The notes under the pieces: model-generated
Database searches by the model: none
Seen by the model: the letters and a program-made list of their open reading frames with translations, nothing else
Told to the model about the DNA's origin: nothing
DNA from: Acidobacteria bacterium SCN 69-37
GTDB taxonomy: Bacteria > Acidobacteriota > Vicinamibacteria > Vicinamibacterales > SCN-69-37
NCBI GenBank assembly: GCA_001724025.1
Contig: MEDJ01000002.1
Coordinates: 1-64,000 of the forward strand
Reading direction: 5' to 3'
DNA length: 64,000 nt
Shown here: in pieces, positions 1 to 64,000 of the stretch
Position numbering within the stretch: position 1 is the first letter of the stretch
Layout: the number at the start of each line of letters is the position of its first letter
Made by a program: the position numbers and the translations under genes

Positions 1-1
1 C

Positions 2-319
2 CACCGTCCGATGCGCGGGAAAGTTGCCCGCGCCGAGCACCCGGTACGCGACGTCCTCATGCAGCTTCCGCGCGATCTTCCGCGACGAGAACGTGCCGGT
101 CGCATACGCGTACACCAAGACCGTCACCATCATCTGGGGATCGAACGGCTGATTCCGGCGGCCATCGCCCTCGTAGGGCGCATAAAGCGCCGTCAGATCG
201 AGAGCGGCGACCGTGTCCGCGACGAAGAACGCCAGATGCCCTTCGGGCAGCCAGTCGCGCGGGGAGGGCGGGAATAACAGCGACTGATCAGGGGCGCACG
301 GCCGGAACGACGTCGGCAT
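2..319 (-). CDS. IS1182-like transposase, N-terminal part (cut by window edge)
   Basis: The minus strand reads from an ATG at 319 for 106 codons without a stop and runs off the left edge. The translation has the pattern of IS1182/IS5-group transposase N-termini: a DWLPEGHLAFFV block, RNQPFDPQMMVTVLVYAY, then FSSRKIARKLHEDVAYR (DUF772-type). A GTGAGG ribosome-binding sequence lies just upstream of the ATG. The DDE catalytic core lies outside the window, so it cannot be said whether the element is intact. Terminal inverted repeats were not recognised in 320-543. It sits beside a metal-efflux ATPase and a truncated SDR gene, which suggests a locus shaped by insertion. Family assignment is from remembered motifs. 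Confidence 0.75.
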   Translation of the reverse strand, partial: MPTSFRPCAPDQSLLFPPSPRDWLPEGHLAFFVADTVAALDLTALYAPYEGDGRRNQPFDPQMMVTVLVYAYATGTFSSRKIARKLHEDVAYRVLGAGNFPAHRTV

Positions 320-543
320 GCCTCACTCTACGTACACACCGCCGCCGGCGTTTCTGCCGCGCAGACTCCTAGGCATGGACCGACTCTCCTTTCGCGTGCG
401 GCTCTGCGCCGGGTGCTCAACACCCCCAGCGTAATCCGCGCCTCGCGAAGCGGAGGTCGGTCTTCTTGTTGTTCGGAATCGGGCGCGCATAGCTGTTCGA
501 CTCAGTGCGTCCATAGTGACTGAAGCGCCCGCGATCACGACGT
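320..543. other. Intergenic stretch between transposase and ATPase
   Basis: No convincing gene is visible in this 224-bp stretch. It probably contains the upstream end of the insertion sequence. A near-palindrome CCTCGCGAAGCGGAGG lies at about 440-455. The reading frame open on the minus strand here is arginine-rich without domain character and is treated as chance. Confidence 0.4.
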
Positions 544-2532
544 TCAGTCCGCGCGCCTTGGCCCCCTTCGGAAATAAGGCCAGCGCCGATCGAGCCGGGT
601 CGAACCTGCGCGTTCCGATGCTTCGGTCCTTGCCGCTGGTGTCATTCCACGACGACGTATGGGATCCCTGAGCAATCGCAAGCTGTTGAGCACCACCAGA
701 ACCGTCCCGCCTTCGTGGCCTATCACGGCAAGCGGCAGGGGCAGCTCGAAGACGAGCCCTCCGGTGACGAGCACCGCCATGGCTCCCATGGCGAACGCCA
801 GGTTCTGCCGGATGACCGTCGCAGTTCGACGTGCCAGCCGATGCGCCTCGGCAAGCCGCCCCATGTCCTCGGACAGCAGCGCGACGTCGGCGGCCTGAAG
901 GGCAACCTCCGACCCCGCTGCCCCCATGGCGATCCCGACGTCGGCACGGGCCAGCGCGGCCGCGTCGTTGACGCCGTCTCCGACAAACGCCACCTTGCCG
1001 TTGGCGGTGAGCTCGTCCACCATCCGCACCTTGTCCTCCGGCAGCATGTCGGCATGGATCTCCTCGGACTTCAGCCCGAGCTCCTCACCAATTCGCAAGG
1101 CGACGGGCCGGCGATCGCCGGTCATCATGACGATCCGGTCCACGCCGCCCTTCCGTAGCGCGGCCAGCGCGGGCGCGGAGGTCGCGCGCGCCAGGTCGGC
1201 GATACTGACGGCGCCCAGCACCCTCGAATCCCGTCCGGCATAGATGACGGTCCGCGTGTCCGCCGCGAGCGCTTTGAGCTCCGGGTGATCCACGGCTGCG
1301 CCCATCTGCGCCGCGAGACGAGGATTGCCCGCCCAGAGCTGACCTCGTCCGTCGTTGCCGACAATCCCGGCGCTCGGTCGGGTGATCACGTCTCTCACCG
1401 TGACCGGTTCGAGGCCGCGACTCGCCGCCTCCTGACGGACGGCGGCGGCACTGGGGTGCTCGGATTGGGCTTCGAGCCCCGCGACAAGCGACAGGAACCG
1501 TCCCTCGTCGCCGTCCAGGGCCACGACTGCGCTCACCGATGCCTTGCCAGTTGTCAGGGTTCCCGTCTTGTCGAAGGCGAACGTATCGACTGCCGCGAGG
1601 GTTTCGAGTGCCGCACCGCCCTTGAACAGTACCCCTCCACGCGCGGCGGCGGACAGCGACGACAGGATGGCGGCCGGCACCGAGATGACGATGGCACAGG
1701 GGCTCGCTGTCACCAATAGGGTCGCGGAGCGGTAGAGTGCGTCCTCCCAGCCATGCCCCAGCCAATAGAAAATCGCAAAGGCCAGAACGGCGCCGATCAT
1801 CACCGCGACGGTGTAGCGCTGCCCGAACCAGGAACTGAACCGTTCGGACGGTGCCTTGGCGGCCTGCGCTTGCGTCACCAGCGCGATCATGCGGGCGACC
1901 GTGCTTTCCGTGATCGTCCTGGTCACGGCCACTTCGAGCACAGCGTCGATATTGACCGTCGCCTCGAACACCGGAGCGCCGGGGGCCTTGGCGACCGGCA
2001 TCGACTCACCGGTGATACTCGCCTCGTCCAGGGCACCTCGGCCGGCGACGATCACCCCGTCTGCGGGAACGCGCGCGCCGGGTCGAAGCACGACGATGTC
2101 GGCCACCCTGAGCTCGGCGGCAGGGATCTCCATGACCATACCGTCCGCTCCCTTGCGAAGGGCAGTCTCCGGGCGGAGGGCCATCATGGCCTCGATGGCG
2201 CGGCGGGCGCGTCCAAGCGCCCGCGCTTCCAGCGTGGTCGAGACACTGAAAAGCGTCAGCAGGACCGCACCCTCGAAGGGTGCCCCGACGGCCGCAGCCG
2301 CAACAGCGGCGACGACCATCAGCAGGTCGATGTCGAGAATGTGCTCTTTCCACAGAGCGCCGCCTGCCCTCAATGCGGCCGGCAGACCGCCCGTCAGATA
2401 GACGAGCGCGATGCCCGTGACCGACGACAGATCGGCAGCGGTGCCCTGAAGCGGCCAGAGGCCAATGATGGCCAGAAACATCCCGAGGACGGTCAGCCCC
2501 GTCAGGGCCATCGAACTGCTGGCACTGGTCAT
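544..2532 (-). CDS. P1B-4-type heavy-metal translocating P-type ATPase
   Basis: An integral inner-membrane pump that uses ATP to export a transition metal; P1B-4 members (PfeT/CtpD/CoaT group) move Fe(II), Co(II) or related ions. The 662-residue protein has the actuator TGES motif, a transmembrane metal site SPC at about residues 277-279 instead of the CPC of copper/zinc pumps, the phosphorylation motif DKTGT at D321, the SEHP motif, the hinge GDGVND, and HEGGT at about 606-610 in the last membrane helices. SPC plus HEGGT is the signature of subgroup P1B-4. There is no N-terminal metal-binding domain, as is usual for this subgroup. It is transcribed away from a Dps gene 0.5 kb further on, which would fit iron handling, but the substrate cannot be fixed from sequence. 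Confidence 0.9.
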   Translation of the reverse strand: MTSASSSMALTGLTVLGMFLAIIGLWPLQGTAADLSSVTGIALVYLTGGLPAALRAGGALWKEHILDIDLLMVVAAVAAAAVGAPFEGAVLLTLFSVSTTLEARALGRARRAIEAMMALRPETALRKGADGMVMEIPAAELRVADIVVLRPGARVPADGVIVAGRGALDEASITGESMPVAKAPGAPVFEATVNIDAVLEVAVTRTITESTVARMIALVTQAQAAKAPSERFSSWFGQRYTVAVMIGAVLAFAIFYWLGHGWEDALYRSATLLVTASPCAIVISVPAAILSSLSAAARGGVLFKGGAALETLAAVDTFAFDKTGTLTTGKASVSAVVALDGDEGRFLSLVAGLEAQSEHPSAAAVRQEAASRGLEPVTVRDVITRPSAGIVGNDGRGQLWAGNPRLAAQMGAAVDHPELKALAADTRTVIYAGRDSRVLGAVSIADLARATSAPALAALRKGGVDRIVMMTGDRRPVALRIGEELGLKSEEIHADMLPEDKVRMVDELTANGKVAFVGDGVNDAAALARADVGIAMGAAGSEVALQAADVALLSEDMGRLAEAHRLARRTATVIRQNLAFAMGAMAVLVTGGLVFELPLPLAVIGHEGGTVLVVLNSLRLLRDPIRRRGMTPAARTEASERAGSTRLDRRWPYFRRGPRRAD

Positions 2533-2574
2533 CTTGACAGTCTCTGACTCCAGGTTCGGGCACTGCTGCTCGCC

Positions 2575-2685
2575 TCACGAATCGTGAGCAGGTCGACCCG
2601 CCGGCTCAACTCGCACAGACGGTCGGGATCGTCGCATCATGGCGATCTCTGCCTCCTGTGCGGCGATTATAAGTGTCTTGTGCAT
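2575..2685 (-). CDS. Possible 36-residue leader ORF ahead of the metal ATPase
   Basis: A short ORF starts at ATG 2685, preceded by GGAGGCGG at good spacing, and stops at 2575-2577, about 40 bp upstream of the ATPase start at 2532. It encodes 36 residues beginning MHKTLIIAAQEAEIAMM. A second GGAGG sits inside the ORF ahead of the two internal methionines. It could be a translated leader peptide, a remnant of a metal regulator, or chance. No cysteine or histidine cluster suggests direct metal sensing. Support is only the ribosome-binding site and the position. Confidence 0.3.
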   Translation of the reverse strand: MHKTLIIAAQEAEIAMMRRSRPSVRVEPAGRPAHDS

Positions 2686-2740
2686 GATGGAACCGCCTCC
2701 TGATTCTGTTCAGATGGCGCGGGCCGGATAGCCCTCGGCC

Positions 2741-2944
2741 GTGAATGCCGTGCGGCCCGGGTTGATCGACACCGAGATCCATGCGAGCGGCGGAGAGCCG
2801 GGCCGCGTCGATCGCGTCAAGGCGTCGGTGCCGATGAGGCGCGGCGGGTCGCCGGACGAGGTGGCGCATGCGATCCTCTGGCTGCTGTCCGACGAGGCGT
2901 CGTTCACGACCGGTGCGTTCATCGACGTCGCAGGCGGCAAGTAG
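2741..2944 (+). pseudogene. C-terminal remnant of a short-chain dehydrogenase
   Basis: The 67-codon frame reads NAVRPGLIDTEIH and later GSPDEVAHAILWLLSDEASFTTGAFIDVAGGK. This is the standard last third of a classical SDR oxidoreductase: the 'N-A-V-x-P-G' strand and the C-terminal D-V-x-G-G-K. The Rossmann glycine motif and the YxxxK active site are absent, and an in-frame TAG lies at 2729-2731. About 180 residues are therefore missing upstream, where the ATPase promoter region now lies. It looks like a gene truncated when the upstream segment was inserted or rearranged. It is unlikely to encode a working enzyme. Confidence 0.75.
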
Positions 2945-3055
2945 AGGGGACACGGTCCACGATGTCGAGGGGGGGACGATCACAACGCCGTGCACGCGGC
3001 GTATGCTGAAGCGATGCGGGCGCGACGATCGGGTCTGTCCGCGCGGAGTGTGATC

Positions 3056-3505
3056 ATGGCGAAAAAATCGAATGAAACCGTCGTCGAGGAACTGTCCGTG
3101 CTGCTCGCCAGCACGTACACGCTGTACCTGAAGACGCAGAACTACCACTGGAACGTCACGGGCCCGATGTTCACGACGCTCCATACGCTGTTCGAGACGC
3201 AGTACACCGAGTTGGCCCTCGCCAACGACGAGATCGCCGAGCGCATCAGGGCCCTGGGCGCGTTTGCGCCCGGTAGCCTGGCCGAGTTCTCGAAGCTGTC
3301 CGTGGTGAAGGAAGCCAGGGGCCGGTCGTCGGCGAAGGAGATGATCCAGACGCTCGTCGCCGATCAGAAGGCCGTGGTGAAGGCCGCTCACCAGGTCATC
3401 GACGCGGCCGACAAGGTGGGCGATCAGGCCACCGCCGACCTGGGGACCCGGCGCGTCGACATCCACGAGAAGAACGCGTGGATGCTGCACAGCCATCTGG
3501 AGTAG
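3056..3505 (+). CDS. dps: Dps family DNA-binding ferritin-like protein
   Basis: Encodes a 149-residue Dps/mini-ferritin that oxidises Fe(II) with peroxide, stores the iron in a dodecameric shell and protects DNA. The ferroxidase signature is clear: NYHWNVTGPMF and, one turn later, ETQYTELALANDEIAERI, supplying the conserved His, Asp and Glu ligands. Length matches the family (150-170). The open frame extends upstream to 2990, but ATG 3056 has a GGAG eight bases ahead and begins with a lysine-rich MAKKSNE tail typical of DNA-binding Dps N-termini, so that start was chosen. A TATGCT -10-like hexamer lies at 3002-3007. It is a neighbour of the P1B-4 ATPase, so both could belong to iron or oxidative-stress defence. 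Confidence 0.93.
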   Translation: MAKKSNETVVEELSVLLASTYTLYLKTQNYHWNVTGPMFTTLHTLFETQYTELALANDEIAERIRALGAFAPGSLAEFSKLSVVKEARGRSSAKEMIQTLVADQKAVVKAAHQVIDAADKVGDQATADLGTRRVDIHEKNAWMLHSHLE

Positions 3506-3573
3506 GTGTGTCTTCCCGAGGCTGATCACCTTCGCGCAGGCTGCGGTCGTCCGCTGCAGCCACGGCGAAGGCG

Positions 3574-3588
3574 GAAGCCTCGGGGCTC
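3574..3588. repeat. Degenerate copy of the dispersed hairpin repeat
   Basis: The 15-mer GAAGCCTCGGGGCTC matches one arm of the palindromic repeat found intact at 20214, 23897, 45616, 45731 and 60182. Here the other arm is eroded. It lies in the 106-bp gap between dps and the convergent winged-helix/FHA gene. Confidence 0.45.
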
Positions 3589-3611
3589 GCACGCTGAGGC
3601 CATCAGCGGCC

Positions 3612-4274
3612 TCAGCGCGGCGATCGCCGGACGCGCTTGGTCGGCGCGTCCGCATGGCGCCAGACCCGGAAGATCACCGTCGCCTCACCAAGTCCGATCG
3701 CGTCGCCATCGTCGAGCGCCGTCGGCCCGGCGATCGTCCGCCGATTCACGTCCGTCCCGTTCGTGCTGTCGAGATCCTCGATCACCGGCGCGTCGTCCAG
3801 ACCGGCGTCCGGCAATTGCAGGCGGGCGTGGCGACGCGACACGCCCGGCGCGTCGATCCAGACATCACAGGCTGGATCGCGGCCGATGACGCAGGTCGAT
3901 CGAACGAGCACGATCGTCCGTTCACCCCACACCAGCCAGTGACGCGGCCCGCCGCCCGGGCCCGCGCGCGGATCCAGATCGCGCGCATGGCCGTCGAAGG
4001 CATAGCCCACGCCGTGTGCCGTGCGCACGACGGTCGCGTCGCTCCCGAGCGCCGCACGGATCTCTGCGACGAGATTCCCGAGCGCCGCCGCCACGACGTG
4101 CGTGTCGGGCCACAGCTGCTGCCGCAGGGCCGTACGATCGACGACGGCGGGACGCGCCTCGACGAGCAGCACCAGCAGGTGGAATGCCTTCGGCGAGAGA
4201 TGAATCACCTCGCTGCCGCGCAGCAACTGGCGCGCGGCCCCGTCGAGGATGTGCGTGCCGAACGCGACCTTCAC
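3612..4274 (-). CDS. EmbR-like regulator: winged helix plus FHA domain
   Basis: A 220-residue cytoplasmic protein with two domains. Residues 1-95 form an OmpR/PhoB-type winged-helix DNA-binding domain (LSPKAFHLLVLLVE, RTALRQQLWPD, ending HGVGYAF). Residues about 115-205 form an FHA phosphothreonine-binding domain with the canonical GR, SRRH and STNGT triad (IGRDPACDV, VSRRHARL, LDSTNGTDVN). Mycobacterial EmbR has the same ends but a BTAD domain between them; here that middle domain is missing. It is divergently transcribed, 89 bp from the FhaA-like gene that opens the kinase/phosphatase cluster. It is therefore a good candidate for a transcription factor switched by phosphorylation from the neighbouring kinase. 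That link is inference. Confidence 0.85.
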   Translation of the reverse strand: MKVAFGTHILDGAARQLLRGSEVIHLSPKAFHLLVLLVEARPAVVDRTALRQQLWPDTHVVAAALGNLVAEIRAALGSDATVVRTAHGVGYAFDGHARDLDPRAGPGGGPRHWLVWGERTIVLVRSTCVIGRDPACDVWIDAPGVSRRHARLQLPDAGLDDAPVIEDLDSTNGTDVNRRTIAGPTALDDGDAIGLGEATVIFRVWRHADAPTKRVRRSPR

Positions 4275-4363
4275 CGCATCCCCGCGGTCGTGATGAAAAC
4301 CTTGAGAAATCGTTGCGCCTGCCTCGTCACCGTCTGAGAGATAGTAAGCGACCGGAGACCGTG

Positions 4364-5248
4364 ATGGCAGCCAGCTCCCATGACCGCGATTCCGCCGGCC
4401 CTCGTCGCCCGGCCGCCGATCTGATCACGGCGGTCATCGACAACATGCGCGAGAATCGCGAGGAACTGCGCTATTCCGTCGTCGTCCCGAGCCGCTACTC
4501 GGTCGTGTTGTCGCCCGCCGAGTTCGCGCGGCTCGAAGGGCTGGTGCCGCGGCTGCAGGCCGAGACCATCCGGGCGCTGACCGAGGAACTGGCGCGTATG
4601 AATCAGCTGTCGTGGATCGAGCGCCGTGTGGGCGCCTGGCGAGGCCGCACGCGCACGCCACTCGAGAACGCCGACACGGCGTGGCACGTCGAGTTCGTTC
4701 CCGACGTCAACGGCGATCTGGCGCACGAGGGCGACATCCTCGTGCACTCGGAACTCCGCCTGCCTGGCGAGCCGGCCCTCGGCGGGGGCGAGCGGACGCG
4801 GCGCATCAGCACCGTGCATGCGAGCGGAGCCACGCGGTCGATGCGGGTCAACGGCGAGTCCGCCGCGGTCGATCGTGGGGCCAGCACCGTCGCGATCCAT
4901 GCGCGACTGACGTACACCGACAGGACCGGCCCACACCAGTACGACATCGTCCGCGACTCGGCCACGATCGGCCGCGGCGGCACCGTTTATCCGGTCGACG
5001 TCCGGATCCACGCCTCCGAGGACGTCTCGCGCGAGCACGCCCGCATCCGTCGCGATCCGGTCACGGGTTGCTTCTTCCTGATCGATCTCAGCACGCTCGG
5101 GACCACGCTCAACGGCCGGCACGCGCCGCGCGGCTACGACGAAACCGATGGATCGAAGCGCGAGAACGGTGTCGAGTCCGAGTTGCCGCTGCGTGCGCGC
5201 ATCGGCCTGGCGGACGTCGTGTTCCTGGACTTCGAACGGATCGACTGA
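4364..5248 (+). CDS. FhaA-like protein (DUF3662-type N-terminus plus FHA)
   Basis: A 294-residue soluble protein. The N-terminal part (VPSRYSVVLSPAEFARLEGL, about residues 40-65) resembles the DUF3662 domain of mycobacterial FhaA. A C-terminal FHA domain (about 200-290) carries IGRGG, VSREHARI and STLGTTLNG. FhaA binds phosphorylated partners, including MviN, in mycobacterial wall synthesis; a similar adaptor role here is inference. ATG 4364 was chosen because CGGAGACC precedes it and upstream codons lack domain character. It is the first gene of a tight operon: the next start codon begins two bases after this stop. Confidence 0.85.
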   Translation: MAASSHDRDSAGPRRPAADLITAVIDNMRENREELRYSVVVPSRYSVVLSPAEFARLEGLVPRLQAETIRALTEELARMNQLSWIERRVGAWRGRTRTPLENADTAWHVEFVPDVNGDLAHEGDILVHSELRLPGEPALGGGERTRRISTVHASGATRSMRVNGESAAVDRGASTVAIHARLTYTDRTGPHQYDIVRDSATIGRGGTVYPVDVRIHASEDVSREHARIRRDPVTGCFFLIDLSTLGTTLNGRHAPRGYDETDGSKRENGVESELPLRARIGLADVVFLDFERID

Positions 5249-5249
5249 C

Positions 5250-5345
5250 GTGGCGGATCTGCTCTGGGCCCGCGTCGTCGTACAGATGGCCCTGGCGGCC
5301 GTGATCGCAGGGCTCGTGTGGGCCGCGTGGAGGGAGCGCGCCTGA
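5250..5345 (+). CDS. 31-residue single-span membrane peptide
   Basis: Starts at GTG 5250 one base after the FHA stop and ends one base before the PP2C start at 5347, so the frame is squeezed exactly between two operon genes. It reads VADLLWARVVVQMALA then AVIAGLVWAAWRERA: one hydrophobic helix of about 20 residues with a basic cytoplasmic end. In mycobacteria this position is held by FhaB, whose N-terminus is a similar single span followed by an FHA domain. This ORF looks like that anchor without the FHA part. It may be a real micro-protein of the complex or a remnant. No separate ribosome-binding site is obvious; translational coupling is likely. Confidence 0.6.
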   Translation: MADLLWARVVVQMALAAVIAGLVWAAWRERA

Positions 5346-5346
5346 C

Positions 5347-6996
5347 ATGGTGGCCGAACTCACCCGTCGCCTGGCATCGGGCGTCGCCACGGGCGATGTG
5401 GCGATCCGCGCGGCCGGGTTGACCGACGTGGGGCGCCAGCGTGACGTGAACGAAGATCGTCTGCACGTCGACATCGCGCGCGGCATCTTCATCGTCGTCG
5501 ATGGTGTGGGGGGCCAGGCAGCCGGCGGGCGTGCGGCCGACATCGCGCTGCGGATGCTGCGCGAGCGACTGGAACGGCAGACGGGAGCGGTGGTCGATCG
5601 CGTGCGCGAGGCGATCACGATTGCCAACAACGAGATCTTCCACCAGGCCCAGCAGCGGCCCGAGTGGCACGGCATGGCGTGCGTGCTGACGGTAGCCGTG
5701 ATCAACGAACGGCGACTCGTCATCGGGCACGTCGGCGATACGCGACTCTACGTGTTCCACGGGGGCCAGGCACGCAAGTTGACGCCGGATCACTCGCCCG
5801 TGGGCGAGCGCGAGGACGCGCGCGAACTGTCGGAGATCGAGGCGATGCGGCACCCGCGCCGCAACGAAGTGTTCCGCGACGTGGGCTCGACGGTCCATCA
5901 CCTGGCCGATCGCGAGTTCATTCATGTCGATGACGTGGCCTTTCCCGACGATGCGGCGCTGTTGATCTGCAGTGACGGGCTCACGGACCTCGTGCCGCTG
6001 GCAACGATCAGGCAGGCCGTGGAGACCTGCAGCGGCCGGCCCGAGGCGGTCGTGCGCACGCTCGTGCAGGCGGCGAACGATGCGGGCGGCAAGGACAACG
6101 TCACGGTCGTGTACGCGGAGGGCGTGCGGTTCGCGACGAGAGCCGCTGTCGATCCGGCTCGCGGTCCTGTGCCGGCGGTGCGGGATCGGCGATCGTCCAG
6201 CGGCGTCTGGAAGGGCTTTTTTGCGGGACTCCTGATCGCGGCGGGACTTGGCGGCTGGTGGGCCTGGCACGAGGGATTGATCGGACGCGACCTGGTGGTC
6301 GGCACGATCGCCCCGGCCCCGCAGGCCGGCGCCATCGTCGTGCGCGCGGGCGAGTCGATTGCCGAGGCGATTGCGCGCGCGGAGCCGGGCTTCTCGATCG
6401 TCGTGGAACCCGGCGAGTATCGCGAGCGTCTGACGCTCAGGGATCATGTGCGGGTCATCAGTCGCGTGCCGCGTGGTGTCACACTGCGGCGTCCATCCGA
6501 ATCCATTGCTGACGACGCCGTGGTGACGGCCGTGGGCGTGATGGGCGCCGAGCTGTCGGGCTTCCGCATCGTGGGCGACGATGCGGCGCCGCTCGACGTG
6601 GGCGTGCTTACGCGTGACGGCAGCACGCGGCTCGTCGATCTCGAGATCTCGGGAGCGCGCACCGCGGCCGTGGCGTTCGGGCCGGGAGACGACGTGCTGG
6701 TGGCGAGTGACATCCGCGACAACCCGGGCGCGGCGATCGTGGCGGCGCCCGGCGCATCGCCGCGCATCGCGCACAACCGGTTCGCCCGCAACGGCACGCT
6801 GGCGACCGCACCGTTCGCGTTCGAGCCCGGCGCCGTCCCGCAGATCAGCGGCAACGTGTTCCAGGGCATCCAGGCCCGCACATTGGCCGGACTCGGAGAC
6901 GAGACGATGCAGGCGCTGCCCGCCGACAACGTGTTCATCGAGCCGCGGCCGGCCGCGTCCAGCGCGCGGCCTTCACCCGCGCCCCGGAGCCGTTGA
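5347..6996 (+). CDS. PP2C-family Ser/Thr phosphatase with external beta-helix domain
   Basis: A 549-residue membrane phosphatase expected to reverse the kinase encoded next door. Residues 1-270 are a PPM/PP2C catalytic domain with the metal-binding motifs QRDVNEDR, VVDGVGGQ, GHVGDTRLY, CSDGLTD and GKDNVTVV. One membrane span follows at about 288-306 (FFAGLLIAAGLGGWWAWH). Residues about 325-535 are a non-cytoplasmic right-handed beta-helix-like region with repeated 'V-x-x-G-x-Y' and 'D-N-x-x-x-x-I' turns (pectate-lyase/NosD style). Mycobacterial PstP has only a short external tail, so this sensor-like domain is distinctive. The stop overlaps the upstream codons of the kinase gene, showing tight operon organisation. 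Confidence 0.9.
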   Translation: MVAELTRRLASGVATGDVAIRAAGLTDVGRQRDVNEDRLHVDIARGIFIVVDGVGGQAAGGRAADIALRMLRERLERQTGAVVDRVREAITIANNEIFHQAQQRPEWHGMACVLTVAVINERRLVIGHVGDTRLYVFHGGQARKLTPDHSPVGEREDARELSEIEAMRHPRRNEVFRDVGSTVHHLADREFIHVDDVAFPDDAALLICSDGLTDLVPLATIRQAVETCSGRPEAVVRTLVQAANDAGGKDNVTVVYAEGVRFATRAAVDPARGPVPAVRDRRSSSGVWKGFFAGLLIAAGLGGWWAWHEGLIGRDLVVGTIAPAPQAGAIVVRAGESIAEAIARAEPGFSIVVEPGEYRERLTLRDHVRVISRVPRGVTLRRPSESIADDAVVTAVGVMGAELSGFRIVGDDAAPLDVGVLTRDGSTRLVDLEISGARTAAVAFGPGDDVLVASDIRDNPGAAIVAAPGASPRIAHNRFARNGTLATAPFAFEPGAVPQISGNVFQGIQARTLAGLGDETMQALPADNVFIEPRPAASSARPSPAPRSR

Positions 6997-6998
6997 CG

Positions 6999-8981
6999 AT
7001 GGTGACGTTCGGTCCAGTGGGTCCGTACGACATCGTGCGCCAGATCGGTCGAGGCATGAGCCCCGTGTACCTGGCCACCGATCGCCGCAATGGGACGTCC
7101 GTCGCGTTGAAGGTCGTACCCGTCGGATCCGACGAGGACGCGCGCGAACTGCTCGAGGCCGAGCAGCAGGGCGCCGATCTGCAGCGGCGTTTCTCGGATC
7201 TCACGGAGTACGTCCCGCGCGTGTTCGAGGTCGGTCGCGACGCCGACGACTTCTACATCGCGATGGAATATGTCGACGGTGAGGATCTGTCGGTAATCCT
7301 CGCGCGCGGTCCGATCGCGCCGCCGCGCGCCGTGGCGATTGCGACAGAGCTCTGCCGGTTCCTCGAGGAAGTCGATCGCGTGGCGGGCGCGGAGGGCGAG
7401 TCGGCGCTGACGCTGCTGCACAACGACCTGAAGCCCGGCAACATCCGGATCGCGCCCGGCGATCACGTGAAGATTCTCGACTTCGGTGCGGCCAAGGTGC
7501 TGTCGCTCAGCCGGCGCGTGACGCGCAATGTCTTCGGCAGCATCCCGTATCTGTCGCCCGAGTGCATCGAGACGGGCAAGCGCGACAGGCACACGGATGC
7601 GTGGGCGCTCGGCGTGCTGCTCTACGAGATGGTGGCCGGCCGGACGCCGTTCCAGGCCGACACGACCATCAACCTCGAGCGCCGGATTCGCTCGCGTCGT
7701 CCGCCCGAGCCGGCTCCGGGGATTGGCGGCGACCTGCGGGCCGTCATCGAGAAGCTGCTCGCGCCGCACCCGGAGGAGCGATACGCGGACCCGGCCGCGA
7801 TCCGCGCCGATCTCGAGCGTCTGGCCGCTGGCGAGCCGACGATGGCCGCCGGGGAGTCGATCGAGCGGCCGACACGCCGCGTCGACGAGCCGGTGACGCG
7901 GCGGACGCGTGAACCGCTCGATCCGATCGAGCGCGATGACGAAGCGCCGACGCGCCCGGTGGCGCGACTGGCGAGCCTCGAGGACGTCACGCCTGTCGTC
8001 GATCCGATCGGTGTGGACGTGCCCGTCGATGCGTCGCTCGTCGCCTCGTCGAGACCGGCGGGTCGCGCGCGTCGCCGCCTGGTGCTGGTGCTCGTGGTGC
8101 TGATCGTCGCTCTGGTGGGGAACGAGATCCTGGTGGCTCGTCGTGCCGGACGCCTGGCCGCGACCGTGCCGCTGCAGGAATTCAGCGACGTCAACGGCTC
8201 GTGGCAGGCACACGCGCAACTGGCCGGACGCAGCTATCTCGGTTTCGCCACGTACGACCTCCGCCGCGCGCTCGTGCGACAGTCGCAGGTGCTGGCCGAT
8301 CGCGTCATCCAGAACTATCGGAGTCCCGCGCCGACGGTGCGCGAGACGCAGTGGGAATCAGCCGCTGGCGTGCTGCGGCACGCGCTCACGGCGTCGCCGG
8401 GGGACACCGGCATGCGCGCGTCGCTCCGGTACGTCGAAGGCCATCTCCACCGCATCGACGGCGAAGCCGCGAAGTCGCGCCGGCAGGCGGCGCGGGCACA
8501 GCGTGAACTGGCCGAGGCCGTCAGTGCGTTCCGCGAGGCGGCCTCGCTCCGACCCGACTGGCCCGATCCGTATCTGGGCCTGGCGCGGACGTTCATCTAC
8601 GGGATCGAGGACATCGATCGCGGCGCCGACGCGATGGCGCAGGCACAGAAGCTCGGCTACACGATCGGCGCGCGCGAGACCGCGCAACTCGGCGATGGCT
8701 ATCGCACGCGCGGCGAGACGCTGGTGCGCGCCGCCGAATCGCTGGCCGGCCTGCCGCAGGAAACGGAGTCGCTGACGCGTGCGGCCGACGCGTTCAGGAA
8801 AGCGCTGGATCTGTACTCGACCATCAGCGGCTTCGGTGACGTGCCGGCCCGCATCCGGGCGACGCAGAACCGGCTGGCGGTCATCGAACAGCGGCTGGGG
8901 CGGGCGTCGACCGACGGCGCGGCGAAGTCGCGGAACGGTGCGATCGATCGGCTGATCGACGCGATCTCGGGAGCGTTCTGA
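6999..8981 (+). CDS. Transmembrane Ser/Thr protein kinase with helical external domain
   Basis: A 660-residue PknB-type kinase. The N-lobe has IGRGMSPVYLA and the ATP-anchoring lysine K38 (VALK). The catalytic loop is HNDLKPGN with D143. The usual HRD arginine is Asn, so this is a non-RD kinase, which suggests activation without classic activation-loop phosphorylation of an RD pocket. DFG is at 161-163 and the SPE of the APE motif follows. A long Arg/Glu/Pro-rich juxtamembrane linker leads to one span at about 360-380. The external 280 residues are alpha-helical with repeat character (TPR-like). The frame is open to TTG 6993, but ATG 6999 is the likelier start. Its stop overlaps the next gene by one base (TGATG). 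Confidence 0.93.
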   Translation: MVTFGPVGPYDIVRQIGRGMSPVYLATDRRNGTSVALKVVPVGSDEDARELLEAEQQGADLQRRFSDLTEYVPRVFEVGRDADDFYIAMEYVDGEDLSVILARGPIAPPRAVAIATELCRFLEEVDRVAGAEGESALTLLHNDLKPGNIRIAPGDHVKILDFGAAKVLSLSRRVTRNVFGSIPYLSPECIETGKRDRHTDAWALGVLLYEMVAGRTPFQADTTINLERRIRSRRPPEPAPGIGGDLRAVIEKLLAPHPEERYADPAAIRADLERLAAGEPTMAAGESIERPTRRVDEPVTRRTREPLDPIERDDEAPTRPVARLASLEDVTPVVDPIGVDVPVDASLVASSRPAGRARRRLVLVLVVLIVALVGNEILVARRAGRLAATVPLQEFSDVNGSWQAHAQLAGRSYLGFATYDLRRALVRQSQVLADRVIQNYRSPAPTVRETQWESAAGVLRHALTASPGDTGMRASLRYVEGHLHRIDGEAAKSRRQAARAQRELAEAVSAFREAASLRPDWPDPYLGLARTFIYGIEDIDRGADAMAQAQKLGYTIGARETAQLGDGYRTRGETLVRAAESLAGLPQETESLTRAADAFRKALDLYSTISGFGDVPARIRATQNRLAVIEQRLGRASTDGAAKSRNGAIDRLIDAISGAF

Positions 8982-11900
8982 TGGCCGTCAGCTATACCTC
9001 TGCCCGCCAGCGCGATCGCCGGCGCACACGGGCGGCTGCGCTCCGGCTGCGGCCCGACAGGCTGCTGGTGGGCGTGGCACTCGTGTCGATCCTGCTGATC
9101 GTCACCGCGTACGTCGGCCGGATGCGCACCTTCGACGCGGGCGAGGCCGCACGTTCGACGTCGGCCATCTCTCTCGGCACTGTCGCCGACGCGGCCGCGC
9201 TCGAGCCAGCGATGAGCCTGGCCTTCGCGCAGCCGGCGGATCGCCGGCTCGTCGCCCGCGAGCTGTACGCCGCGCTGCAGGCGGCGGCGGGGACGGCGCC
9301 GGCGAACGTCGGCGCGCTGTCGGCGTTGACGGTGCGGCTCGACGCGCTCGATCGCCTGCCGCCGGGATCGGCGTTCACCGCCCGCCGCGTCGCCGCCGAA
9401 CGCGACGGGCGCACGGTCGTGCCGCTCTTCACGTCAGCCGATCTCGCGGCCATCAAGCCGGGCCTCGTCGTCCGGACGACCGATCAGTACCGACTGGTTG
9501 TCGTCATGTGCGCGCTGGCCCTCGGGCTCGCGTTCGGGGCCGTGCCACTCGTCTGGCGCGCGCGTGGCGTGGCGGGCGATCGCGTGCTGCTCGCGGCGGC
9601 CTGGCTGCTGGTCTCGCTCGGCTTCGTCGTGATGCTCAGCCGGCCGGATCCACTGCGCGACACGCTGCTCGTCGTCCGCTACACGCAGGGGGCCGTGCTC
9701 GGCATCGTGCTGTTCGCGGTGGTGTCGCTCGTCGACGTGCGACGGCTTGCGCACTTCGCGTTCAGTTATCTGCCGCTGGCCGCGGCGCTGCTGCTGGCCG
9801 TGATCCTGATGATCTTCGGTCGCGGACCGGGCACGAGCGATGCCCGCGTGAACCTGGGACCGATGCAGCCGATGGAGCCGATCCGCCTGTTGCTCGCGTG
9901 CTTCCTTGCCGGCTATTTCGCGCGCCGCTGGGAAGTGCTGCGCCAGGTGTCGGGTGCCACGTTCCGTCGCCATCGGCTGCCGGCGTGGATGGACCTGCCG
10001 CGGCCGGATCTGGTGCTGCCGGTCCTGCTCGCGATGGCCGTGGCGCTGATGCTGTTCTTCGTGCTGAAGGATCTCGGGCCGGCGTTGCTGCTCTCGCTCG
10101 TGTTCCTCGCGCTGTTTGCCGTTGCGCGGGCACGCGTGGCCATGGCGCTGGTAGGACTGGCGGTGCTCGTCAGTGGGTTCTATGTCGGGTACGCGCTCGG
10201 AATCTCGAGCACATTGTCGGCGCGCGTGGCGATGTGGTGGTCGCCCTGGGAAAACGTTGCGCGCGGCGGCGATCAGGTAGCGCAGGCGCTCTGGGGCTTT
10301 GCGAGCGGTGCGTTGTCGGGAACCGGGCTCGGTCTTGGCGCCACGCGGTACCTGCCGGCCGGGCACACGGATCTCGTGCTGGCTGCGATCGGCGAGGAAC
10401 TCGGCGCGATGGGAATGCTCACCGTCGCCGTCGCGTTCGTCGTCATCGCATGGCGTGGTCTCGCGATCGCGCGGCGGGCATCGACCGACTACGGCCTGTT
10501 CCTCGCGCTCGCGATGACCCTGACCCTCGTCGTGCCCGTGCTCGTGATGTCGGCCGGCCTGCTCGGGCTGATCCCGCTCACGGGCGTGGTCACGCCGTTC
10601 CTGAGCTACGGCGGATCGGCGATGGCCGTCAACTTCCTCGCACTGGGCCTGGTGGTGGCCTGTCGTGGCGGCCGCCAGGCATCGGTCGAGCCGACGGGCG
10701 AGGCGTTTCACGTGCCGATGCGCTGGCTGGCGCGGACGATGGCCGCGGCGGCGATCGGACTCGTCATCGTGTGGGGACGGACGCAGATCGTGTCGGCCGA
10801 CGCGCTGCTCGTCCGGCCGCAGCTCGGACGACAGGCCGATGGCGGCGTGCGCTTCCAGTACAACCCGCGCGTCCTCGACATGGCGCGCCTGCTGCCGCGC
10901 GGGACGATATTCGATCGCGCAGGCATCCCGCTCGCCACCGACGATGTGGCGGTGGCGCACACGGAAGCCGACGCGTACCGGCGACTGGGTATCGACGTCG
11001 ATCGCCTGTGTCCGCCAGCCGGCGATGCGCGGTGTTATCCGTTTGGCGGCGAGATGTTCCACCTGCTGGGCGATGCCCGAACCCGGGCGAATTGGGCAGC
11101 GTCGAACAGCTCCTATGTCGAGCGCGATGCCGAGGCGCGGCTGCGTGGGTTCGACGATCGGGCCGTGATCGTGCGGACAGGTCAGGAGGGCGAGTCCGGC
11201 GTGGCACTGCGGCGTGATTACGCGCCGCTGGTGCCGCTCGTCCGTCATCGCTGGGAGCCCGAGCATCCGGCCGTGCGCGCGGTCTTCGAGCGGCCGCGCG
11301 ACGTGCGGCTGACGATCGACGCGCGCCTGCAGCACCAGGTGTCCGTCATTCTCGCCAGAGCCGTGACGTCGGCGCGCGTCACGCGCGGTGCCGCCGTCGT
11401 CGTCGACGCCGACAGTGGGGAAGTGCTCGCCAGCGTGAGCTACCCGTGGCCGTCGACCGCGGCGGCAGATGGGCTGTCGTCCGATGCGTCGCTCGATCGC
11501 GCGCGATACGGGCTCTATCCGCCCGGGTCGACGTTCAAGGTCGTGACGGCGGCGGCCGCGCTGCGTGCGGATCCGGCACTGGCCGGTCTGTCCTTCGTGT
11601 GCGAGCGCCTGCCCGACAACCGCGCGGGCGCGCGCATCGCCGGGTATGGCCGGCCGGTCCGCGACGACGTCCGCGATCGGCATGCGCACGGATCGATCGC
11701 CATGCGCGATGGGTTCGTGCAGTCGTGCAACGCGTACTTCGCGCAGCTGGCCGTGCGGATCGGTGCCGATCGTCTGGCTGAAACGTCGGCCCTGGCCGGC
11801 ATCGCGCTGTCGTCGTCTTCCGATGCCGGTGCGCTGCGTGACACGCTGCCGTACGCCGGGTTCGGCCAGGGGCAGGTAGTGGCGTCGCCGCTGCGCCTGG

Positions 11901-12283
11901 CGCGGGTGGTGGCCGCTGTCGCGTCGGATGGCCTGATTCGCGAGGCCCCGATCGTGCGCGAGTCGGGCCAGACCGTGGCGACGTCGTTCCTGCCGCCCGG
12001 CGAGGCGCACGTGATTGCCGGGTTCATGCGGGGCGCGGTGACGGACGGCACCGGCCGTCTGCTCGCCTCGCACCCGTCGAGGATTGCCGGCAAGACCGGT
12101 ACGGCCGAACTGGAGGGCGCGCCGTCACACGCCTGGTTCGTCGGCTTCGCGCCGTACGGCGAAGCGACCCGTCGGATTGCATTTGCCGTGCTGCTCGAAC
12201 ACGGCGGCTATGGGGGCGCGTCGGCGGCAGCGGCGTCGGGACAGATTGTCACGGCCGCGGCAGCGCTCGGCCTGGTGCGGTGA
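8981..12283 (+). CDS. SEDS (FtsW/RodA) glycosyltransferase fused to class B penicillin-binding protein
   Basis: A single 1100-residue protein that joins the two halves of a peptidoglycan synthase normally encoded as partners. The first part has one span (about 28-46), an extracytoplasmic segment of about 120 residues, and a multi-span FtsW/RodA domain. That domain includes LPAGHTDLVLAAIGEELG, with the SEDS catalytic aspartate equivalent at D464, and the VTPFLSYGGSAM motif. A further span links to a class B PBP ectodomain: pedestal motif LPRGTIFDRAGIPLA, then transpeptidase motifs S850-TFK (SxxK), S915-CN (SxN) and K1038-TG. All key residues are present, so both activities are plausible. It overlaps the kinase stop by one base and the following FHA gene by four. 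Mycobacterial rodA and pbpA occupy the matching position as two genes. Confidence 0.93.
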   Translation: MAVSYTSARQRDRRRTRAAALRLRPDRLLVGVALVSILLIVTAYVGRMRTFDAGEAARSTSAISLGTVADAAALEPAMSLAFAQPADRRLVARELYAALQAAAGTAPANVGALSALTVRLDALDRLPPGSAFTARRVAAERDGRTVVPLFTSADLAAIKPGLVVRTTDQYRLVVVMCALALGLAFGAVPLVWRARGVAGDRVLLAAAWLLVSLGFVVMLSRPDPLRDTLLVVRYTQGAVLGIVLFAVVSLVDVRRLAHFAFSYLPLAAALLLAVILMIFGRGPGTSDARVNLGPMQPMEPIRLLLACFLAGYFARRWEVLRQVSGATFRRHRLPAWMDLPRPDLVLPVLLAMAVALMLFFVLKDLGPALLLSLVFLALFAVARARVAMALVGLAVLVSGFYVGYALGISSTLSARVAMWWSPWENVARGGDQVAQALWGFASGALSGTGLGLGATRYLPAGHTDLVLAAIGEELGAMGMLTVAVAFVVIAWRGLAIARRASTDYGLFLALAMTLTLVVPVLVMSAGLLGLIPLTGVVTPFLSYGGSAMAVNFLALGLVVACRGGRQASVEPTGEAFHVPMRWLARTMAAAAIGLVIVWGRTQIVSADALLVRPQLGRQADGGVRFQYNPRVLDMARLLPRGTIFDRAGIPLATDDVAVAHTEADAYRRLGIDVDRLCPPAGDARCYPFGGEMFHLLGDARTRANWAASNSSYVERDAEARLRGFDDRAVIVRTGQEGESGVALRRDYAPLVPLVRHRWEPEHPAVRAVFERPRDVRLTIDARLQHQVSVILARAVTSARVTRGAAVVVDADSGEVLASVSYPWPSTAAADGLSSDASLDRARYGLYPPGSTFKVVTAAAALRADPALAGLSFVCERLPDNRAGARIAGYGRPVRDDVRDRHAHGSIAMRDGFVQSCNAYFAQLAVRIGADRLAETSALAGIALSSSSDAGALRDTLPYAGFGQGQVVASPLRLARVVAAVASDGLIREAPIVRESGQTVATSFLPPGEAHVIAGFMRGAVTDGTGRLLASHPSRIAGKTGTAELEGAPSHAWFVGFAPYGEATRRIAFAVLLEHGGYGGASAAAASGQIVTAAAALGLVR

Positions 12284-13110
12284 TCGTCATGCTGAAGAAG
12301 ATCAACGACGTTTTCGAGAAGGCGCGTCGGCTCGAAGCCACGATTGCGGAACGGGTCGAAGGGGCGGCGACGCGCGTGACCGGCGGGCCCGGCGCGCGCG
12401 AACCGCTGGACACCGCGCACGCGATCGTCGACCTCGTCGCCCGCGAGATCCAGGCAACCGGCCGCGGCCATCGCGGCTTTCCCTTCAACCAGGTGCGCAT
12501 CACGCTGCTCGCGCCCACGCCGCGTGCGAAGGCGCGACTGCAGGCCGTCATCGACGGTCCGGATCCGCTGCGCGATCGAATCACCTCGCGGCTGGCGACA
12601 GCCGGCTGTGACGTCGACGGACTGATGGTGACGGTGGCGTACGCGACGAAAGCGAAGGCGGACTGGGTCCAGCCGGACTTCGATGTGGAGTGCCTGCGCG
12701 TCGACGCGCGTGAGGTGCCGCTGGTCACGTCACCCGGTCACCGGCTGGGCCTTCGTGTGCTGGCGGGAGAGACCGTCAGTGCGTCGTACGATCTCGATGC
12801 GGACACGGTGACGATTGGGCGCGGCACCGAGATCGCCGATGATCGCGGCCGCCTGATTCGCGTGAACCTGATTGCGTTTACCGACGGCGCCGGCGACATC
12901 AACGCGACGGTTTCGCGCCTGCACGCGCACGTCACGCGCGAAGTCGGCGGCACCTGGCGGATCTTCGATGACGGCAGTGCGCAGGGCACGATGGTGGTGC
13001 GGCAGGGCCGCGGGCACGTGGTCTCGCAGTGGGGCCGGGGCATCGTGCTGCGGTCCGGCGACGAGATCGTGCTCGGCCGCGCGCGCCTGTCAGTGACCGC
13101 CATCGCGTGA
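12280..13110 (+). CDS. FHA-domain protein, last gene of the kinase/cell-wall cluster
   Basis: A 276-residue soluble protein. GTG 12280 overlaps the stop of the SEDS-PBP gene (GTGA); an ATG follows at 12289. The N-terminus is an amphipathic helix (MLKKINDVFEKARRLEATIA) followed by a FhaA-like alpha/beta domain (FNQVRITLLAPTPRAKARLQ). The C-terminal FHA domain has IGRGTEIADD, TVSRLHAHV and an AQGT in place of the usual NGT, so its binding loop is slightly altered. The cluster thus holds two FhaA-type adaptors flanking phosphatase, kinase and synthase. The likely role is docking to phosphothreonines made by the kinase; this is inferred from family and context. Confidence 0.82.
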   Translation: MIVMLKKINDVFEKARRLEATIAERVEGAATRVTGGPGAREPLDTAHAIVDLVAREIQATGRGHRGFPFNQVRITLLAPTPRAKARLQAVIDGPDPLRDRITSRLATAGCDVDGLMVTVAYATKAKADWVQPDFDVECLRVDAREVPLVTSPGHRLGLRVLAGETVSASYDLDADTVTIGRGTEIADDRGRLIRVNLIAFTDGAGDINATVSRLHAHVTREVGGTWRIFDDGSAQGTMVVRQGRGHVVSQWGRGIVLRSGDEIVLGRARLSVTAIA

Positions 13111-13129
13111 CGACGGTCGTGAACGAGCC

Positions 13130-13561
13130 TCAGGCCGGCGCAGAACCCGATCGATCGGGCCGAGGCGCACCCTTGCGATAGAACGCGGACTGGTACTGCT
13201 CGACCAGCCGCTTGATCGTCACGGCGTCGCGCTTCGTGTGGCCGTGGCACTCGATCGGATTCTGTCCGCCGGTGCTCTCGATATACACATCCGAGTAGAG
13301 GATGTTCGTGTCGATGCGGATCGAGGCCACGTGCGAGATGTGGATGGACTCCTCGTACTTCCCGATCCACTGCGGCCGGAAGTGCGTGATGCTCGACTCG
13401 CCGACGATGACCTGCGCCGGGAAGATCCGGTTCCCGCGACTCACGCGGCTGGCCCGGAACACGTGCGCGCCGGGCAGCCGTCGTCCCTTCCTCAGCACGT
13501 ACGCAATCAGCAGCAGGACGAGGCCGGCTGCCGCGAGCGCCGTGACGAGGGCCGGAGCCAT
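13130..13561 (-). CDS. Membrane-anchored PH-like domain protein
   Basis: Reading from ATG 13561 gives 143 residues. One N-terminal transmembrane helix ([18 protein letters not shown]) is followed by a basic cytoplasmic stretch and a beta-rich domain with the pattern [25 protein letters not shown], ending in an amphipathic helix. This resembles bacterial PH-like folds (bPH) but is not a confident match. The frame remains open upstream to 13669, but a TACAAT -10-like hexamer on the minus strand at 13575-13570 places transcription start about at the ATG. The last bases lie 19 bp from the convergent FHA gene. Function is unknown. Confidence 0.65.
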
Positions 13562-13647
13562 GGCGCGCGATTGTAGCAGGGGCGCGACCGGCCGACGACG
13601 ATGGACGTTCCCGCGCGGCGGTGGAATCTGGCACAGTAGGGGGCTGT

Positions 13648-15237
13648 ATGTCGAAGAGTTCGCTGACACCGGACGCCCCCGCCGTCGAGCGCCTGCGCCA
13701 CGCCATCGACGTGCTCGAGGCGGTCGTGGCCGATCGTGGCCTGATGGCCGAGCTGTCCCCCGACGACCGCACGCGCCTGATTCAGGCCGCCGGGGCCGTG
13801 CACACGCCCGACGTGCAGGCGCGGCGTCGCCTGGTGAAACGCCTGGCGAAGGAGCGGCGCGCCGAGGTCGTCAGGCGCGACGACGAGCTGCTGCACGAAA
13901 CCGGGATACGCGAGCTGCGACGCAAGCCCGTGTTCACGACGCCGAACGTGTTCGCGCCGCCCGGGTTTACGCCCGACGACCGGGCGACGGATCCGGATGA
14001 CGAGGACGAGGTGCCGCCGGCGGCGCCGGGCCCGCGTCAGGCGGCCGAGCCGCGTGGCTGTTATACGTGCAAGCAGCGGTACGAGCAGCTGCACCACTTC
14101 TACGATCAGTTGTGTCCCGCGTGTGCGGCGCTCAACTACCGGAAGCGGACCGAGCTGGCCGACCTGCGCGGTCGCGTGGCGCTCTTGACGGGCGGTCGCG
14201 TGAAGATCGGGTACCAGGCCGGCCTGAAGCTGCTGCGCTGTGGTGCGCACCTGATCGTGACCACGCGGTTCCCGCGCGATTCGGCGAAGCGGTATGCGGC
14301 CGAGCCCGATTTCGCCGACTGGGCACACAGGCTGGAGATCTTCGGCCTCGACCTGCGGCACACACCGAGCGTGGAGGCGTTCTGTGCGCACCTGATCGCC
14401 ACGCGCGACAGGCTCGACTTCATCGTCAACAACGCGTGCCAGACCGTGCGGCGCCCGCCCGACTTCTACGCCCACATGATGGCTGGCGAGACCGCGGCAG
14501 TCGACGGGATGCCGGCGCACGAGCGGGCGTTGATTGGCGCGTACGAAGGGCTGCGCGGCTATCACCTGCTGCCCGAGTCTGCCGGCGAGACGACGCTGGC
14601 CACAGCCGCGCCGTTGTCGGAGCTGGCGGGCCTGACGCACGCGGCCGAGCTCTCGCAGGTCCGGCTGCTGCCCGAGGAGCTCCGGGCGCAGCGTGACCTG
14701 TTTCCTGAAGGGCGGCTCGATCAGGATCTGCAGCAGATCGACCTGCGCGGCCGCAACTCGTGGCGGCTGCTGCTGGCCGAGGTGTCGACGGTCGAGCTGC
14801 TCGAGGTGCAGCTCGTCAATGCCGTGGCCCCCTTCGTGCTGAACGCGCGACTCAAGCCGTTGATGCTGAAGACGAGCGACCGCGACAAGCACATCGTCAA
14901 CGTCTCCGCGGTGGAGGGGCAGTTTTACCGGCGGTTCAAGACGACCCGGCACCCGCACACGAACATGGCCAAGGCCGCGTTGAACATGATGACGCGCACG
15001 GCGGCCACCGACTACTACAATGACGGCATCCACATGAACAGCGTGGACACCGGCTGGGTGACCGATGAGGATCCGGTGGAGATTGCCGCGCGCAAGACCG
15101 CCGAGCACCGGTTCCACCCGCCGCTCGACATCGTCGACGGTGCGGCGCGGATCGTCGATCCGATCATCGACGGGTTCAACACCGGCGTGCACGTGTGGGG
15201 ACAGTTCCTGAAGGACTATCGGAAGGCCGATTGGTAG
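13648..15237 (+). CDS. SDR-fold oxidoreductase with inserted zinc ribbon
   Basis: A 529-residue protein. Residues 1-130 are a charged helical region; then comes a four-cysteine zinc ribbon, C138-x2-C141 and C156-x2-C159. A Rossmann SDR domain follows with TGGRVKIG (the TGxxxGIG cofactor motif, about 179-187) and NNACQT (NNAG equivalent). A central insertion of over 100 residues separates this from the C-terminal half. The active-site Ser is in NVSAVEGQF, but the position of the catalytic Tyr is Thr438 (T-N-M-A-K442), so the classical YxxxK pair is incomplete. ATG 13648 follows AGGGGG. Either the chemistry is changed or it binds rather than reduces its ligand; the substrate is unknown. Confidence 0.8.
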
Positions 15238-15307
15238 ACGACCGCGGGCCGCGGGCTGCGGACGACCGGCGGCGGACAGCGGGCGGCGGGACATGTGAGA
15301 CTCGACC

Positions 15308-15769
15308 ATGATTGAGACACCGACCATCGTGCAGACCACCGATCAGCTGACCGCCGTGATCCGGCTGACCATCCCGCACAGCAGCATGCGGCAGGAGATG
15401 GGGCCGGCCATCACGGAGGTGAGCCAGGTCGTCAAGGCGCAGGGCATCGGTCCGGCCGGGCCGTGGCTGTCGCACTACCTGAGCATCTCGCCCGATCAGT
15501 TCGACGTCGAGGTGGCCGTGCCGGTGCTGGCGCCCGTGGTCGCGACGGGACGGGTCCAGCCGGCGCGTCTGCCGGCGGCGCGCGCGGCGCGGGCGACCTT
15601 TCATGGCGACTACGCCGGGCTCGGTGCGGCGTGGGCCGAGTTCCGCGCCTGGGTCGAGGCCAACGGGCAGGTTTCTGGTGTCGACTGCTGGGAGGTCTAT
15701 CGCGTCGGTCCGGAGCGCAGCGAGAATCCAGAAGACTGGCGCACGGACCTGTATCAGCCTTTGCGGTAG
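15308..15769 (+). CDS. GyrI-like small-molecule-binding domain protein
   Basis: A 153-residue stand-alone effector-binding domain of the GyrI/BmrR-C family, without a DNA-binding part. It shows the repeated alpha/beta layout, with LSHYLSISPDQFDVEVAVPV in the first half and the typical acidic pocket region (WAEFRAWVEANG, DCWEVY) and ending EDWRTDLYQPL in the second. Stand-alone members bind or hydrolyse small molecules, and some inhibit gyrase-directed toxins. Nothing nearby fixes the ligand. It lies between the zinc-ribbon SDR and an esterase on the same strand. Confidence 0.85.
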   Translation: MIETPTIVQTTDQLTAVIRLTIPHSSMRQEMGPAITEVSQVVKAQGIGPAGPWLSHYLSISPDQFDVEVAVPVLAPVVATGRVQPARLPAARAARATFHGDYAGLGAAWAEFRAWVEANGQVSGVDCWEVYRVGPERSENPEDWRTDLYQPLR

Positions 15770-15802
15770 GAGATTCGCAAGGGCGGCGCCCGCGGGAGAT
15801 CG

Positions 15803-16762
15803 ATGCGACACCTGATGCTCGTGACAGGGTTCGTGGCCATGGTGGCCTCGCTGCCGGTTGTGGCCGTGCAGCCGGCGGTTCGCGTCGTGCGCGACATCCC
15901 GTACGCGAGTGCTGGCGACCGTGCGCTGGCGCTCGATCTGCACATGCCGGAGGGCGTGTCGAATCCACCGCTGGTCGTCTGGATCCACGGCGGCGCCTGG
16001 CGGCAGGGTTCGCGTGCGTCGGTCCGGCCCGAGTTCGCACAGCACGGCTTCGCCACCGCGAGCGTCGACTACCGACTGTCGACCGAGGCGCGGTTCCCGG
16101 CCATGGTCCACGACATCAAAGCCGCGATCCGCTTTCTGCGGGCGCGCGCGGGCGACTACGGGTATCGAGCCGATCGCATTGCCATCGCCGGGGACTCGGC
16201 AGGTGCGCACCTCGCCGCGCTCGTTGGTGTGACGAACGGCGTGGCGGATCTCGAGGGTGCGCTTGGCGACCACCGCGATCGATCGTCGGCCGTGCAGGCC
16301 ATCGTCGCGTATTACCCGGCCACGAACCTGGCGACGATCCTCGATCAGTCGACGCCCTTCGGCCTGGGGGTGCGCGTGCCGGCGCTGCAGCTGCTGCTCG
16401 GCGACCTGCCGGGTCGCGCGCCCGATCTGGCCCGGCTGGCCAGTCCAGTCAGCCACGTCGATGCCGGCGATCCGCCGCTGCTGATCTTCCACGGCGATCG
16501 GGATCCGCAGATGCCGATCGCCCAGTCGCACGAACTGGAGGACCGGTACGAGGCCGTCGGTCTCGAGGGGACGCTCGTGGTCGTGCACGACGCCGTGCAC
16601 GGGGGCGAGGCGTTCTACAGCGGCGCGCACCTCGCGCGCGCGATCGCGTTCCTGCAGCGGACAATTGGTGATCCGTCGCCACAGCCGGGGGCGCCGAGTG
16701 TCGGCGCGCGCGACGAGGCCGGCGCCGCACGGTTGGAACGACGCGCGGCGCTCCTACAATGA
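15803..16762 (+). CDS. Exported alpha/beta hydrolase (esterase, BD-FAE-like)
   Basis: A 319-residue secreted carboxylesterase-like enzyme. An N-terminal hydrophobic signal (MRHLMLVTGFVAMVASLPVVA) is followed by the oxyanion motif HGGAW, the nucleophile elbow GDSAGAHLAA, an acid in HGDRDPQMP and the catalytic His in HDAVHGGEAF. This order matches the bifunctional feruloyl/acetyl-xylan esterase-type families. GGAGATCG precedes the ATG at good spacing. With the CE15-like enzyme downstream it suggests degradation of substituted plant polysaccharides, though the exact ester cannot be told from sequence. Confidence 0.88.
   Translation: MRHLMLVTGFVAMVASLPVVAVQPAVRVVRDIPYASAGDRALALDLHMPEGVSNPPLVVWIHGGAWRQGSRASVRPEFAQHGFATASVDYRLSTEARFPAMVHDIKAAIRFLRARAGDYGYRADRIAIAGDSAGAHLAALVGVTNGVADLEGALGDHRDRSSAVQAIVAYYPATNLATILDQSTPFGLGVRVPALQLLLGDLPGRAPDLARLASPVSHVDAGDPPLLIFHGDRDPQMPIAQSHELEDRYEAVGLEGTLVVVHDAVHGGEAFYSGAHLARAIAFLQRTIGDPSPQPGAPSVGARDEAGAARLERRAALLQ
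16733..16760 (+). promoter_or_regulatory. Candidate sigma70-type promoter for a leaderless gene
   Basis: TTGGAA (16733-16738), a 16-bp spacer, and TACAAT (16755-16760). The ATG of the next gene is at 16766, so the expected start of transcription falls on the start codon. It overlaps the 3' end of the esterase gene. Confidence 0.5.
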
Positions 16763-16765
16763 CGT

Positions 16766-17023
16766 ATGGCCAGAGGATGGGAGAGCAAGGCCGTCGACGA
16801 TCAGATCGCCGACGCTGACGCGCGGGCGTCGACGCCCGTGCGGCCGGCGCTGACGCCAGCCGAGCGCGAGCGGGCACAGCGCCGCGAGACGCTGCAGCTC
16901 AATCGTGCGCGGACGCTCCAGACGCTGCAGGTGGCGTGCAACCGTCGGCATCGCGCGCTGCTCGAGGAGACGATCGCGGCGCTCGATCGGGAGCTGGTCG
17001 TGCTCGACGAGGATCGGTCATGA
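16766..17023 (+). CDS. Small charged helical protein (85 residues)
   Basis: An 85-residue protein with no signal or membrane helix, rich in Arg, Ala and Glu. The C-terminal half (ALTPAERERAQRRETLQLNR, then a second helix ending ALDRELVVLDEDRS) is predicted to be two long helices and probably a coiled coil. The family is not recognised. No ribosome-binding site is seen; a -10-like TACAAT ends five bases before the ATG, which suggests a leaderless message. Its stop overlaps an ATG of the downstream CE15-like frame (ATGA at 17020), so the two may be cotranscribed. Confidence 0.6.
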   Translation: MARGWESKAVDDQIADADARASTPVRPALTPAERERAQRRETLQLNRARTLQTLQVACNRRHRALLEETIAALDRELVVLDEDRS

Positions 17024-17034
17024 GGGGAACGCGC

Positions 17035-18291
17035 ATGCGGACAGTTGGCGTCGGTGTGGTGATTGTCCTAGCGTTGGCTGTGATGCGGCCGGCAGGACAG
17101 GGCACGGGATGGGTCGCCAACCCGGACGTCGTGGCCAGGACGGCCGCGCAGGCGCAGCCGGGAATCAACTATGACGAGGCGCGTGTCAGGCAGTACACGC
17201 TGCCGGATCCGCTGACGACGGGCGGCGGCGCGGTGACGAGTCGCGAGGCGTGGCCAGCGCGGCGTGCGGAGATTCTGGAGCTGTTCAGGCAGCACGTCTA
17301 CGGTCACCGGCCCGGTGCTCCCGATCGTCTCCGCTTCGACGTGCTCGAACGGCAGCCGCGGGCGCTCGGCGGCGCGGCGACGCTCGAGCGCGTGGCCATC
17401 ATCAGCGAGCACCAGCGTCGCGAGCACCGGTTCGAGATGGTGCTGTTCCTGCCGAACGCGCGGACTGGCGCGGTACCGGTCTTTCTGTTGCTGAACAACA
17501 GGCCCGCCACCAATACCGATCCCACGCGCGCCACGCGGTCGCCGTTCTGGCCGGCCGAGGAGATGATTGCGCGCGGATACGGTATTGCCGCGATCCAGGT
17601 CGGCGAGCTTGCGCCCGACGATCCCGCGCGGTTCATCGATGGCGTCATCCGGCTGTTCGAAGGCGAGGCGGCCGGGACGCGGGCCGGCGACGCGTGGGGC
17701 GCGCTGGCCGCGTGGGGCTGGGGGGCGAGCCGCGCACTCGACTATCTGGTGACGAATCCGCGGATCGATGCGTCGCGGGTGGCGGTCGTCGGGCACTCGC
17801 GCGGCGGCAAGGCCGCGCTCTGGGCCGGGGCCGAGGACGAGCGGTTCGCGCTCGTCGTGTCGAACGATTCGGGCGAGGGCGGCGCGGCCATCGCCAGGCG
17901 CAACTTCGGTGAGACCACGACCAGGCTGAACACGACGTTCCCTCACTGGTTCGCGACGAACTATCGGCAGTACAACGATCGCGAGACCTCGATGCCCGTC
18001 GATCAGCACATGCTGCTGGCGCTCATCGCGCCGCGCGCGCTGTACGTGGCGAGCGCGGACGAGGATTTGTGGGCCGATCAACGTGGCGAGTTTCTCGCCC
18101 TGGCGCACAGTTCACCGGTCTACGCGTTGTTCGGCGAACCGGTAATCGCGGCGACGACGATGCCGCCTGTCGATACGCCGATGATCGTCGGCCGCCGCGG
18201 GTATCACATCCGCACGGGCGGTCACGATCTCACGACGTACGACTGGGCGCAGTTTGCGACCCTGGCCGATCGCCTGGGCTGGGGCCGGTAG
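17035..18291 (+). CDS. Exported glucuronoyl esterase-like enzyme (CE15-type)
   Basis: A 418-residue exported hydrolase. ATG 17035 has AGGGGA seven bases ahead and begins a signal peptide (MRTVGVGVVIVLALAVM); an ATG at 17020 overlapping the previous stop is the alternative. The catalytic core has the nucleophile motif VGHSRGGKAAL, then SNDSGEGGAA, FPHWF, and a late TGGHDLT histidine. This is the CE15 layout, in which the enzyme cleaves ester bonds between lignin alcohols and glucuronoxylan. Length fits bacterial CE15. Together with GH28 and tannase-like genes it points to plant cell-wall degradation. Confidence 0.85.
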   Translation: MRTVGVGVVIVLALAVMRPAGQGTGWVANPDVVARTAAQAQPGINYDEARVRQYTLPDPLTTGGGAVTSREAWPARRAEILELFRQHVYGHRPGAPDRLRFDVLERQPRALGGAATLERVAIISEHQRREHRFEMVLFLPNARTGAVPVFLLLNNRPATNTDPTRATRSPFWPAEEMIARGYGIAAIQVGELAPDDPARFIDGVIRLFEGEAAGTRAGDAWGALAAWGWGASRALDYLVTNPRIDASRVAVVGHSRGGKAALWAGAEDERFALVVSNDSGEGGAAIARRNFGETTTRLNTTFPHWFATNYRQYNDRETSMPVDQHMLLALIAPRALYVASADEDLWADQRGEFLALAHSSPVYALFGEPVIAATTMPPVDTPMIVGRRGYHIRTGGHDLTTYDWAQFATLADRLGWGR

Positions 18292-18442
18292 CCGGCAACG
18301 CGCGAAGCGGAATCTCGGAGGCCGTAGGGGCCGACCCCCGTGTCGGCCCACGGACGATGCACGGCCGCGGCGGCCCCGCCGCCGGCCGCCGCCGAGCCGC
18401 CCGCCACCCCGGCCGAGCCGCCGCGTGGCCCGCCGCCAATCC
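18292..18442. other. GC-rich gap downstream of the helicase
   Basis: An extremely GC-rich 151 bp between convergent genes, with two direct copies of GCCGAGCCGCC and several overlapping short inverted repeats. In another minus-strand frame it would extend the helicase with a glycine-rich tail (IGGGPRGGSAG). No separate gene is seen. Confidence 0.4.
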
Positions 18443-20140
18443 CTACGCCCTGTCGCGACGGACCTGGACCTTCTGTCCGCGAATCTTCGTGTGCTTCAGC
18501 GCCGCGATGATCCGGCTTGCGAGTTCGGCGTCGACCTGTACCAGGGAAAAGCCGTCGGTGATCTTGATGGCGCCCACCGCGCTCTTGTCGACGTCGGCCT
18601 CGCCGGCAATCGCGCCCACGAGATCGCCAGGGCCGATCCCCGTCCGCTTGCCGGCGCCGACCCACAGCGTGACCCACGCCGTGTCGTCTGGATCGGCTGT
18701 GCGTCGTGCGCGGGATGCCGAGCGTTCGCGCGTGGGCTTCTCCCCGCGCGCGCGTGTGTCGCGCGTCTCGCCGGGCGCCGGCACGTGCGTCGCGGCGAGC
18801 GCCGACGTGGTCTCGGCCTCGTGCACCATCTTCACGGCCGCCGCCGCGATGTCGATCACATCGAAGTCCTGGGCAAGCGCCAGCACGACGTCGCGCATGC
18901 GATCGAGGCCGCCCTGTTCGAGGATCTCGCGGACGCGTGCGTGCGTACTCTCGAGCCGGCGTGCCTCGAGGTCGGCCACCGTCGGCAGCGGCTGGATGTC
19001 GATCTTCTGCTTCGTCAGGGTCTGGATGTTGCGCAGGAACCGGTGCTCGCGCGGTTCGGCGAGCGAGATCGCCAGGCCCTCCCGTCCCGCGCGGCCCGTC
19101 CGGCCGATGCGGTGGACGTAGACCTCCGGCGCGGACGGCACATCCAGGTTGATCACGTGCGAGACGTGATCGATGTCGAGTCCGCGGGCGGCCACGTCCG
19201 TGGCGACGAGGACGTCGGCCTGCTCGCTCCGGAATAGCTGCATCACCCGGTCGCGCTGTCGCTGTTCCATGCCGCCGTGCAGTGCCTGTGCGCTGTACCC
19301 GTGGGCCGTGAGCGTGTCGGTGGCTTCGTCGACCTCGACCCGGGTCCGGCAGAAGACGATGGCGGATTTCGGCGCCTCGAAGTCGAGGACGCGGCCGAGC
19401 GCGGCCAGCTTGTGTTCGCGCGCCACGAAATAGGCGGTCTGCCGCACGCGCGGCAGCTTGCCGGCCGCGCGCTTCTCGCGCCCGATCGTGATCCGCTGCG
19501 GATCGCGGAGATGCCGCGCGGCCACGGCCAGGATGCGCGGGGCCATCGTGGCGGCAAACAGCGCCGTCTGCCGCGTCGTCGGCGTGGCTTCCAGGATGGC
19601 GTCGAGATCGTCGGCAAAGCCCATGTCGAGCATCTCGTCGGCTTCGTCGAGCACGAGCATCTCGAGGTCGCCCAGTTCGAGCGTCTGGCGGCGCAGGTGA
19701 TCCAGCGCGCGTCCGGGCGTCGCGACGATGATGGCGGCGCCGCGGCGGAGGGCGCGAATCTGCTGTTCCATTGACGCACCGCCGTAGAGCGGCACCACGG
19801 GCAGGTTCGAGCCCTTCGCATACTTGTGTACGGCCTCGGCCACCTGCATGGCCAGCTCGCGCGTGGGGACGAGAATCAGGCCGCGTGCCCGGCCCGACGC
19901 GGGGCGAGGCCCGTTGGTGGCGAGTCTGTGAATCAGCGGCAGGGCAAAAGCGGCCGTCTTGCCGGTTCCGGTCCCGGCCTGACCGACCAGGTCGTGACCA
20001 GCCAGCAGGACCGGAATGGCCGCTCGCTGGATGGGCGTGGCCTCTTCGTATCCGAGTGCGGTGACGGCGCTGACGAGCGCCGGCGTGAGGCCGAGTGTGT
20101 CGAAACCAGTGGCCGGGGTATCCTGCGGGGGCGTTTCCAT
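18443..20140 (-). CDS. DEAD-box RNA helicase (CsdA/DbpA-type)
   Basis: A 565-residue ATP-dependent RNA helicase. Helicase core motifs in order: the Q-motif region ATPIQRAAIPVLL, Walker A GTGTGKT, PTRELA, TPGR, DEADE, AATMAP (SAT equivalent), and the C-lobe HRIGRTGRAG. After about residue 480 comes a DbpA/CsdA-type RNA-binding domain (VTLWVGAGKRTGIGPGDLVG, then KIRGQKVQVRRDRA). The family acts in ribosome assembly and cold adaptation. The frame extends 63 codons upstream of ATG 20140 but crosses the dispersed hairpin repeat there, so those residues are not coding. The start METPPQD gives the expected length. Confidence 0.93.
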   Translation of the reverse strand: METPPQDTPATGFDTLGLTPALVSAVTALGYEEATPIQRAAIPVLLAGHDLVGQAGTGTGKTAAFALPLIHRLATNGPRPASGRARGLILVPTRELAMQVAEAVHKYAKGSNLPVVPLYGGASMEQQIRALRRGAAIIVATPGRALDHLRRQTLELGDLEMLVLDEADEMLDMGFADDLDAILEATPTTRQTALFAATMAPRILAVAARHLRDPQRITIGREKRAAGKLPRVRQTAYFVAREHKLAALGRVLDFEAPKSAIVFCRTRVEVDEATDTLTAHGYSAQALHGGMEQRQRDRVMQLFRSEQADVLVATDVAARGLDIDHVSHVINLDVPSAPEVYVHRIGRTGRAGREGLAISLAEPREHRFLRNIQTLTKQKIDIQPLPTVADLEARRLESTHARVREILEQGGLDRMRDVVLALAQDFDVIDIAAAAVKMVHEAETTSALAATHVPAPGETRDTRARGEKPTRERSASRARRTADPDDTAWVTLWVGAGKRTGIGPGDLVGAIAGEADVDKSAVGAIKITDGFSLVQVDAELASRIIAALKHTKIRGQKVQVRRDRA

Positions 20141-20213
20141 CCTGACGAGAGTAACAGGAGGCGGGGAGGCCGCAGGCGGGAAGGAGGCTGGGAGGCCACG
20201 AGGCGACGACGGT

Positions 20214-20246
20214 CTTCGGAGCCCCGGGGCTTCAGCCCCGGGGGAC
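20214..20246. repeat. Dispersed hairpin repeat, copy A
   Basis: A CTTCGGA flank is followed by a perfect hairpin: arms GCCCCGGGGCT and AGCCCCGGGG with TC in the turn (20221-20243). Compared with the copies at 23897 and 45616, one stem base pair differs on both sides, so pairing is kept. It lies in the gap between the divergent helicase and SDR genes. Confidence 0.75.
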
Positions 20247-20307
20247 GGGTCGCGCGAGGCGCACAAAGTAAGGCCTCGAGACGACGACATCGGGAGGTGT
20301 GGGCGAC

Positions 20308-21060
20308 ATGGCAGCAGGGCGAGTGGCAATCGTCACCGGCGCGGGCAGTGGGATTGGCAGGGCCGTGGCCCTCGGCATGGCGCACGACGGCTATCGCGTA
20401 GTACTGGCCGGTCGTCGGGCCGAGGCGCTCGAGGAGACCGCCCGTCGTGCCGGCACCCCCGACAGCACGCTCGTCGTCCCGACGGACGTCACGGACCCCG
20501 AGGCCGTGCGGCGGCTGTTCGATGGCGCCGTGGATCGATTCGGCCGCGTGGACGTGCTCTTCAACAATGCCGGCGTGTCGGCGCCGGGCGTGCCGCTCGA
20601 GACGCTGACGGTCGCGCAGTGGCAGGCGGTGGTGGCCACCAACCTCACGGGTCCGTTCCTCTGCACGCAGCAGGCGTTCCGCGTGATGAAGGCGCAGACC
20701 CCGCGCGGCGGCCGCATCATCAACAACGGATCGATTTCCGCGACGTCGCCGCGGCCGAACTCGGCGCCCTACACGGCGACGAAGCACGCCATCACCGGCC
20801 TGACGAAGTCGACGTCGCTCGACGGCCGGCCGCACGACATCGCGTGCGGCCAGATCGACATCGGCAACGCCGCCACCGAGATGGCGGCGCCGATGGCGCG
20901 CGGCGTGCCGCAGGCTAACGGGAGCGTGGCCGTCGAACCGCTGCTGGCCATCGATCACGTGGTGCAGGGCGTGCTGTACATGGCCGGGCTCCCCCTGGCC
21001 GCCAACGTCCAGTTCCTGACCGTGATGGCGACGACGATGCCGTTCATCGGGCGGGGATGA
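20308..21060 (+). CDS. Classical SDR family oxidoreductase
   Basis: A 250-residue NAD(P)-dependent short-chain dehydrogenase with the complete family signature: [12 protein letters not shown] for the cofactor, NNAGVSAPG, the catalytic Ser in NGSISATSP and Y-TATK. GGGAGGTG nine bases upstream selects ATG 20308 over the in-frame GTG 20299. The C-terminus is short and lacks a diagnostic substrate loop, so the substrate is unknown. The closest neighbours on the same strand are a DoxX protein and an SGNH hydrolase, which give no clear pathway. Confidence 0.9.
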
Positions 21061-21105
21061 GCGACTTCATGTATTCTTCATTCCTCGAATGGCAGGGTGG
21101 CGCGC

Positions 21106-21507
21106 ATGAATGGTCCAATTCCTTCGTCCTGGTCGGGAACCCTCCGGAGCCTGGTCCGCATCGTGGCGGCCTTCAGCTTCATGACGCACGGTACGCAGAA
21201 GCTCTTCGGCTTTCCGAGCGTGGAGCCGAGAGCCGGTGTCGAACTCCTCAGCATGATGGGCGCAGCCGGTCTCATCGAGACGATCGGCGGGGCGCTGCTG
21301 ATTCTCGGCCTGTTCACGCGGCCGGTGGCGTTCCTCTGCGCAGGTCAGATGGCCGTGGCGTACTTCATGGTCCACGCCGGCCAGTCGTTCTGGCCGCTGC
21401 TCAACGGCGGTGAGGTCACGACCGTCTACTGTTTCCTGTTCCTGTATCTCGCGGCTGCCGGGGCCGGGCCCCTGAGCCTCGATGCGATGGTCCGCGGCAA
21501 GCGCTGA
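21106..21507 (+). CDS. DoxX family membrane protein
   Basis: A 133-residue four-span inner-membrane protein of the DoxX/DoxD group. It shows RIVAAFSFMTHGTQKLFGFP near the N-terminus, then GAAGLIETIGGALLILGLFT and FLCAGQMAVAYFMVH, in the family order. Functions in the family range from a terminal-oxidase subunit to redox-stress membrane complexes; none can be assigned here. ATG 21106 has AGGGTGG upstream and is preferred to GTG 21097. Confidence 0.85.
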   Translation: MNGPIPSSWSGTLRSLVRIVAAFSFMTHGTQKLFGFPSVEPRAGVELLSMMGAAGLIETIGGALLILGLFTRPVAFLCAGQMAVAYFMVHAGQSFWPLLNGGEVTTVYCFLFLYLAAAGAGPLSLDAMVRGKR

Positions 21508-21580
21508 TCGTCGCCTCACCGGGCTCCGATCCGCGTCGTCCCGGTCGGCGCCGATCGTTGGCGCGTGCGATGGAGGTTGG

Positions 21581-22300
21581 ATGTCCCGTTACCTGCTCCG
21601 TCTGTGTCTCGCCTGGTGCGTGGTCGTCGTGACGGCATCGTTTGCCGTCGCCCAGGACGCGGGAATCGACCTCGCACGCTACAAGGCCGAGATTGACGCG
21701 TTCCGTCAGTGGGACGCGAAGAACGCCGCGCCGGCCGATGCCGTGCTGTTCGTCGGCAGTTCGACGATCAGGCTGTGGAGCACGGCCGAGGCCTTCCCCT
21801 CGCTCCCGGTGATCAATCGCGGCTTCGGCGGATCGCAGATTCTCGAGGTCAACCATTACATTCAGGACGTCACCCTGAAGTACAAGCCAGCGGTCGTGGT
21901 CTTCTATGCGGGAGACAACGACATCAATGCCGGCCGGACGCCCGCGCAGGTCGAGGCCGACTATCGCGAGTTCGTGCAGCGGGTGCTCGCGGTCAGGGCC
22001 GACACGCGGGTCGTCTTCCTGGCCATCAAGCCGAGTCCCGCACGCTGGGACAAGTGGCCGGCCATGCGCGACGCGAACGATCGCGTACGGGCGCTGGGCG
22101 ATCGGATCAACGCCGAACGCGCGGGCGCACCGGCGCTCTTCTACGCGGACGTCGCGACGCCGATGCTGACGGCCGACGGACAGACGCAGGCCCATCTCTA
22201 CGCTGACGACGGGTTGCACCTGAGCGCGGCCGGGTACGCATCGTGGAACCGCGTGCTGGCGCCGCTGCTCGATCGCCTCGATCGCGTTCGCACGCGGTAG
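21581..22300 (+). CDS. Exported SGNH/GDSL-type hydrolase
   Basis: A 239-residue secreted esterase/lipase-like enzyme. The signal peptide (CLAWCVVVVTASFAVAQ) ends near residue 25. SGNH blocks are in order: FVGSSTIRLW (block I Ser, GSS in place of GDS), RGFGGSQ (block II Gly), AGDNDI (block III Asn) and DGLHLSAAGY (block V Asp-x-x-His). ATG 21581 has GGAGG upstream, and the 33 codons before it lack coding character. The natural ester substrate is unknown; the family includes acyl-, acetyl- and platelet-activating-factor acetylhydrolase-like enzymes. Confidence 0.88.
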   Translation: MSRYLLRLCLAWCVVVVTASFAVAQDAGIDLARYKAEIDAFRQWDAKNAAPADAVLFVGSSTIRLWSTAEAFPSLPVINRGFGGSQILEVNHYIQDVTLKYKPAVVVFYAGDNDINAGRTPAQVEADYREFVQRVLAVRADTRVVFLAIKPSPARWDKWPAMRDANDRVRALGDRINAERAGAPALFYADVATPMLTADGQTQAHLYADDGLHLSAAGYASWNRVLAPLLDRLDRVRTR

Positions 22301-22375
22301 GCTCCTGCCGCCCGCGTGACGGCCGCGTGCACCGGCCACGGCCCGTCTTCCTGTAGACTTTCCGCCACCCAGCCG

Positions 22376-23848
22376 ATGCCGACGTCGACGCCCGTCCCTG
22401 CCGCGCCCGCCGAAATCCGCAAGGTCATCGCCGCGTCCGCCGTCGGGACGATGATCGAGTGGTACGACTTCTACATCTTCGGCAGCCTCGCCACGATCAT
22501 CTCGCCGCTGTTCTACCCGTCGGGGAACGACACGCTGGCGCTCATCGCGTACCTGTCGACGTTTGCCGTCGGGTTCGTGGTGCGGCCGTTCGGCGCCCTG
22601 TTCTTCGGCCGCATCGGCGACCTGGTCGGGCGCAAGTACGCCTTTCTCGTCACGCTGCTGCTGATGGGCGCGTCGACCGTGGCGATCGGAGTCCTGCCGA
22701 CCTACGCGTCGATCGGCGTGGCGGCCCCGATCGCGCTGCTGGTGATCCGCGTGCTGCAGGGGCTGGCGCTCGGCGGGGAATACGGGGGCGCGGCCGTCTA
22801 CGTGGCCGAGCACGTGCCCGATCGGCAGCGCGGCTACTACACGAGCTTCATCCAGATCACGGCCACGCTCGGTCTGTTCGTCTCGCTCGCCGTCATCCTC
22901 GCCGTCCAGAACTCGATGTCGACCGAGGCGTTCCACGCCTGGGGATGGCGGCTGCCGTTCCTGATTTCGCTCGTCCTCGTCGGCGTGTCGTTCTACATCC
23001 GCATGCGGATGAAGGAATCGCCGATCTTCCAGCACGTCAAGTCGACGGGCATGACGTCGGCGTCACCGCTGCGGGAAGCGTTCACGCAGTGGCCGAACCT
23101 GAAGCGCGTGCTGATCTCGCTCTTCGGCGCCACGGCCGGCCAGGGCGTCATCTGGTACACGGGCCAGTTCTACGCGCTCTTCTATCTGCAGACGATTCTC
23201 AAGGTCCACGCGACGTCGGCCAACTACATCGTCGCCGCGGCACTGCTGCTGGGGATGCCGCTGTTCGTGGTATTCGGCGCGCTGTCGGATCGGATCGGCC
23301 GCAAGCGCATCATGATGGCCGGCTGCCTGCTCGCGGCCCTGTCGTATCTGCCCATCTATCACGCCATGCAGCAGGCGGCCGGCTCGAACGTCGTCACGGC
23401 CATCTCGCAGCGCAATCCCGTGACGGGCGCCATCGCCCTCACGCCGCAGACGCTCGTCGATGGTGAGCTGCGGCCTGCGGCCGAGGTCCTGCCGTACGAG
23501 GGGATCGGGGCTTTGGTGACCAGTCCCACGGCCTGGAAGTTGACGCTGCTCATCTTCCTCCAGTTGATCTTCGTGACGATGGTCTACGGGCCGATTGCGG
23601 CGTACCTGGTTGAGGCGTTCCCGGCGAAGATCCGGTACACGGCACTGTCGCTGCCGTACCACATCGGCAACGGCGTCTTCGGCGGCCTGCTGCCGCTCAT
23701 CGGCCTGTCGATCATCGCGCAGACCGGCAGTATCTACGCCGGGCTGTACTACCCGATCGCCATCGCGGCCGTGACCTTCGTCGTCGGATCGCTGCTGCTG
23801 CGCGAGACGCACGCCGAGCGGATCTGGAACAACATCGAAGGGAAGTAG
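22376..23848 (+). CDS. MFS metabolite:H+ symporter (MHS family)
   Basis: A 490-residue major-facilitator transporter with about twelve membrane helices. The opening AASAVGTMIEWYDFYIFGSLA and the A-loop motif GRIGDLVGRKYAF are hallmarks of the MHS subfamily (ProP, ShiA, KgtP, citrate carriers), which imports organic acids or osmolytes with protons. A second motif, GALSDRIGRKRIMM, lies between helices 8 and 9. An insertion after helix 9 (about residues 340-385) is longer than in ProP, as in many uncharacterised members. The substrate is unknown. A TAGACT -10-like hexamer lies about 17 bp before the start and no SD is seen. Confidence 0.9.
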   Translation: MPTSTPVPAAPAEIRKVIAASAVGTMIEWYDFYIFGSLATIISPLFYPSGNDTLALIAYLSTFAVGFVVRPFGALFFGRIGDLVGRKYAFLVTLLLMGASTVAIGVLPTYASIGVAAPIALLVIRVLQGLALGGEYGGAAVYVAEHVPDRQRGYYTSFIQITATLGLFVSLAVILAVQNSMSTEAFHAWGWRLPFLISLVLVGVSFYIRMRMKESPIFQHVKSTGMTSASPLREAFTQWPNLKRVLISLFGATAGQGVIWYTGQFYALFYLQTILKVHATSANYIVAAALLLGMPLFVVFGALSDRIGRKRIMMAGCLLAALSYLPIYHAMQQAAGSNVVTAISQRNPVTGAIALTPQTLVDGELRPAAEVLPYEGIGALVTSPTAWKLTLLIFLQLIFVTMVYGPIAAYLVEAFPAKIRYTALSLPYHIGNGVFGGLLPLIGLSIIAQTGSIYAGLYYPIAIAAVTFVVGSLLLRETHAERIWNNIEGK

Positions 23849-23861
23849 GTCTGTCCTGTTC

Positions 23862-23937
23862 CCCCTGGGGTTGAACCCCCAGGGCCCCGGGCGGTTCGGA
23901 GCCCCGAGGCTTCAGCCTCGAGGAGACGCGTCTCCTC
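23862..23937. repeat. Dispersed hairpin repeat, copy B, with two further palindromes
   Basis: Three structures are packed between convergent MFS and M16 genes. The first is a hairpin with arms near CCCTGGGGTT and AACCCCCAGGG (23863-23884). The second is the repeat core GGAGCCCCGAGGCTTCAGCC plus TCGAGG (23898-23923). The third is the perfect 18-bp palindrome GAGGAGACGCGTCTCCTC (23920-23937), which touches the M16 stop codon. No T-tract follows, so a bidirectional terminator role is possible but unproven. Confidence 0.7.
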
Positions 23938-26797
23938 ACTGCCCCGGCATCAGCGTCACCACGATATAGCTGTTCGTATCGAGATAGCGCTTCGCCGCGT
24001 CGTGGACGTCGTCGACCGTCAGCGCGCGGTAGCCGTCGTCGAGCGTGAAAAAGCCGTCGACGTCTTCGCCGCTCTCGTAACGTCCCGCGATCTGCGTCAG
24101 CAGGTAGCCGTTCTGCCGCGTGCCGGTCTCGAACTCGCGGAGCAGGGCCTCGCGCGTGTCGCTGACCTCGCGCGGCAGCGGGCCATCGGCCTTGATCGCG
24201 GCGATCTCCTCCAGCACGCGGGACTGCAGCGCGTCGACGCGATCCGGATCGCTGCCGAACGCGATCGTCACGCGATAGTCCTGGTGGGGGATGCGCGTGT
24301 AGCTGGCGCCGACGTTCACGCTGTACGTGCCGCCGAGATCTTCGCGCAGCACGGTGAGCAGCCGCGACTGCAGCACCATGGCCAGCGCACGGATGGCCGT
24401 TCGTCGGTCCTGCCGGTACTCGAACGGGCCCGTGAAGATCAGCTGTGTCTGGCTGCGCGGCTCGAGACCGCGGGCCAGGCGCCGCGCGATCACCTCGCCC
24501 TGCGGCGCGCGCAGGCCGACATCGCGCCACGATTCGGGCTGTCCGGTCGATGGCAGGCTGGCCAGGTACTGCTCGACCAGCGGCCGCATCGTGGCGGGAT
24601 CGAACGTGCCGACGAACACGAACGTGAAACCGGCGGCATTGGCGAACCGCGCGCGATAGAACGCCAGCGACCGGTCGAGATCCATCTCGTCGATCATGGC
24701 CGGCGTCAGCGAGCGCCCGCGCGGGTGGCCCTGCGTCATCACCTCGGAGAGGGCCTCGCTGAAGGCATAGCCCGGGCTGTTGGCCTGGTTGGCGAGGGCC
24801 GAGCGCGTCTGATCGCGGATGACGTCGAAGATCTGCCGGTCCGCACGCGGCTCCGTGAAGCGGAGGTGGATCAACTGGAAGAGCGTCTCGAGATCCTTGG
24901 GCGAGCCGCCGCCAGACAGGCCCTGCTCGTACAGTGAGATTGATGGCGTCACCGAGGCGGCCACCCCGGCCAGGGTGCGGCGCAGATCCGGCGTGGACAG
25001 CGCCCCCAGGCCGCCCGCGGCCACGACCTGGGCAGCCGTGCTGGCCGAGATCCAGTCCGCGTCAGAGGCGAGCGAGGCGCCGCCCGGACTGAACGCCCGG
25101 AAAAGGATTTCGTCCTGCTTGAACGTCGTCGGCTTCAGTACGACACGGGCGCCGTTCGACAGCGTCCACTCCGTGATGCCGGATGCCGCGTGTTCCACGG
25201 TGGCCGTCACGCGACCCGGCGCGGGCGTCGTCGTCATCAGCGCCGCCGTGGGCGTGCGCTCTTCCCACGGCGTGGTGGCCCTGGCCGCCGCGCCGGCAAT
25301 GACCTCGGCGAGGCGCGCCTCGGTCGGCATGACGACGTCCGGCGTGGCCGGGGCGGTGATGGTGACCATGCGTCCCGTGGCCGGCGTCCAGTCGCGAGCC
25401 CGTGCATTTATCTCCTCGAGGGTGATGCCTGGCAGGAAGCGATCGTGGAGGGCCCGCTCGTAGTCGATGCCGGGAATCGGCTCGTCCTGCAGGAAATTGC
25501 GGCTGTACTCGGCCGCAAGACTGGCCGACGGCTGCGTCTCGCGCTCGGCCGCGGCGCGCTCGATCGATCGCGCCAGGTTCAGTTTCTGTCGGGCCAGCTC
25601 CTCGGGCGTGAACCCGAAGCGGGCCACGCGCGCCATCTCGACGAACAGCGCCTCGAGTCCGGCCTCGGCGCCGCCTTCCTTGACGGTGGCCACGAGCGAG
25701 CGCGCTTCGGCCGTTCGCACGATCGAAGTGCGGCCCGCGCCTGCCCCCATGAACGGCGCATCGGGCCGCTGGACGACGTCGCTGAAGCGGGCCGACAGCA
25801 TGCTCGAGAACAGGCCCTCGACGATGTTGGCGCGGTAGGCCGCGATGGTGGATTGATCGTCGGCCGGCATGAGGCGATCGACGCGGACCTGCGTGGTCGT
25901 CAGTTCCGGATCGGTGAGCACCAGATACGCCGGATCGGTGCGCGCCGGAACGGTTTCGACAGGGCGGGGCGTCGGGGACGCGACCGCCGGGATCTGCGAG
26001 AACCGATCGCGGACGCGCTGCTCGATCTCGGCCGGGTCGAAGTCGCCGACGGCGATGACCGCCATCAGATCGGGCCGGTACCAGTCGCGATAGAACTGCA
26101 CGAGCCGCTCGTGCGGGAACGTCTGGAGCACGTCGACGGTGCCGATGGGCAGGCGCGTCGCGTATCGCGATCCCGCCAGTAGAATCGGCAGCTGGCGATC
26201 CTGCAGCCGCGCCGCGGCTCCGCGTCGACTGCGCCACTCCTCGATGATGACGCCGCGTTCCTTATCGATCTCCTCGGGGTCGAACGAGACGTTGTGGGCC
26301 CAGTCTTCCAGGACGAACAGCGCCCGATCGAGCACCGCGACATCGGTCGTCGGCACCTGGAGCATGTAGACCGTCTCGTCGAAGCTGGTGAAGGCGTTGA
26401 TGCTCGGGCCGAAGCGCATGCCGATCGACTCCATGAAGCGGATGACCTCCAGCTTCGGGAAGTGGACCGTGCCGTTGAACGCCATGTGCTCGACGAAGTG
26501 CGCGAGGCCGACCTGGTCGTCGGCTTCGAGGACGGACCCCGCGTTCACCACCAGTCGCAACTCGGCGCGCGCGGCCGGCTGCGTGTTGCGCCGGACGTAA
26601 TATCGGAGGCCATTCGCGAGCGTACCCGTGCGGATGGCCGGGTCGATCGGGATGCGGCTGTCGAGCGGCGCCGTGGCCGGCTCGCCGTGAACCACGGACG
26701 CCTGCGGATCGGGCGGCGCGCTCTGCGCCAGCGCTGTCGCGATGCCGGCGAGCAGGAGGACGAGGACGAGACCATGGGAACGGAGCCTGGGCATCAT
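23936..26797 (-). CDS. Exported M16-family zinc metalloprotease
   Basis: A 953-residue pitrilysin-type peptidase built of two M16 halves. A signal peptide (LVLVLLLAGIATALAQ) predicts export to the periplasm. The N-terminal half carries the inverted zinc motif H-F-V-E-H in GLAHFVEHMAFNGT and the distal glutamate in KERGVIIEEW. The C-terminal half has the inactive partner-domain layout, with the YRARFANAAGFTFVFVG strand. ATG 26797 is followed by a second ATG at 26794; the 28 codons before it look non-coding. M16 enzymes degrade peptides such as leaders and imported fragments; the specific target is unknown. Confidence 0.9.
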   Translation of the reverse strand: MMPRLRSHGLVLVLLLAGIATALAQSAPPDPQASVVHGEPATAPLDSRIPIDPAIRTGTLANGLRYYVRRNTQPAARAELRLVVNAGSVLEADDQVGLAHFVEHMAFNGTVHFPKLEVIRFMESIGMRFGPSINAFTSFDETVYMLQVPTTDVAVLDRALFVLEDWAHNVSFDPEEIDKERGVIIEEWRSRRGAAARLQDRQLPILLAGSRYATRLPIGTVDVLQTFPHERLVQFYRDWYRPDLMAVIAVGDFDPAEIEQRVRDRFSQIPAVASPTPRPVETVPARTDPAYLVLTDPELTTTQVRVDRLMPADDQSTIAAYRANIVEGLFSSMLSARFSDVVQRPDAPFMGAGAGRTSIVRTAEARSLVATVKEGGAEAGLEALFVEMARVARFGFTPEELARQKLNLARSIERAAAERETQPSASLAAEYSRNFLQDEPIPGIDYERALHDRFLPGITLEEINARARDWTPATGRMVTITAPATPDVVMPTEARLAEVIAGAAARATTPWEERTPTAALMTTTPAPGRVTATVEHAASGITEWTLSNGARVVLKPTTFKQDEILFRAFSPGGASLASDADWISASTAAQVVAAGGLGALSTPDLRRTLAGVAASVTPSISLYEQGLSGGGSPKDLETLFQLIHLRFTEPRADRQIFDVIRDQTRSALANQANSPGYAFSEALSEVMTQGHPRGRSLTPAMIDEMDLDRSLAFYRARFANAAGFTFVFVGTFDPATMRPLVEQYLASLPSTGQPESWRDVGLRAPQGEVIARRLARGLEPRSQTQLIFTGPFEYRQDRRTAIRALAMVLQSRLLTVLREDLGGTYSVNVGASYTRIPHQDYRVTIAFGSDPDRVDALQSRVLEEIAAIKADGPLPREVSDTREALLREFETGTRQNGYLLTQIAGRYESGEDVDGFFTLDDGYRALTVDDVHDAAKRYLDTNSYIVVTLMPGQ

Positions 26798-26895
26798 GTC
26801 GAGGTCCTTCTGTCGAGAGCCGGACGAACGCCGGGCAGCGAAGAAGGTGCGATTATCCGGGCGCCCGTCGACGGGCGTCAAGAACGGGCCGACGG

Positions 26896-27714
26896 TCAGA
26901 GATCCACGACTTCCACGTCTGCCGCGCCGATCGGCTCGCCGAGGAACCGCGCACCCACGGCCGCGAAGCGATCGGGACCGTCGGTGGCCAGCAGCGTCAG
27001 CGCGCCCGATCGGCCGTGCGTGGTGAGCAGGTCATCGGCGGCGAGGACCCGCGCCACCGCCTCGGCCGTGGTCGTGGCCGAGTCGACGATCGCCACGTCA
27101 GGCCCGACGGCCGATCGAATCGCGTCGTGGAGCAGCGGGAAGTGCGTGCAGCCGAGCACGATCGTGTCGGGCCCGCCACTGTCGTGCGTCATGCGCGGCG
27201 CCAGGTACGTGCGGGCCACTGCGTCAGGCACCTCACCGTCGGTCCACCCTTCCTCGGCCAGCGCCACGAACAGCGAGCAGGCCTGCTCGTCGACGCGCGC
27301 GCCGGGCGCGAGGCGCGCGATCGCCTGCGCATACGCATGCCGTCGCACCGTCGATTCCGTGGCCAGGACCAGGTGATGCTGGCGGCGGCTCACGGCCACG
27401 GCGGCCTCCGCGCCCGGCTCGACCACACCGATGACCGGCAGCGGCGCGAAGCGCTCGCGGAGTGGATCGATCGACACGGCCGACGCCGTGTTGCAGGCGA
27501 CGACCAGCATCTTCACGCCGCGACTGACGAGGTGATCGGTGGCCTGCGCGGCGTAGCGGACGATGGACGCGACGCTCTTGGTGCCGTACGGCACGCGCGC
27601 GGTATCGCCGAGGTAGATGAGCGACTCGGCCGGCAGCCGGCGGCGCAGGGCTCGCAGCACGGTCAGGCCGCCAACGCCGGAATCGAAGACACCAATGGGG
27701 AGGTCGGAGGTCAC
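26896..27714 (-). CDS. murI: Glutamate racemase
   Basis: A 272-residue cytoplasmic cofactor-independent enzyme that interconverts L- and D-glutamate to supply D-Glu for peptidoglycan. All signatures are present: FDSGVGGLTVL, LGDTARVPYGTKS, first catalytic cysteine in VVACNTASA and second in VLGCTHFPLL, with the adjacent His. Length is typical (260-290). It is separated by 98 bp from the M16 gene downstream and 90 bp from the GH28 gene upstream on the same strand. Confidence 0.96.
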   Translation of the reverse strand: MTSDLPIGVFDSGVGGLTVLRALRRRLPAESLIYLGDTARVPYGTKSVASIVRYAAQATDHLVSRGVKMLVVACNTASAVSIDPLRERFAPLPVIGVVEPGAEAAVAVSRRQHHLVLATESTVRRHAYAQAIARLAPGARVDEQACSLFVALAEEGWTDGEVPDAVARTYLAPRMTHDSGGPDTIVLGCTHFPLLHDAIRSAVGPDVAIVDSATTTAEAVARVLAADDLLTTHGRSGALTLLATDGPDRFAAVGARFLGEPIGAADVEVVDL

Positions 27715-27804
27715 GCGGTCTTCATTCTCGACGACGACGTGCCCGGCGCCAAGTCTCGGCCTCCGGCGACAGCGATGGTCGGGCCGGCCGGGCTGTCGTG
27801 CGGA

Positions 27805-29226
27805 TTACCGTGACACGCGGCCGTTGCGAAGTTCGCCATTCACCCGAGTGTTGGTGAACGCCAGGTCGCGCACGGCCTCGATCCGATCGCCGTCCGTCAC
27901 GCCGTCGAATCGGCAGTCGATGACGCGGACGTCGGTGATGGGCGCGTGGGCGTACCCGCGCAGCAGCAGGCCGTAGCGGCTCTTCTGACTCGTCACGTTC
28001 CGCAGTTCCACGTCGCGAAGCATCGGCGGGAACGCACCGCTGTCGCCTTCCTCGTAGAAGAAGTCGGCCGTGACGACCGCCTCGGCCACCTGGCCGACGG
28101 TGATGTCTCGCAGATAGACGTGCTCGATGATGCCGCCGCGTACCGAGTTCGTCTTGAAGCGCAGGGCCCGATCGAGCTGCGGGCTGTCCATGCGGCAGCG
28201 CTCGGCGAAGATGTGCCGTGCGCCGCCCGACGCCTCGCTGCCAATCACCACGCCGCCGTGACCGTCGTGCATGACGCAGTCGCGGATGACGACGTCTTCG
28301 GCGGGCCTGGCCAGCCGCCGGCCCTCGGCGTTGCGGCCCGACTTCAGCGCGATGCAGTCGTCGCCCGTGTCGAATGTGCAGCGCTCGATCAGGACGTCGC
28401 GCGAGGATTCCGGATTGCAGCCGTCGTTGTTCGGCCCGTGCGTGCGGATGTGCACGTCGCGCACCGTGACGTTCCGGCAGAGCACCGGGTGGATTTCCCA
28501 CATCGGTGAATTGATGATCGTGACACCCTCGACGAGGACGTTCTGGCACCGGTACGGCTGGATGAAGCTCGATCGGAGATATGCGCCGTCACCGAAGATC
28601 CGGTCGCTGACCGGTACGCCCGCTTCGACCATGTCGGCCAGTCGCTGGCGGGCCGGCAGCTGCGTGGGCTGGCCGGGCCTGGCCGGCACGTCCTTCCACG
28701 CACCTTTCCACGGCCACCAGTGATCGACGTCCGCCTGTCCGTCGAGCGTCCCGCCGCCGGTGACGGCCACGCCCGTCGCATCGATCGCGTAGATGAGCGG
28801 CGAGTAGTTCCAGAGTTCCATCCCCTCGAACCGCGTCAGCACCAGCGGCAGGTACGCCTGCGGATCCGTCACGAACACCAGCGTGGCGTCGTCGTCGAGA
28901 TGGAGGTTGACGCGGCTGGCAAGGTGAATCGGGCCGGTGAGGAATCGGCCGGCGGGAACCAGGACGCGGCCACCACCGGCCGCGGCGCAGGCCGCCACGG
29001 CGCGACGGATCGCCTCCGTCGCATCGGCGGTACCGTTGTCACGCGCGCCGAACGTCGTGATGTCGAACGTGCGATCGGGAAAGGTCGGTGGCGCGATTCG
29101 CGCGAGGATGTCGGGGACGCGGTCCCACCCCGTGATGTCCTGCGCGCGCACACGCCGGTGTGCGGCGTGCAGCGCCATCGCCGCACCCGCGGTCAGGCCG
29201 AAGAATTCGCGTCTGGTGGGCCGCAT
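27805..29226 (-). CDS. Tat-exported GH28-type polygalacturonase-like enzyme
   Basis: A 473-residue right-handed beta-helix glycosidase. The N-terminus MRPTRREFFGLTAG is a twin-arginine signal. GH28 signatures follow in order: THGPNNDGCNPESS (first Asp region), GDDCIALKSG (paired Asp), GHGGVVIGSE (catalytic His loop) and LRFKTNS (the RIK equivalent). The family hydrolyses galacturonan or rhamnogalacturonan. A TATACC -10-like hexamer seven bases upstream of ATG 29226 suggests a leaderless message; the upstream in-frame codons overlap the end of the PIN-domain gene. It fits a pectin-using lifestyle. Confidence 0.9.
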   Translation of the reverse strand: MRPTRREFFGLTAGAAMALHAAHRRVRAQDITGWDRVPDILARIAPPTFPDRTFDITTFGARDNGTADATEAIRRAVAACAAAGGGRVLVPAGRFLTGPIHLASRVNLHLDDDATLVFVTDPQAYLPLVLTRFEGMELWNYSPLIYAIDATGVAVTGGGTLDGQADVDHWWPWKGAWKDVPARPGQPTQLPARQRLADMVEAGVPVSDRIFGDGAYLRSSFIQPYRCQNVLVEGVTIINSPMWEIHPVLCRNVTVRDVHIRTHGPNNDGCNPESSRDVLIERCTFDTGDDCIALKSGRNAEGRRLARPAEDVVIRDCVMHDGHGGVVIGSEASGGARHIFAERCRMDSPQLDRALRFKTNSVRGGIIEHVYLRDITVGQVAEAVVTADFFYEEGDSGAFPPMLRDVELRNVTSQKSRYGLLLRGYAHAPITDVRVIDCRFDGVTDGDRIEAVRDLAFTNTRVNGELRNGRVSR

Positions 29227-29249
29227 GCGCGCAGGTATACCACGACGCG

Positions 29250-29657
29250 TCACCAGAGCGTTTTCACGCTGCCCGATTCGCGGATCAGGCCGTCGCGTGT
29301 GATGAGCGGCAGCGACAGGTCGCGTGCGGCCGCGACGATCAGGCCATCGAAGGGATCGCGCGTGAAGCGCAGTTCGTCCGCGTCGAAGATCTGCGCGGCC
29401 GTGACGTCGTGCGGCTGATACGCGGGATTGCTGAACAGATCGTCGAAGAACGCGCGGACGGATCGGTGCAGGTTGATGCGGACGATCCGCGCGAGCAGCG
29501 ACACTTCCCAGATCACCGCTGCCGGCACGTAGACGATGGTCCTGCCGGCTTCGGCCGCCGCGAACGTCGCCTTCGCTTTCGGACCGAGGCGTCCGCCGCC
29601 CGCCGCGTGAAACACGAGCGGGTGAGTGTCGGTGACGACGGCAGTGAGATCAGCCAC
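29250..29657 (-). CDS. PIN-domain toxin (VapC-like)
   Basis: A 135-residue PIN-domain ribonuclease, the toxin of a type II toxin-antitoxin pair. The acidic metal-binding residues are in place: VVTDTHPLVFH (first Asp), VIWEVSLLARI (Glu), RDPFDGLIVAAA (third acid) and ITRDGLI (fourth). Its start overlaps the end of the upstream antitoxin by eight bases, the usual sign of coupled translation. VapC enzymes cut tRNA or rRNA; the target here is unknown. Confidence 0.88.
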   Translation of the reverse strand: MADLTAVVTDTHPLVFHAAGGGRLGPKAKATFAAAEAGRTIVYVPAAVIWEVSLLARIVRINLHRSVRAFFDDLFSNPAYQPHDVTAAQIFDADELRFTRDPFDGLIVAAARDLSLPLITRDGLIRESGSVKTLW

Positions 29658-29991
29658 GCCGCTTCGTCGTCCTTGCCGGCGTCTTTGCGGCCGGAGACGC
29701 GGCCCCGTACACCGATGCCTCTTCCTTCACGAGAAACGGCCGGTCCAGCGACGAGGTGAAAAGCGAGCCCACGGCCGCGTCCGCCAACTCCAGGTCGGGA
29801 TCGACGTCGGCTATATCGATCGTGCCGACGACGGACCGGATGGCATCGGCCCCGGCACCCCCGGCCCGCGCTTCGGTGAGGATTTCGTCGAGCGTCTCGC
29901 TCAGGCTCCGCTTCTTCCGCGCCGCCGCCCGTCCCCGCAGCCACAGGAGGTTGGTCTCCTCGAGTGTCACAGAAAGCGCACTTTTTGCCAT
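29650..29991 (-). CDS. VapB-like antitoxin
   Basis: A 113-residue protein that directly precedes and overlaps the PIN toxin. The N-terminal part (ALSVTLEETNLLWLRGRAAA, then RKKRSLSETLDEIL) has the strand-helix-helix pattern of a ribbon-helix-helix DNA-binding antitoxin, and the C-terminal acidic/hydrophobic tail would wrap the toxin. The frame is open to 30180, but ATG 29991 follows a well-formed promoter whose expected start falls on it. It probably represses its own operon. Assignment rests mainly on position and fold pattern. Confidence 0.78.
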   Translation of the reverse strand: MAKSALSVTLEETNLLWLRGRAAARKKRSLSETLDEILTEARAGGAGADAIRSVVGTIDIADVDPDLELADAAVGSLFTSSLDRPFLVKEEASVYGAASPAAKTPARTTKRRG

Positions 29992-29997
29992 GAATAT

Positions 29998-30027
29998 ACG
30001 ATAATGCGGATATGGTCCGAGATGCAA
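29998..30027 (-). promoter_or_regulatory. Candidate vapBC promoter, leaderless
   Basis: On the minus strand TTGCAT (30027-30022), an 18-bp spacer, and TATCGT (30003-29998). The antitoxin ATG is at 29991, seven bases on. The stretch is an AT-rich island in GC-rich DNA and contains the near-palindrome GGACCATATCC, a possible autorepression operator. Confidence 0.5.
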
Positions 30028-30038
30028 GAGCGGCTGTG

Positions 30039-32705
30039 TCACCCGCGCAGGATCGTCGCCGGATCGATGCGGACGATCCGCAGGGCCGGGAGCGCGCTGG
30101 CGATGGCGGCAACGAGGAGCAGTAGTCCGGCAATCGCTGCGAACGTGAGAGGGTCGCGCTCGTCGACGCCCCAGAGCCACGCCGTGACGAACTGGGCGGC
30201 GCCGGCGGCCAATGCCGTGCCCGCGACGACGTCGATCGCGGCGACGGTCACGCCGGACATGGTGACGCGACCGATCGTGCCCGCGGGCGTGGCGCCCAGC
30301 GCCATGCGGATCCCGATCTCGTGCGTGCGGTCCATGACCGCCTGCGCGATGAGTCCGTAGAGCCCGATGACGGCCAGTACGAGTGCGACAGCGGCAAAGG
30401 CGCCGACGAGGATCACGAGCCGGCGCTGAAAGGCCGTGGCCCCGGCCTGTGCGTCGGCCAGCCGGTCGGCGGGCGTGATCGGCAGGAGCGGGTTGGCGGA
30501 CTCGATCGCGTGTCGGAGCACGGCGTCCGCGTTAGTCGATCCCGCGGTGCGGATCAGCCAGGACGGCGAGAACCACCGGTGGACCAGTTGCGCGAACGCG
30601 TCGTTCATCTGCGCGGCGGGAAAGAAGACGATCGGGGGCGTCTCGATCGGGCCATGAATCATTCCCGGATGTGACACCCCGGAGTTGCGCATCTGCACGT
30701 CGCCGGCGATGCCGACGATCTGCCAGTCCCTGTCGCCCCAGGTCAGCGAACGTCCCATCGGATTTTCACTGCCGGCAATGAATCGGACGAAGGCGTCGTT
30801 GACCACGACGACTGGCGGCTGACCCTCGCGATCCGTGCCGGCGAAGCCGCGCCCGGACCGGAGTGGGATGCGCAGGGTCTCGAAGAACCCCGGCGTCACG
30901 TACATCAGGTTGGCGATGATCTGGTCGTCGATGGGCGCGCCGGTGAAGCGGAACGGAAAGTTGAGAAGCCGGCTGTACGGCAGGCCGAGCGAGACGGCCG
31001 CCGATTCCACGCCCGGCGTGCGTTCCAGTTCGCCCAGGCTGACGTCGAACAGCTGCGCGATTGCTGCGGCCGATGCGTAGCGGGCATCCTGCAGGGACAC
31101 GCTCGTTGTCGTCACCCGGTCCGCATCGAACCCGGGATCCAGGTTGCCGAGGTTGACGAGCGTCCGCACGAACAGGCCGGTGACCACGAGCAGTACGACG
31201 CTGAGCGCGACCTCCGTGGCGATGAGGACACGTCGGCCCCAGTGGTGTGCACCGCCGGCAATCGATCGCGAGCCGCCGTCCGTCATCGCGGCACGCACAT
31301 CGAGGCGTGTGGCCGGGAGCGCGGCGGGCAGGCCGAACGCGACGGCCGTCACCATCGACACGGCGGCGGTGACGACGGCCGCGCGCGTGTCGATGACCGC
31401 GCTGGTCCATTGGCTGAAGGAGTCGCCGCCAATCGTCTGTAACGCACCGAGACACACGTGCGCCACGCCCAGGCCCAGCGCGCCACCGGCGGCGCCGAGC
31501 ACCAGGCTCTCGACGACGAACTGTCGCACGAGGGCGGCGCGGCTGCTGCCGAGGGCGAGGCGTGTGGACAGTGCCTGCTTCCGCCCGCCGTTGCGGGCCA
31601 GGGTCAGCGCCGCGATGTTCACGCACGCGACGAGCAGCACCATCGCGCCCGCCGCGGCGAGCAGGTAGAGGGGGAGTCGCGCGCCGCTCGTCAGCGCGTC
31701 CTGCAGCGGCTCGACCGCCAGTTGTCGGGTGGCGCCGGCTCGCTCCAACTCGGGGCGCACGATCATCCGGCTGATGCTGGCGAGTTCGCCATCGGCATCG
31801 GTCCACGTATGGTCGTCGCGCAGCCGCGCGATCGCGCTGTAGTTGTCGCCACCCCCCTCGCCCGTGCGTGTCGGGCGGAGCGGCGTGAAGACGTCGGCTG
31901 TCATGCCAATGGGCGCGAAGTCATGCGGCAGGACGCCGACGACCAGGTAGGCCTCGCCCCGCAGGAAGACCGTGCGGCCTACGGCCGACGGATCGGCCTG
32001 GAAGAGGCGTTCCCAGAAGTCGTGGGTGAGCATGACGACGGGCGCGCCTCCCGGCCTGTCTTCGTCCGGTGTGAACTCGCGTCCGACGGCGGGCGTCACG
32101 CCAAGGACGCGGAAGTAGCCGGCGCTGATCCGCGCCTGCGTGACGAAGGCCGCTGACGCGTCGCTGTTGAAGTTGATCCGCTCGCGACCGCTGCCCGCGA
32201 GCGCCACGTCGAGGGTTCTCGTCTCGTCGCGAATCGCCTCCCACGCGCGGCCATCGATCGAATCACTGAATCCGATTGTCCCGGCCGATCGAGTGAGCCA
32301 CGAGACGCGGGCGAGCCGTTCGGGATTCGGGTACGGCAGCGGGCGCAGGAGGACCGCGTCGGCCAGGCTGAAAATCGCGCCGTTGGCGCCGATCACCAAC
32401 GCGAGCGTTGCCAGGGCCGACACGGTGAATGCCGGTGTGCGCCGGAGCGACCGCACGGCGTGTCGGGCGTCGCGCCAGACAGCCTCGATCCCCAGCGTGC
32501 GAACGTCGTGGATGGCCTCGCGCGTCTGCGTCACGCCGCCGAGATCGCGCAGCGCGAGGCGTCGCGCCTCGTCGGGTGAGAAGCCGCGCGCGATGTTCGC
32601 GGCCGTTTCCTGCTCGACGTGGAACGTCAGTTCCTCATCTGCCTCGCGCCGGGCGCGACGACGGGTGAGAAGGCCGCGGAGACGGGCGAACAGGCGATCG
32701 CGCAT
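30039..32705 (-). CDS. ADOP-type ABC transporter permease (MacB/FtsX)
   Basis: An 888-residue inner-membrane permease of the 'acidobacterial duplicated orphan permease' family, which is greatly expanded in Acidobacteria. It starts with a charged helical domain (EADEELTFHVEQETAANIARG). The first MacB/FtsX unit follows (LATLALVIGANGAIFSLADA, a large periplasmic domain, and spans at 360-470), then a second unit ending TFAAIAGLLLLVAAIASALPA and the typical RIDPATILRG tail. No ATPase gene accompanies it. The transported substrate is unknown. Nearby PadR is a frequent partner of such permeases, but here an adenosine deaminase gene lies between. Confidence 0.92.
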   Translation of the reverse strand: MRDRLFARLRGLLTRRRARREADEELTFHVEQETAANIARGFSPDEARRLALRDLGGVTQTREAIHDVRTLGIEAVWRDARHAVRSLRRTPAFTVSALATLALVIGANGAIFSLADAVLLRPLPYPNPERLARVSWLTRSAGTIGFSDSIDGRAWEAIRDETRTLDVALAGSGRERINFNSDASAAFVTQARISAGYFRVLGVTPAVGREFTPDEDRPGGAPVVMLTHDFWERLFQADPSAVGRTVFLRGEAYLVVGVLPHDFAPIGMTADVFTPLRPTRTGEGGGDNYSAIARLRDDHTWTDADGELASISRMIVRPELERAGATRQLAVEPLQDALTSGARLPLYLLAAAGAMVLLVACVNIAALTLARNGGRKQALSTRLALGSSRAALVRQFVVESLVLGAAGGALGLGVAHVCLGALQTIGGDSFSQWTSAVIDTRAAVVTAAVSMVTAVAFGLPAALPATRLDVRAAMTDGGSRSIAGGAHHWGRRVLIATEVALSVVLLVVTGLFVRTLVNLGNLDPGFDADRVTTTSVSLQDARYASAAAIAQLFDVSLGELERTPGVESAAVSLGLPYSRLLNFPFRFTGAPIDDQIIANLMYVTPGFFETLRIPLRSGRGFAGTDREGQPPVVVVNDAFVRFIAGSENPMGRSLTWGDRDWQIVGIAGDVQMRNSGVSHPGMIHGPIETPPIVFFPAAQMNDAFAQLVHRWFSPSWLIRTAGSTNADAVLRHAIESANPLLPITPADRLADAQAGATAFQRRLVILVGAFAAVALVLAVIGLYGLIAQAVMDRTHEIGIRMALGATPAGTIGRVTMSGVTVAAIDVVAGTALAAGAAQFVTAWLWGVDERDPLTFAAIAGLLLLVAAIASALPALRIVRIDPATILRG

Positions 32706-32731
32706 CGATCAGGTCCTCCCCGGAAAGCTCA

Positions 32732-32751
32732 ATCCTCTCGAAGGGTGAGAG
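32732..32751. terminator. Hairpin between adenosine deaminase and ADOP genes
   Basis: CCTCTC, seven unpaired bases, GAGAGG. There is no T-tract on either strand, so it may be an RNA-processing or stabilising structure rather than a terminator. Confidence 0.3.
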
Positions 32752-32777
32752 GAGTGTAGGGGAGGAGCTGTCGGAGG

Positions 32778-33887
<1,110 letters not shown>

Positions 33888-33944
33888 GGACGAGCGTAGC
33901 ACGCACGGTGTGCGCACGCGCCTGCCGCCAGTCGTCTCCGTGTG

Positions 33945-34274
33945 CTACGAGTCGGCCTGAAGGACGCGACGCATCGACAGCGCGAACTGCTCCCAGCTCT
34001 CGCGTTCGGTCTCGAGCCGGCGGCGTCCGGCCGTCGTCAGCGTGTAGACGCGCGCGCGCCGGTTGTTTTCCGACGGCTTCATCTCCGACCGGACGTCGCC
34101 GTTCACCTCGAGGCGGTGCAGCGCGGGATAGAGCGAGCCCTGGCTGGCGTTGAGCCCCTCGCGCGACATCTGGCGGATGCGGTTGGCGATGCCCCAGCCG
34201 TGATTGGGGCCGAGCGCGAGAATCTTCAGGATGAGCAGGTCCAGTGTGCCCTGCAGCAGATCGGTCTTCGGCAC
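33945..34274 (-). CDS. PadR family transcriptional regulator
   Basis: A 109-residue winged-helix regulator. It begins at GTG 34274 after GGGAGG. The family pattern is clear: LLQGTLDLLILKILA, GPNHGWGIANRIRQMS, NASQGSLYPALHRLE and RRARVYTLTTAGRRRL. This is the short PadR-s2 type, usually a repressor of an adjacent membrane transporter; here the ADOP permease lies two genes downstream. The ligand is unknown. Confidence 0.93.
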   Translation of the reverse strand: MPKTDLLQGTLDLLILKILALGPNHGWGIANRIRQMSREGLNASQGSLYPALHRLEVNGDVRSEMKPSENNRRARVYTLTTAGRRRLETERESWEQFALSMRRVLQADS

Positions 34275-34378
34275 CGGTTCCTCCCTCCCGGTCAACGGGA
34301 GCAGCGTACGGGCTCTCCCCTCGCAGGTCAATGGGAAAGACACCGGCGCAGCCGCGGCGGGCGCCTGGCGGTCGCGCG

Positions 34379-34810
34379 TCAGGTCGTCGAGAGACGGTCC
34401 AGCCACTGTGTGATGTCGTCGAGCCGTTCGCCGGCCGATGCGAGATCGGCCTGTGGCCGCCAGGCCGGATCGATCTGCGTGAGGATGAGTCGCGCGCGTT
34501 CCAGGTCTCCGCGCGCCGCGTCGGCGCGGCCTTCCTGACAGGCCTGCGCGCCCTCCAGGAGCAGCAGCTCGCCCATCAGCCAGAACTTGCCGGGATCGAT
34601 GTCGCCGCGGGGCGCGAGCCACATCAGCAGCATTGCGGGATCGAGCGTGCGGGCCACGGCGAGCTGCAGACCACCCTGGTCGGCCACGGCTGCGATGTGC
34701 GCGTGTACCTCGGCGGGCGACAACTGCCGGCCGGTGATGTGTGCGAGCAGGTCGGCGAGCGTGCGACCGAACTGTTCGATGACCCGGATGATGAAGTCCT
34801 GACGATACAT
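34379..34810 (-). CDS. DUF6483-like helical protein
   Basis: A 143-residue all-helical soluble protein. It starts MYRQDFIIRVIEQFGRTLAD, the opening pattern I associate with the DUF6483 family; ATG 34810 was preferred over GTG 34819 for that reason. The rest is TPR-like (GELLLLEGAQACQEGRADAA). No catalytic motif is visible and the function is unknown. It is transcribed divergently from the ThuA-like gene across a 220-bp gap. Confidence 0.65.
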   Translation of the reverse strand: MYRQDFIIRVIEQFGRTLADLLAHITGRQLSPAEVHAHIAAVADQGGLQLAVARTLDPAMLLMWLAPRGDIDPGKFWLMGELLLLEGAQACQEGRADAARGDLERARLILTQIDPAWRPQADLASAGERLDDITQWLDRLSTT

Positions 34811-35030
34811 GCCGCTCACGATACCGCGGCTGTCCAGGCCGTCATAGCCCCACGGAGCATCGCGATCCGTCCGTCGCTCCTGCGCGGTTCCGCCTGCTGG
34901 AGCAGTGATAACATGGCGCGCTCAGATCACAGGCCTGCGGGAGCAGCGTCAGTCGGTGGGGCCCTGTGGCGCGCCGATGTGCCCTGGATGGATGGAAGGG
35001 GTGGCCGTGCGCCGCCCGGGGAGGAATGTC
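34811..35030. other. Divergent promoter region
   Basis: A 220-bp gap between divergent genes. A TAACAT -10-like hexamer at about 34909-34914 could serve the ThuA-like gene, and GGGGAGG lies just before its ATG. No gene was seen. Confidence 0.4.
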
Positions 35031-36131
35031 ATGAACGTGAAGTCGATCATCTCCGCGTTCGTCGTTGGATCCTGTGCGGTAGCACTGGCGGCGACAGGCG
35101 TGATGTATGCGCAGGCGCCGGCTGGTGGCGCGGCACAGGTCGGTCAGGGACCGGCGGGCCCCGGTGGTCGCGGCGCAGGACGTGCCGGCGGACCCGCGGG
35201 CATGGGTATGGGACGTGGCGGGCCGCAGAACCAGGTTGCGGCGCCGATGGACGTGGCACAGATGCTTGCGGCACTGCCGCGCGTGGCGCCCGCGACGCCC
35301 AAGGCGAACAGGCGCGTGCTCGTGCTCGCACGCGCGAACGGGTTCGTCCACTCGTCGATTCCCCTGGCGGCGCGCACCATCGAAGCGCTCGGCGCCGTTC
35401 CGGTGCCCGGTGAACTGCCGGCCGGCCGCCAGAACCAGGCCTGGACGACCGTCGTGACCTACAACATCAACGACATCACGGCGGAGAACCTCGCGCAGTA
35501 CGACGCGGTCTTCCTCGACAGCACGACGGGCCAGTTCCTCGACGACGCCGATCCGACGGCATCGGCCGCACGGCGCAAGGCGCTGCTCGACTTCGTGCGC
35601 GGCGGCAAGGGGCTCGGCGGCGTCCACGCGGCCACCGACAGCTACCACAAGGGCGGCGCACCGCTGTGGGAGGACTTCAACCGCATGATCGGCGGCTCGT
35701 TCAAGTTCCACTGGAACTACCCGACGCCGATCACGCTGAAGGTCGATGACGTCAACAGCCCGATCACCCGCCCGTTCACGCGCGTGAACCCGCAGAGCGG
35801 CCAGCGTGTCGCGAACAACGTGATGGTCGTCGACGAGATCTACACGTTCGCGCAGGACTCGTGGTCGCGCGATCGCGTACGCACGCTGCTGAGCGTCGAC
35901 TACGCGAAGATGCCGCAGGAGATCAAGGATCAGGAGCCGGCGGCCAACAAGCGTACGGACGGTGATTACGGCATCGCCTACATCCGCCGCGAGGGGCAGG
36001 GGCGTGTGTTCGTGAACGTGCTCGGCCACGATCACAGCATCTACAAGATGCCGACGATGCTCGAGCACTTCCTGGCCGGGATGCAGTACGCGCTCGGCGA
36101 TCTCGAGGTCGACGACACGCCTGTAAAGTGA
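35031..36131 (+). CDS. Exported ThuA-like protein
   Basis: A 366-residue protein with a signal peptide (SIISAFVVGSCAVALAATGV) and a Gly/Ala/Arg-rich low-complexity linker to about residue 80. A ThuA-like (trehalose-utilisation, glutamine-amidotransferase-fold) domain follows: RVLVLARANGFVHSSIPLAA, KGLGGVHAATDSY, FKFHWNYP and a terminal HDHSIYKMPTMLEH. Such exported ThuA proteins are common in heterotrophs that use plant sugars; their biochemical role is unsettled. GGGGAGG upstream selects ATG 35031. A strong hairpin terminator follows. Confidence 0.85.
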   Translation: MNVKSIISAFVVGSCAVALAATGVMYAQAPAGGAAQVGQGPAGPGGRGAGRAGGPAGMGMGRGGPQNQVAAPMDVAQMLAALPRVAPATPKANRRVLVLARANGFVHSSIPLAARTIEALGAVPVPGELPAGRQNQAWTTVVTYNINDITAENLAQYDAVFLDSTTGQFLDDADPTASAARRKALLDFVRGGKGLGGVHAATDSYHKGGAPLWEDFNRMIGGSFKFHWNYPTPITLKVDDVNSPITRPFTRVNPQSGQRVANNVMVVDEIYTFAQDSWSRDRVRTLLSVDYAKMPQEIKDQEPAANKRTDGDYGIAYIRREGQGRVFVNVLGHDHSIYKMPTMLEHFLAGMQYALGDLEVDDTPVK

Positions 36132-36173
36132 TCAGGTACGACGGGTACGACTGGTACGACAGGCGACAGGGGG

Positions 36174-36205
36174 GGCCGGCGCGGAAGACGCGCCGGCCCT
36201 TCTCG
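36174..36205 (+). terminator. Rho-independent terminator after the ThuA-like gene
   Basis: Perfect 10-bp arms GGCCGGCGCG (36174-36183) and CGCGCCGGCC (36189-36198) with loop GAAGA, followed by the T-rich CTTCTCGTTT. Confidence 0.8.
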
Positions 36206-36375
36206 TTTCTAGAGTCGTTTCGCGTTCGGCATCGATCGCGGCCAGATCCTCGCGCAGCTTCGCACGGTGCCCGGCGGGATCGCCCGATCGCTCGGTCTCC
36301 GAAAGTTGAGAGAAGCTGGTGCGATTCAAGGTTCCTGTCGCCCATCGTCCCTGTCGTACCTGATCTCTCAATCTC
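36199..36375. other. Gap without a supported gene
   Basis: Lies between the terminator and the minus-strand LolA-like gene. A minus-strand frame here reads SQLSETERSGDP and on through about 35 hydrophilic residues with coding-like composition, but it has no ATG start and no family match, so it is not called. GAGAGA/TCTCTC tracts occur at 36306-36315 and 36362-36376. Confidence 0.35.
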
Positions 36376-37110
36376 TCACGGCCGCTTGAACAGCGAGGCG
36401 TCGGCCGGCACGTTGAACTCGACGGTCGAGACGACGACCTCGAGCAGGGGCTGACCGGGCTGCTGCATGCGGATGTCGAACGGCACGAGGACGCCGTCGA
36501 CCGGCCGGTGATCCAGGAGGTCGACGACCATGGGACTTCCATCGGCGCCGGTGGACTCGATGCGTCGTTCGACCCCGGTCTCGGTATCGATCAGGTAGTG
36601 CGTCACGCCCCGACCGGGCCGTGTGACCTTCAACCGGTACACGCGGCGATCGCCGAGGGTCTCCGTGCCGACGAGGTCGACCGTGTAGCCCTTGGCGCGG
36701 TAGTCGATCAGCGGACTTTCGAATTCGGATTGATCGCGCACCATGTCGGCATCGCGGCCCGTCAACTCCACGGTCGTCGGACCGCTGAGCATGGGATTGA
36801 TGGTCCACGCCTTCGCGCCGTCGAAGACGTTCAGGATCATCGCCGGATCCTGGCCGGGCAGGGCGAGTGTCAGCTCCTGGTGTCCCAGATTGGGGCGGGC
36901 CGTCAGCATGAACATGCCGAGTTCGATGTCCTGCGTGTAGATCGCGCCTGTCACCTGCTGGGTCTGAATCGCACGCCATTTCTCGGCGCCGCCGCGCGAC
37001 GCCAGGTGGCGCGCGACGATGTCATCGACCGTCTGCGCCGCCGCGGGCGCGACACTCGCGAGTGACGCGACAAGGACGGCAAGCACGGCAATCCGGATAC
37101 GACGTGTCAT
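36376..37110 (-). CDS. Exported LolA-like outer-membrane lipoprotein-sorting protein
   Basis: A 244-residue exported protein. The signal peptide (MTRRIRIAVLAVLVASLASV to about residue 25) precedes TVDDIVARHLASRGGAEKWR, the typical opening of the LolA/LolB-superfamily proteins annotated as lipoprotein-sorting. A half-barrel of antiparallel strands follows (TVDLVGTETLGDRRVYRLKV). It may carry a lipid or act on the cell envelope; a true LolA role is unproven. ATG 37110 is the first start with a proper signal. It is divergent from the lysine-pathway operon. Confidence 0.75.
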   Translation of the reverse strand: MTRRIRIAVLAVLVASLASVAPAAAQTVDDIVARHLASRGGAEKWRAIQTQQVTGAIYTQDIELGMFMLTARPNLGHQELTLALPGQDPAMILNVFDGAKAWTINPMLSGPTTVELTGRDADMVRDQSEFESPLIDYRAKGYTVDLVGTETLGDRRVYRLKVTRPGRGVTHYLIDTETGVERRIESTGADGSPMVVDLLDHRPVDGVLVPFDIRMQQPGQPLLEVVVSTVEFNVPADASLFKRP

Positions 37111-37208
37111 CGATGGCCTCCGACCGAAGATTATCGGGCGCGGGCGATGCTGTCGCCGACATCCCGGCGAATGGCGGTCAGCGCCCGGCCGATGTTCCAC
37201 CGCCTTCC

Positions 37209-37238
37209 TTGACGCGCCCCACCCCCCCGCACTATCCT
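37209..37238 (+). promoter_or_regulatory. Sigma70-type promoter of the asd operon leader
   Basis: TTGACG (37209-37214), an 18-bp C-rich spacer, TATCCT (37233-37238). Expected transcription start is near 37245, only about six bases before the leader ORF ATG at 37251. Confidence 0.7.
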
Positions 37239-37250
37239 TTTAACCCGGTT

Positions 37251-37343
37251 ATGGTTTCTCGCGTGTTCTCCTTCACTGCTCGAAAGTGTTCCGATCGAAA
37301 GCGGGCCAACACCGCATCGGCGGCAGTGATGGTGCACGTCTGA
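37251..37343 (+). CDS. 30-residue leader peptide of the asd operon
   Basis: A short ORF begins right behind the promoter and ends 101 bp before asd. It encodes MVSRVFSFTARKCSDRK and then RANTASAAVMVHV. No SD is present and the 5' leader would be about six bases, so translation should be leaderless. Lys codons are at 12 and 17, Thr at 9 and 21, and two Arg codons are CGA, probably rare here. Its 3' half contains the antiterminator strand (37313-37323). Its role would be to let ribosome position decide RNA folding. The amino acid sensed is not obvious because no long run of one codon exists. Confidence 0.55.
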   Translation: MVSRVFSFTARKCSDRKRANTASAAVMVHV

Positions 37344-37396
37344 GAACGGCCTGATCGTCTGGCCATTCGACCAGCCCCCACGGACCCGCCGATGCG
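37313..37396 (+). promoter_or_regulatory. Antiterminator pairing in the asd leader
   Basis: CGCATCGGCGG at 37313-37323, inside the leader ORF, is exactly complementary over 11 bases to CCGCCGATGCG at 37386-37396, which is the 5' arm of the terminator. A competing upstream pair exists: CCGAT (37291-37295) with ATCGG (37316-37320). This gives the 1:2, 2:3, 3:4 set of mutually exclusive helices of a classical attenuator. Confidence 0.7.
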
Positions 37397-37416
37397 CCGC
37401 GCACGGCGGGTTTTTT
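37385..37416 (+). terminator. Leader terminator (attenuator) ahead of asd
   Basis: Stem CCCGCCG (37385-37391), bulged A, TGCG, loop CCG, CGCA, CGGCGGG (37404-37410), followed by six T residues. It lies upstream of asd, and the only upstream plus-strand gene already has its own terminator at 36174, so it must act within the asd leader transcript. Confidence 0.85.
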
Positions 37417-37444
37417 GTTGTCCGAACGCAGTCTGGAACGTCAC

Positions 37445-38641
37445 ATGAGCACGAGTGAATCTACGGGATCCCCGCGCCGCGCGCCGCGCGTGGGCCTCAT
37501 CGGGTGGCGCGGTATGGTCGGCTCCGTGCTGCTGCAGCGGATGCGCGACGAGGACGACTTTGCCGTCATCGATCCGGTCTTCTTCTCTACGTCGCAGGCC
37601 GGCGCCGAGGGACCGCGCGTCGGGACGAGCCGGTCGGTGCTGGGAGATGCCACGGATCTCGAGGCCCTGGCCGCGTGCGACGTGCTCATCTCCTGTCAGG
37701 GCGGCGAGTACACGAGCACCGTGCACCCGCGGCTGCGCGCGGCCGGGTGGGGCGGGTACTGGATCGACGCGGCGTCGACGCTGCGCATGGCCGATCACGC
37801 GGTGATCGTGCTCGACCCGGTGAACCGCGAGGTCATCGATCGGGCACTGGCGGCCGGCGGGTGCGACTTCATCGGCGGCAACTGCACCGTCAGCCTGATG
37901 CTGATGGCCCTGACCGGGCTGTTCCGCGAGGGCCTGGTCGAGTGGGTGAGTGCGATGACCTACCAGGCGGCCTCGGGCGCCGGCGCGCAGCAGATGCGCG
38001 AGCTCGTCGCGCAGATGGGCGCCGCACACGCCTCCGTCCACACGCAGCTCGACGATCCGGCCAGCGCCATCGGTGACATCGATCGCACGATGGCCGAGAC
38101 GCTCCGCAGTTCGTCGTTTCCCACCCGCCACTTTGGTCATCCCCTGGCCGGCAGCCTGCTCCCCTGGATCGACAAGGACCTCGGCAACGGCCAGAGCCGC
38201 GAGGAGTGGAAGGGGCTGGTCGAGTGCAACAAGATCCTCGGCCGCACCGGCCAGCCGATTCCGGTCGACGGCATCTGCGTGCGCGTGGGAGCGATGCGCT
38301 GCCACAGCCAGGCCCTCACGGTGAAGCTGACGCGCGACGTGCCGCTCGGCGCCATCGAGGCGATGCTCGCCTCCGCACACGAGTGGGTGCGCGTCGTGCC
38401 GAACGAAAAGGAACAGACGCTGGCCGCGTTGACGCCCGCCGCGGTCACGGGCACGCTCACGGTGCCTGTCGGTCGCCTGCGCAAGCTGGCGATGGGACCC
38501 GAGTACCTCGGCGCGTTCACCGTCGGCGATCAGCTGCTCTGGGGCGCGGCCGAACCGCTGCGCCGCACGCTCCGCATCCTCGTCGAACACGGCGTGTCGT
38601 CGGGCGACGCCCGCACGGCGGCCACGGCGGTGCACGCATGA
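37445..38641 (+). CDS. asd: Aspartate-semialdehyde dehydrogenase
   Basis: A 398-residue enzyme that reduces aspartyl phosphate to aspartate semialdehyde with NADPH, the branch point for lysine, diaminopimelate, threonine and methionine. Motifs: [17 protein letters not shown] for the cofactor, the catalytic cysteine in [12 protein letters not shown], and [16 protein letters not shown]. These match the enterobacterial-type Asd closely, rather than the more divergent Gram-positive/archaeal type. The extra N-terminal 12 residues are Ser/Pro/Arg-rich. ATG 37445 follows CTGGAA. The stop overlaps the lysC start (ATGA). Expression is likely controlled by the attenuator just upstream. Confidence 0.95.
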
Positions 38642-40029
38642 TCGTCATGAAGTTCGGCGGCACGTCGGTGGCCGACCAGGCTGCCATCAAGCGGCTGATG
38701 GCCATCGTCCGTGCGGCACGGCAGACGGCGACTCAGCCCGAGGCCGCGGACTGGCGCGGCCCCGTCGTGGTGGTCTCCGCGCTCGGCGGAGCCACGGACA
38801 AGCTCCTGACGGCGGCCACTGACGCGGGCGCCGGTAACATCCCTGCGGCCGTCGACGCGTTGAAGGCGCTGCGGGCGCGGCACCTGGACGTGGCCGGCAT
38901 CGTCGGGGCGAGCGCCGATCGTCCGGCCGTCGACGCCTTCATCCACGATCAGTTCGACGAGCTCGAGCGGCTGGTCGGCGCGCTCGGCGTGCTGCGCGAG
39001 GTGACGCCGCGCTGGCTCGACACGATTGCGGCCGCCGGCGAGATTCTCAGCAGCCGGCTCGTGGCCGCGGCGCTCTCGGCGCACGGAATCGCGGCCGCGT
39101 GGGTCGACTCCCGCACGGTCATCGTGACCGGCGACGAGCACCAGGCGGCGCCGCCGCTGATGACCGAGACGCAGACCGCACTCTCCGCCGTGGTCGATCC
39201 GCTGCTCGCCGACAGACAGGTCGTCGTGATGGGCGGGTTCGTGGGCGCCAACACGGCCGGTGTGACGACGACGCTCGGCCGCGGGGGATCGGACTATTCC
39301 GCGGCCATCGTCGGGGCGTGTCTGGGCGCATCCGAGATCCAGATCTGGACCGACGTCGACGGGATGCTCACGGCCGATCCCCGCATCATCAAGGGCGTGC
39401 AGGTCGTCCCGCACCTGTCGTTCGGCGAGGCGTCCGAGCTGGCGTACTTCGGCGCGAAGGTCCTGCACCCGGCCACGATCCTGCCGGCCGTCGGCAAGAA
39501 CATCCCGGTCCGCATTCTCAATTCGCGGCGGCCGAACGACGCGGGCGGCACGTTGATCACGCGCGATCGCTCGCTGACCAACGGGCCCGTCACGGCCATG
39601 GCGTCGAAGAAGAACGTGACCGTCGTCGACATCACGTCGACGCGCATGCTGATGGCCCACGGGTTCCTCGCGCGGATTTTCCAGGCGTTCGAGGCGCACC
39701 GGACTGCCGTCGACGTGGTGACCACGTCCGAGGTGAGCGTCTCGATCACGGTCGACGATCCGCGACGGCTGCCCGAGATCGCGGCCTCGTTGCGTGAAGT
39801 GGCCGAGGTGACCTGCGAGGATCGCATGGCCATCGTCTGCGCCGTCGGCGACGGCCTGCAGTGCGATCCCGCGTTCGTCAGCGACCTGCTGCAGTCGCTG
39901 CGCGGAATCCCCATCCGCATGGTGTCGCAGGCTGCAGCGCGGCGGAACGTTACGCTCGTCATCCGCGAGGCCGATCTCGAAGCGGCGCTCGTCCGCGTCC
40001 ACGAACGTTTCCTGGGGGTGTCGGCGTGA
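38638..40029 (+). CDS. lysC: Aspartate kinase
   Basis: A 463-residue monofunctional aspartokinase that makes aspartyl phosphate, the first step of the pathway completed by the neighbouring genes. KFGGTSVAD opens the kinase domain; [14 protein letters not shown] and [13 protein letters not shown] are the substrate and ATP sites. Two ACT domains occupy the last 150 residues ([20 protein letters not shown] and onward), which implies allosteric feedback by lysine or threonine. It overlaps asd by four bases and dapB by four, so the three are translationally coupled. Confidence 0.95.
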
Positions 40030-40712
40030 GAATCCTGCTCATCGGTCACGGCCGCATGGGCCGGTTGATCGAACAGCTGGCTGACCAGCACGGCTGCACG
40101 GTGGCGGGCGTGGCCGAGGTGGATCGGCCCGTGCCGGCCGTCCTGGACGGCCTGACCGACGGACCGGCCGACGTAGCCATCGACTTTTCGCAACCCGAGG
40201 CCGTGCCCGGCAACGTCAGGGAACTCGCGGCCCGCGGCGTGAGCGTCGTCATCGGAACGACTGGCTGGCAGGCGCACGAGCGCGAGCTGCGCGAACTGGC
40301 CGGACACGCGGGCATCGGTGTGCTGGCCGCGGCGAATTTCTCGCTCGGCATGCACGTCTTCGCCGTGATCGTCGAGCAGGCGGCGCGCCGGTTCGGGACG
40401 CTCGACCGCGTGGGCGCGTGGATTCACGAAGCGCACCACGTGAAGAAGATCGACGCGCCGTCGGGGACGGCGCTCATGTTGAAGAAGGTGATGGAAGACG
40501 CCGGGTACGGGGCGGGGATCGACATGTCGTCGACGCGTGCCGGATCGATCCCGGGCATCCACGAGGTCGGCTTCGACGGACCCGCGGAAACGGTGACGCT
40601 GACGCACACGGTGCGCGATCGATCGGTCTTCGCGCACGGGGCACTCGAGGCCGCCAGATGGCTGCACGGGCGTCAGGGCTGGTTCACCATGCGTGACATG
40701 ATTAACGGATAG
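40026..40712 (+). CDS. dapB: 4-hydroxy-tetrahydrodipicolinate reductase
   Basis: A 228-residue enzyme of diaminopimelate/lysine synthesis. It shows the Rossmann motif IGHGRMGRLI, the substrate loop EAHHVKKIDAPSGTAL with the catalytic His and Lys, and a terminal DRSVFAHGALEAARWL. GTG 40026 overlaps the lysC stop (GTGA). It is somewhat shorter than E. coli DapB (273) because of a compact N-lobe, as in other short DapB types, but active-site residues are intact. Confidence 0.93.
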   Translation: MRILLIGHGRMGRLIEQLADQHGCTVAGVAEVDRPVPAVLDGLTDGPADVAIDFSQPEAVPGNVRELAARGVSVVIGTTGWQAHERELRELAGHAGIGVLAAANFSLGMHVFAVIVEQAARRFGTLDRVGAWIHEAHHVKKIDAPSGTALMLKKVMEDAGYGAGIDMSSTRAGSIPGIHEVGFDGPAETVTLTHTVRDRSVFAHGALEAARWLHGRQGWFTMRDMING

Positions 40713-40788
40713 GCAGCGGCATGGCGGGCGGGCTGCGCGGCTGCGGGCGGCACGGCGACGGGCCGCGGGTGCGCGGCAGGGTGGAGAC

Positions 40789-41694
40789 ATGAGACTTCAG
40801 TTCACGGGTCTGGGCACGGCGCTGATCACGCCGTTCACGCGCAGCGGTGCGCTCGACGAGGCGGCGGTGACGCGGCTGGCCACGCGGCAGGTCGACGCCG
40901 GCGTGCACTTCGTCGTCCCGTGCGGCACCACCGGCGAGGCGCCGACGATGACCGAGGCCGAGCGGACGCGCGTCGTCGAACTCGTGGCCGCGGCCGTCGA
41001 TGGCCGGGCGATGGTGCTGGCCGGCGCCGGCGGCTACGACACGCGCGAGGTCATCAGGGCCGTGGCGCAGTGCGAGCATGCGGGTGCGCACGGTATCCTG
41101 TCCGTCGCGCCGTACTACAACCGTCCCACGCAGGAAGGCCTCTTCCAGCATTACAAAGCCATCGCCGAAAGTACCGCGCTGCCGATCATCCTCTACAACG
41201 TGCCCGGTCGTACCGGCTGCAACATCGAACCGGCGACGGTCGCGCGCCTGGCCGGGATCCCGAACATCGTCGGCGTGAAGGAAGCGTCGGGGAGCATGAC
41301 GCAGATCGTCGACGTGTGCCGGCGCGTCCCCTCCGACTTCCTGGTGCTGTCGGGCGACGACGCGCTGGGCCTGCCGATGATGGCGATTGGTGGCCAGGGG
41401 ATCATCTCGGTCGTGTCGAACGAGGTGCCGTCCGAGATGACGCAACTCGTCGAGGCGGCTGAGCGCGGCGACTTTGCCGCAGCCCGCCGCTGGCACCAGG
41501 CCCTGGTGCCGTTGATGCAGGTCAACTTCGTCGAGGCCAATCCGATTCCCGTGAAGGCCGCGATGGCGGCCATGGGCCTCTGCGAGGAGGTCTATCGGCT
41601 GCCGATGGTGCCGCCGAGTGATGCCGCCCGACAGCAGGTCGTCGCGGTCCTGCGGGAGCTCGGGCTCTCGGCGGCCGTGGAAGCCCGGGCGTGA
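40789..41694 (+). CDS. dapA: 4-hydroxy-tetrahydrodipicolinate synthase
   Basis: A 301-residue TIM-barrel aldolase that condenses pyruvate with aspartate semialdehyde. GLGTALITPF opens the barrel; VPCGTTGEAPTM binds pyruvate; YNVPGRTGC contains the catalytic Tyr; GVKEASG carries the Schiff-base lysine. It lies 76 bp after dapB on the same strand and completes the asd-lysC-dapB-dapA set, so the operon leads from aspartate toward DAP for peptidoglycan and lysine. Confidence 0.95.
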   Translation: MRLQFTGLGTALITPFTRSGALDEAAVTRLATRQVDAGVHFVVPCGTTGEAPTMTEAERTRVVELVAAAVDGRAMVLAGAGGYDTREVIRAVAQCEHAGAHGILSVAPYYNRPTQEGLFQHYKAIAESTALPIILYNVPGRTGCNIEPATVARLAGIPNIVGVKEASGSMTQIVDVCRRVPSDFLVLSGDDALGLPMMAIGGQGIISVVSNEVPSEMTQLVEAAERGDFAAARRWHQALVPLMQVNFVEANPIPVKAAMAAMGLCEEVYRLPMVPPSDAARQQVVAVLRELGLSAAVEARA

Positions 41695-41734
41695 GGCGCG
41701 CGAACCGGCGGGCGCCGGGGAGAGGCGGCCTGTA

Positions 41735-42733
41735 ATGGACCTGCAGACGCAGATCCGGCTGACGCGCGAATTGGTCGACATCGATTCGACCACGGGCTAT
41801 GAAGGGGCGGCCTGTGCCGCGATTGCGCGGATCCTGCGCGATCTCGGCTATACGGTCGTCGAGCAGGCAGTGAGTGACGGACGCGTCAACGTCTACGCGT
41901 CGATCGATCAACCCGCGCTCGTGTTCTCCACGCACATCGATTGCGTCCCGCCGTTCTTCCCGAGTCGCGAGGCCGATGGCCGCATCTACGGCCGCGGGGC
42001 GTGCGATGCCAAGGGCATCGCCGTGGCGCAGATCGCCGCGGCCGAGGCGCGTCGCGCGTCTGGCGCCACCGACATCGGGTTGCTGTTCGTGGTTGGCGAG
42101 GAGCGTGGCAGCGACGGGGCGCGCGTCGCGGGTGCGCTGGCGACGGGATCGCGGTTCCTGGTGAACGGCGAGCCGACCGACAACCGCCTGGCCCTGGCCA
42201 CACGCGGCGTGTATCGCGCGCGGTTGCACACGAGCGGCCGCGCCGCGCACACGAGCCAGCCCGAGCTTGGCGAGTCGGCGATCGAGAAGTTGATCGACGT
42301 CGCGGTCACGCTGCGCGACGTGACGTGGCCTGCGGATCCCGACCTCGGCACGACGTACTACACGCTGGGGGTCGTCAGTGGCGGCGTGGCGCCGAACGTG
42401 GTGCCGCCCTCGGCGATGGCGGAGATCCTGTTTCGGACCGTGAGCGATCACGACGAGGTCCGTCGTCGGCTGTCGGCCGCCGTGGGAACGATCGCGCGGA
42501 TCGAGGAAGTCCACGAGGTCCCGCCCGTCCGGCTGGGCACGGTGCCCGGGTTCGACACGGCCGTGTTCAACTTCACCACCGACGTCCCGTTCCTCGCGGG
42601 ATGGGGCACGCCCTTCCTGATGGGCCCCGGATCGATCACCGTCGCGCACACGGCCGACGAGCACGTCGAGATTTCCGAGCTCGCGCGCGCCGTCGATCGC
42701 TACATCACGCTCGCCAGAACGCTACTCGACTGA
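41735..42733 (+). CDS. M20-family metallohydrolase (DapE/ArgE/LysK-like)
   Basis: A 332-residue di-zinc deacylase. Ligands: STHIDCVPPF (His and Asp), GRGACDAKG (bridging Asp), VVGEERGSDG (catalytic Glu-Glu), NGEPTDN and a terminal VAHTADEHVE (last His). A dimerisation lid lies in the middle. ATG 41735 has GGGAGAGG upstream. Position right behind dapA suggests N-succinyl-DAP desuccinylase or another N-acyl-amino-acid deacylase of the lysine/arginine branch. The family cannot be split by eye, so no gene symbol is given. Confidence 0.85.
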   Translation: MDLQTQIRLTRELVDIDSTTGYEGAACAAIARILRDLGYTVVEQAVSDGRVNVYASIDQPALVFSTHIDCVPPFFPSREADGRIYGRGACDAKGIAVAQIAAAEARRASGATDIGLLFVVGEERGSDGARVAGALATGSRFLVNGEPTDNRLALATRGVYRARLHTSGRAAHTSQPELGESAIEKLIDVAVTLRDVTWPADPDLGTTYYTLGVVSGGVAPNVVPPSAMAEILFRTVSDHDEVRRRLSAAVGTIARIEEVHEVPPVRLGTVPGFDTAVFNFTTDVPFLAGWGTPFLMGPGSITVAHTADEHVEISELARAVDRYITLARTLLD

Positions 42734-42790
42734 GATCCGCGCAGGCAGTCCCCTGAGCCATCGTTCCGTCTCGGGGGGACGCTGTGCGTG

Positions 42791-43210
42791 TCAGCCCAGC
42801 AATCGTTCCAGGATTCTGACCAGCGCACGCTGATCGGTTGCCGACAGTCGCAGGACCGGATCGGGCGGCGCGGACAGGCGTTTCTGGAGCTGCGTGCGCA
42901 GACGCGTGCCGGTCGGCGTGAGGACCAGGACCTTGACGCGCCTGTCGGCGGGTGACGAGCGGCGCTCGAGCAGGCCGCGCGATTCGAGCCGATCCACCAG
43001 GCCGGTGACGTTCGACGCGTCGCAGGAGAGCGTCTCGGCCAGTCGTCCCATCGGGATCGGCTCGCCGGGATCGAGCAGCCGCAGCACGTGACACTGCACG
43101 GGCGACAGCTCGAATTCCGCGGCCACGGCCGGCAACTGCCCCCGTTGTTCGAGGAGCAGGCGCGTCAGCAGTTCCCAGGCCCTGCAGGCCGTTTCGTCCC
43201 CGGCGCTCAT
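42791..43210 (-). CDS. MarR family transcriptional regulator
   Basis: A 139-residue winged-helix regulator, read from ATG 43210; another ATG at 43219 is in frame. MarR signatures: LSPVQCHVLRLLDPGEPI, GRLAETLSCDASNVTGLVDR (recognition helix), LESRGLLERRSSPADRRVKV (wing with the DRR motif) and LTPTGTRL. It probably binds the shared promoter region with lon, repressing itself and modulating lon. A TATCAT hexamer ends seven bases before ATG 43210, indicating a leaderless transcript. Confidence 0.9.
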   Translation of the reverse strand: MSAGDETACRAWELLTRLLLEQRGQLPAVAAEFELSPVQCHVLRLLDPGEPIPMGRLAETLSCDASNVTGLVDRLESRGLLERRSSPADRRVKVLVLTPTGTRLRTQLQKRLSAPPDPVLRLSATDQRALVRILERLLG

Positions 43211-43217
43211 CGCCGTC

Positions 43218-43269
43218 ATGATACTTGACCGATACGATAGTTGACAACATCAATGGTTGAGCGTATGGT
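43218..43269. promoter_or_regulatory. Overlapping divergent marR/lon promoters
   Basis: Plus strand: TTGACA (43241-43246), a 17-bp spacer, TATGGT (43264-43269), then ATG 43277. Minus strand: TTGTCA (43247-43242), an 18-bp spacer, TATCAT (43223-43218), then ATG 43210. The two -35 boxes overlap in one palindromic TTGACAA/TTGTCAA. Direct repeats GATACTTGAC (43220-43229) and GATAGTTGAC (43236-43245) lie 16 bp apart and are candidate MarR sites. Confidence 0.7.
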
Positions 43270-43276
43270 CGATGTC

Positions 43277-45565
43277 ATGACCAGACTCCGCATCGTGCCG
43301 CTCGACGACGAGATCGTGTTCCCGGGCATGCCCGTCACGCTGGCCGTCGATACCGGCCGTGACGAGCGTGTGCTGCTCATTCCCCGGCGTGGGGGCAGTT
43401 ATGCCCGCGTCGGTGTCGTGGCCGACGTCGGCGATCGCGTCCGGCTGCCCGGCCGCTCGCTGGCCGTCTCGCTCGTCGGCCTGCACCGGGCGGTGCCCGG
43501 CGCCGCGTCGACCGACGGGGACGGTGTGCTGCGCGTCGAGGTGGAGGAGCGGCCGGACGATGTGCCGCCGCCCAGCCTCACGCGCGATCTCGAACGCGAA
43601 TATCGCGCCGTGGTCGACGAGATCCTCCAGATCCGCGGTGACGACGGCCGCGTCAGCGCGTTCGTGCGATCGATCACCCAGCCGGGCGCGCTGGCCGATA
43701 CCGCCGGGTATTCGCCGGATCTCACGATCGATCAGAAAGTGACGCTGCTCGAGACGTTCGACGTGGTCGAGCGCCTGCGGTTCGCGCTGGAGTTCCAGCG
43801 CGAGCGGCTCGCCGAGCTCGTCGTCCGCAAGCGGATCCGCGAGGATGTCGAGGGCGGCGCGCAGAAGCAGCAGCGCGACTACTTCCTGCGGCGGCAGATG
43901 GATGCCATCCGCAAGGAACTCGGTGAAGACGACGGATCGGCGTCCGGTGACTATCACCGCAAGATTGCCGAGGCCGGGATGCCCGAGGCGGTGCGGCAGC
44001 AGGCCGATCGCGAGCTGTCGCGCCTGGAGCGGCTCGGTGACTCGAATGCCGAGGCCGCCACGATCCGCACGTATCTCGACTGGCTGATTGCCGTGCCGTG
44101 GGCGACGCGTTCCGAGGAGCGACTCGATCCGGCGTACGCACGCGAGGTCCTCGATGCCGATCACGAGGGGCTCGACGACGTGAAGACGCGGATCACGGAA
44201 TACCTCGCGGTCCGGAAGCTCCGCGCCGAGCGCGGCATGGTCGACACGCGGCGGTCGGGCGCCATTCTCACGCTCATCGGCCCTCCCGGTACGGGCAAGA
44301 CGTCGATCGGGGAATCGATCGCGAAGGCGACGGGTCGCCAGTTCGTGCGCATGTCGCTGGGCGGTGTGCGTGACGAGGCCGAGATTCGCGGGCACCGGCG
44401 CACGTACATCGGCGCCCTGCCCGGGCGGCTGGTGCGCGCGTTGCGCGACGCGGGCACGATGAATCCGGTCATCCTGCTCGACGAGGTCGACAAGGTTGGC
44501 GCCGACTGGCGTGGCGATCCGTCGGCCGCGCTGCTGGAGGTACTCGATCCGGCGCAGAACCACGCGTTCCGCGATCACTACCTGGACGTCGAACTCGATC
44601 TGTCGCAGGTGCTGTTCGTGGCCACGGCGAATGTCGCGGAGACGATTCCCGGTCCGCTCTACGACCGCATGGAGGTGATCCGCTTCGACGGATACACGAC
44701 GAACGAGAAGCTCGCGATCGCGCGTGGCCACCTGTGGCCGCGGCAGCTCGAGAAGAACGGTCTGCGCACCGACGAAGCGATCGTCGACGATCAGGTGCTG
44801 CGGCAGGTGGTGACCGACTACACGCGCGAGGCTGGCGTGCGCCAGCTCGAGCGCGAAATCGGAACGCTGCTCCGGAAGACGGCGACGGGCATTGCGTCCG
44901 GCGATCGCTCCACGCCGGTAGCCGTCGACGCGGCGCTCGTGCGTGATGCGCTCGGCCGGCCGAAGTTCGTGCACGAAGCCGCGGCGCGCACGGCCGTCGC
45001 CGGCGTGGCCACCGGGCTGGCCGTGACGGGCACCGGCGGCGACGTCCTGTTCGTGGAGGCCGCGGCGATGCCCGGCAAGGGCGGCGGGCTGGTGCTGACC
45101 GGACAACTGGGCGACGTGATGAAGGAGTCGGCGCGTATCGCGTTGTCCTACGTGCGCAGCCACGCGGCGGCGCTGGATATCGACGAGGGCGTGCTCGAAG
45201 GCCGCGAACTGCACCTGCACGTGCCGGCCGGCGCCATCCCCAAGGACGGGCCGAGCGCGGGCGTGACCATGGTGACGGCGATTGCGTCGCTGCTCTCGGG
45301 CCGTCCGGTGCGGAGCACGATCGGGATGACCGGCGAGGTCACGCTGCAGGGACGGGTGTTGCCGATCGGCGGCGTGAAGCAGAAGGTGCTGGCTGCGCAC
45401 GCCGCCGGCCTGACGGAGGTGATCGTGCCCGAGCGCAACGCGCCCGATCTGGATGACGTGCCGAAGGACGTGCGCGATCAGATGACGTTCCATGTGGCCG
45501 CGTCTGTTGCCGACGTCCTGGCCCTGGCGCTCGAGCCGGCGAATCTCGTCGTCGCGGCGGCGTAG
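43277..45565 (+). CDS. lon: ATP-dependent Lon protease
   Basis: A 762-residue LonA protease that unfolds and degrades damaged or regulatory proteins in the cytoplasm. An N-terminal substrate-binding domain (RLRIVPLDDEIVFPGMPVTL) is followed by a coiled region ending QKQQRDYFLRRQMDAIRKEL. The AAA+ module has GPPGTGKTS and LLDEVDKVG, and the peptidase has the Ser-Lys dyad in KDGPSAGVTM and GGVKQKVLAAHAAG. In-frame ATGs exist at 43253 and 43265; 43277 was chosen because the TTGACA-TATGGT promoter predicts a start of transcription at that codon and no SD precedes any candidate. Confidence 0.95.
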   Translation: MTRLRIVPLDDEIVFPGMPVTLAVDTGRDERVLLIPRRGGSYARVGVVADVGDRVRLPGRSLAVSLVGLHRAVPGAASTDGDGVLRVEVEERPDDVPPPSLTRDLEREYRAVVDEILQIRGDDGRVSAFVRSITQPGALADTAGYSPDLTIDQKVTLLETFDVVERLRFALEFQRERLAELVVRKRIREDVEGGAQKQQRDYFLRRQMDAIRKELGEDDGSASGDYHRKIAEAGMPEAVRQQADRELSRLERLGDSNAEAATIRTYLDWLIAVPWATRSEERLDPAYAREVLDADHEGLDDVKTRITEYLAVRKLRAERGMVDTRRSGAILTLIGPPGTGKTSIGESIAKATGRQFVRMSLGGVRDEAEIRGHRRTYIGALPGRLVRALRDAGTMNPVILLDEVDKVGADWRGDPSAALLEVLDPAQNHAFRDHYLDVELDLSQVLFVATANVAETIPGPLYDRMEVIRFDGYTTNEKLAIARGHLWPRQLEKNGLRTDEAIVDDQVLRQVVTDYTREAGVRQLEREIGTLLRKTATGIASGDRSTPVAVDAALVRDALGRPKFVHEAAARTAVAGVATGLAVTGTGGDVLFVEAAAMPGKGGGLVLTGQLGDVMKESARIALSYVRSHAAALDIDEGVLEGRELHLHVPAGAIPKDGPSAGVTMVTAIASLLSGRPVRSTIGMTGEVTLQGRVLPIGGVKQKVLAAHAAGLTEVIVPERNAPDLDDVPKDVRDQMTFHVAASVADVLALALEPANLVVAAA

Positions 45566-45615
45566 AAGGGCTGAACGCGCAGGGGCGGGGCCCGTGCCAC
45601 CCGCCTGCGCGGGAA

Positions 45616-45646
45616 CCCCCGAGGCTGAAGCCTCGGGGCTCCGAAG
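45616..45646. repeat. Dispersed hairpin repeat, copy C1
   Basis: CCCCCGAGGCTGAAGCCTCG plus GGGCTCCGAAG: the same palindrome as copy B, in reverse orientation, downstream of lon. Confidence 0.75.
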
Positions 45647-45682
45647 ACCCGGCGTCGCGATCCAGGCGCTAGGACGCGGGAG

Positions 45683-45718
45683 CTCCGGAGCCCTGGGGCT
45701 TCAGCCCCAGGGAGAGAC
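45683..45718. repeat. Dispersed hairpin repeat, copy C2
   Basis: GGAGCCCTGGGGCTTCAGCC then CCAGGG. Relative to copy A the stem has a T at one position and the matching A on the other arm, a compensatory pair that preserves the hairpin. Forward orientation, 37 bp from C1. Confidence 0.75.
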
Positions 45719-45730
45719 GCGTCCGCGGTT

Positions 45731-45758
45731 CCCGAGGCTGAAGCCTCGGGGCTCCGAA
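45731..45758. repeat. Dispersed hairpin repeat, copy C3
   Basis: CCCGAGGCTGAAGCCTCGGG followed by GCTCCGAA, reverse orientation. C1, C2 and C3 alternate in orientation within 145 bp, a BIME-like mosaic. Confidence 0.75.
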
Positions 45759-45809
45759 TGCGGTGCCGTCCCGTCCGCGTCCGTCGCCCGCTGCCGCTAT
45801 GATGGCGCC

Positions 45810-47027
45810 ATGCCCGGATACGGCGCTCTCTACTGGACCGAGCGGACGCCCGCGTCCACGCGACCGAAATACCCGCCGTGCCGGGGCGCGCTCATGGCTG
45901 ACGTCGTCGTGATTGGCGGCGGCCTCACGGGCGCCATGGCCGCCTGCGTGCTCGCGCGCGGCGGCCTCGACGTGATCGTGCTCGAGGCCGATCGTGTGGC
46001 GTCGGCCGGCACAGCGGCCGGCCTCGGCGTCGTGGTCCCGCAGCCGACCGCGTCATTCGTCGAGACGTCGGCGGCGCTGGGACTCCGCGCGGCACGCACC
46101 GCGTGGCAGACGACCAGGTCGAGCGCGCTCGATCTGCTCGCCAGCGCCAGGCGCTTGGGCGTGCGGTGTGAGGCTCTCCAACTCCCGCTGGTGGCTCACG
46201 CGCCGCGTCTCGAGGCCGTGATCGCGTTGCGGCGCGAGCAGACGGCGCGCAAGGATGCGGGACTGGCGGCGCCGTGGCTCGCGCCGGCCGCGCTCGAATC
46301 GCTCATCGGCACCGACACGGCGGGCGGCCTGAAGCTGGCGGGCGCGGCAACCCTCGATCCGGTCCGCGCCGCGCTGGGGTTCCTGCGCGCGGCCGAGGCC
46401 GCAGGCGCGCGGATCTTCGAGCACTCGCCCGTCCGACGCACGACGTTCACGCGCCAGTCCGCGCGGGTGCGACTCGCCAACGCCAGCATCGACACCGGCG
46501 GCGTGTACGTCGCCACCGCACGGCCCGGTGCACTGTTCCCGCAGTTGCGTCGTCACGTCCGCGAAAGCTGCACCTACACCGTCGTGACCGAGCCGCTCGT
46601 CGGACCGATGAAACGCGAGACCGGCCGCCGATCTGTACTCGTGACCGAGATGCCCGGGCAGTCGCCGTGTCTCCGTTGGCTGAAGGACGATCGCGCCATG
46701 TTCACCGGCGCACAGGGGCCTGTCGTCGGTCCTCGGCAGCAGGACAAAGTGCTCGTGCAGCGCACGGGCCAGCTGATGTACGAGCTGTCGCTGCGGTACC
46801 CGGCGATTTCGGGTCTGCCCGCGCGCTGGAGCTGGGTCACGCCTGTCGTGACGACAGCCGATGGGTTGCCGTGGATCGGGTCCCATCGCAATCACCCGTT
46901 CCACTTCTTCGCGATCGCACTCGGCGCGTCCGGCGATGCCCTGGGCTGGTTCGCCGCAAAGGCCGCGCTCCGTCATTTCACCGGCGCCGCCAGGCGCGAG
47001 GATGCGGTGTTCGCGTTCACGAGATAG
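45810..47027 (+). CDS. FAD-dependent amino-acid oxidase-like oxidoreductase (DAO family)
   Basis: A 405-residue flavoprotein. After about 30 residues (GALYWTERTP, as in many DAO-type enzymes) comes the ADP-binding fold DVVVIGGGLTGAMAACVLAR and an acidic end to the second strand (VLEAD). The C-terminal FAD-binding part shows WVTPVVTTADGLPWIGSH and IALGASGDALGWFAAKA. The family oxidises amino acids, sarcosine-like amines or related compounds; the substrate is unknown. A TATGAT hexamer ends six bases before ATG 45810, so the mRNA is probably leaderless. The open frame further upstream runs through the hairpin repeats and is not coding. Confidence 0.88.
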   Translation: MPGYGALYWTERTPASTRPKYPPCRGALMADVVVIGGGLTGAMAACVLARGGLDVIVLEADRVASAGTAAGLGVVVPQPTASFVETSAALGLRAARTAWQTTRSSALDLLASARRLGVRCEALQLPLVAHAPRLEAVIALRREQTARKDAGLAAPWLAPAALESLIGTDTAGGLKLAGAATLDPVRAALGFLRAAEAAGARIFEHSPVRRTTFTRQSARVRLANASIDTGGVYVATARPGALFPQLRRHVRESCTYTVVTEPLVGPMKRETGRRSVLVTEMPGQSPCLRWLKDDRAMFTGAQGPVVGPRQQDKVLVQRTGQLMYELSLRYPAISGLPARWSWVTPVVTTADGLPWIGSHRNHPFHFFAIALGASGDALGWFAAKAALRHFTGAARREDAVFAFTR

Positions 47028-47063
47028 GGCCGAGGCCAGCCGATCCCGGACGCGTCGTTCTCG

Positions 47064-49733
47064 TCACCTCAACGATTGGATGTAGAGAATCACCGAGTCG
47101 ATCTCTGCATCGGTGAGTACGCCGGCGTAGCTCGGCATGCCCGCGTCAGCTTGATCGAAACCACGCGCCACGCTGGCGGTGGGATCGAGGATCGACTCGC
47201 GGAGATACGCCGCATCGGCCGTGCGCGTGCCGCCCTTCGCGAGCACGCGATCGCTGCCCGCGAGTCCGCGCCAGCTCGGGCCTACCCGGCCGGTGACCGA
47301 GCCGTCGACCGAGTGGCACGCGAGACAGCCCATCCGTGTGGCGATGCGCTGCCCCTCCTCTGCCGTGACCGGCCGCGCGATCGTCGTCGTCGCAGCCCGA
47401 GGGGTGAGGTCGACGTTGATGGAGCCGAAGCCGCGCGCGACAGGATCGAAAGCGGGGAGTTCGGTTGGCGTGAGGTACACGTTGCCGTCGAAGCGGTGAC
47501 CATCGGCCGTCGCAAGCGACCAGCCCACGCGCAGCTGCATGGACGGCTTCATGTCGGGCACGCCGATGAAGAGACCGCGGCCGTCGGGCGTGACGTACGC
47601 GCTCGACGGCGTCAGCGCATCCTGCCCACGCGTGCCGTCGAGCTTGAAGTGCGGCGATCCGTACGCGGGCGTGCGCTGGTAGTTCCAGCGTTCGGCGGAC
47701 ACGTTGGCCGGGTCGGCGGCCACGATCGGATCGAGGGGAACGTCGAACTGGACGAGCACGCCGCGATCGGTGGCGACGACGTCGCGCGGGATCGTGCTCG
47801 GCGCACCCGTGTAGCGTACGCGGGCCAGACCACTCAGTTCGCCGGCGTCCGTGCCCCAGATGCGGAAGCCGGTCACGTACAGCTGGCCATCGGCCGGATT
47901 GACGGCACCAGCCAGCGGCGCGAACGTCATGTCGTTCGTCAGGCTGGTGATCGCCGCGCGGGGCCGTGCTTCGCTCGTGTCGAGGTGGGCGAGGAGCAGG
48001 CCGGGCCTGTAGTAGTTGAGATAGACGAGGTCATCGTTGAGGGGGCCCATCCGCGCGCCCCTCAGCCACACCTGGCCAGCGGCCGACGCACTGACCGCGT
48101 GCGGAATCCAGGCGAGCGGCGCCGTAATCGGCGCCGGGTACCGGGCTTCGGGCTGCGACTCGGGCAGGAACCCGTAGTACTGGCCGTCGCGGATGATGTG
48201 CAGCGGCGTCGAGGGAATGTAGTTGCCCTGCTGATCGCTGGCGACCACCAGGCCCGTACGCGGATCGACGCTCGCGAAGGGCTGGCGCAGGCCCCAGCCG
48301 AGGCGCGTCATCGACGATCCGTCAGGCGCCACGCGCAGCACGGATCCGTTGTCGCGGCCACGCGTGCCGCCGAGCAGGCCGCCCTTCGCAATGATGAACG
48401 CGCCGTCCGGCGCGATCCGCATGCTCATTGCGAACTCGCGTGTTTCGGCGGTCTGCGCGAACGTGTTCGCCACGAGCACGTGGGCGTCGGCCTCGCCGTT
48501 GCCGTCCGTATCCTCGAGCCGCCAGATGCCGTTGCGATCGAACACGAAGAGATCGTCTCCGCGCGTCACGATGGCCAGCGGCTCGTGCAGGCCAGACGTG
48601 AATCGTCGCCAGACGAGGCGATCGAGCGATCCCGCCAGGCCCGTGACCGTCCACACGTCGCCGTCGAACGTGACGAGCGCCGCGCGATCGGTGGAGGGGA
48701 ACGTGATGTCGGCGAAACGCACGTTGCGTCGCCACGGATTGGCGTCGGGAATCTGGAGGCGATCGACAACGAACGCGTCGGTCGAGGTCGAGAGCGATCC
48801 GCGCGTCGTGACCGTCTGTGGCCATCGCGGCTGGGGCGGACCAGTTGCCGCGAAGAGCTCGGGCGCTGGTGCCGGCGCGGTGCCGGGGCTCATCGCGACC
48901 GTGAAGTCGATGGGCGCGTCGCCGGCAGAGACGCGCACGACGATCAGGCCGTCGGGCTCGCGACGCAGTGCCGCCGCGTCCGAACCGGCAACGATAGCGG
49001 AGAACGGGCCCGCGGCCTCCGGCCGTGCGCCGACGACGAGCGACAGCGCCGTCGGACGGGCGCCCACGCGGATCCGGCGTTCGATGACCGGCCGATCGCC
49101 CTCGAGTCGAACAGCCATCTGTTCCGCGATCGTCGTGCCGTGAACGACGTACTCGAGCGCAACGCCGGTCGCCGTCTGTCGAATCGTGACGAAGCGGCCG
49201 TCGTCGCGCGTCAGCGGTCCGCGGCCCGGTTCGGCAGCATCGGGCGCGGGGGGCCGGGGATCTGCGCGAACGATCGCGGATCCTGCCTGCCAGCCGGGAT
49301 AGAGGCCGGTCGCGAGCCAGGCCGTGCCGGCTACCTGCGGGAGCCGTCCCTGGCCAATGGGCGATCGCTCCCCGGCGTTGTGATACGACAGGGGAGCCAT
49401 GCTGACGGGTGTCACGCCCGCGCCCTGCCAGATCGCGGACATGCGGAGCAGATCGGTGTCGAAGCAGGCCCAGAGATCGTGGCCGAGGTTGAGTACGAGA
49501 CCGCGCGGCGTCAGGTTGTCGTCCGGCCACCCGGCGCCGAGCGCGCGGGCGTCGAGGACCGAGGAATAGAACGGGAAGTCGGGCTCGACGAAGTCGGCCC
49601 ACGGCGATGGTGCGGCCGGCGCCTGGGACGGACGACGCGCGTCGATGCGTGCGCTGGTCGCCGGGCCGAGGGCGACGGCGATCGCGGCGATCGCGACAGC
49701 GCCGATCCAGCGGTGGGCTCGTGGCATGGGCAT
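47064..49733 (-). CDS. Exported DUF6797-like / beta-propeller / cytochrome c protein
   Basis: An 889-residue exported protein. After the signal peptide (WIGAVAIAAIAVALG) comes a domain like DUF6797 (DFPFYSSVLDARALG, TPRGLVLNLGHDLWACFD). Next is a beta-propeller of the glucose/sorbosone-dehydrogenase type (VTRGDDLFVFDRNGIWRLED, RDNGSVLRVAPDGSS). The C-terminus is a mono-heme cytochrome c with the heme-binding CLACH and a distal Met candidate in GMPSYAGVL. This architecture is common in Planctomycetes, Verrucomicrobia and relatives and suggests periplasmic electron transfer linked to oxidation of a sugar-like compound. The substrate is unknown. Confidence 0.8.
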   Translation of the reverse strand: MPMPRAHRWIGAVAIAAIAVALGPATSARIDARRPSQAPAAPSPWADFVEPDFPFYSSVLDARALGAGWPDDNLTPRGLVLNLGHDLWACFDTDLLRMSAIWQGAGVTPVSMAPLSYHNAGERSPIGQGRLPQVAGTAWLATGLYPGWQAGSAIVRADPRPPAPDAAEPGRGPLTRDDGRFVTIRQTATGVALEYVVHGTTIAEQMAVRLEGDRPVIERRIRVGARPTALSLVVGARPEAAGPFSAIVAGSDAAALRREPDGLIVVRVSAGDAPIDFTVAMSPGTAPAPAPELFAATGPPQPRWPQTVTTRGSLSTSTDAFVVDRLQIPDANPWRRNVRFADITFPSTDRAALVTFDGDVWTVTGLAGSLDRLVWRRFTSGLHEPLAIVTRGDDLFVFDRNGIWRLEDTDGNGEADAHVLVANTFAQTAETREFAMSMRIAPDGAFIIAKGGLLGGTRGRDNGSVLRVAPDGSSMTRLGWGLRQPFASVDPRTGLVVASDQQGNYIPSTPLHIIRDGQYYGFLPESQPEARYPAPITAPLAWIPHAVSASAAGQVWLRGARMGPLNDDLVYLNYYRPGLLLAHLDTSEARPRAAITSLTNDMTFAPLAGAVNPADGQLYVTGFRIWGTDAGELSGLARVRYTGAPSTIPRDVVATDRGVLVQFDVPLDPIVAADPANVSAERWNYQRTPAYGSPHFKLDGTRGQDALTPSSAYVTPDGRGLFIGVPDMKPSMQLRVGWSLATADGHRFDGNVYLTPTELPAFDPVARGFGSINVDLTPRAATTTIARPVTAEEGQRIATRMGCLACHSVDGSVTGRVGPSWRGLAGSDRVLAKGGTRTADAAYLRESILDPTASVARGFDQADAGMPSYAGVLTDAEIDSVILYIQSLR

Positions 49734-49818
49734 ACCTTATCGCCGAATGGGCCGGCTCGCGTGGTAACATCCGCGCCCTTCTGATCCTTTGGCCGTTGAC
49801 GGCCCTCGCGTGCGTCTC

Positions 49819-51171
49819 ATGTCCCTGCGTTCCGAACTGAAACCGATGCTCCGGCTGGCCGGCCCCGTGGTGGTGGCCGAGCTGGGGTGGATGGCGATGG
49901 GCCTCGTCGACGTCCTGATGGTCGGCCCGCTCGGTCCGGCCGCAATCGGGGCCGTCGGCGTGGGGGCGTCGCTCCACATGGGCTTCGTGATCTTCGGCAT
50001 GGGCCTGCTGCTGGGACTCGACACGATGGTGTCGCAGGCGCACGGCCGGGGTGATGCCGAGGCGTGCCGGCACTGGCTCGTGCAGGGCACGTGGCTGGCC
50101 ATCATCGTGGCCGTCCCGCTGATGCTCGTCTGTGTCGGCGTGCTGTTCGTCGTCCCACAGATCGGATTCCACCCGGACGTCATGCCGCTGGCCCGCGGCT
50201 ACCTGTCGGTGATCATCTGGAGCACGGTGCCGCTGCTGCTGTACGCCGCGTTCCGGCGCTACCTCCAGGGCATGCACGTCGTGACGCCGCTGATGTTCGC
50301 GCTCGTCTCGGCGAACGTCCTCAACGTCGTCGGGAACTGGGTGTTCGTCTACGGTCGCTTCGGGATGCCCGTGCTGGGCGTGTCGGGAACCGCGCTGGCG
50401 ACGGTGATGTCGCGCACGTGGATGATGCTCGTGCTGCTCGTCGCGATCGCCCTGCACGACAGGTGGAGGCGGGGCGGGCTCGCGCGTCTGTCGTGGCGGC
50501 CGCAGGTCGTGCGGCTCCGCCAGCTCATCGGTCTGGGATTGCCGGCGTCGCTGCAGGTGACGCTCGAGGTCGGCGTGTTCGCGACCGCCACGGTGCTGGC
50601 GGGCCGGCTCGATCCGATCTCCAGCGCGTCGCACCAGATCGCGTTGAACATCGCGAGCACGGCCTTCATGATCCCCCTCGGCCTGTCGTCGGCGGGGGCC
50701 GTGCGTGTCGGCAGCCGTCTGGGTGAAGGCCGCATCGATGATGCGCGGCGCGCCGGGTGGACGGCGCTGGCCGTCGGTCTGACGGTGATGGCTGGCACGG
50801 GGCTGCTGTTCTTCCTGATCCCGGGAGCACTCATCGGCCTGTTCACGCACGACCCGGCGGTGCTGGCGCTTGGCGGCTCATTGCTGTTCGTGGCGGCGGT
50901 CTTCCAGTTGTTCGACGGCGTGCAGTCCGTGGCCACCGGCATCCTGCGCGGGCTCGGCGAGACGCGTGCCCCGATGCTGACCAATCTCGTCGGGCACTGG
51001 GTCATCGGCCTGCCGCTCGGCTACGCGCTCTGTTTTGCCTGGGGACTCGGCGTGATCGGACTCTGGTGGGGCCTGTCAGCCGGCCTCATCGTCTGCGGCG
51101 TGGTGCTCGTGTGGGTATGGCGGGTCCAGATCGGACGACGCCTGCATCGTCCACCAGCAACCGAGGTGTGA
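49819..51171 (+). CDS. MATE family efflux transporter
   Basis: A 450-residue twelve-span Na+- or H+-driven multidrug exporter of the NorM-like branch. Two homologous halves are visible: helix 1 LRLAGPVVVAELGWMAMGLVD with the VD-x-L-M-VG pattern, GLLLGLDTMVSQAHGRGD (family-wide QAxGxG), and in the second half LGLPASLQVTLEVGVFATAT and SSAGAVRVGSRLGEG. The alternative TTG 49789 adds ten unsupported residues. The adjacent AraC-type gene is convergent, so it is not an obvious operon partner. Substrates are unknown. Confidence 0.92.
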   Translation: MSLRSELKPMLRLAGPVVVAELGWMAMGLVDVLMVGPLGPAAIGAVGVGASLHMGFVIFGMGLLLGLDTMVSQAHGRGDAEACRHWLVQGTWLAIIVAVPLMLVCVGVLFVVPQIGFHPDVMPLARGYLSVIIWSTVPLLLYAAFRRYLQGMHVVTPLMFALVSANVLNVVGNWVFVYGRFGMPVLGVSGTALATVMSRTWMMLVLLVAIALHDRWRRGGLARLSWRPQVVRLRQLIGLGLPASLQVTLEVGVFATATVLAGRLDPISSASHQIALNIASTAFMIPLGLSSAGAVRVGSRLGEGRIDDARRAGWTALAVGLTVMAGTGLLFFLIPGALIGLFTHDPAVLALGGSLLFVAAVFQLFDGVQSVATGILRGLGETRAPMLTNLVGHWVIGLPLGYALCFAWGLGVIGLWWGLSAGLIVCGVVLVWVWRVQIGRRLHRPPATEV

Positions 51172-51187
51172 AGACGGCGCGGGCCGT

Positions 51188-52057
51188 TCAGGTGACGAAC
51201 GCCAGCCACTCGCCCCAGTCCGTCAGGGCGGCAGGGAGTGCGGCGGCGAGTGTGGTCGCGACGCTCGTGCGGAGGGAGGGGCGGCGAGGTCGCGGGGGCA
51301 CGCCGCGGAGGTGATCGACGTATTCGGACGGGGTCATCTCCGTCACGCGCCGGAACATCGAGATGAACGCGCTGGGGCTCTCGTAGCCAATCGCGTACGC
51401 CACGGCACTGACGGGCTCACCCTGCGAGAGGGGTGTGATGGCGGCTGACACGTGCAGCTTCTGCCGCCACCGGCCGAACGAGATCCCGGTCTCGCGCCGG
51501 ACGAGGCGGCTGAGATTCCGCGGGCTCATGCCGACTTCCCGGCCGGCCGCCGCCAGCGTCAGGCGCAGGCCGTCGGACTGCAGCAGGCGCGCCGCCAGGG
51601 TCCGGAGTCGCGGATCGGCGGGAGTGGGTGTGAGATCGCTCGCTCCGGGCAGACGGTTCAGCTCGTCGGCCAGGACCGCGTGGAGCGGGCCGTCGGGCGT
51701 GGGCGCCAGGCCCGTGTCCGCATCGGCCACGAGCCGCGTGACGAGCGCGCGCAGCAGGGCCGTGACGACCACGGGGCCGGGTTGGCGATCGACAGGAAGC
51801 TCGAGCGGGAGGGCGGCCACGATCGCGCCGGTCCGCGCGACCAGGTGCGCAATGAGGTTGGCGGGCAACCACGCGGCACGGCCCCGCTTGAGCACCCACA
51901 GACCGGCGATCGACTCGACGGCCGCCGATCCGTCAGTGACGTAGATGAGCCGTCCGCAGGAAGCTGCCGGCACCGGGTGAATCCCCCGCACCGACACCTG
52001 CCACACACCGGCGCCCGAGTCGGCCGCCCGATCGAGCGGAAACCGATCCGCTGACAT
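51188..52057 (-). CDS. AraC family transcriptional regulator
   Basis: A 289-residue regulator with an N-terminal cupin-like sensor (AASCGRLIYVTDGSAAVES, GRAAWLPANLIAHLV). A C-terminal AraC double helix-turn-helix occupies about 165-260 (LAAAGREVGMSPRNLSRLVR, then AVAYAIGYESPSAFISMFRR and MTPSEY). This layout with the LPANLIAHL motif is typical of the short AraC-type regulators next to MFS/MATE pumps. The effector is unknown. It ends 16 bp from the convergent MATE gene. Confidence 0.9.
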   Translation of the reverse strand: MSADRFPLDRAADSGAGVWQVSVRGIHPVPAASCGRLIYVTDGSAAVESIAGLWVLKRGRAAWLPANLIAHLVARTGAIVAALPLELPVDRQPGPVVVTALLRALVTRLVADADTGLAPTPDGPLHAVLADELNRLPGASDLTPTPADPRLRTLAARLLQSDGLRLTLAAAGREVGMSPRNLSRLVRRETGISFGRWRQKLHVSAAITPLSQGEPVSAVAYAIGYESPSAFISMFRRVTEMTPSEYVDHLRGVPPRPRRPSLRTSVATTLAAALPAALTDWGEWLAFVT

Positions 52058-52279
52058 TGCCTTCTCCAGATCGTGAACGCGTCGCTGTCACGGCGCGTCC
52101 GGCACGCACCGCGGTACTGTATCACTCCCGGCATCGGTCGCACCGTACCGGACGACCGTCGACGGGGGGGGGCGGCCGCGGGGCGAGGCGCGAACGGCGG
52201 TCCTTGGTAGGATCGTCATCTCCCCTCCGAGTCGGGACACTGGGAGCCTGGCGACGGATGCCGGCTGGTGAGGTTGATC
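52058..52279. other. Gap between AraC-type and M48 genes
   Basis: A 222-bp divergent promoter region. No gene or clear promoter was recognised apart from a GGTGAGGT ribosome-binding sequence before the M48 start. Confidence 0.35.
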
Positions 52280-53680
52280 ATGCGCGGATCATTTCCACGG
52301 ATACTCGGTGTGGCGTTCCTGCTCGCTGCCGGGGCGACGCTCGTGGCCCAGACGAAGATCGAGTTGCCGAAGAACAACTTCACGCCACAGCAGGACGTGG
52401 AGATCGGGCTGCAGAACGCTGCGGAAATCCGGCGACAGTATCCGGTCATCGAGGACCAGGCGATTGCGGCGTACCTCACGTCGCTCGGCGATCGGCTGGT
52501 CGACGCTGCGCCCGCGGACCTCAAGCAGCCCGTGTACCAATACTCGTTCACGCCGGTCAACCTGAAGGAAATCAACGCGTTCGCACTGCCCGGCGGACCG
52601 ATGTTCGTCCATCGCGGCATGGTCGACGCCGCCGCCGGCGAAGGTGAACTGGCCGGCGTGATGGCGCACGAGCTGGCGCACGTGCTGCTCCGACACGGCA
52701 CCGCGAACGCCACGAAGGCCCAGAATCCGTGGCTGCAGCTCGGCCAGATCGCCGGCGCGATTGGCGGGGCGATCGTCGGCGGCACGGCCGGCGCGGTCAT
52801 CTCGGACGGGAGCCAGTTCGGCATCGGCACGCTGTTGCTGCGCTACAGCCGGGATTTCGAGCGACAGGCCGATCTCCTGGGGGCGCAGATCATGGCGCGT
52901 GCCGGCTACGACCCGCGTGATCTGGCGCACGTGTTCGAGACCATTGCCAGCGAATCGAAAGGGGGCAGCCCCGAGTGGCTCAGCAGCCACCCGAATCCCG
53001 GCAACCGCACGGCCTACATCACGAAGGAAGCCGAGTCGCTGCAGATCGCGCCGCACCCCGACACGCGTGAGTTCGCTGCTGCCAAGTCGGCCTTTGCCCG
53101 GCTCGATCCGGCCATGACGATGGCGGAACTGGCGAAGCGGACCGAGGCGAGCGCCGCAGGGGCAGCCGTCGCCGTGGGGACGCCGGGGCGTCCGGTCCCG
53201 ACGCCGTCACCGCGTCAGCGCACGGTGAACGCCGGGGTGTTCCAGGTCAGTGTGCCCGACAACTGGCAGGCCGTGCAGTCGTCGGGCACGTTGCGCGTGG
53301 TGCCGGAGAACGGCTACGGCGATCTGAACGGCCAGATGGTGTTCACTCACGGCGTCGAGTTCGGCGTCGCGCGGTCGTCATCACGCAACCTGCAGGAGGC
53401 CACGACCACCTGGCTGAATGCCGTCGCGCGTGACAACCCCGACATGCGGCTGTCGGGATCGCAGCAGACCACCCGCCTGTCCGGTCGCACGACGCTCGTC
53501 ACGTCGCTGACCAACCCCTCGCCGCTTGGCGGCGCCGAGCGGGTCGTGACGTATACGACCTTCCTGGCCGACGGCAGCCTGTTCTATTACCTGACGGTGG
53601 CGCCCGAGGCGGATCAGGGCACCTACGCCTCGACCTTTACCCGCATCGCCCGATCGATCCGCCTGACGGACGTGCGCTGA
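52280..53680 (+). CDS. Exported M48-family zinc metalloprotease
   Basis: A 466-residue exported peptidase of the BepA/YcaL-like M48 group. A signal peptide (ILGVAFLLAAGATLVAQ) is followed by a catalytic domain with INAFALPGGPMFVHRG, the zinc motif HELAH in VMAHELAHVLLRH, and the downstream zinc-ligand region ERQADLLGAQIM. About 130 residues after the protease (from VNAGVFQVSVPDNW) form a separate beta-rich domain ending in IARSIRL. The role is probably outer-membrane or periplasmic protein quality control. GGTGAGGT selects ATG 52280 over GTG 52268. Confidence 0.9.
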   Translation: MRGSFPRILGVAFLLAAGATLVAQTKIELPKNNFTPQQDVEIGLQNAAEIRRQYPVIEDQAIAAYLTSLGDRLVDAAPADLKQPVYQYSFTPVNLKEINAFALPGGPMFVHRGMVDAAAGEGELAGVMAHELAHVLLRHGTANATKAQNPWLQLGQIAGAIGGAIVGGTAGAVISDGSQFGIGTLLLRYSRDFERQADLLGAQIMARAGYDPRDLAHVFETIASESKGGSPEWLSSHPNPGNRTAYITKEAESLQIAPHPDTREFAAAKSAFARLDPAMTMAELAKRTEASAAGAAVAVGTPGRPVPTPSPRQRTVNAGVFQVSVPDNWQAVQSSGTLRVVPENGYGDLNGQMVFTHGVEFGVARSSSRNLQEATTTWLNAVARDNPDMRLSGSQQTTRLSGRTTLVTSLTNPSPLGGAERVVTYTTFLADGSLFYYLTVAPEADQGTYASTFTRIARSIRLTDVR

Positions 53681-53740
53681 GCGGTCGGCCGACTGGCTGG
53701 ATCGCGCAGCATTTTGGCCGGGTCGCGAAATTGCCGACCA

Positions 53741-53805
53741 GATGAGTCCGCTATCGTACTGCTTCGTATTGAGATTGTTCTCAGTAAGCAGTCGCAGGAC
53801 TCATC
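53741..53805 (+). promoter_or_regulatory. Inverted repeats in the leader of the TonB receptor gene
   Basis: Perfect 9-bp arms GATGAGTCC (53741-53749) and GGACTCATC (53797-53805) enclose 47 bases. The 3' arm contains the likely Shine-Dalgarno AGGA, so the hairpin would mask it. Inside lies TGAGATTGTTCTCA (53770-53783), an inverted repeat resembling half of a Fur-type operator. Confidence 0.5.
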
Positions 53806-53809
53806 ACTC

Positions 53810-56254
53810 ATGGAACAGACCTTCCCCGGTTACGGTCCAGTCAGACGCTGGACCGGCTCCCTCCGACGGGCCGTCGTCGCCGCCATCGTGGCTGGCGTCG
53901 TCGCGCCCGGTGCGGTGGCCTCCGCCACCGCCGGCACACCCGCGCAGGCCCAGCAGCCCGCGCGGCGCGCGACCCTCGACACGGTGATCGACTGGAATCT
54001 GCCGGCACAGCCGCTGGCCGCAGCGCTCGAGCAGGTGGAGACGCTGACGGGCCTGCGCATCAGCATCCGGGCGACGCTGCCCGCCGACGTGACGGCGCGG
54101 GCGGTGACGGGTGCCATGACCGTGCAGGCCGCGCTCGACGCGCTGCTGGCCGGCACGCACGTGATCTGGTACTCGGTCGACAGCCGGACGCTGGCGATTC
54201 AGCCGCTCGCGTTCCAGGCCGAGCCGGTGGTCGTGACCGCGTCGGGGTTCGAGCAGATCACCCGCGATGCGCCCGCCAGCATCACCGTGCTCGGCACCGC
54301 CGAACTGCAGGAGCGACGGTACTCGAGTCTCGCGCACGCACTCGTCGACGTCGAAGGCGTCGACATCGACGGCGGCGCGGGCAAGACGGGCGGACTGAAC
54401 ATCAGCATGCGCGGCATGCCGAGCGAGTACACGCTGGTGCTCATCGACGGCCGCCGGCAGAACGCGCCCGGGAACGTCACGCCGAACGGGTTCGGCGAGA
54501 CGTCGACGAGCTTCATGCCGCCCGTCGACGCGATCGAGCGGATCGAGGTCGTGCGCGGCCCGATGTCCACGCTCTACGGCTCGGACGCGATGGGTGGTGT
54601 CGTCAACATCATCACGCGCAAGGTCGCGCCGCGCTGGACTGGATCGGCCACGTTCGACGGCACGCTGCAGGGCAACTCGGACTTCGGCAACGACGGCAAG
54701 GGCGCGTTCTTCCTCAACGGCCCCGTCGTCGCCAACCGCCTGGCCATCGCGCTGCGCGCCAGTTCCCAGCACCGCGAAGCCTCGAACCTGTCGTATGTCG
54801 ACCAGTACGACAACCCGATTCCGATTGCCGGCATCGGTGGCAGTCCCGGAACGGCGGACGTCCGCACGGCCGGTGCGAGACTGGCCGCCACGCCGCACAG
54901 GCACCACGACCTGACGTTCGACATCGACGGCTCGTGGCAGACGTACGACAACGCCACGAGCGGCCTCGGGACTGTCGACACGCCCGACCGGATCGGCGGC
55001 TACCTGCCGAAGCAGAAGTACAACAAGACGCAGGCCGTGTTCGCCCACAGTTGGCGGCTGGCATTCGGCGTGCTCGAGTCGGACATCACGCACAACACGA
55101 CCGAGACGATTGGCCGGACGATTCCCTTCATCGCCACGCGGCCCGACGAGGCGGGGACGCCGCGCACGCTCGAGGGCACGAACACGATGCTCAACACCAA
55201 GCTCCTGACGCTGCGTGGGGCGCACACGCTGACCGTCGGCGGCCAGATCTGGCGGGCCCGCATGATCGACGGCGTGGCCGAGGCGCCGTTCGAGTTCACG
55301 CAGAACGCGATCTTCGCCGAGGACGAGTGGCGCTTCGTGCCGCGGGTCGCGCTGACGATGGGGCTGCGGTACGACCATCACAGCACGTTCGGCGGCAAGC
55401 CGAGTCCGCGCGCGTACCTGGTGTGGAACCCGGTACAGCAGTGGACGATCAAGGGCGGCGTGAGCCGTGGCTTCAAGACGCCGCGCCTCGAGCAGATTGC
55501 GGATGGCATCAACGGCTTCGGCGGACAGGGGCGCATCCCGCTCGTCGGGTCGCCAAGTCTCAAGCCCGAGACCAGCACGTCGACCGAAATGGGCGTGCAC
55601 TACGCGGCGAGCGCGTTCAGCGCCGGCGTGACGCTGTTCGACAACGCGTTCCAGGACAAGATCGCCAGCGGCGAGGGGCTGCCCAACTGCAGTTTCGGCG
55701 CGTCGCCGAATCGACAGGGGTGCGTCGACTACGGGGTCTGGCCGGACGTGGATCTGTTCGGGCAGTCGATCAACGTCGACGAGGCGGTGACCCGTGGCGT
55801 CGAGACGAACGCGCGCGTGGCCATCGGTCCGCGCGTGACGCTCACCGCGAACTACACCTACACCGACAGCGAGGTGAAGAGCGGTGAAGGCGTCGGCCGT
55901 CCGTTGATGGACACACCGCGGCACATGGCGAACGCGAACCTGAAGTACCAGGCGACCGATCGGCTCTCGACATGGTTGCGCGCCGAGGCGCGGGGCGAAC
56001 GCGATCGCGGCACCACCGCACAGGCCCTGGCGCTCGGACCCTATCGTGCCTACGAGATCTACCACCTGGGCGCGGCGTTCGATCTCTCGCGCCACCTGAC
56101 GATCAACGCGATGGTCTACAACCTGACGAACCGCAACTTCCTGCAGTACCTCGCGTACGCCAACCCGACCACGGGTGCGGTGTCGTACAGCTCGATGTAC
56201 CGCAACCGCCAGGAACCGCGTCGGTTCTGGTTGTCGGCGAACGTGAAGTTCTAG
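53810..56254 (+). CDS. TonB-dependent receptor with STN domain
   Basis: An 814-residue outer-membrane receptor for ferric siderophores or similar nutrients. A signal peptide (about 1-48) is followed by an STN (secretin/TonB N-terminal) domain at about 55-130 (LPAQPLAAALEQVETLTGLR). Next is the plug domain (VVVTASGFEQITRDAPASIT, IERIEVVRGPMSTLYGSDAM) and a 22-strand barrel ending with an aromatic residue (FWLSANVKF). The plug motifs match the FepA/CirA/colicin-I-receptor group. STN domains usually signal to a FecR/sigma pair, but none is encoded nearby. ATG 53810 was chosen for the SD and signal peptide. It is followed by a strong terminator. Confidence 0.92.
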   Translation: MEQTFPGYGPVRRWTGSLRRAVVAAIVAGVVAPGAVASATAGTPAQAQQPARRATLDTVIDWNLPAQPLAAALEQVETLTGLRISIRATLPADVTARAVTGAMTVQAALDALLAGTHVIWYSVDSRTLAIQPLAFQAEPVVVTASGFEQITRDAPASITVLGTAELQERRYSSLAHALVDVEGVDIDGGAGKTGGLNISMRGMPSEYTLVLIDGRRQNAPGNVTPNGFGETSTSFMPPVDAIERIEVVRGPMSTLYGSDAMGGVVNIITRKVAPRWTGSATFDGTLQGNSDFGNDGKGAFFLNGPVVANRLAIALRASSQHREASNLSYVDQYDNPIPIAGIGGSPGTADVRTAGARLAATPHRHHDLTFDIDGSWQTYDNATSGLGTVDTPDRIGGYLPKQKYNKTQAVFAHSWRLAFGVLESDITHNTTETIGRTIPFIATRPDEAGTPRTLEGTNTMLNTKLLTLRGAHTLTVGGQIWRARMIDGVAEAPFEFTQNAIFAEDEWRFVPRVALTMGLRYDHHSTFGGKPSPRAYLVWNPVQQWTIKGGVSRGFKTPRLEQIADGINGFGGQGRIPLVGSPSLKPETSTSTEMGVHYAASAFSAGVTLFDNAFQDKIASGEGLPNCSFGASPNRQGCVDYGVWPDVDLFGQSINVDEAVTRGVETNARVAIGPRVTLTANYTYTDSEVKSGEGVGRPLMDTPRHMANANLKYQATDRLSTWLRAEARGERDRGTTAQALALGPYRAYEIYHLGAAFDLSRHLTINAMVYNLTNRNFLQYLAYANPTTGAVSYSSMYRNRQEPRRFWLSANVKF

Positions 56255-56312
56255 CGGCAGGACGGCTGTCCGTGGCGCAGACCGCGGGCGGCCGGATGTT
56301 TCCGAACGGAGC

Positions 56313-56340
56313 GCACGGGCCTCGGCCCGTGCGTCTTCTT
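56313..56340 (+). terminator. Rho-independent terminator between convergent genes
   Basis: Perfect 9-bp arms GCACGGGCC (56313-56321) and GGCCCGTGC (56324-56332) with TC in the turn, followed by GTCTTCTT. It ends the TonB receptor transcript and abuts the glnS stop. Confidence 0.75.
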
Positions 56341-58031
56341 CATCCCCGCCGTTCGGTCTTCGCCCAGGTATCCTTCAGCGTCACCGTGCGGTTGATGACG
56401 ACGCGCGAGGTGGTCGAGTCGGCGTCGATGGCAAAGTAGCCGAGTCGTTCGAACTGGAAGCGCGTACCCACGGCGGCTTCGGCCAGCGATGGTTCGAGCT
56501 TCGCGTCGGGCACGACCTCCAGTGACGCCGGGTTGATCTGCGTGGTGAAGTCCTCGTCGCCCGCGCCAGGGTTCTCGACGTTGAACAGTCGATCGTAGAG
56601 TCGCACCTCGGCGGTGACCGCGTGAGCCGCAGACACCCAGTGCAGCGTGCCCTTCACCTTGCGCCCATCGGGCGCATCGCCGCCTCGCGTGGCCGGGTCG
56701 TAGGCGCACCGCAGTTCGACGATGGCGCCGTCCGTGTCCTTGATCACTTCGCGGCAGGTGATGAAATACGCGCCGCGCAGCCGGACCTCGCGGCCCGGAG
56801 CGAGCCGGAAGAACTTCTTCGGGGGATCCTCGAGGAAGTCGTCGCGCTCAATGTACAGGACGCGAGAGAACGGCATCGTCCGCGTCCCCATCGACTCGTC
56901 GTCGGGGTGATTGGCGAGCGTGACGTGCTCGACCGCCCCTTCGGGGAAGTTCTCGATGACGACGCGGAGCGGCCGCAGCACCGCCATGGCGCGCGGTGCG
57001 CGGCGGTTGAGATCCTCGCGGACGAAGAACTCGAGCAGGCCCACGTCGACGATGTTCTCGCGCTTGGCCACGCCGATCTCGTCGGCAAACCGGCGAATCG
57101 CCTCCGGCGTGAAGCCGCGGCGCCGCATGCCGGAGATGGTCGGCATGCGTGGATCGTCCCAGCCCGAGACGTGGCCGTCGGTCACCAGTTGCAGCAGCCT
57201 GCGCTTGCTCGTGATCGTGTAATTCAGGTTCAGTCGCGCGAATTCGACCTGCCGGGGCCGCCCGGGCAGGCCGGCGTTGGCCACGAGCCAGTCGTAGAGC
57301 GGCCGGTGATCCTCGAACTCGAGCGTGCAGATCGAATGCGTGATGCGCTCGATGGCGTCCGACAGCGGGTGCGCGTAGTCGTACATCGGGTAGATGCACC
57401 ACGCATCGCCCGTGCGGTGGTGGTGCGCCCGCCGGATCCGGTAGAGGATCGGGTCGCGCAGGTTGATGTTCGGCGAGCGCATGTCGATCTTCGCGCGGAG
57501 TACGTGGGCGCCGTCCGCGAAGTCGCCGGCGCGCATGCGGCGGAACAGGTCGAGGTTCTCCTCGACCGACCGCGTGCGGTACGGGCTGTCGATGCCCGGT
57601 TCCTTCAGCGTGCCCCGGTTCGCCCGGATCGCGTCGGCATCCTGGCTGTCGACATACGCGAGCCCCCGCGCGACGAGTGTTTCGGCGCAGGCGTAGAGCT
57701 GGTCGAAATAGTCCGACGCGTAATAGATCCTGTCGTCCCACGAGAACCCGAGCCAGCGGACGTCGGCCTGGATCGACTCGACGTACTCCGTGTCCTCGGT
57801 GACCGGATTCGTATCGTCGAACCGCAGGTTGCACGTGCCGCCGAAGTCGCGGGCGATCCCGAAGTTCAGGCAGATCGACTTGGCGTGGCCGATGTGCAGG
57901 TATCCGTTCGGTTCGGGCGGAAACCGGGTGGCCACCCGGCCGGCGTGGTGGCCGCTCGCGGTGTCGGCCGTGATGATCTCTCGAATGAAGTCCTGCCGGA
58001 CACCAGTGTCCGACGGCGTTTCGGGCGCCAT
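56340..58031 (-). CDS. glnS: Glutaminyl-tRNA synthetase
   Basis: A 563-residue class I synthetase that charges tRNA-Gln directly. [16 protein letters not shown] is the GlnRS-specific HIGH region; [22 protein letters not shown] and TITSKRRLL (KMSKS loop) follow, then two beta-barrel anticodon-binding domains ([36 protein letters not shown]). Length and domain order match E. coli GlnRS. On the minus strand a TAACAT hexamer lies nine bases before ATG 58031, so the leader is very short. Presence of GlnRS means the indirect Glu-tRNA-Gln amidation route is not strictly needed. Confidence 0.96.
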
Positions 58032-58195
58032 AGTCCCGCTATGTTAGCCCGTTCCTGACCTCTCCGGGTTTCACCGCCGTGTCCTCAGCGCGGGTCCCGG
58101 CCTGCGTATGTTCGCCCGCATCTGCACCGTGGGTGGGTGTCTGGCGGTGGTATCTGGCTTGCACACTCGGTCGACGCCTGTCGGGAGTGTGATCC

Positions 58196-59038
58196 GTGAC
58201 ATCGACAACCACCCGCTCATTCGTGCTGGTTTCCGTGTTGGCCGCGCTGGTGTTCGTCTCGAGCGTGCCGACCACGGCCGAAGCGCAGCGCCGCGTCCGC
58301 CGCGCGGCGCCGGTGATCGTGATCGGCGGATACGGGTACCACTCGTACTGGCGCTACGATCCGTGGTCGCGATGGGGACCGTGGGGGCCGTACGGGTACC
58401 CGCGCTACTACTACGGCGTCTACGATCGACTGGCGTCGCTCCGGATCGATGCCGAACCGCGTCAGGCCCAGGTGTTCGTGGACGGCTACTACGCCGGGCT
58501 CGTCGACGACTTCGACGGGGTGTTCCAGCGGTTGCGACTCGAGCCCGGTGGCCACACCATCACGCTCTTCCTCGAGGGGTATCGCACCGAGGAACATCGC
58601 CTGTATCTGCCGCCCGCGCACGACCAGCGCCTCCGCGTGACGATGGTACCCCTGGCGTCTGGCGAACTGTCGGTGCCGCCGACGCCCGCGCCGGCCAGCG
58701 ACGAGGAGGACGAGTGGGATGGCGGCGAGACCGAGGGGCCGCGCGAGCCGGTGATGCCGCCGCGATCCGAAGGGCCGCGCGAGGGTCCGCGCCGAGGCGA
58801 GGTGCGGACGATGCCCGCACGGTTCGGGACGCTGGCGTTGCGGGTCGAGCCCGACACCGCCGAGGTCTTCATCGATGGTGAACGGTGGGGTCGACGCCCC
58901 GAGCAAGGTCTTCTGCGGATCGAACTCGCCGAGGGACGGCACCGCGTCGAGGTCAGGCAGGGCGACGTCGTCACCTACGGCGAGGACGTCCTCATCCGAC
59001 GCGACAGGACGCTGACGCTCAACGTCAGACTGAGATAA
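58196..59038 (+). CDS. Exported protein with two PEGA-like domains
   Basis: A 280-residue exported protein. A signal peptide (FVLVSVLAALVFVSSV to about 30) leads into a Tyr/Gly/Trp/Pro-rich segment (GYGYHSYWRYDPWSRWGPWG). Two PEGA-type beta-sandwich repeats follow: SLRIDAEPRQAQVFVDGYYA with GHTITLFLEGY, and LALRVEPDTAEVFIDGERWG with GRHRVEVRQG. They are split by an acidic, proline-rich linker. PEGA domains are common on surface or periplasmic proteins; the function is unknown. GTG 58196 is preceded by GGGAG. Confidence 0.82.
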   Translation: MTSTTTRSFVLVSVLAALVFVSSVPTTAEAQRRVRRAAPVIVIGGYGYHSYWRYDPWSRWGPWGPYGYPRYYYGVYDRLASLRIDAEPRQAQVFVDGYYAGLVDDFDGVFQRLRLEPGGHTITLFLEGYRTEEHRLYLPPAHDQRLRVTMVPLASGELSVPPTPAPASDEEDEWDGGETEGPREPVMPPRSEGPREGPRRGEVRTMPARFGTLALRVEPDTAEVFIDGERWGRRPEQGLLRIELAEGRHRVEVRQGDVVTYGEDVLIRRDRTLTLNVRLR

Positions 59039-59102
59039 GGCGGGGAGGCTGGAAGTCTGGGAGGAGGCTGGAAGGCCTGCTCCCAGACTGCAGGTTTCTG
59101 GC

Positions 59103-59639
59103 CTATCGCTTCTTGTCTGCGACGTAGTCCAGGGCGAACTGCTGGAGGACCGGACTGGGCGGACCGATGACCTGGGCTTCGGCAACCGCCCGCTCCTCGC
59201 TCCAGCCATCCTTCAACATCCGCTTCGTGATCATCAGGGCGGACACGCGGCCGGCGCTGGCGCAGTTGATGAAGGTCGGCGAGTTCGCCGGCTCGGCGAT
59301 GGCCTCGAGGAACGCGTCGGCTACCGAGGCCTCCGGCTGCTGCGGGTTGAGCGGCAGGTGGATGAAGCGGATGCCCGCGGCTTCCGCGGCCGCGCGCGAC
59401 GCGTCGATGTCGGCATCGGCCTCGGTGGTCCGCCGCAGGTTGATGATCGCCTTGTAGCCCCGCCGGGCTAGGTCGGGGATCACCCGCGCGTCCGTCGCCC
59501 CGGCGCACGCGATTGTGGGATCGACGTTGGTGAAGTTCCTGATGCCGTCCACGGTTTCCTTGGTGGGGCCGCCCTCCTGAGGAGCGAGGACCGCCAGCGA
59601 TGCCAGCCCGGCGACGGCAACGATCATCCACGATGTCAT
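59103..59639 (-). CDS. Exported tyrosine-phosphatase-like protein
   Basis: A 178-residue protein with an N-terminal hydrophobic segment (WMIVAVAGLASLAVLA) and a cysteine-phosphatase-like fold: IRNFTNVDPTIACAGATDAR, YKAIINLRRTTEAD (Asp loop region), and the P-loop NCASAGRVSAL. The loop has C-x4-R rather than the classic C-x5-R, and Asn in place of the leading His. Related proteins annotated as beta-lactamase-hydrolase-like or 'protein tyrosine phosphatase family' have H-CASGNRV, so this is a variant of that group. ATG 59639 overlaps the bcp stop by four bases, so the two genes form an operon. The substrate is unknown. Confidence 0.72.
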   Translation of the reverse strand: MTSWMIVAVAGLASLAVLAPQEGGPTKETVDGIRNFTNVDPTIACAGATDARVIPDLARRGYKAIINLRRTTEADADIDASRAAAEAAGIRFIHLPLNPQQPEASVADAFLEAIAEPANSPTFINCASAGRVSALMITKRMLKDGWSEERAVAEAQVIGPPSPVLQQFALDYVADKKR

Positions 59640-60109
59640 GACGCGATCTCCTTGACGGCGTTCAGCACCTCGGCGGCGTGGCCGTCCACTTTCACCTTGT
59701 CCCAACGCCGGGCCACCCGGCCGTCCGGCCCGATCAGGTACGTCGTCCGCACGATCCCCATGTACGTCCGACCATACTGCGCCTTTTCCTGCCAGACGCC
59801 GTAGGCCTCGGCGACGACGTGAGCCTCGTCGGCGAGCAGCGGAAAGGTTACGCCGTGTTTCGACGCGAATTTCGCCTTGCTGGCGGTATCGAGGATGCTG
59901 GCCCCCAGCACGACGGCCTTCGACGTCTCGAACGCCGGCAGCGTGTCGCGGAACTCGCACGTCTCGGTGGTGCAGCCCGGAGTGTCGTCTTTCGGATAGA
60001 AGTAGAGCACGACGGGGCGGCCGGCATAGTCAGCCAGCGTGTGCGTGCGACCCTGCTGATCCTTCAGGGCGAAGGCGGGTGCAGGCTGGCCCGGATCGAT
60101 GAGCGGCAT
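59636..60109 (-). CDS. bcp: Thioredoxin-dependent thiol peroxidase (BCP/PrxQ)
   Basis: A 157-residue peroxiredoxin that reduces peroxides with electrons from thioredoxin. The signature DDTPGCTTETCEFRD holds the peroxidatic Cys and, five residues later, the resolving Cys, as in E. coli BCP. VVLYFYPKDD and RTTYLIGPDGRVARRW complete the fold. The frame continues open for 500 codons upstream through the hairpin-repeat region and is not coding there; ATG 60109 gives the exact family length. Confidence 0.94.
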   Translation of the reverse strand: MPLIDPGQPAPAFALKDQQGRTHTLADYAGRPVVLYFYPKDDTPGCTTETCEFRDTLPAFETSKAVVLGASILDTASKAKFASKHGVTFPLLADEAHVVAEAYGVWQEKAQYGRTYMGIVRTTYLIGPDGRVARRWDKVKVDGHAAEVLNAVKEIAS

Positions 60110-60180
60110 GCCACCCAGTGTATCGCCTGCCGGCCGTCCGCCGCCGCGTGGCCGCGTAGCCTTGTTGCCGTCCAGCTCTC

Positions 60181-60290
60181 CCCCCGAGGCTGAAGCCTCG
60201 GGGCTCCGAAGACGGCGAGCCTCGGGGCTTCGAAGACAGCGAGCCTCGGGGCTCCGAAGACGGTGAGCCGCGGCGTTTCGAAGAGAGACA
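60181..60290. repeat. Dispersed hairpin repeat, copy D, plus 24-bp tandem array
   Basis: A full palindrome (60182-60210, CCCCGAGGCTGAAGCCTCGG core) is followed by a 24-bp unit CCTCGGGGCTCCGAAGACGG + CGAG repeated about three and a third times with single-base changes. The later units hold only one arm of the hairpin plus its flank. It lies upstream of bcp (minus) and the isomerase (plus). Confidence 0.75.
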
Positions 60291-60379
60291 AGCGTCGTCT
60301 TCCCGCCTGCTGCCTCCCCGCCTTCTATGCAACCGCCGAGAGGCGCGCTATCGTATAGCGCTATCCGGAGAATCACTTT

Positions 60380-61570
60380 ATGAATGAGCAGCCGTCCCGC
60401 ATGCCTGCGGACCGTCGAACTTTCTTGAAGACCATGGGTGCCGCCGCCATTGCCGCCGGATCGTCCGGGGCCGTGCACGCGGCCAGCGCGGCGATGCAGG
60501 GGGCCACACCAGCCGTACGGCCGCGGCTGGGGCTCGACACCTTCAGTGTCGGCGCCCAGAACTGGACGCCGATGCAGATTCTCGACTTCGCGTCGAGCAT
60601 GAAGCTCGACGTGGTGCAGTTCAGCGAGATCCGCTTCCTCGGCAGTGCCGACTGGCGGGTTGCCCTCGATCCAGCCAACGTGCGCGCCGTGCGCAATCGT
60701 GCGGACGAGCTCGGGATCGCGCTTGAGGTCGGGATGCGATCGATCTGTCCGACGTCGGGTGCGTTCGACAAGGAGGCGGGCACGGCCGAGGAACAGATCC
60801 TGCGGATGATCGACACCGCGAAGATCCTCGGGTCGCCGCTCGTCCGCTGCTTCCTGGGAACGCAGGCCGATCGGAGTACGAACATCGACCGCCACATCGA
60901 CGAGGTGGTGAAGGTGCTCAAGGGCGCGCGCACGCGCATCCTCGATTCGGGCGTGAAGGTCAGCATCGAGAACCACGCCGGCGACATGCAGGCGCGCGAA
61001 CTCAAGCGGTTGATCGAAGAGGCCGGTCCGGACATCGTCGGCGCGACGATCGACTCGGGGAACGCGATGTGGACGATCGAGGATCCGCACCTGACGCTCG
61101 AGACGCTGGCGCCATACGTCCTGACCAGCCACATGCGTGAGAGTTACGTGTTCGTCTCGGAACGCGGCGCCGAGGTGCAGTGGTGCCGCATGGGCGAGGG
61201 CAACATCGACATGCCGGGCTACCTGCGCAAGTTCGTCCAGCAGTGTCCGGGGAAGACCGTGAACCTCGAGGTCATCGTCTCGAACACGCCGCGACCGTTC
61301 GCGTACCGGAACCCGCAGGCGTGGGAGATCTTCCGCAACACGCCGGCGTGGGAGTTCGCGCGGTTCCTGACGCTCTGCGAGAAGGGCGAACCGCGTCCCG
61401 TCCCGGCGCCGCCGGCCGCCCGCGGTGGCGGTCCCGGTGCGGGTCGCCAGGGTGGCGGTGGCGGACGCGGTGGCCGTGGAGCGGGTCCGAACCCGGAAGC
61501 CCTGCGGATCAACAGGGAAGACGCCGAAGCCTGCATCCGCTGGACGCGCGATTTCCTCGCGACGCTGTAA
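60380..61570 (+). CDS. Tat-exported sugar phosphate isomerase/epimerase-like TIM barrel
   Basis: A 396-residue protein of the xylose-isomerase-like/AP-endonuclease-2 TIM-barrel superfamily. The N-terminus PADRRTFLKTMGAAAIAAG is a twin-arginine signal. Barrel strands carry the metal-site residues: LGLDTFSVGAQNW, VKVSIENHAGD (Glu), GATIDSGNAMW (Asp) and MRESYVF. A Gly/Arg/Pro-rich insertion sits at about residues 342-372, near the C-terminus, and is unusual for the family. Exported members are widespread in Acidobacteria, Verrucomicrobia and Planctomycetes, linked to sugar or polyol catabolism; the substrate is unknown. Confidence 0.85.
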   Translation: MNEQPSRMPADRRTFLKTMGAAAIAAGSSGAVHAASAAMQGATPAVRPRLGLDTFSVGAQNWTPMQILDFASSMKLDVVQFSEIRFLGSADWRVALDPANVRAVRNRADELGIALEVGMRSICPTSGAFDKEAGTAEEQILRMIDTAKILGSPLVRCFLGTQADRSTNIDRHIDEVVKVLKGARTRILDSGVKVSIENHAGDMQARELKRLIEEAGPDIVGATIDSGNAMWTIEDPHLTLETLAPYVLTSHMRESYVFVSERGAEVQWCRMGEGNIDMPGYLRKFVQQCPGKTVNLEVIVSNTPRPFAYRNPQAWEIFRNTPAWEFARFLTLCEKGEPRPVPAPPAARGGGPGAGRQGGGGGRGGRGAGPNPEALRINREDAEACIRWTRDFLATL

Positions 61571-61590
61571 GGCCGCCTCTCGTCTCGACA

Positions 61591-61626
61591 CGCGCCTGGT
61601 CGGCTGCACGCCGATCAGGCGCGTTT
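61591..61626 (+). terminator. Hairpin terminator after the isomerase gene
   Basis: CGCGCCTGGTCGGC (61591-61604), TGCAC, GCCGATCAGGCGCG (61610-61623); the arms pair along 14 positions with one G-T pair, followed by a short TTT. Confidence 0.65.
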
Positions 61627-61688
61627 GACGTTGCGGCTGGCTGAAGTTGAGCGATCATAGCGTCTATACGACGGTGGATCAGAGACGG

Positions 61689-61709
61689 CGCGCGACCTTC
61701 GGTCGCGCG
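61689..61709 (+). promoter_or_regulatory. UUCG-capped hairpin in the glgC leader
   Basis: CGCGCGACC TTC GGTCGCGCG forms a perfect stem closed by C(UUCG)G, an extra-stable tetraloop. It ends 12 bases before the GGGAGGG ribosome-binding site of glgC. It may stabilise the 5' end of the message. Confidence 0.5.
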
Positions 61710-61732
61710 ATCGGGCGTTGCGGGAGGGATGG

Positions 61733-63046
61733 ATGGCGTCGATGAGCGCGAAGAGCACCCCGGACACGAGCCGTGTCCTGTCGGTCATCATGGGGGGCGG
61801 CGCCGGCACGCGCCTGTTCCCGCTGACGAAGGAACGCGCCAAGCCGGCGGTGCCGCTGGCCGGCAAGTACCGTCTCGTCGATATCCCGATCTCGAACTGC
61901 ATCAACTCCGATCTGCGGCGCATCTACCTGCTGACGCAGTTCAACTCGGCCTCGCTGCACCGGCACATCACGCAGGCGTACAAGTTCGATCACTTCTCCG
62001 AAGCGTTCGTCGAACTGCTCGCCGCCGAGCAGACGCATTCCGACACATCCTGGTACCAGGGCACAGCCGACGCGGTGCGCAAGAACATGGTGCACCTGCT
62101 CAATCACGACTTCGACTACGTCCTCGTGCTGAGCGGTGACCAGCTCTACCGGATGGACTACCGGACGATCATCGCGCAGCACATCGAGTCCGGGGCGGAC
62201 GTCACGCTCGGCACCATTCCCGTCGGCCGGCGCGAGGCCGAGGCACTCGGGATCATGCAGATCGACACCGACTACCGGATCACGCGGTTCGTGGAGAAGC
62301 CGAAGGATCCCGAGGTCCAGGATTCGCTCGTGATCCCGCGCCGGCTGTATCCCGCGCTCGAGATCCCCGAGGAGTCGGACGACCTGCTGCTCGGCTCGAT
62401 GGGCATCTATGTCTTCAACCGCGACGTGCTCACCCAGTTGCTCGACAACACGTACGCGGACTTCGGGAAGCACATCATCCCGCGCGCGATCGACTCGCAC
62501 AAGGTGTTCGCGTACGTCTTCCAGGGCTACTGGGAGGACATCGGCACGATCCGCGCGTTCTTCGAGGCCTGCCTGGAACTGACGGCCGAACTGCCGCGCT
62601 TCAACTTTTTCGACATGACCGCGCCGATTTTCAGCCGGCCGCTGTTCCTGCCGGCGTCCAAGGTGAACGGGGCGCAGATCGATCACGCCGTCATCTCGGA
62701 CGGGTGCATCATCACGCACGCCAGCATCCACCAGTCGATTATCGGCATCCGCAGCGTCATCGAGCCGGGCAGCCAGCTGACGCGGACGATCATGATGGGC
62801 GGCGACGACTACGAGTCGGCCGAGTCGATCGCCGAGAATGCCAGGGCAGGGCGGCCGCGCATGGGCGTGGGACGCAACACCCGGATCGAGAACGCCATCA
62901 TCGACAAGAACGCCCGCATCGGCAGCAACGTGGTCATCACGCCCGACGGCAAGCCGGAGAAGGTGGATCACCCGCTGTACTACATCCGCGACGGCGTCGT
63001 GATCATCCCCAAGGGCGGCGTCGTCCCCGACGGGACCGTCATCTGA
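61733..63046 (+). CDS. glgC: Glucose-1-phosphate adenylyltransferase
   Basis: A 437-residue ADP-glucose pyrophosphorylase, the committed step of glycogen synthesis. The nucleotidyltransferase domain has IMGGGAGTRLFPLTKERAKP, SGDQLYRMDY (metal Asp) and FVEKPKDPE; the C-terminal left-handed beta-helix (GCIITHASIHQSIIGIRS, RNTRIENAIIDKNARIG) is the allosteric/oligomer domain. Candidate ATGs are 61733 and 61742; GGGAGGG at 61722-61728 serves either. Length matches bacterial GlgC (420-440). No other glycogen gene lies in the window. Confidence 0.95.
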   Translation: MASMSAKSTPDTSRVLSVIMGGGAGTRLFPLTKERAKPAVPLAGKYRLVDIPISNCINSDLRRIYLLTQFNSASLHRHITQAYKFDHFSEAFVELLAAEQTHSDTSWYQGTADAVRKNMVHLLNHDFDYVLVLSGDQLYRMDYRTIIAQHIESGADVTLGTIPVGRREAEALGIMQIDTDYRITRFVEKPKDPEVQDSLVIPRRLYPALEIPEESDDLLLGSMGIYVFNRDVLTQLLDNTYADFGKHIIPRAIDSHKVFAYVFQGYWEDIGTIRAFFEACLELTAELPRFNFFDMTAPIFSRPLFLPASKVNGAQIDHAVISDGCIITHASIHQSIIGIRSVIEPGSQLTRTIMMGGDDYESAESIAENARAGRPRMGVGRNTRIENAIIDKNARIGSNVVITPDGKPEKVDHPLYYIRDGVVIIPKGGVVPDGTVI

Positions 63047-63134
63047 GAGGCGGCTGAAAGAGCCAGCAACCTTACTTCTGGCCCGGGAGCCTGCGTTCTT
63101 CTGCGGGCTTCTGATTGACAGGATCGGATTCGTC

Positions 63135-63488
63135 GTGAACCTTGTCATCGAGCACGCCACGCCGCAGCAGATCACCCTCCGTCTCCGCGAGGGCGAGGTC
63201 GAGACGTCCGTCACCGGCTGGCACACGCCGAGCGCCGTCTCGGCCCTGCTGGCGGCGGTCGACGCGGTGACGGCAGGCGAGGGGTACGCCGAGTGCTTCT
63301 GGCCCGAGCCCACGGGCCAGTACTGGTGGATGTTCAACCGCGACGGCGAGCGGCTCGAGGTGGTCGTGCTCTGGAGCCGTGGCGCGGGGACCGGGTGGCA
63401 GCACGTGTTCCGCGCGGCCGACGAAGTGCACTACCTCGACGAGCGGATCCGCGAGGAACTCGCCGCCCACGATCTGCTGCCCGGCTGA
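63135..63488 (+). CDS. Conserved-looking hypothetical protein (117 residues)
   Basis: A 117-residue soluble protein from GTG 63135. It has an N-terminal beta-rich part, then ECFWPEPTGQYWWMFNRDGE and LEVVVLWSRGAGTGWQHVFR, suggesting a small alpha/beta fold with an aromatic core, and an acidic helical end (DERIREELAAHDLLPG). Codon use matches the neighbours. I do not recognise the family. It is followed after 39 bp by the convergent tannase-like gene. Confidence 0.6.
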   Translation: MNLVIEHATPQQITLRLREGEVETSVTGWHTPSAVSALLAAVDAVTAGEGYAECFWPEPTGQYWWMFNRDGERLEVVVLWSRGAGTGWQHVFRAADEVHYLDERIREELAAHDLLPG

Positions 63489-63527
63489 CATCGGCCCGCG
63501 GCCGGTCGACGCGGTGTCAGCGACAGC

Positions 63528-64000
63528 CTACGGCTGCCGGCACGCGTACGACGCCGCATCGTCCGGCGGCCCGTCGACGTAGTGCGGATAGGCGGGATAG
63601 CTGCAGAGCGGCAGGCTGCGGCCGCCGGTCGTGACGCGGCCGTGCAGCGCCGGGGCCACGCCGCGTTCCACCCAGTCGAACAGCATCGACACACGATCGA
63701 CGCCGACAGGGAGAGGCGCCTGCGTCAGAGTCCGACCCTGGCCGTCGCGCGCGGCATTCTGCCCGCGCAGCCCGTGATTGGCCTGTGGAATCACGAACAG
63801 CCGCGCGAAGGTCTCGACGACATTGCGTCCCATGGTATCGAGCACGGCCTGGTAGTAGTCGAGCTGCGCACCGGGCGAGGCCAGCGTATCGTCGGTGCCG
63901 ATCGTGACGATCAACCGGCCGCCCTTCGCGCGGAACGCCGAGAGATCGGGATCGGCCCCGTCGAGCCACGACGACAATTCGCGTCGTCGGGTGTCGAGCT
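63528..64000 (-). CDS. Tannase/feruloyl esterase-like protein, C-terminal part (cut by window edge)
   Basis: A minus-strand frame enters from the right edge without a start and ends at 63528. About 157 codons are visible. The piece shows GGRLIVTIGTDDTLASP (acid of the triad), FVIPQANHGLRGQN (catalytic His region; the usual family form is PGMGHC), FDWVERGVAPAL and a cysteine-bearing tail CSYPAYPHYVDG. This is the end of a tannase/feruloyl-esterase-family alpha/beta hydrolase. Such enzymes release phenolic acids from plant material, which fits the CE15 and GH28 genes. The nucleophile lies outside the window. Confidence 0.7.
   Translation of the reverse strand, partial: LDTRRRELSSWLDGADPDLSAFRAKGGRLIVTIGTDDTLASPGAQLDYYQAVLDTMGRNVVETFARLFVIPQANHGLRGQNAARDGQGRTLTQAPLPVGVDRVSMLFDWVERGVAPALHGRVTTGGRSLPLCSYPAYPHYVDGPPDDAASYACRQP

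Follow-up and report, generated by a model that had tools for sequence, protein, structure and literature searches.

An accessory operon of Acidobacteriota with FhaA-type proteins and a natural SEDS::PBP fusion, a likely phosphothreonine-controlled peptidoglycan synthase

Introduction

In actinobacteria the genes fhaA-fhaB-pstP-rodA-pbpA-pknA-pknB are described as linked (PMC6554272). A similar set of parts is found at positions 3612-13110 of the window, the stretch of 64,000 nucleotides from Acidobacteria bacterium SCN 69-37 analysed here, which raises the questions of how far the two loci are alike, whether they have ancestry in common and what the acidobacterial genes might do together. An earlier note had read the set as a mycobacterial-style module in which phosphothreonine signalling controls a peptidoglycan (PG) synthase, in a probable acidobacterium. 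The gene set and its order are real: all seven genes were confirmed within this interval, one of them, W, diverging from the remaining six. That the host is an acidobacterium is borne out both by its two other SEDS proteins, which nest in acidobacterial clades, and by the named full-length homologues, which are mostly from Acidobacteriota MAGs. The module as such is supported, and on sequence evidence the operon likely encodes an accessory, phosphothreonine-controlled single-chain PG synthase.

Genes of the locus

The divergent regulator W (3612..4274, minus strand) combines an OmpR/CadC-type winged helix (Pfam Trans_reg_C, 6.9e-12) with an FHA domain (9.2e-17) and an overlapping Yop-YscD_cpl match; the FHA residues G131-R, S146-R-x-H149 and N172-G are invariant in 6/6. 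Its previous label, EmbR-like, holds only loosely. As in EmbR of M. tuberculosis, a DNA-binding winged helix is joined to an FHA domain, but EmbR consists of wHTH, BTAD and FHA, whereas the Pfam scan gave no BTAD match in W, and the W gene is divergent to the wall operon. The 89 bp that follow (4275..4363) are the presumed promoter/operator. The spacing between W and FhaA is 87-92 bp in four of the five relatives of the same taxonomic order that have W and 230 bp in the fifth (L042). Alignment of the region revealed short invariant blocks, and no match to the sigma-70 consensus was seen in the 89 bp.

The FhaA-like gene (4364..5248, plus strand, as are all those downstream) codes for an FhaA_N domain, a linker with T145-R-R-I and an FHA domain. 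Both FhaA_N (E <= 0.1) and FHA were detected in 18/18 homologues, the FhaA_N score of the window protein, 24.8 bits, being 0.2 bits under the cut-off of 25. At the far end of the set lies F3 (12280..13110), a second FhaA-type protein with an FhaA_N-like domain and an FHA domain (Pfam, 4.6e-7); its structure model has a pLDDT of 88, and the FHA half matches FHA structures with Z ~13-16. Pfam FhaA_N was found in only 3/16 F3 homologues and gave no match in the window copy. Comparison by hhalign related the N-domains of both proteins to that of Gram-positive operon FhaA (94.0%, E 1.3e-7 for FhaA-like; 95.2%, E 2.5e-8 for F3; 0.1% for two control profiles). By their sequence profiles, both operon FHA proteins carry an FhaA-type N-domain, the terminal one thus being FhaA-type too and not FhaB-like. 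Kinase, PP2C and FHA protein also come together in the PpkA/PppA/Fha phospho-switch of Type VI secretion, from which the acidobacterial operon differs in its predicted output, a PG synthase; a Fha/TagH identity of the FhaA-like protein was not supported, the TagH FHA model giving 16 bits against a cut-off of 120.25.

Between the FhaA-like and PP2C genes, with a 1-bp gap on either side, a micro-ORF with a GTG start (5250..5345) encodes 31 aa with one hydrophobic span. Since it was found at 16/18 FhaA/PP2C junctions examined (29-33 aa, with 45 aa in one locus) and pN/pS was 0.30-0.62 in 7/7 close pairs measured, the micro-ORF is real, and its predicted product is a conserved membrane microprotein. 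It is absent in L034 and L181, where FhaA abuts PP2C directly. The micro-ORF occupies the position of actinobacterial fhaB and has no FHA; its resemblance to the FhaB membrane anchor is suggestive only, and no complete FhaB (TM anchor plus FHA) was found in the locus between FhaA-like and PP2C.

The next two genes encode a membrane PP2C phosphatase (5347..6996) and a membrane Ser/Thr kinase (6999..8981), separated by a 2-bp gap, or overlapping by 4 bp if the kinase starts with the TTG at 6993. Both proteins, by their sequence, contain a membrane span as well as an additional C-terminal part, which in the phosphatase is extracytoplasmic. The PP2C domain is present in 18/18 homologues, DUF1565 in 12/18 and Beta_helix in 11/18; neither of the latter two was matched by Pfam in the window's own PP2C. 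D37, D52, D210 and D250, which we take to be the metal ligands, are invariant in 10/10. The kinase (Pkinase, 1.6e-33) is non-RD (H141-N-D143) and carries a juxtamembrane T292-R-R-V. Its residues K38, E55, H141, D143, K145 and D161-F-G are invariant in 10/10, and His replaces the catalytic-loop Asn in five of ten aligned homologues, the window kinase keeping Asn. The ectodomain gave a weak TPR_2 signal (3.8e-4, 20.8 bits, cut-off 27), and PASTA was not matched anywhere in the kinase by Pfam at E values up to 0.1.

The SEDS::PBP fusion (8981..12283, 1100 aa), which overlaps the kinase gene by 1 bp and F3 by 4 bp, joins a SEDS glycosyltransferase (FTSW_RODA_SPOVE, 2.5e-51) and a class B PBP transpeptidase (Transpeptidase, 1.5e-31) in one chain, with an extra helix and an extracytoplasmic segment of ~100 aa ahead of the SEDS core. 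As judged from the alignment, this natural fusion keeps both sets of catalytic residues intact: H462-T-D464, S850xxK853, S915-C-N and K1038-T-G are invariant in 10/10, D464 being presumably the SEDS catalytic Asp. For E. coli, it has been reported that the RodA D262A mutant is inactive and that an engineered RodA-linker-PBP2 is functional and re-establishes rod shape to a large extent (PMC6207328). The acidobacterial protein likewise has polymerase and transpeptidase in one chain and differs from the laboratory fusion in being natural, conserved and equipped with the extra N-terminal segment.

Candidate phospho-epitope and proposed function

T-x-R alone, among conserved spaced pairs, came up in linkers from three of six families, those of kinase, FhaA and W; it had been spotted before the linker limits were set for this test. 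At one fixed site T.R[VI] is present in 10/10 FhaA, 5/6 W (T212-x-R-V in the C-terminal tail of the window protein) and 6/10 kinase sequences, or 9/10 kinases if Thr is allowed at +3. It is missing from 4/18 FhaA homologues, 1/7 W (L043) and several kinases. In the Gram-positive counterparts the motif is not above chance: 45 FhaA-type ORFs contain 5 matches where 9.9 are expected, and 3/77 kinase segments match where 5.7 are expected, or 9/77 if Thr is allowed at +3. T-x-R in the three linkers is a candidate phospho-epitope. Elsewhere, juxtamembrane phosphorylation of StkP is reported to help bring in division proteins (PMC12077195), and FhaA to influence where wall synthesis localises in mycobacteria (PMC11898655).

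The reading we favour, with a probability of roughly 0.6, is that of an accessory operon for growth control in Acidobacteriota, with FhaA-type readers and a RodA/PbpA-type synthase in common with Gram-positive fhaA-rodA-pbpA loci. The kinase, with its TPR-like ectodomain, and the phosphatase, with a beta-helix-type ectodomain that is plausibly glycan-binding, would sense the state of the envelope and determine how far T-x-R-[VIT] is phosphorylated in the kinase juxtamembrane segment, the FhaA linker and the W tail. The FHA domains of FhaA and F3 would bind these motifs once phosphorylated and bring kinase and synthase together where growth takes place, which would raise or restrain the single-chain synthase. 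The fusion would set polymerase and transpeptidase at 1:1, letting a regulator act on both reactions together, and W would read the same phospho-mark, in cis or from partners, and tune transcription of the operon. The host genome has three SEDS genes, the fusion included, and its two other SEDS proteins are FtsW-like and RodA-like; alongside these the fusion would be a third, probably dispensable synthase.

It is more tentative, at clearly less than even odds, that all parts jointly make up a self-contained, portable phosphothreonine device with a private epitope and the single-chain synthase as output. The kinase would then write the T-x-R-[VIT] mark in three places, its own chain, a scaffold of FhaA type and the FHA regulator that binds DNA, with the two FhaA-type proteins as readers and the phosphatase, which would have a glycan-sensing beta-helix ectodomain, as eraser; the ~31-aa membrane peptide would be a built-in subunit, perhaps the last remnant of FhaB. 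If this were true, diderm bacteria would gain a growth control thought typical of Actinobacteria, PASTA sensing would have been replaced and the fusion would have evolved at least twice.

Conservation and distribution

The arrangement, whose possible absence from related genomes had been raised earlier, is present in them. The order FhaA-PP2C-kinase-fusion is kept in 9/9 loci of the same taxonomic order with enough DNA, and these genes occur together in 5/5 loci of named acidobacterial MAGs whose flanks were long enough. Because it recurs in 9/9 with proteins 32-47% identical to those of the window (46-53% for W), the arrangement is more than chance. F3 follows the fusion in 10/11 loci of the same taxonomic order; in L037 a contig end cuts it, and in L038 it was not found within 5 kb after the fusion. 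A divergent W homologue is present in 5/9 loci of this taxonomic order, plus L051, and G114 has PP2C and the fusion with no FhaA, kinase or F3 adjoining.

The operon is an accessory gene set that some close relatives carry and others lack: it is present in 29/193 genomes of the class and in 1/14 of the host's own family, and in a congener the flanks are colinear with those of the window and the operon is absent at that site. The lack of the operon at this site, together with a flat GC, fits loss as well as an old or ameliorated gain by transfer. Such patchiness, together with the two other SEDS genes in the host, would also suit a back-up for envelope stress or antibiotic tolerance, in which phosphosignalling mainly activates a spare PG synthase upon a block of the housekeeping enzymes by wall damage or a beta-lactam, and a divergent DNA-binding FHA regulator suits inducible expression. 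The PBP part, however, is unlike the known low-affinity PBP, scoring 23 bits with the MecA model against a cut-off of 750, and we hold the back-up role to be somewhat unlikely. Less probable still is that kinase, phosphatase and FHA proteins control other processes and that the synthase is merely co-transcribed. Mycobacterial PstP is reported to target several phosphoproteins (PMC6554272), and in G107 (L181) the genes are rearranged and different kinases adjoin the fusion; yet PP2C, kinase and fusion are adjacent in all of the above 9 loci of the same taxonomic order and 5 named MAG loci, and FhaA-type readers stand at both ends of the gene set.

Ancestry and comparison with Gram-positive loci

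Likeness to the actinobacterial locus consists in an FhaA_N-FHA protein that comes first, then PP2C, a RodA-type SEDS followed by a PbpA-type PBP, the presence of a Ser/Thr kinase and tight packing. The acidobacterial set differs in its order (PP2C-kinase-SEDS::PBP-FhaA type instead of pstP-rodA-pbpA-kinase), in having SEDS and PBP fused, in ending with a second FhaA-type protein and in the micro-ORF that replaces fhaB. Its kinase has a TPR-like signal and no PASTA match, most PP2C homologues have a beta-helix-type ectodomain and some loci have a divergent wHTH-FHA gene. The proposed mycobacterial likeness extends to the FhaA N-domain of both FHA proteins, SEDS and PBP, but not to gene order, PASTA or a complete FhaB.

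In the SEDS tree a 100/100 branch separates 39 housekeeping rows from the operon side, on which three rows labelled housekeeping that are operon RodAs also group. For the SEDS part, the tests rejected a single clade with acidobacterial FtsW-like rows, the host's included (4.2e-7), as well as one with RodA-like rows (1.6e-8), and did not reject one with actinobacterial and coriobacterial operon RodA (0.213). The PBP part, with PbpA 3un7 as its best PDB sequence match, joins the Gram-positive operon PBPs in a 42-row tree, where a 100/99 branch sets them apart from 12 housekeeping PBPs; the backbone of a 92-row tree is weak. Clades of the PBP part with acidobacterial FtsI-like rows (2.2e-5) and with PBP2-like rows (0.0285) were both rejected. 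In these trees SEDS and PBP group with Gram-positive operon RodA/PbpA and not with acidobacterial housekeeping enzymes, and the unrelated recent origins considered in the earlier note are not seen in either.

The kinase forms its own 100/99 clade outside the PknA/PknB clade, joint grouping not being rejected (p-AU 0.272), and for PP2C neither a clade with PstP (p-AU 0.427) nor one with acidobacterial PP2Cs (p-AU 0.466) was rejected. No assignment of kinase or PP2C to PknB or PstP, or to acidobacterial paralogues, was obtained from the trees. As to descent, transfer or convergence, the data support common descent for a part of the set (FhaA N-domain, SEDS and PBP), kinase and PP2C being unassigned.

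A natural SEDS::PBP fusion by PP2C and kinase is also found in Coriobacteriia/Actinomycetota (L054-L059, L061). FHA proteins lie upstream in 6/7 of these loci (L054 is cut at its start), L055, L056 and L061 have a further kinase upstream, and the order FHA-FHA-PP2C-fusion-kinase is as in Actinobacteria and unlike the acidobacterial one. This fusion is shorter (910-978 aa) and of separate origin, shared inheritance with the acidobacterial fusion being ruled out (p-AU 0.00089). Kinases, PP2C, FHA, SEDS and PBP are abundant parts, and their independent assembly, with no ancestry shared with the actinobacterial locus, would fit the unlike gene order, the unplaced kinase and PP2C and the independent fusions, but is disfavoured as very improbable by the common FhaA N-domain (hhalign; Pfam FhaA_N in 18/18) and by SEDS and PBP lying with Gram-positive operon types, away from acidobacterial housekeeping paralogues.

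Implications

Under the preferred reading of a growth-control operon, the mycobacterial circuit would extend to a diderm phylum with polymerase and crosslinker as one protein, so that stoichiometry and partner recruitment would no longer confound tests of SEDS-bPBP phospho-control. The common T-x-R site offers concrete residues for mutation, and presence or absence of the operon among congeners a natural comparison. That natural fusions arose independently in Acidobacteriota and in Coriobacteriia is evidence from evolution that RodA works with its PBP as one machine.

Organization and recurrence of the locus

All seven genes that the earlier note had read from the sequence at 3612-13110 are present, with the domains and the tight packing described there. 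The divergent wHTH-FHA gene (W; 3612-4274) has the opposite orientation to the operon and lies 89 bp away from the FhaA-like gene, which stops at 5248. The operon continues with a micro-ORF (5250-5345), PP2C (5347-6996), a Ser/Thr kinase (6999-8981), a SEDS::PBP fusion (8981-12283) and the last FHA gene, encoding F3 (12280-13110). Short blocks, e.g., around ATAGTA, are conserved across relatives in the W/FhaA intergenic region (4275-4363) and may mark a promoter shared by the two genes or an operator for W; a sigma-70 promoter search of this region found none. Rfam (gathering scores) and tRNA searches of the 64,000-nt window gave no matches. Just upstream of a Dps-like gene, the stretch 2780-2960, read by eye, resembles a fragment (3' part) of a short-chain dehydrogenase gene.

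The interpretation of these genes as a module was borne out, as the parts recur together: among the 11 relatives' loci examined, all nine that are long enough have FhaA, PP2C, kinase and fusion in this order. A nearly full-length fusion was found in 10 of 60 relatives, an eleventh (G054) having the C-terminal part at a contig end, and in none of the family's 13 further genomes. F3 lies downstream of the fusion in 10/11 loci (cut off in L037), the exception being L038, and W is divergent in 5/9. The same gene set is present in at least five more Acidobacteriota MAG loci with adequate flanks (L045, L046, L048, L051 and L052). The scan of named bacterial genomes, not a census, covered 80 loci among the matches listed, and among these L049 and L053 have partial sets. 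A MAG contig labelled Rhodothermales (L047) carries a fusion of the acidobacterial type and F3, by either transfer or mis-binning. At E <= 1e-100, with this genome and fragments counted and scoring confined to each genome's best 2-3 candidates, the fusion occurs in 11/396 genomes and 8/210 genera of the phylum sample, and in 29/193 genomes and 18/104 genera of the class. Two of the loci depart from the usual layout: G107 (L181) has a rearranged version, with two divergent kinases flanking the fusion, followed by F3-FhaA-PP2C, and in G114 (L182) PP2C adjoins the fusion, but FhaA, kinase and F3 are missing next to this pair. In the gp3 acidobacterial MAG that contains L048 (G433), SEDS matches lie in two frames, 1129 and 1189 aa long, which suggests two putative fusion copies.

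Ancestry of the SEDS and PBP parts

The genome encodes three SEDS proteins, the operon fusion and two stand-alone ones, which nest in two acidobacterial clades and are labelled FtsW-like (L001) and RodA-like (L002, next to a PBP gene) by their place in the tree and their neighbours. In the SEDS tree (103 rows) a 100/100 branch sets apart 39 housekeeping rows, among them both stand-alone proteins of the host. Grouping of the operon SEDS with the acidobacterial FtsW-like rows (4.2e-7) or RodA-like rows (1.6e-8) was rejected, and a clade with the operon RodA proteins of Actinobacteria and Coriobacteriia was not (0.213). The PBP tree of 92 rows had a weak backbone; in that of 42 rows the acidobacterial and Gram-positive operon PBPs came together at 100/99. 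Placement of the operon PBP with acidobacterial FtsI-like (2.2e-5) or PBP2-like rows (0.0285) was rejected, and its best solved-structure match by sequence is PbpA 3un7. Linkage of pstP, rodA, pbpA and a PASTA kinase is reported throughout the Actinobacteria, and pknB-fhaA in a subset of Firmicutes (PMC6554272).

None of the 10 fusions aligned deviates at the HTD Asp (464) or in the SxxK, SCN or KTG motif. The SEDS core of the acidobacterial fusion comes after an N-terminal helix and a stretch of about 100 residues; the structure model, used for helix positions only because its mean pLDDT is only 65.7, has helices at 25-58 and 167-195. Natural SEDS::PBP fusions are also found in at least seven Coriobacteriia/Actinomycetota loci (L054-L059, L061), where they lie inside an fha/PP2C/kinase operon of actinobacterial order, with PP2C and kinase adjacent. 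A single origin of the fusions was rejected, as one clade of 12 acidobacterial operon rows, L047, L050 and seven coriobacterial rows (L182 excluded) had a p-AU of 0.00089; the fusion therefore arose at least twice. L050, from a Chthonomonadales (Armatimonadota) MAG, is a fusion of 1135 aa, and in the 21 kb examined around it no FHA, PP2C or kinase of the operon type was matched. A laboratory-made linked RodA-PBP2 protein is reported to be active (PMC6207328); it is a single linked protein like the acidobacterial fusion, whereas the latter is natural.

FHA proteins and the micro-ORF

Pfam FhaA_N was detected in 18/18 FhaA-like proteins at E <= 0.1 (best 3e-6; 24.8 bits for the window protein vs the cut-off of 25) and in 3/16 F3 proteins (best E 0.0072). 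Against a profile of 38 N-terminal domains from FhaA-type ORFs of Gram-positive operons, the FhaA-like proteins scored 94.0% (E 1.3e-7) and F3 95.2% (E 2.5e-8), vs 0.1% for two unrelated control profiles. F3 was also considered as FhaB-like, which was rejected since its N-half matches FhaA_N. In a fold search with F3, the matches listed were taken up by its FHA half. No direct match was obtained between the N-domains of the FhaA-like proteins and F3 (0.6%), and a further comparison aligned the FHA halves only. Judged by sequence comparison, the FhaA-type N-domain is, together with the SEDS and the PBP, a part common to the acidobacterial operon and Actinobacteria.

In the actinobacterial locus, fhaB sits in the slot that is filled here by the micro-ORF. 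The latter is found at 16/18 FhaA/PP2C junctions (absent in L034 and L181), is 29-33 aa long (45 aa in L180) and has pN/pS <1 in 7/7 pairs. Its start and the FhaA stop share 1 or 4 bp in the 15 relatives, and in the window a 1-bp gap separates the two. Scored against a profile of 43 FhaB N-termini, 11 micro-ORFs averaged 2.2 bits vs 1.1 +/- 1.3 for shuffles (unscored sequences set to -20), and with milder floors 3/500 and 0/500 plain shuffled sets were as high; for 16 micro-ORFs, shuffles keeping the hydrophobic/polar pattern were as high in 12/500 and 6/500 sets, figures that are not clean probabilities as the rows are related. The micro-ORF median was reached by 9/120 membrane-segment controls, hhalign gave 30% (16 sequences) and 4% (11 sequences), and the window's own micro-ORF scored only 0.1 bits. 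These weak scores suggest that the micro-ORF may derive from the membrane anchor of FhaB.

Kinase, PP2C and a candidate phospho-epitope

The operon kinases (100/99) and PP2Cs (99/97) each form their own clade. Grouping tests neither showed nor rejected that they are orthologues of PknB and PstP, respectively, and PP2C as a host-type paralogue was not rejected. The window kinase gave no PASTA match; after its membrane span there are TPR signals under the cut-off. DUF1565 (12/18) and Beta_helix (11/18) signals occur among the PP2C homologues, neither of them in the window's own PP2C. Because the kinase has a non-RD loop (H-x-D) and 5/10 homologues carry His in place of the catalytic-loop Asn (H-x-D-L-K-P-x-H), kinase activity is putative only; these five (L037, L040-L043) belong to one lineage and are possibly atypical or weakened.

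The motif T-x-R-[VI] is located at one fixed place in the FhaA linker (10/10; a further copy lies elsewhere in L040 and L042), at one fixed place in the W tail (5/6) and behind the kinase domain (6/10, or 9/10 with Thr allowed at +3). It also occurs in four PP2C, three fusion and three F3 proteins, at differing positions. Further loci have it in FhaA (4/8; 5/8 with Thr at +3) and W (1/1), and T-x-R-[VIT] in the kinase juxtamembrane part (4/8). T-x-R is the sole conserved spaced residue pair common to the linkers of three of the six families, the linkers having been delimited by hand after the pair had already been noticed; the Gram-positive counterparts show no enrichment. We regard the motif as a candidate phospho-epitope; the +3 preference of FHA domains is described as debated (PMC4037201).

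Gain or loss at the site, and significance

In G001, a congener, the neighbours of the operon are about 0.7 kb apart and the operon is absent (L279; G001:C8, 6668-9468). The Dps-like left neighbour and the right one, a counterpart of window 13621-15237, are each 74% identical to those of the window, and past the latter more right-flank genes follow in the window's order, with other differences. The best trace of an operon remnant (E 0.018) was not convincing. Since G001 has both neighbours without the operon, the operon was gained or lost here within a genus. The sequence that replaces it in G001 reads, by eye, like an HD-type hydrolase. No compositional signal of recent transfer was detected, GC being flat along the window; the GC of the operon genes (0.69-0.71) is close to that of the window (0.69), so a recent foreign origin is not indicated.

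Among the matches listed from the open-access literature, searched by title and abstract opening, we found no description of a natural SEDS-bPBP fusion or of an acidobacterial FhaA/RodA/PbpA/kinase module, which is not proof of absence. The operon is a real conserved module of patchy distribution and a variant of a known locus type; its putative mechanism we infer from its parts.

Follow-up and report, generated by a model that had tools for sequence, protein, structure and literature searches.

A SEDS glycosyltransferase and a class B penicillin-binding protein in one reading frame of an acidobacterial kinase/phosphatase/FHA operon

How polymerization by SEDS glycosyltransferases is coupled to crosslinking by penicillin-binding proteins (PBPs), and how kinases gate the two, is an open question that has so far been approached with engineered fusions. 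A 64,000-nucleotide stretch of Acidobacteria bacterium SCN 69-37 (contig MEDJ01000002.1, positions 1 to 64,000; hereafter the window) raises it in a native form, as a single reading frame that encodes both enzymes. Which pair does this protein represent, what is its task beside FtsW and RodA, and is the frame real?

Two wall enzymes in one chain

The frame runs without interruption from an ATG at 8981 to a TGA at 12283, 1100 codons with no internal stop (Table 1). Pfam assigns residues 205-560 to FTSW_RODA_SPOVE (PF01098; E 2.5e-51, 175 bits against a cut-off of 26.4) and residues 803-1089 to Transpeptidase (PF00905; E 1.5e-31, 110 bits); the search returned these two domains only, and no GT51 domain. 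The first half is a SEDS protein by its profile, the ten-helix transmembrane (TM) core of the model and the Asp in its HTD motif, and the second a class B PBP by its SxxK, SxN and KTG motifs and by the single TM helix and pedestal ahead of the transpeptidase. The initial annotation had placed both proteins in one frame with D464, S850, S915 and K1038 intact, which the reading frame, the Pfam matches and the motifs confirm; the 1:1 stoichiometry it deduced follows from the fusion. The structure prediction that it had proposed as a check, carried out with AlphaFold2 on a 56-row alignment of fused and unpaired relatives, yielded a confident full-length model in one piece (mean pLDDT 90.8, pTM 0.85).

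Table 1. Features of the fusion gene and its neighbors in the window
Feature	Positions	Strand	Basis
Divergent regulator, winged-helix (Trans_reg_C) and FHA	3612..4274	-	Pfam; also at several other cassettes
FhaA-like protein, weak FhaA_N and FHA	4364..5248	+	Pfam on ORF 4016-5248; start picked by reading
PP2C phosphatase, then hydrophobic stretch and repeat-like C-terminal part	5347..6996	+	PF00481; Stp1-type profile below cut-off; sequence
Transmembrane Ser/Thr kinase, TPR-like C-terminal part	6993..8981	+	PF00069; ALK, HND, DFG motifs; TM 359-377
SEDS glycosyltransferase-class B PBP fusion, 1100 aa	8981..12283	+	Single ORF, Pfam, alignment, model
Residues 25-58 (helix 25-59 in model): first extra N-terminal helix, TM, extending beyond the membrane outside	9053..9154	+	Model, hydropathy
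Residues 59-165: extracytoplasmic domain, mostly helical; clade-conserved L65, R88, V110, R165; variable insert ~117-146	9155..9475	+	Alignment, hydropathy, model
Residues 167-195: second extra N-terminal TM helix	9479..9565	+	Hydropathy, model
Residues 200-560: SEDS core, ten TM	9578..10660	+	PF01098, model
D464, SEDS catalytic Asp in GHTD	10370..10372	+	Motif; invariant in 26 fusions
Residues 561-571: cytoplasmic linker, 11 residues	10661..10693	+	Between model helices 545-560 and 572-604
Residues 572-604: PBP TM helix	10694..10792	+	Hydropathy, model
Residues 612-770: PBP pedestal	10814..11290	+	bPBP structure alignment from ~633; conserved RGTI-DR motif
Residues 771-1097: transpeptidase domain	11291..12271	+	PF00905; VIA-align to FtsI/PBP3
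S850-T-F-K853 (STFK), acyl-enzyme motif	11528..11539	+	Motif reading
S915-C-N917 (SCN)	11723..11731	+	Motif reading
K1038-T-G (KTG)	12092..12100	+	Motif reading
FHA protein	12280..13110	+	PF00498

The fold of residues 633-1100 matches class B PBPs, with Z scores of 43-46 against FtsI/PBP3 (VIA-align), and the PBP half also matches PBPA of Mycobacterium tuberculosis. Unlike two fusions from elsewhere (L035, L036), the window protein showed no match to the PBP_dimer_2 profile (PbpA dimerization) at E 0.01, and we therefore call its PBP half PbpA-like rather than PbpA. Identification of the protein as a RodA/PbpA-type pair, two wall enzymes in one chain, is supported at the level of sequence. From the known topology of the two families, the SEDS C-terminus and the PBP N-terminus should both lie on the cytoplasmic side, and adjacent genes could therefore be fused without a change in topology. 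The N-terminal tail of the fusions is conserved and rich in Thr and Ser (roughly M-x-V-T-x-[ST]-[TS]-A-x-x-R); that it serves as a phosphorylation site is only a guess.

The initial annotation had left the segment around residues 47-165 unexplained. In Actinomycetota and Clostridia, RodA proteins whose genes adjoin pbpA have two additional TM helices at the N-terminus, with a short loop between them; these helices are absent from stand-alone acidobacterial FtsW. The stretch aligned to residues 47-165 comprises approximately 83-146 residues in the acidobacterial main clade and approximately 45-53 in a distant type. Since pbpA-linked RodA proteins share the two helices, and given the length and conservation of the stretch in the main clade, the alignments identify the segment as the enlarged loop of a hairpin typical of such RodA proteins. 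A ComEA-like helix-hairpin-helix domain is a structural lead for this segment, which we do not put forward as a claim. Residues 59-165 superpose on 2duy (VIA-align Z 6.3, rmsd 2.3, 62 of the 65 residues of 2duy), but Foldseek with residues 47-165 returned no match at E 0.001, Pfam gave the domain no support, and the profile-profile comparison of the whole segment (1.6%) fell inside the shuffle range; a post-hoc excision beat the shuffles, and other excisions reached equal scores with different alignments.

Fusions without transpeptidase residues

Two sister fusions, with open frames of more than 1070 codons, have kept the SEDS Asp and lost the transpeptidase residues. In one (L007:2-3220, equivalent to L029) S850 is replaced by A, K853 by D and KTG by VTG; in the other (L117:1471-4776, equivalent to L028:5572-8877) SxxK has become SxxG, SxN has become ACD and KTG has become MTG. 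Since these two members are devoid of the transpeptidase residues, crosslinking by the fusion is predicted to be dispensable in some lineages. They amount to natural separation-of-function variants. One might go further and propose that in the fusions generally the working enzyme is the SEDS half, with the PBP half serving mainly as a built-in activator or anchor and crosslinking performed elsewhere. The two members, open frames and SEDS Asp included, are what such a role would predict, and activation of RodA through the helix and pedestal of PBP2 is already known (PMC6207328, PMC10449877). Arguing against this possibility, the three motifs are intact in all other full-length main-clade fusions aligned, including the window protein, and dN/dS of the transpeptidase lies at approximately 0.29-0.45 in both dead-site members, above the 0.13-0.25 of the active pairs used for comparison. 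We consider it improbable. Because dN/dS is also raised in the SEDS half of the dead-site members, the whole gene may be decaying in them.

The operon and an additional synthase

The reading with two working enzymes is retained, and the neighboring genes suggest how they might be controlled. A divergent winged-helix/FHA regulator is followed by the genes for the FhaA-like protein (its N-terminus is matched weakly by Pfam), the PP2C phosphatase, the transmembrane kinase, the fusion and an FHA protein. At TGATG the stop codon of the kinase gene overlaps the start codon of the fusion gene, and at GTGA the stop codon of the fusion gene overlaps the start of the downstream FHA gene. The order FhaA-PP2C-kinase-fusion-FHA is kept in acidobacterial main-clade loci with sufficient flank, apart from the rearranged L152; in the distant type (L150, L151) only PP2C lies directly upstream of the fusion. 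FHA, PP2C and Ser/Thr kinase genes thus adjoin the SEDS-PBP gene, as in the actinobacterial type of operon. Because the mycobacterial operon fhaA-fhaB-pstP-rodA-pbpA-pknA-pknB (PMC11898655) contains FhaA, FhaB, a phosphatase, RodA, PbpA and two kinases, the fusion operon is its counterpart.

The two systems share the kinds of genes and their neighborhood, the resemblance of the PBP half to PBPA and the 12-TM layout of RodA. They differ in that the window encodes one polypeptide instead of two, with an extracytoplasmic loop of approximately 120 residues in the N-terminal hairpin, in that the kinase gene lies ahead of the fusion and its product has a TPR-like part in place of PASTA repeats, and in that the fusion coexists with a complete FtsW/RodA set. 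Pfam detected no PASTA repeats in the window kinase and gave weak TPR matches instead. The TPR-like part of this kinase (6993-8981) sits where PknB has PASTA, and its HRD motif is replaced by HND. The C-terminal part of the PP2C protein (5347-6996) reads like parallel beta-helix repeats and is possibly an extracytoplasmic sensor. A small one-TM protein, PH-like by eye, is encoded on the minus strand (13130-13669), where it separates the cassette from the conserved gene that follows.

In total, the genome from which the window derives encodes three SEDS proteins and six transpeptidases. FtsW lies in the mur cluster with a PASTA-bearing FtsI, and RodA lies with PBP2 adjoining MreC. The SEDS half of the fusion falls well below the FtsW and RodA equivalog cut-offs and forms a clade apart from acidobacterial FtsW and RodA. 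All 18 carriers examined (the 17 others and the window's genome) encode two or more stand-alone SEDS proteins in addition to the fusion. The latter is therefore an extra synthase, in the window's genome a third SEDS protein next to canonical FtsW and RodA, and it is probably neither the housekeeping elongation nor the division synthase. The RodA/PbpA-type halves and the operon resemble the actinobacterial elongation system and might suggest that the fusion is the main elongation synthase in place of RodA/PBP2. This is very unlikely, given that the same genome encodes a separate RodA as well as a PBP2 adjoining MreC, and that the cassette is lacking in most relatives. A search of 13 other members of the window's family did not find the fusion.

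In a genome of the same genus (G001) the flanks of the cassette (window positions 3078-3504 and 13687-15248) are 814 bases apart, compared with 10.2 kb in the window, and the whole cassette is absent from the matching site. It follows that the cassette was gained or lost as a unit. An unrelated, HD-hydrolase-like reading frame takes its place there (L163:7101-7915). Families f6 and f15 each occur at two places in the fusion tree, with the f1 copy of the window among them, which hints at transfer.

The most plausible model, which we regard as likely, is that of a single-chain RodA/PbpA-type synthase, an accessory third pair that is switched by a kinase and PP2C through FHA readers. The 12-TM RodA and the PbpA-like PBP would have been fused across the rodA-pbpA gene junction. 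D464 would be the site at which the SEDS half polymerizes lipid II. From the cytoplasmic C-terminus of this half the chain would continue straight into the PBP TM helix and from there to the pedestal and transpeptidase outside the membrane, where the tethered PBP would crosslink the new strand at S850. The transmembrane Ser/Thr kinase and PP2C of the operon would switch the fusion via the two FHA proteins as phospho-threonine readers, and the synthase would act alongside FtsW/FtsI and RodA/PBP2. The sequence itself establishes the fusion with its catalytic residues, the operon, the clade and the extra copy, whereas the two enzymatic activities, the coupling between them, control by phosphorylation and a role as accessory synthase are inferred. 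According to a bolder and rather doubtful version, the whole six-gene cassette was gained or lost as a unit and provides a transferable, kinase-gated single-chain synthase dedicated to a special wall and not to growth, with the PBP of one sub-lineage reduced to a pure activator without crosslinking.

Distribution and origins of the fusions

Among 193 Vicinamibacteria genomes the fusion was found in 32, which represent 20 of 104 genera, and among 396 evenly sampled genomes of the phylum in 12, other acidobacterial classes included; results from the public genome collection agreed. End-to-end alignment of 26 full-length fusions, 42-56% identical to the window protein, reveals invariant residues in both halves. 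In the fragmented genomes G138 and G074 some matches consist of halves on separate contigs. The closed genome of Luteitalea sp. TBR-22 (L148; 6,468,984 bp), whose assembly combines Illumina, MinION and Sanger data (PMC8852301), carries the same in-frame fusion. Joining of two genes through a frameshift or an assembly error, for which no supporting point was found, is rejected as having practically no likelihood, because the same in-frame fusion occurs in all these genomes, the hybrid-assembled Luteitalea among them. The search across genomes and the long-read check that the initial annotation had envisaged thus both favored its reading, in that acidobacterial homologs are fused rather than split and the frame is intact in a genome that includes MinION reads. 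With a conserved native fusion in a cultured genus, Luteitalea, located in a kinase/phosphatase/FHA operon and present in addition to FtsW and RodA, the coupling becomes testable in a native single chain.

The acidobacterial fusions group together as a single clade of the SEDS tree (support 98, or 99 with the distant type included), separate from the actinobacterial fusions found in this analysis. Fusions of Actinomycetota (L035 and the Thermoleophilia L059), Clostridia and an unclassified bacterium are interspersed among split rodA-pbpA pairs. At least six changes between fused and split states are required, a count that is valid for this sample alone, as the tree was computed by a quick method from pattern-based sampling. 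A single origin of all SEDS-PBP fusions was rejected (AU p = 1e-7), and the tree indicates that such fusions arose repeatedly. The branch of the Armatimonadota fusion L042 is too long for placement.

Class A PBPs likewise unite a glycosyltransferase and a transpeptidase in a single chain, but their polymerase is GT51, unrelated to SEDS. Engineered E. coli RodA-PBP2 linker fusions are active in lipid II polymerization and in Bocillin binding, and they bring back the rod shape to a large extent (PMC6207328, PMC10449877). They resemble the window protein in the order SEDS-PBP and the short linker, and show that such a fusion can function; they differ in being artificial, in the ten TM helices of E. 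coli RodA and in the location of the pair outside a kinase operon. A natural SEDS-PBP fusion in a single ORF is mentioned in PMC10449877, which cites the genome of Rhodococcus sp. RHA1 (its ref. 18); that fusion is alike in uniting SEDS and PBP in one ORF. The full-text searches, which covered few subscription papers, turned up nothing that describes the acidobacterial clade or the fusion operon. The fusion is accordingly of a known kind, and the acidobacterial clade, its operon and the two members with a dead transpeptidase seem to be undescribed.

Further SEDS-PBP fusions were encountered in Clostridia, Armatimonadota, Thermoleophilia and an unclassified bacterium (L034, L036, L038, L039, L042, L043, L059). 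An independent rodA-pbpA fusion is located in an actinomycete metagenome-assembled genome (L035:5806-8550), inside a classical operon with the order kinase, FhaA_N/FHA, FHA, PP2C, the fusion (SEDS, PBP_dimer_2, Transpeptidase) and a PASTA kinase.

Follow-up and report, generated by a model that had tools for sequence, protein, structure and literature searches.

The window, by which we mean the whole 64,000-nucleotide stretch analysed, carries on its plus strand a run of genes for lysine synthesis. The first is asd, encoding an aspartate-semialdehyde dehydrogenase of the E. coli (gamma) type (37445–38641; TIGR01745, E 5.5e-176). It is followed by lysC, encoding aspartate kinase (38638–40029; TIGR00657 above cut-off), whose start overlaps the asd stop, by dapB, encoding 4-hydroxy-tetrahydrodipicolinate reductase (40026–40712; TIGR00036 above cut-off, with the GTG at 40026 as its presumed start), and by dapA, encoding 4-hydroxy-tetrahydrodipicolinate synthase (40789–41694; TIGR00674, E 6.5e-101). 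The best model for lysC is PRK09084, 'lysine-sensitive aspartokinase 3' (E 7e-131, slightly below the PRK09084 cut-off). An M20-peptidase-like ORF (41618–42733, plus strand) overlaps the end of dapA; it possibly encodes a DapE or deacetylase and may close the operon.

A sequence-only reading had described a promoter, a short ORF, alternative 1:2 and 2:3 helices and a terminator ahead of asd, and we found all of these parts where it placed them, on the plus strand between 37209 and 37416. The sigma-70-type promoter, TTGACG-18-TATCCT (37209–37238; -35 at 37209–37214, 18-nt spacer, -10 at 37233–37238), is the sole promoter-like site within 1.5 kb (0.1 in shuffles). An ATG lies 12 nt past the -10 hexamer, a few nucleotides beyond the predicted transcription start at about 37245, and opens a near-leaderless ORF of 30 codons (37251–37343; MVSRVFSFTARKCSDRKRANTASAAVMVHV*) with equivalents in relatives. 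Its sensor segment (37284–37301) holds the proposed stall sites, Lys12 (AAG, 37284–37286) and Lys17 (AAG, 37299–37301), each directly preceded by a CGA codon for Arg. In minimum-energy folds, strand 1 (37273–37295) comprises TCACTGC at 37273–37279 and CCGAT at 37291–37295. The latter forms the 5-bp 1:2 helix with ATCGG (37316–37320), which is part of a larger hairpin that also pairs TCACTGC with GCAGTGA (37323–37329) and hides strand 2. Strand 2, the switch strand, lies within the ORF (CGCATCGGCGG, 37313–37323) and matches strand 3 (CCGCCGATGCG, 37386–37396) exactly over 11 bp (-22.1 kcal/mol). Strand 3 is also the 5' part of an intrinsic terminator (37384–37416; hairpin 37384–37411, -20.8 kcal/mol; U-run of six T, 37411–37416), and is thus common to the antiterminator (2:3) and the terminator (3:4).

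We compared this element across 162 genomes of the window genome's acidobacterial order, probably Vicinamibacterales. Orthologous, gamma-type asd is present in 3 of 14 genomes of the same family, the window's own included, and the other two (G001 and G002) keep the leader, the 2:3 match and the terminator, with peptides MFDPVTTFAARKRSDRKRTKSASAAVKVCM and MARAAIFTARKRADRKRKTPVAASVGMCV, respectively. Upstream regions of orthologous gamma-type asd in the order's other families held no leader. That absence was at one point considered a refutation, and was dropped as such once a pattern search turned up the motif in family f3 ahead of a non-orthologous asd (asd_EA type, TIGR00978).

Upstream regions of asd_EA-type genes were then drawn from about 100 genomes of the order and searched with a leader rule blind to amino acids, which called for a -10 hexamer, a start codon 7–13 nt on and an ORF of 18–45 codons; families f13 and f14, where asd follows lysC, were left out of the count. 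Of 83 such regions, 61 yielded a leader, one of which (in G018) looks spurious; dinucleotide shuffles yielded 1.65 of 61. The residues most enriched in these leaders over shuffles were Lys (2.95-fold), Thr (1.65-fold) and Met (1.60-fold), all end products of the aspartate family, with Arg at 1.16-fold, and an RK..(x)RKR-type motif is kept across families. A terminator follows 59 of 60 leaders, 19–54 nt past the stop codon, and a TTGACA-like -35 precedes 32 of 59 against a background of 10%. From the end of the -10 hexamer to the start codon is 7–13 nt, the range that the rule permitted, and mostly 9–11 nt (59 leaders); because of this spacing, the leader mRNA is probably nearly leaderless.

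A covariance model built from an alignment of 45 leaders detected the element in 90 of the 162 genomes, usually upstream of asd, including where a non-orthologous form has replaced it; in the window's family, the matches with E above 0.05 that we inspected look spurious. Two non-orthologous types of asd sit behind the leader, asd_gamma in the window genome (G000), G001 and G002 and asd_EA elsewhere (for example, 37445–38641 in the window versus 1646–2692 in L042), and it seems that the enzyme was exchanged while the leader stayed. One leader-bearing match (L087) is listed under the genus Luteitalea in the genome collection, which points to Vicinamibacterales as the order. A pattern scan of 84,980 species genomes gave mostly chance matches; those followed by asd were members of the leader set, and all except L129 also had a terminator. 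Outside the order, 39 asd upstream regions drawn from further acidobacterial orders and classes contained no leader.

The sequence-only reading implied that strands 2 and 3 (37313–37323 and 37386–37396) should covary in relatives, and they do. In the 45-leader alignment, 75.6% of cells in the 2:3 helix pair, both sides have changed in 6 of 11 pairs, none of 500 shuffles reached the observed covariation score, and every slid version scored lower. The 3:4 terminator helix also covaries, as does, more weakly, the 1:2 helix of the f3 type. Because kinship inflates such counts, the pairing evidence rests mainly on the differing sequence solutions between families: the window's CGCATCGGCGG/CCGCCGATGCG becomes CCCGTGTCGG/CCGACACGGG in f3 and GGCCGGTGGT/ACCGCCGGCC in f2. 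A per-leader duplex test with mononucleotide shuffles (14 of 60 leaders at P<=0.01) is weak in GC-rich DNA, and we therefore replaced it with a between-family swap test, in which the ORF end of each leader was paired with its own strand 3 or with the strand 3 of other families. Own pairings scored 21.6 on average, above all 5000 random reassignments (maximum 20.3), and the own mean was higher in 11 of 12 groups. Antiterminator and terminator, which exclude each other through strand 3, are thus both conserved. Since it recurs with covariation in dozens of relatives, the element is far beyond chance.

The sequence-only reading had also called for competing structures to be folded and had reasoned that a ribosome stalled at Lys12 or Lys17 would free the switch strand; the predicted folds bear this out. 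In minimum-energy folding, the free RNA of the window leader adopted 1:2 plus the terminator. Placing a ribosome on Lys12 or Lys17 made the rest of the RNA fold into the 2:3 antiterminator, and with one on the stop codon the full-length RNA reverted to the terminator. The ensemble probability of the window terminator fell from 0.94 in free RNA to 0.50 with a stall at Lys12 and 0.00 with a stall at Lys17. Two results count against our best explanation. When a ribosome sits at the stop, where it leaves strand 2 uncovered, and strand 4 is not yet made, the model still permits 2:3. Across 59 leaders, the equilibrium ensemble flipped in only 20 when stalled and in 0 at the stop, although equilibrium folding is a poor judge and not strong evidence here because antitermination is kinetic.

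In the trp attenuator, a ribosome at the stop codon covers strand 2. Here, a ribosome at the leader's stop adjoins strand 2 on its 3' side without covering it, and the switch would therefore hinge on the masking of strand 1, unlike in trp: to turn the operon OFF, 1:2 has to re-form in the wake of the ribosome, and to turn it ON, strand 1 has to be masked. RNA polymerase would start at about 37245 and a ribosome would engage the near-leaderless ORF almost immediately. With charged Lys-tRNA at hand, it would clear Lys12 and Lys17, and the 1:2 hairpin would form behind it or after its release, leaving strand 3 free for the 3:4 terminator to end transcription at about 37416. Under lysine shortage, the ribosome would stall at Lys12 or Lys17 and mask strand 1, and strand 2 would pair with strand 3 while strand 4 is still to be transcribed, allowing read-through into asd-lysC-dapB-dapA. 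If the leader were left untranslated, 1:2 would form and the operon would be off.

We then compared the codons of the leaders with the genes behind them. Besides asd, matches to the covariance model lie ahead of lysC (G067, G061, G015, G021), thrB (G001, G015), hom followed by metY (G054, G056, G057) and metY (G073). Genes 3' of asd were checked in 19 genomes. Leaders of asd with lysC-dapB-dapA behind it contain Lys; those of asd with hom and/or metY behind it (G072, G071, G069, G059) lack Lys and have Met, as in MARPTDSTPAAAMRMMAMRMTGIGGGAVSGP. At least one Lys occurs in 19 of 19 leaders of lysine operons (asd/lysC-dapBA and lysW-lysX) but in 0 of 8 leaders of methionine operons (asd-hom-metY, hom-metY and metY), whereas at least two internal Met occur in 8 of 8 methionine-operon leaders (2–7 Met) and in 0 of 19 lysine-operon leaders (Fisher 4.5e-7, or 1.4e-4 when collapsed to genera, which are still not fully independent). 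Leaders of thrB have 6–8 Thr and 3 Ile. The lysW-lysX genes belong to the alpha-aminoadipate pathway, an unrelated route to lysine; their Lys leaders (...RKRKCPYIGGPCWPRR) were observed in family f13, at L306 (G124), L307 (G123) and L308 (G122).

The window genome was also seen to have a second leader, MSTGARITAITMQKTTRTMKGREAGSGVARIA, which is Thr/Ile-rich, is accompanied by a terminator and lies upstream of thrB, itself followed by a thrC-like gene. This leader (L310) is on the minus strand of a separate contig (G000:C24:132200-134200, model match at 133881–134043, E 0.047), and its peptide contains six Thr, three Ile, two Lys and two Met.

The element thus has a short ORF between the promoter and the first gene, codons at the switch that specify the amino acid made by the pathway behind it, and a terminator ahead of the first structural gene. 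We conclude that a ribosome-mediated transcription attenuator of the leader-peptide kind very probably controls asd-lysC-dapB-dapA, as the sequence-only reading had proposed: relatives keep both the 2:3 pairing and a leader ORF with Lys codons. We infer this regulation from the computed parts, their conservation and covariation, the in-frame Lys codons, the match between codons and operon, and the predicted flip in folding; the transcription start, translation of the ORF, its coupling to transcription, stalling and the response to lysine are likewise predictions. Lysine as the signal for the window leader is supported because the same scaffold has Met without Lys in methionine operons and Thr/Ile in threonine operons. 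Several points count against attenuation: the window leader has just two Lys codons, a low number by classical standards, Arg and Thr are prominent in its peptide as well, and orthologous asd in the order's other families has no such element ahead of it.

Lysine may not be the sole signal, because Thr codons are enriched too; those in the window leader possibly contribute to sensing. The attenuator might then sense several aspartate-family amino acids jointly, Lys with Thr and sometimes Met or Ile, with lysine as one input, a variant that we regard as possible though doubtful. The further idea that such sensing acts as a logic gate, matching the concerted feedback of a branched pathway, is equally tentative. 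Asd is a branch-point enzyme, leaders ahead of asd-lysC-dapBA in f15 and f8 carry Thr or Thr/Ile runs together with Lys (MTRTIITITVTTRKRELD...), and the thrB leader of the window genome mixes all four residues. Yet there are just two Thr in the window leader, the second being the codon immediately ahead of strand 2, leaders of the methionine type are without any Lys, and some Lys leaders (that of G037 and those of lysW) are without Thr.

Quite improbable, in our view, is arrest by the nascent peptide, in which a basic RKxxxRKR peptide would slow the ribosome in the exit tunnel and cause pausing independent of tRNA charging. The basic motif is kept over many families, more than two Lys codons would need, but RKxxxRKR is missing from methionine-operon leaders built on this scaffold, Arg is barely enriched over the null, and the spacing and number of basic residues vary.

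Lysine riboswitches (L-box, RF00168) lie upstream of lysC, asd and dap genes and respond to lysine, often through an intrinsic terminator. The genes are the same here, but the aptamer is absent, and the Lys codons are the proposed sensor. The sequence-only reading had noted no L-box, and RF00168 matched neither the window nor, in a search whose stricter filters could lose weak matches, any of the order's 162 genomes; controls from E. coli, B. subtilis, T. maritima and L. lactis were positive. An Rfam scan of the window returned no family at cut-off, T-box and SAM riboswitches included at their gathering cut-offs, and at E up to 1 the sole match near the leader scored 16 bits where 70 was required. 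It is thus very unlikely that a metabolite-binding riboswitch, for lysine or another ligand, operates here with the ORF and the repeated CGAAAG being incidental or part of an aptamer. In favour of this reading, conservation of CGAAAG extends to the nucleotides, CGA being the Arg codon of nearly all Arg-Lys pairs though rare in asd and dapA. Nevertheless, the sensor region varies strongly between families while the sensor codons stay in frame and match the operon product, CGAAAG is in frame 0 in 70 of 71 cases (partly a selection effect), and the start codon lies close to the -10 box, within a narrow range of spacings.

Hardly credible is an unregulated or protein-regulated terminator, or a small-RNA end, beside an ORF that is there by chance or serves as a ribosome 'antenna' for asd: a strong terminator does lie near asd and reinitiation after a leader has been suggested for other bacteria (PMC4833913), but the 2:3 pairing that covaries excludes 3:4, the in-frame sensor codons track the pathway, and reinitiation at asd is unlikely because the terminator intervenes and leader stop and asd are about 100 nt apart.

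The leader-peptide attenuator that we favour is an ordinary mechanism in principle. Such attenuators are known from the trp, his, thr (thrL), ilv and leu operons of Proteobacteria and the trp and ilv operons of Actinobacteria, with which the present element shares a short ORF containing product codons, mutually exclusive antiterminator and terminator, a U-run and a biosynthetic operon downstream (PMC1262725). The Thr/Ile-rich leaders ahead of thrB and of asd in f15 resemble thrL. Unlike in the classical cases, the amino acids that appear to be sensed are Lys and Met, the host belongs to the Acidobacteriota, the ORF is near-leaderless, strand 2 lies within the ORF upstream of its stop so that strand 1 masking would be the key step, and one scaffold has exchangeable sensor codons. 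A broad survey found the phylum almost without predicted attenuators of assigned function (PMC2965389). Searches of the open literature, which leaves out most subscription papers so that absence is not proven, found no lysine or methionine leader peptides, nor any attenuators in Vicinamibacter-named taxa. As far as we searched, then, what is new is the amino acids sensed, the phylum, and the single scaffold with sensor codons exchanged to fit the operon.

Lysine genes are a textbook case of riboswitch control, and T-box and SAM riboswitches control Met, Thr and Lys genes in Firmicutes by metabolite or tRNA supply. The logic of aspartate-family control is the same here, with a translated leader as the proposed sensor; an order without a detectable lysine riboswitch appears to rely on leader-peptide attenuation instead. 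We think it likely that one scaffold has spread within this order over asd, lysC, thrB, hom, metY and the unrelated lysW pathway, with sensor codons exchanged among Lys, Met and Thr/Ile per operon and sometimes combined into multi-amino-acid sensors, and that these are the first leader-peptide attenuators for lysine and methionine. Codon swaps that follow operon content (Lys for asd with dap genes, Met for asd with hom-metY) would amount to a natural experiment on the evolution of regulatory specificity, and the sensor codons offer a direct way to predict the amino acid sensed by each operon.

Two further observations were made on the leaders. In 71 of 78 cases, the Arg codon directly before Lys is CGA (37281–37298 in the window), which in asd and dapA serves for 1 of 51 Arg. 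On visual inspection, CGA also stands before some Met and Ile codons in leaders of the Met and Thr types. Rare-codon pausing and an RNA-level constraint are candidate reasons for this bias. In G024 and G025, asd has a Lys-bearing leader (in G024 ahead of asd-lysC-dapBA), and a second lysC (L294 in G024, where hom follows, and L293 in G025) has a leader of its own with mixed Thr, Met and Ile codons. The paralogous aspartate kinases of these genomes may, judging from their leaders, sense different products.
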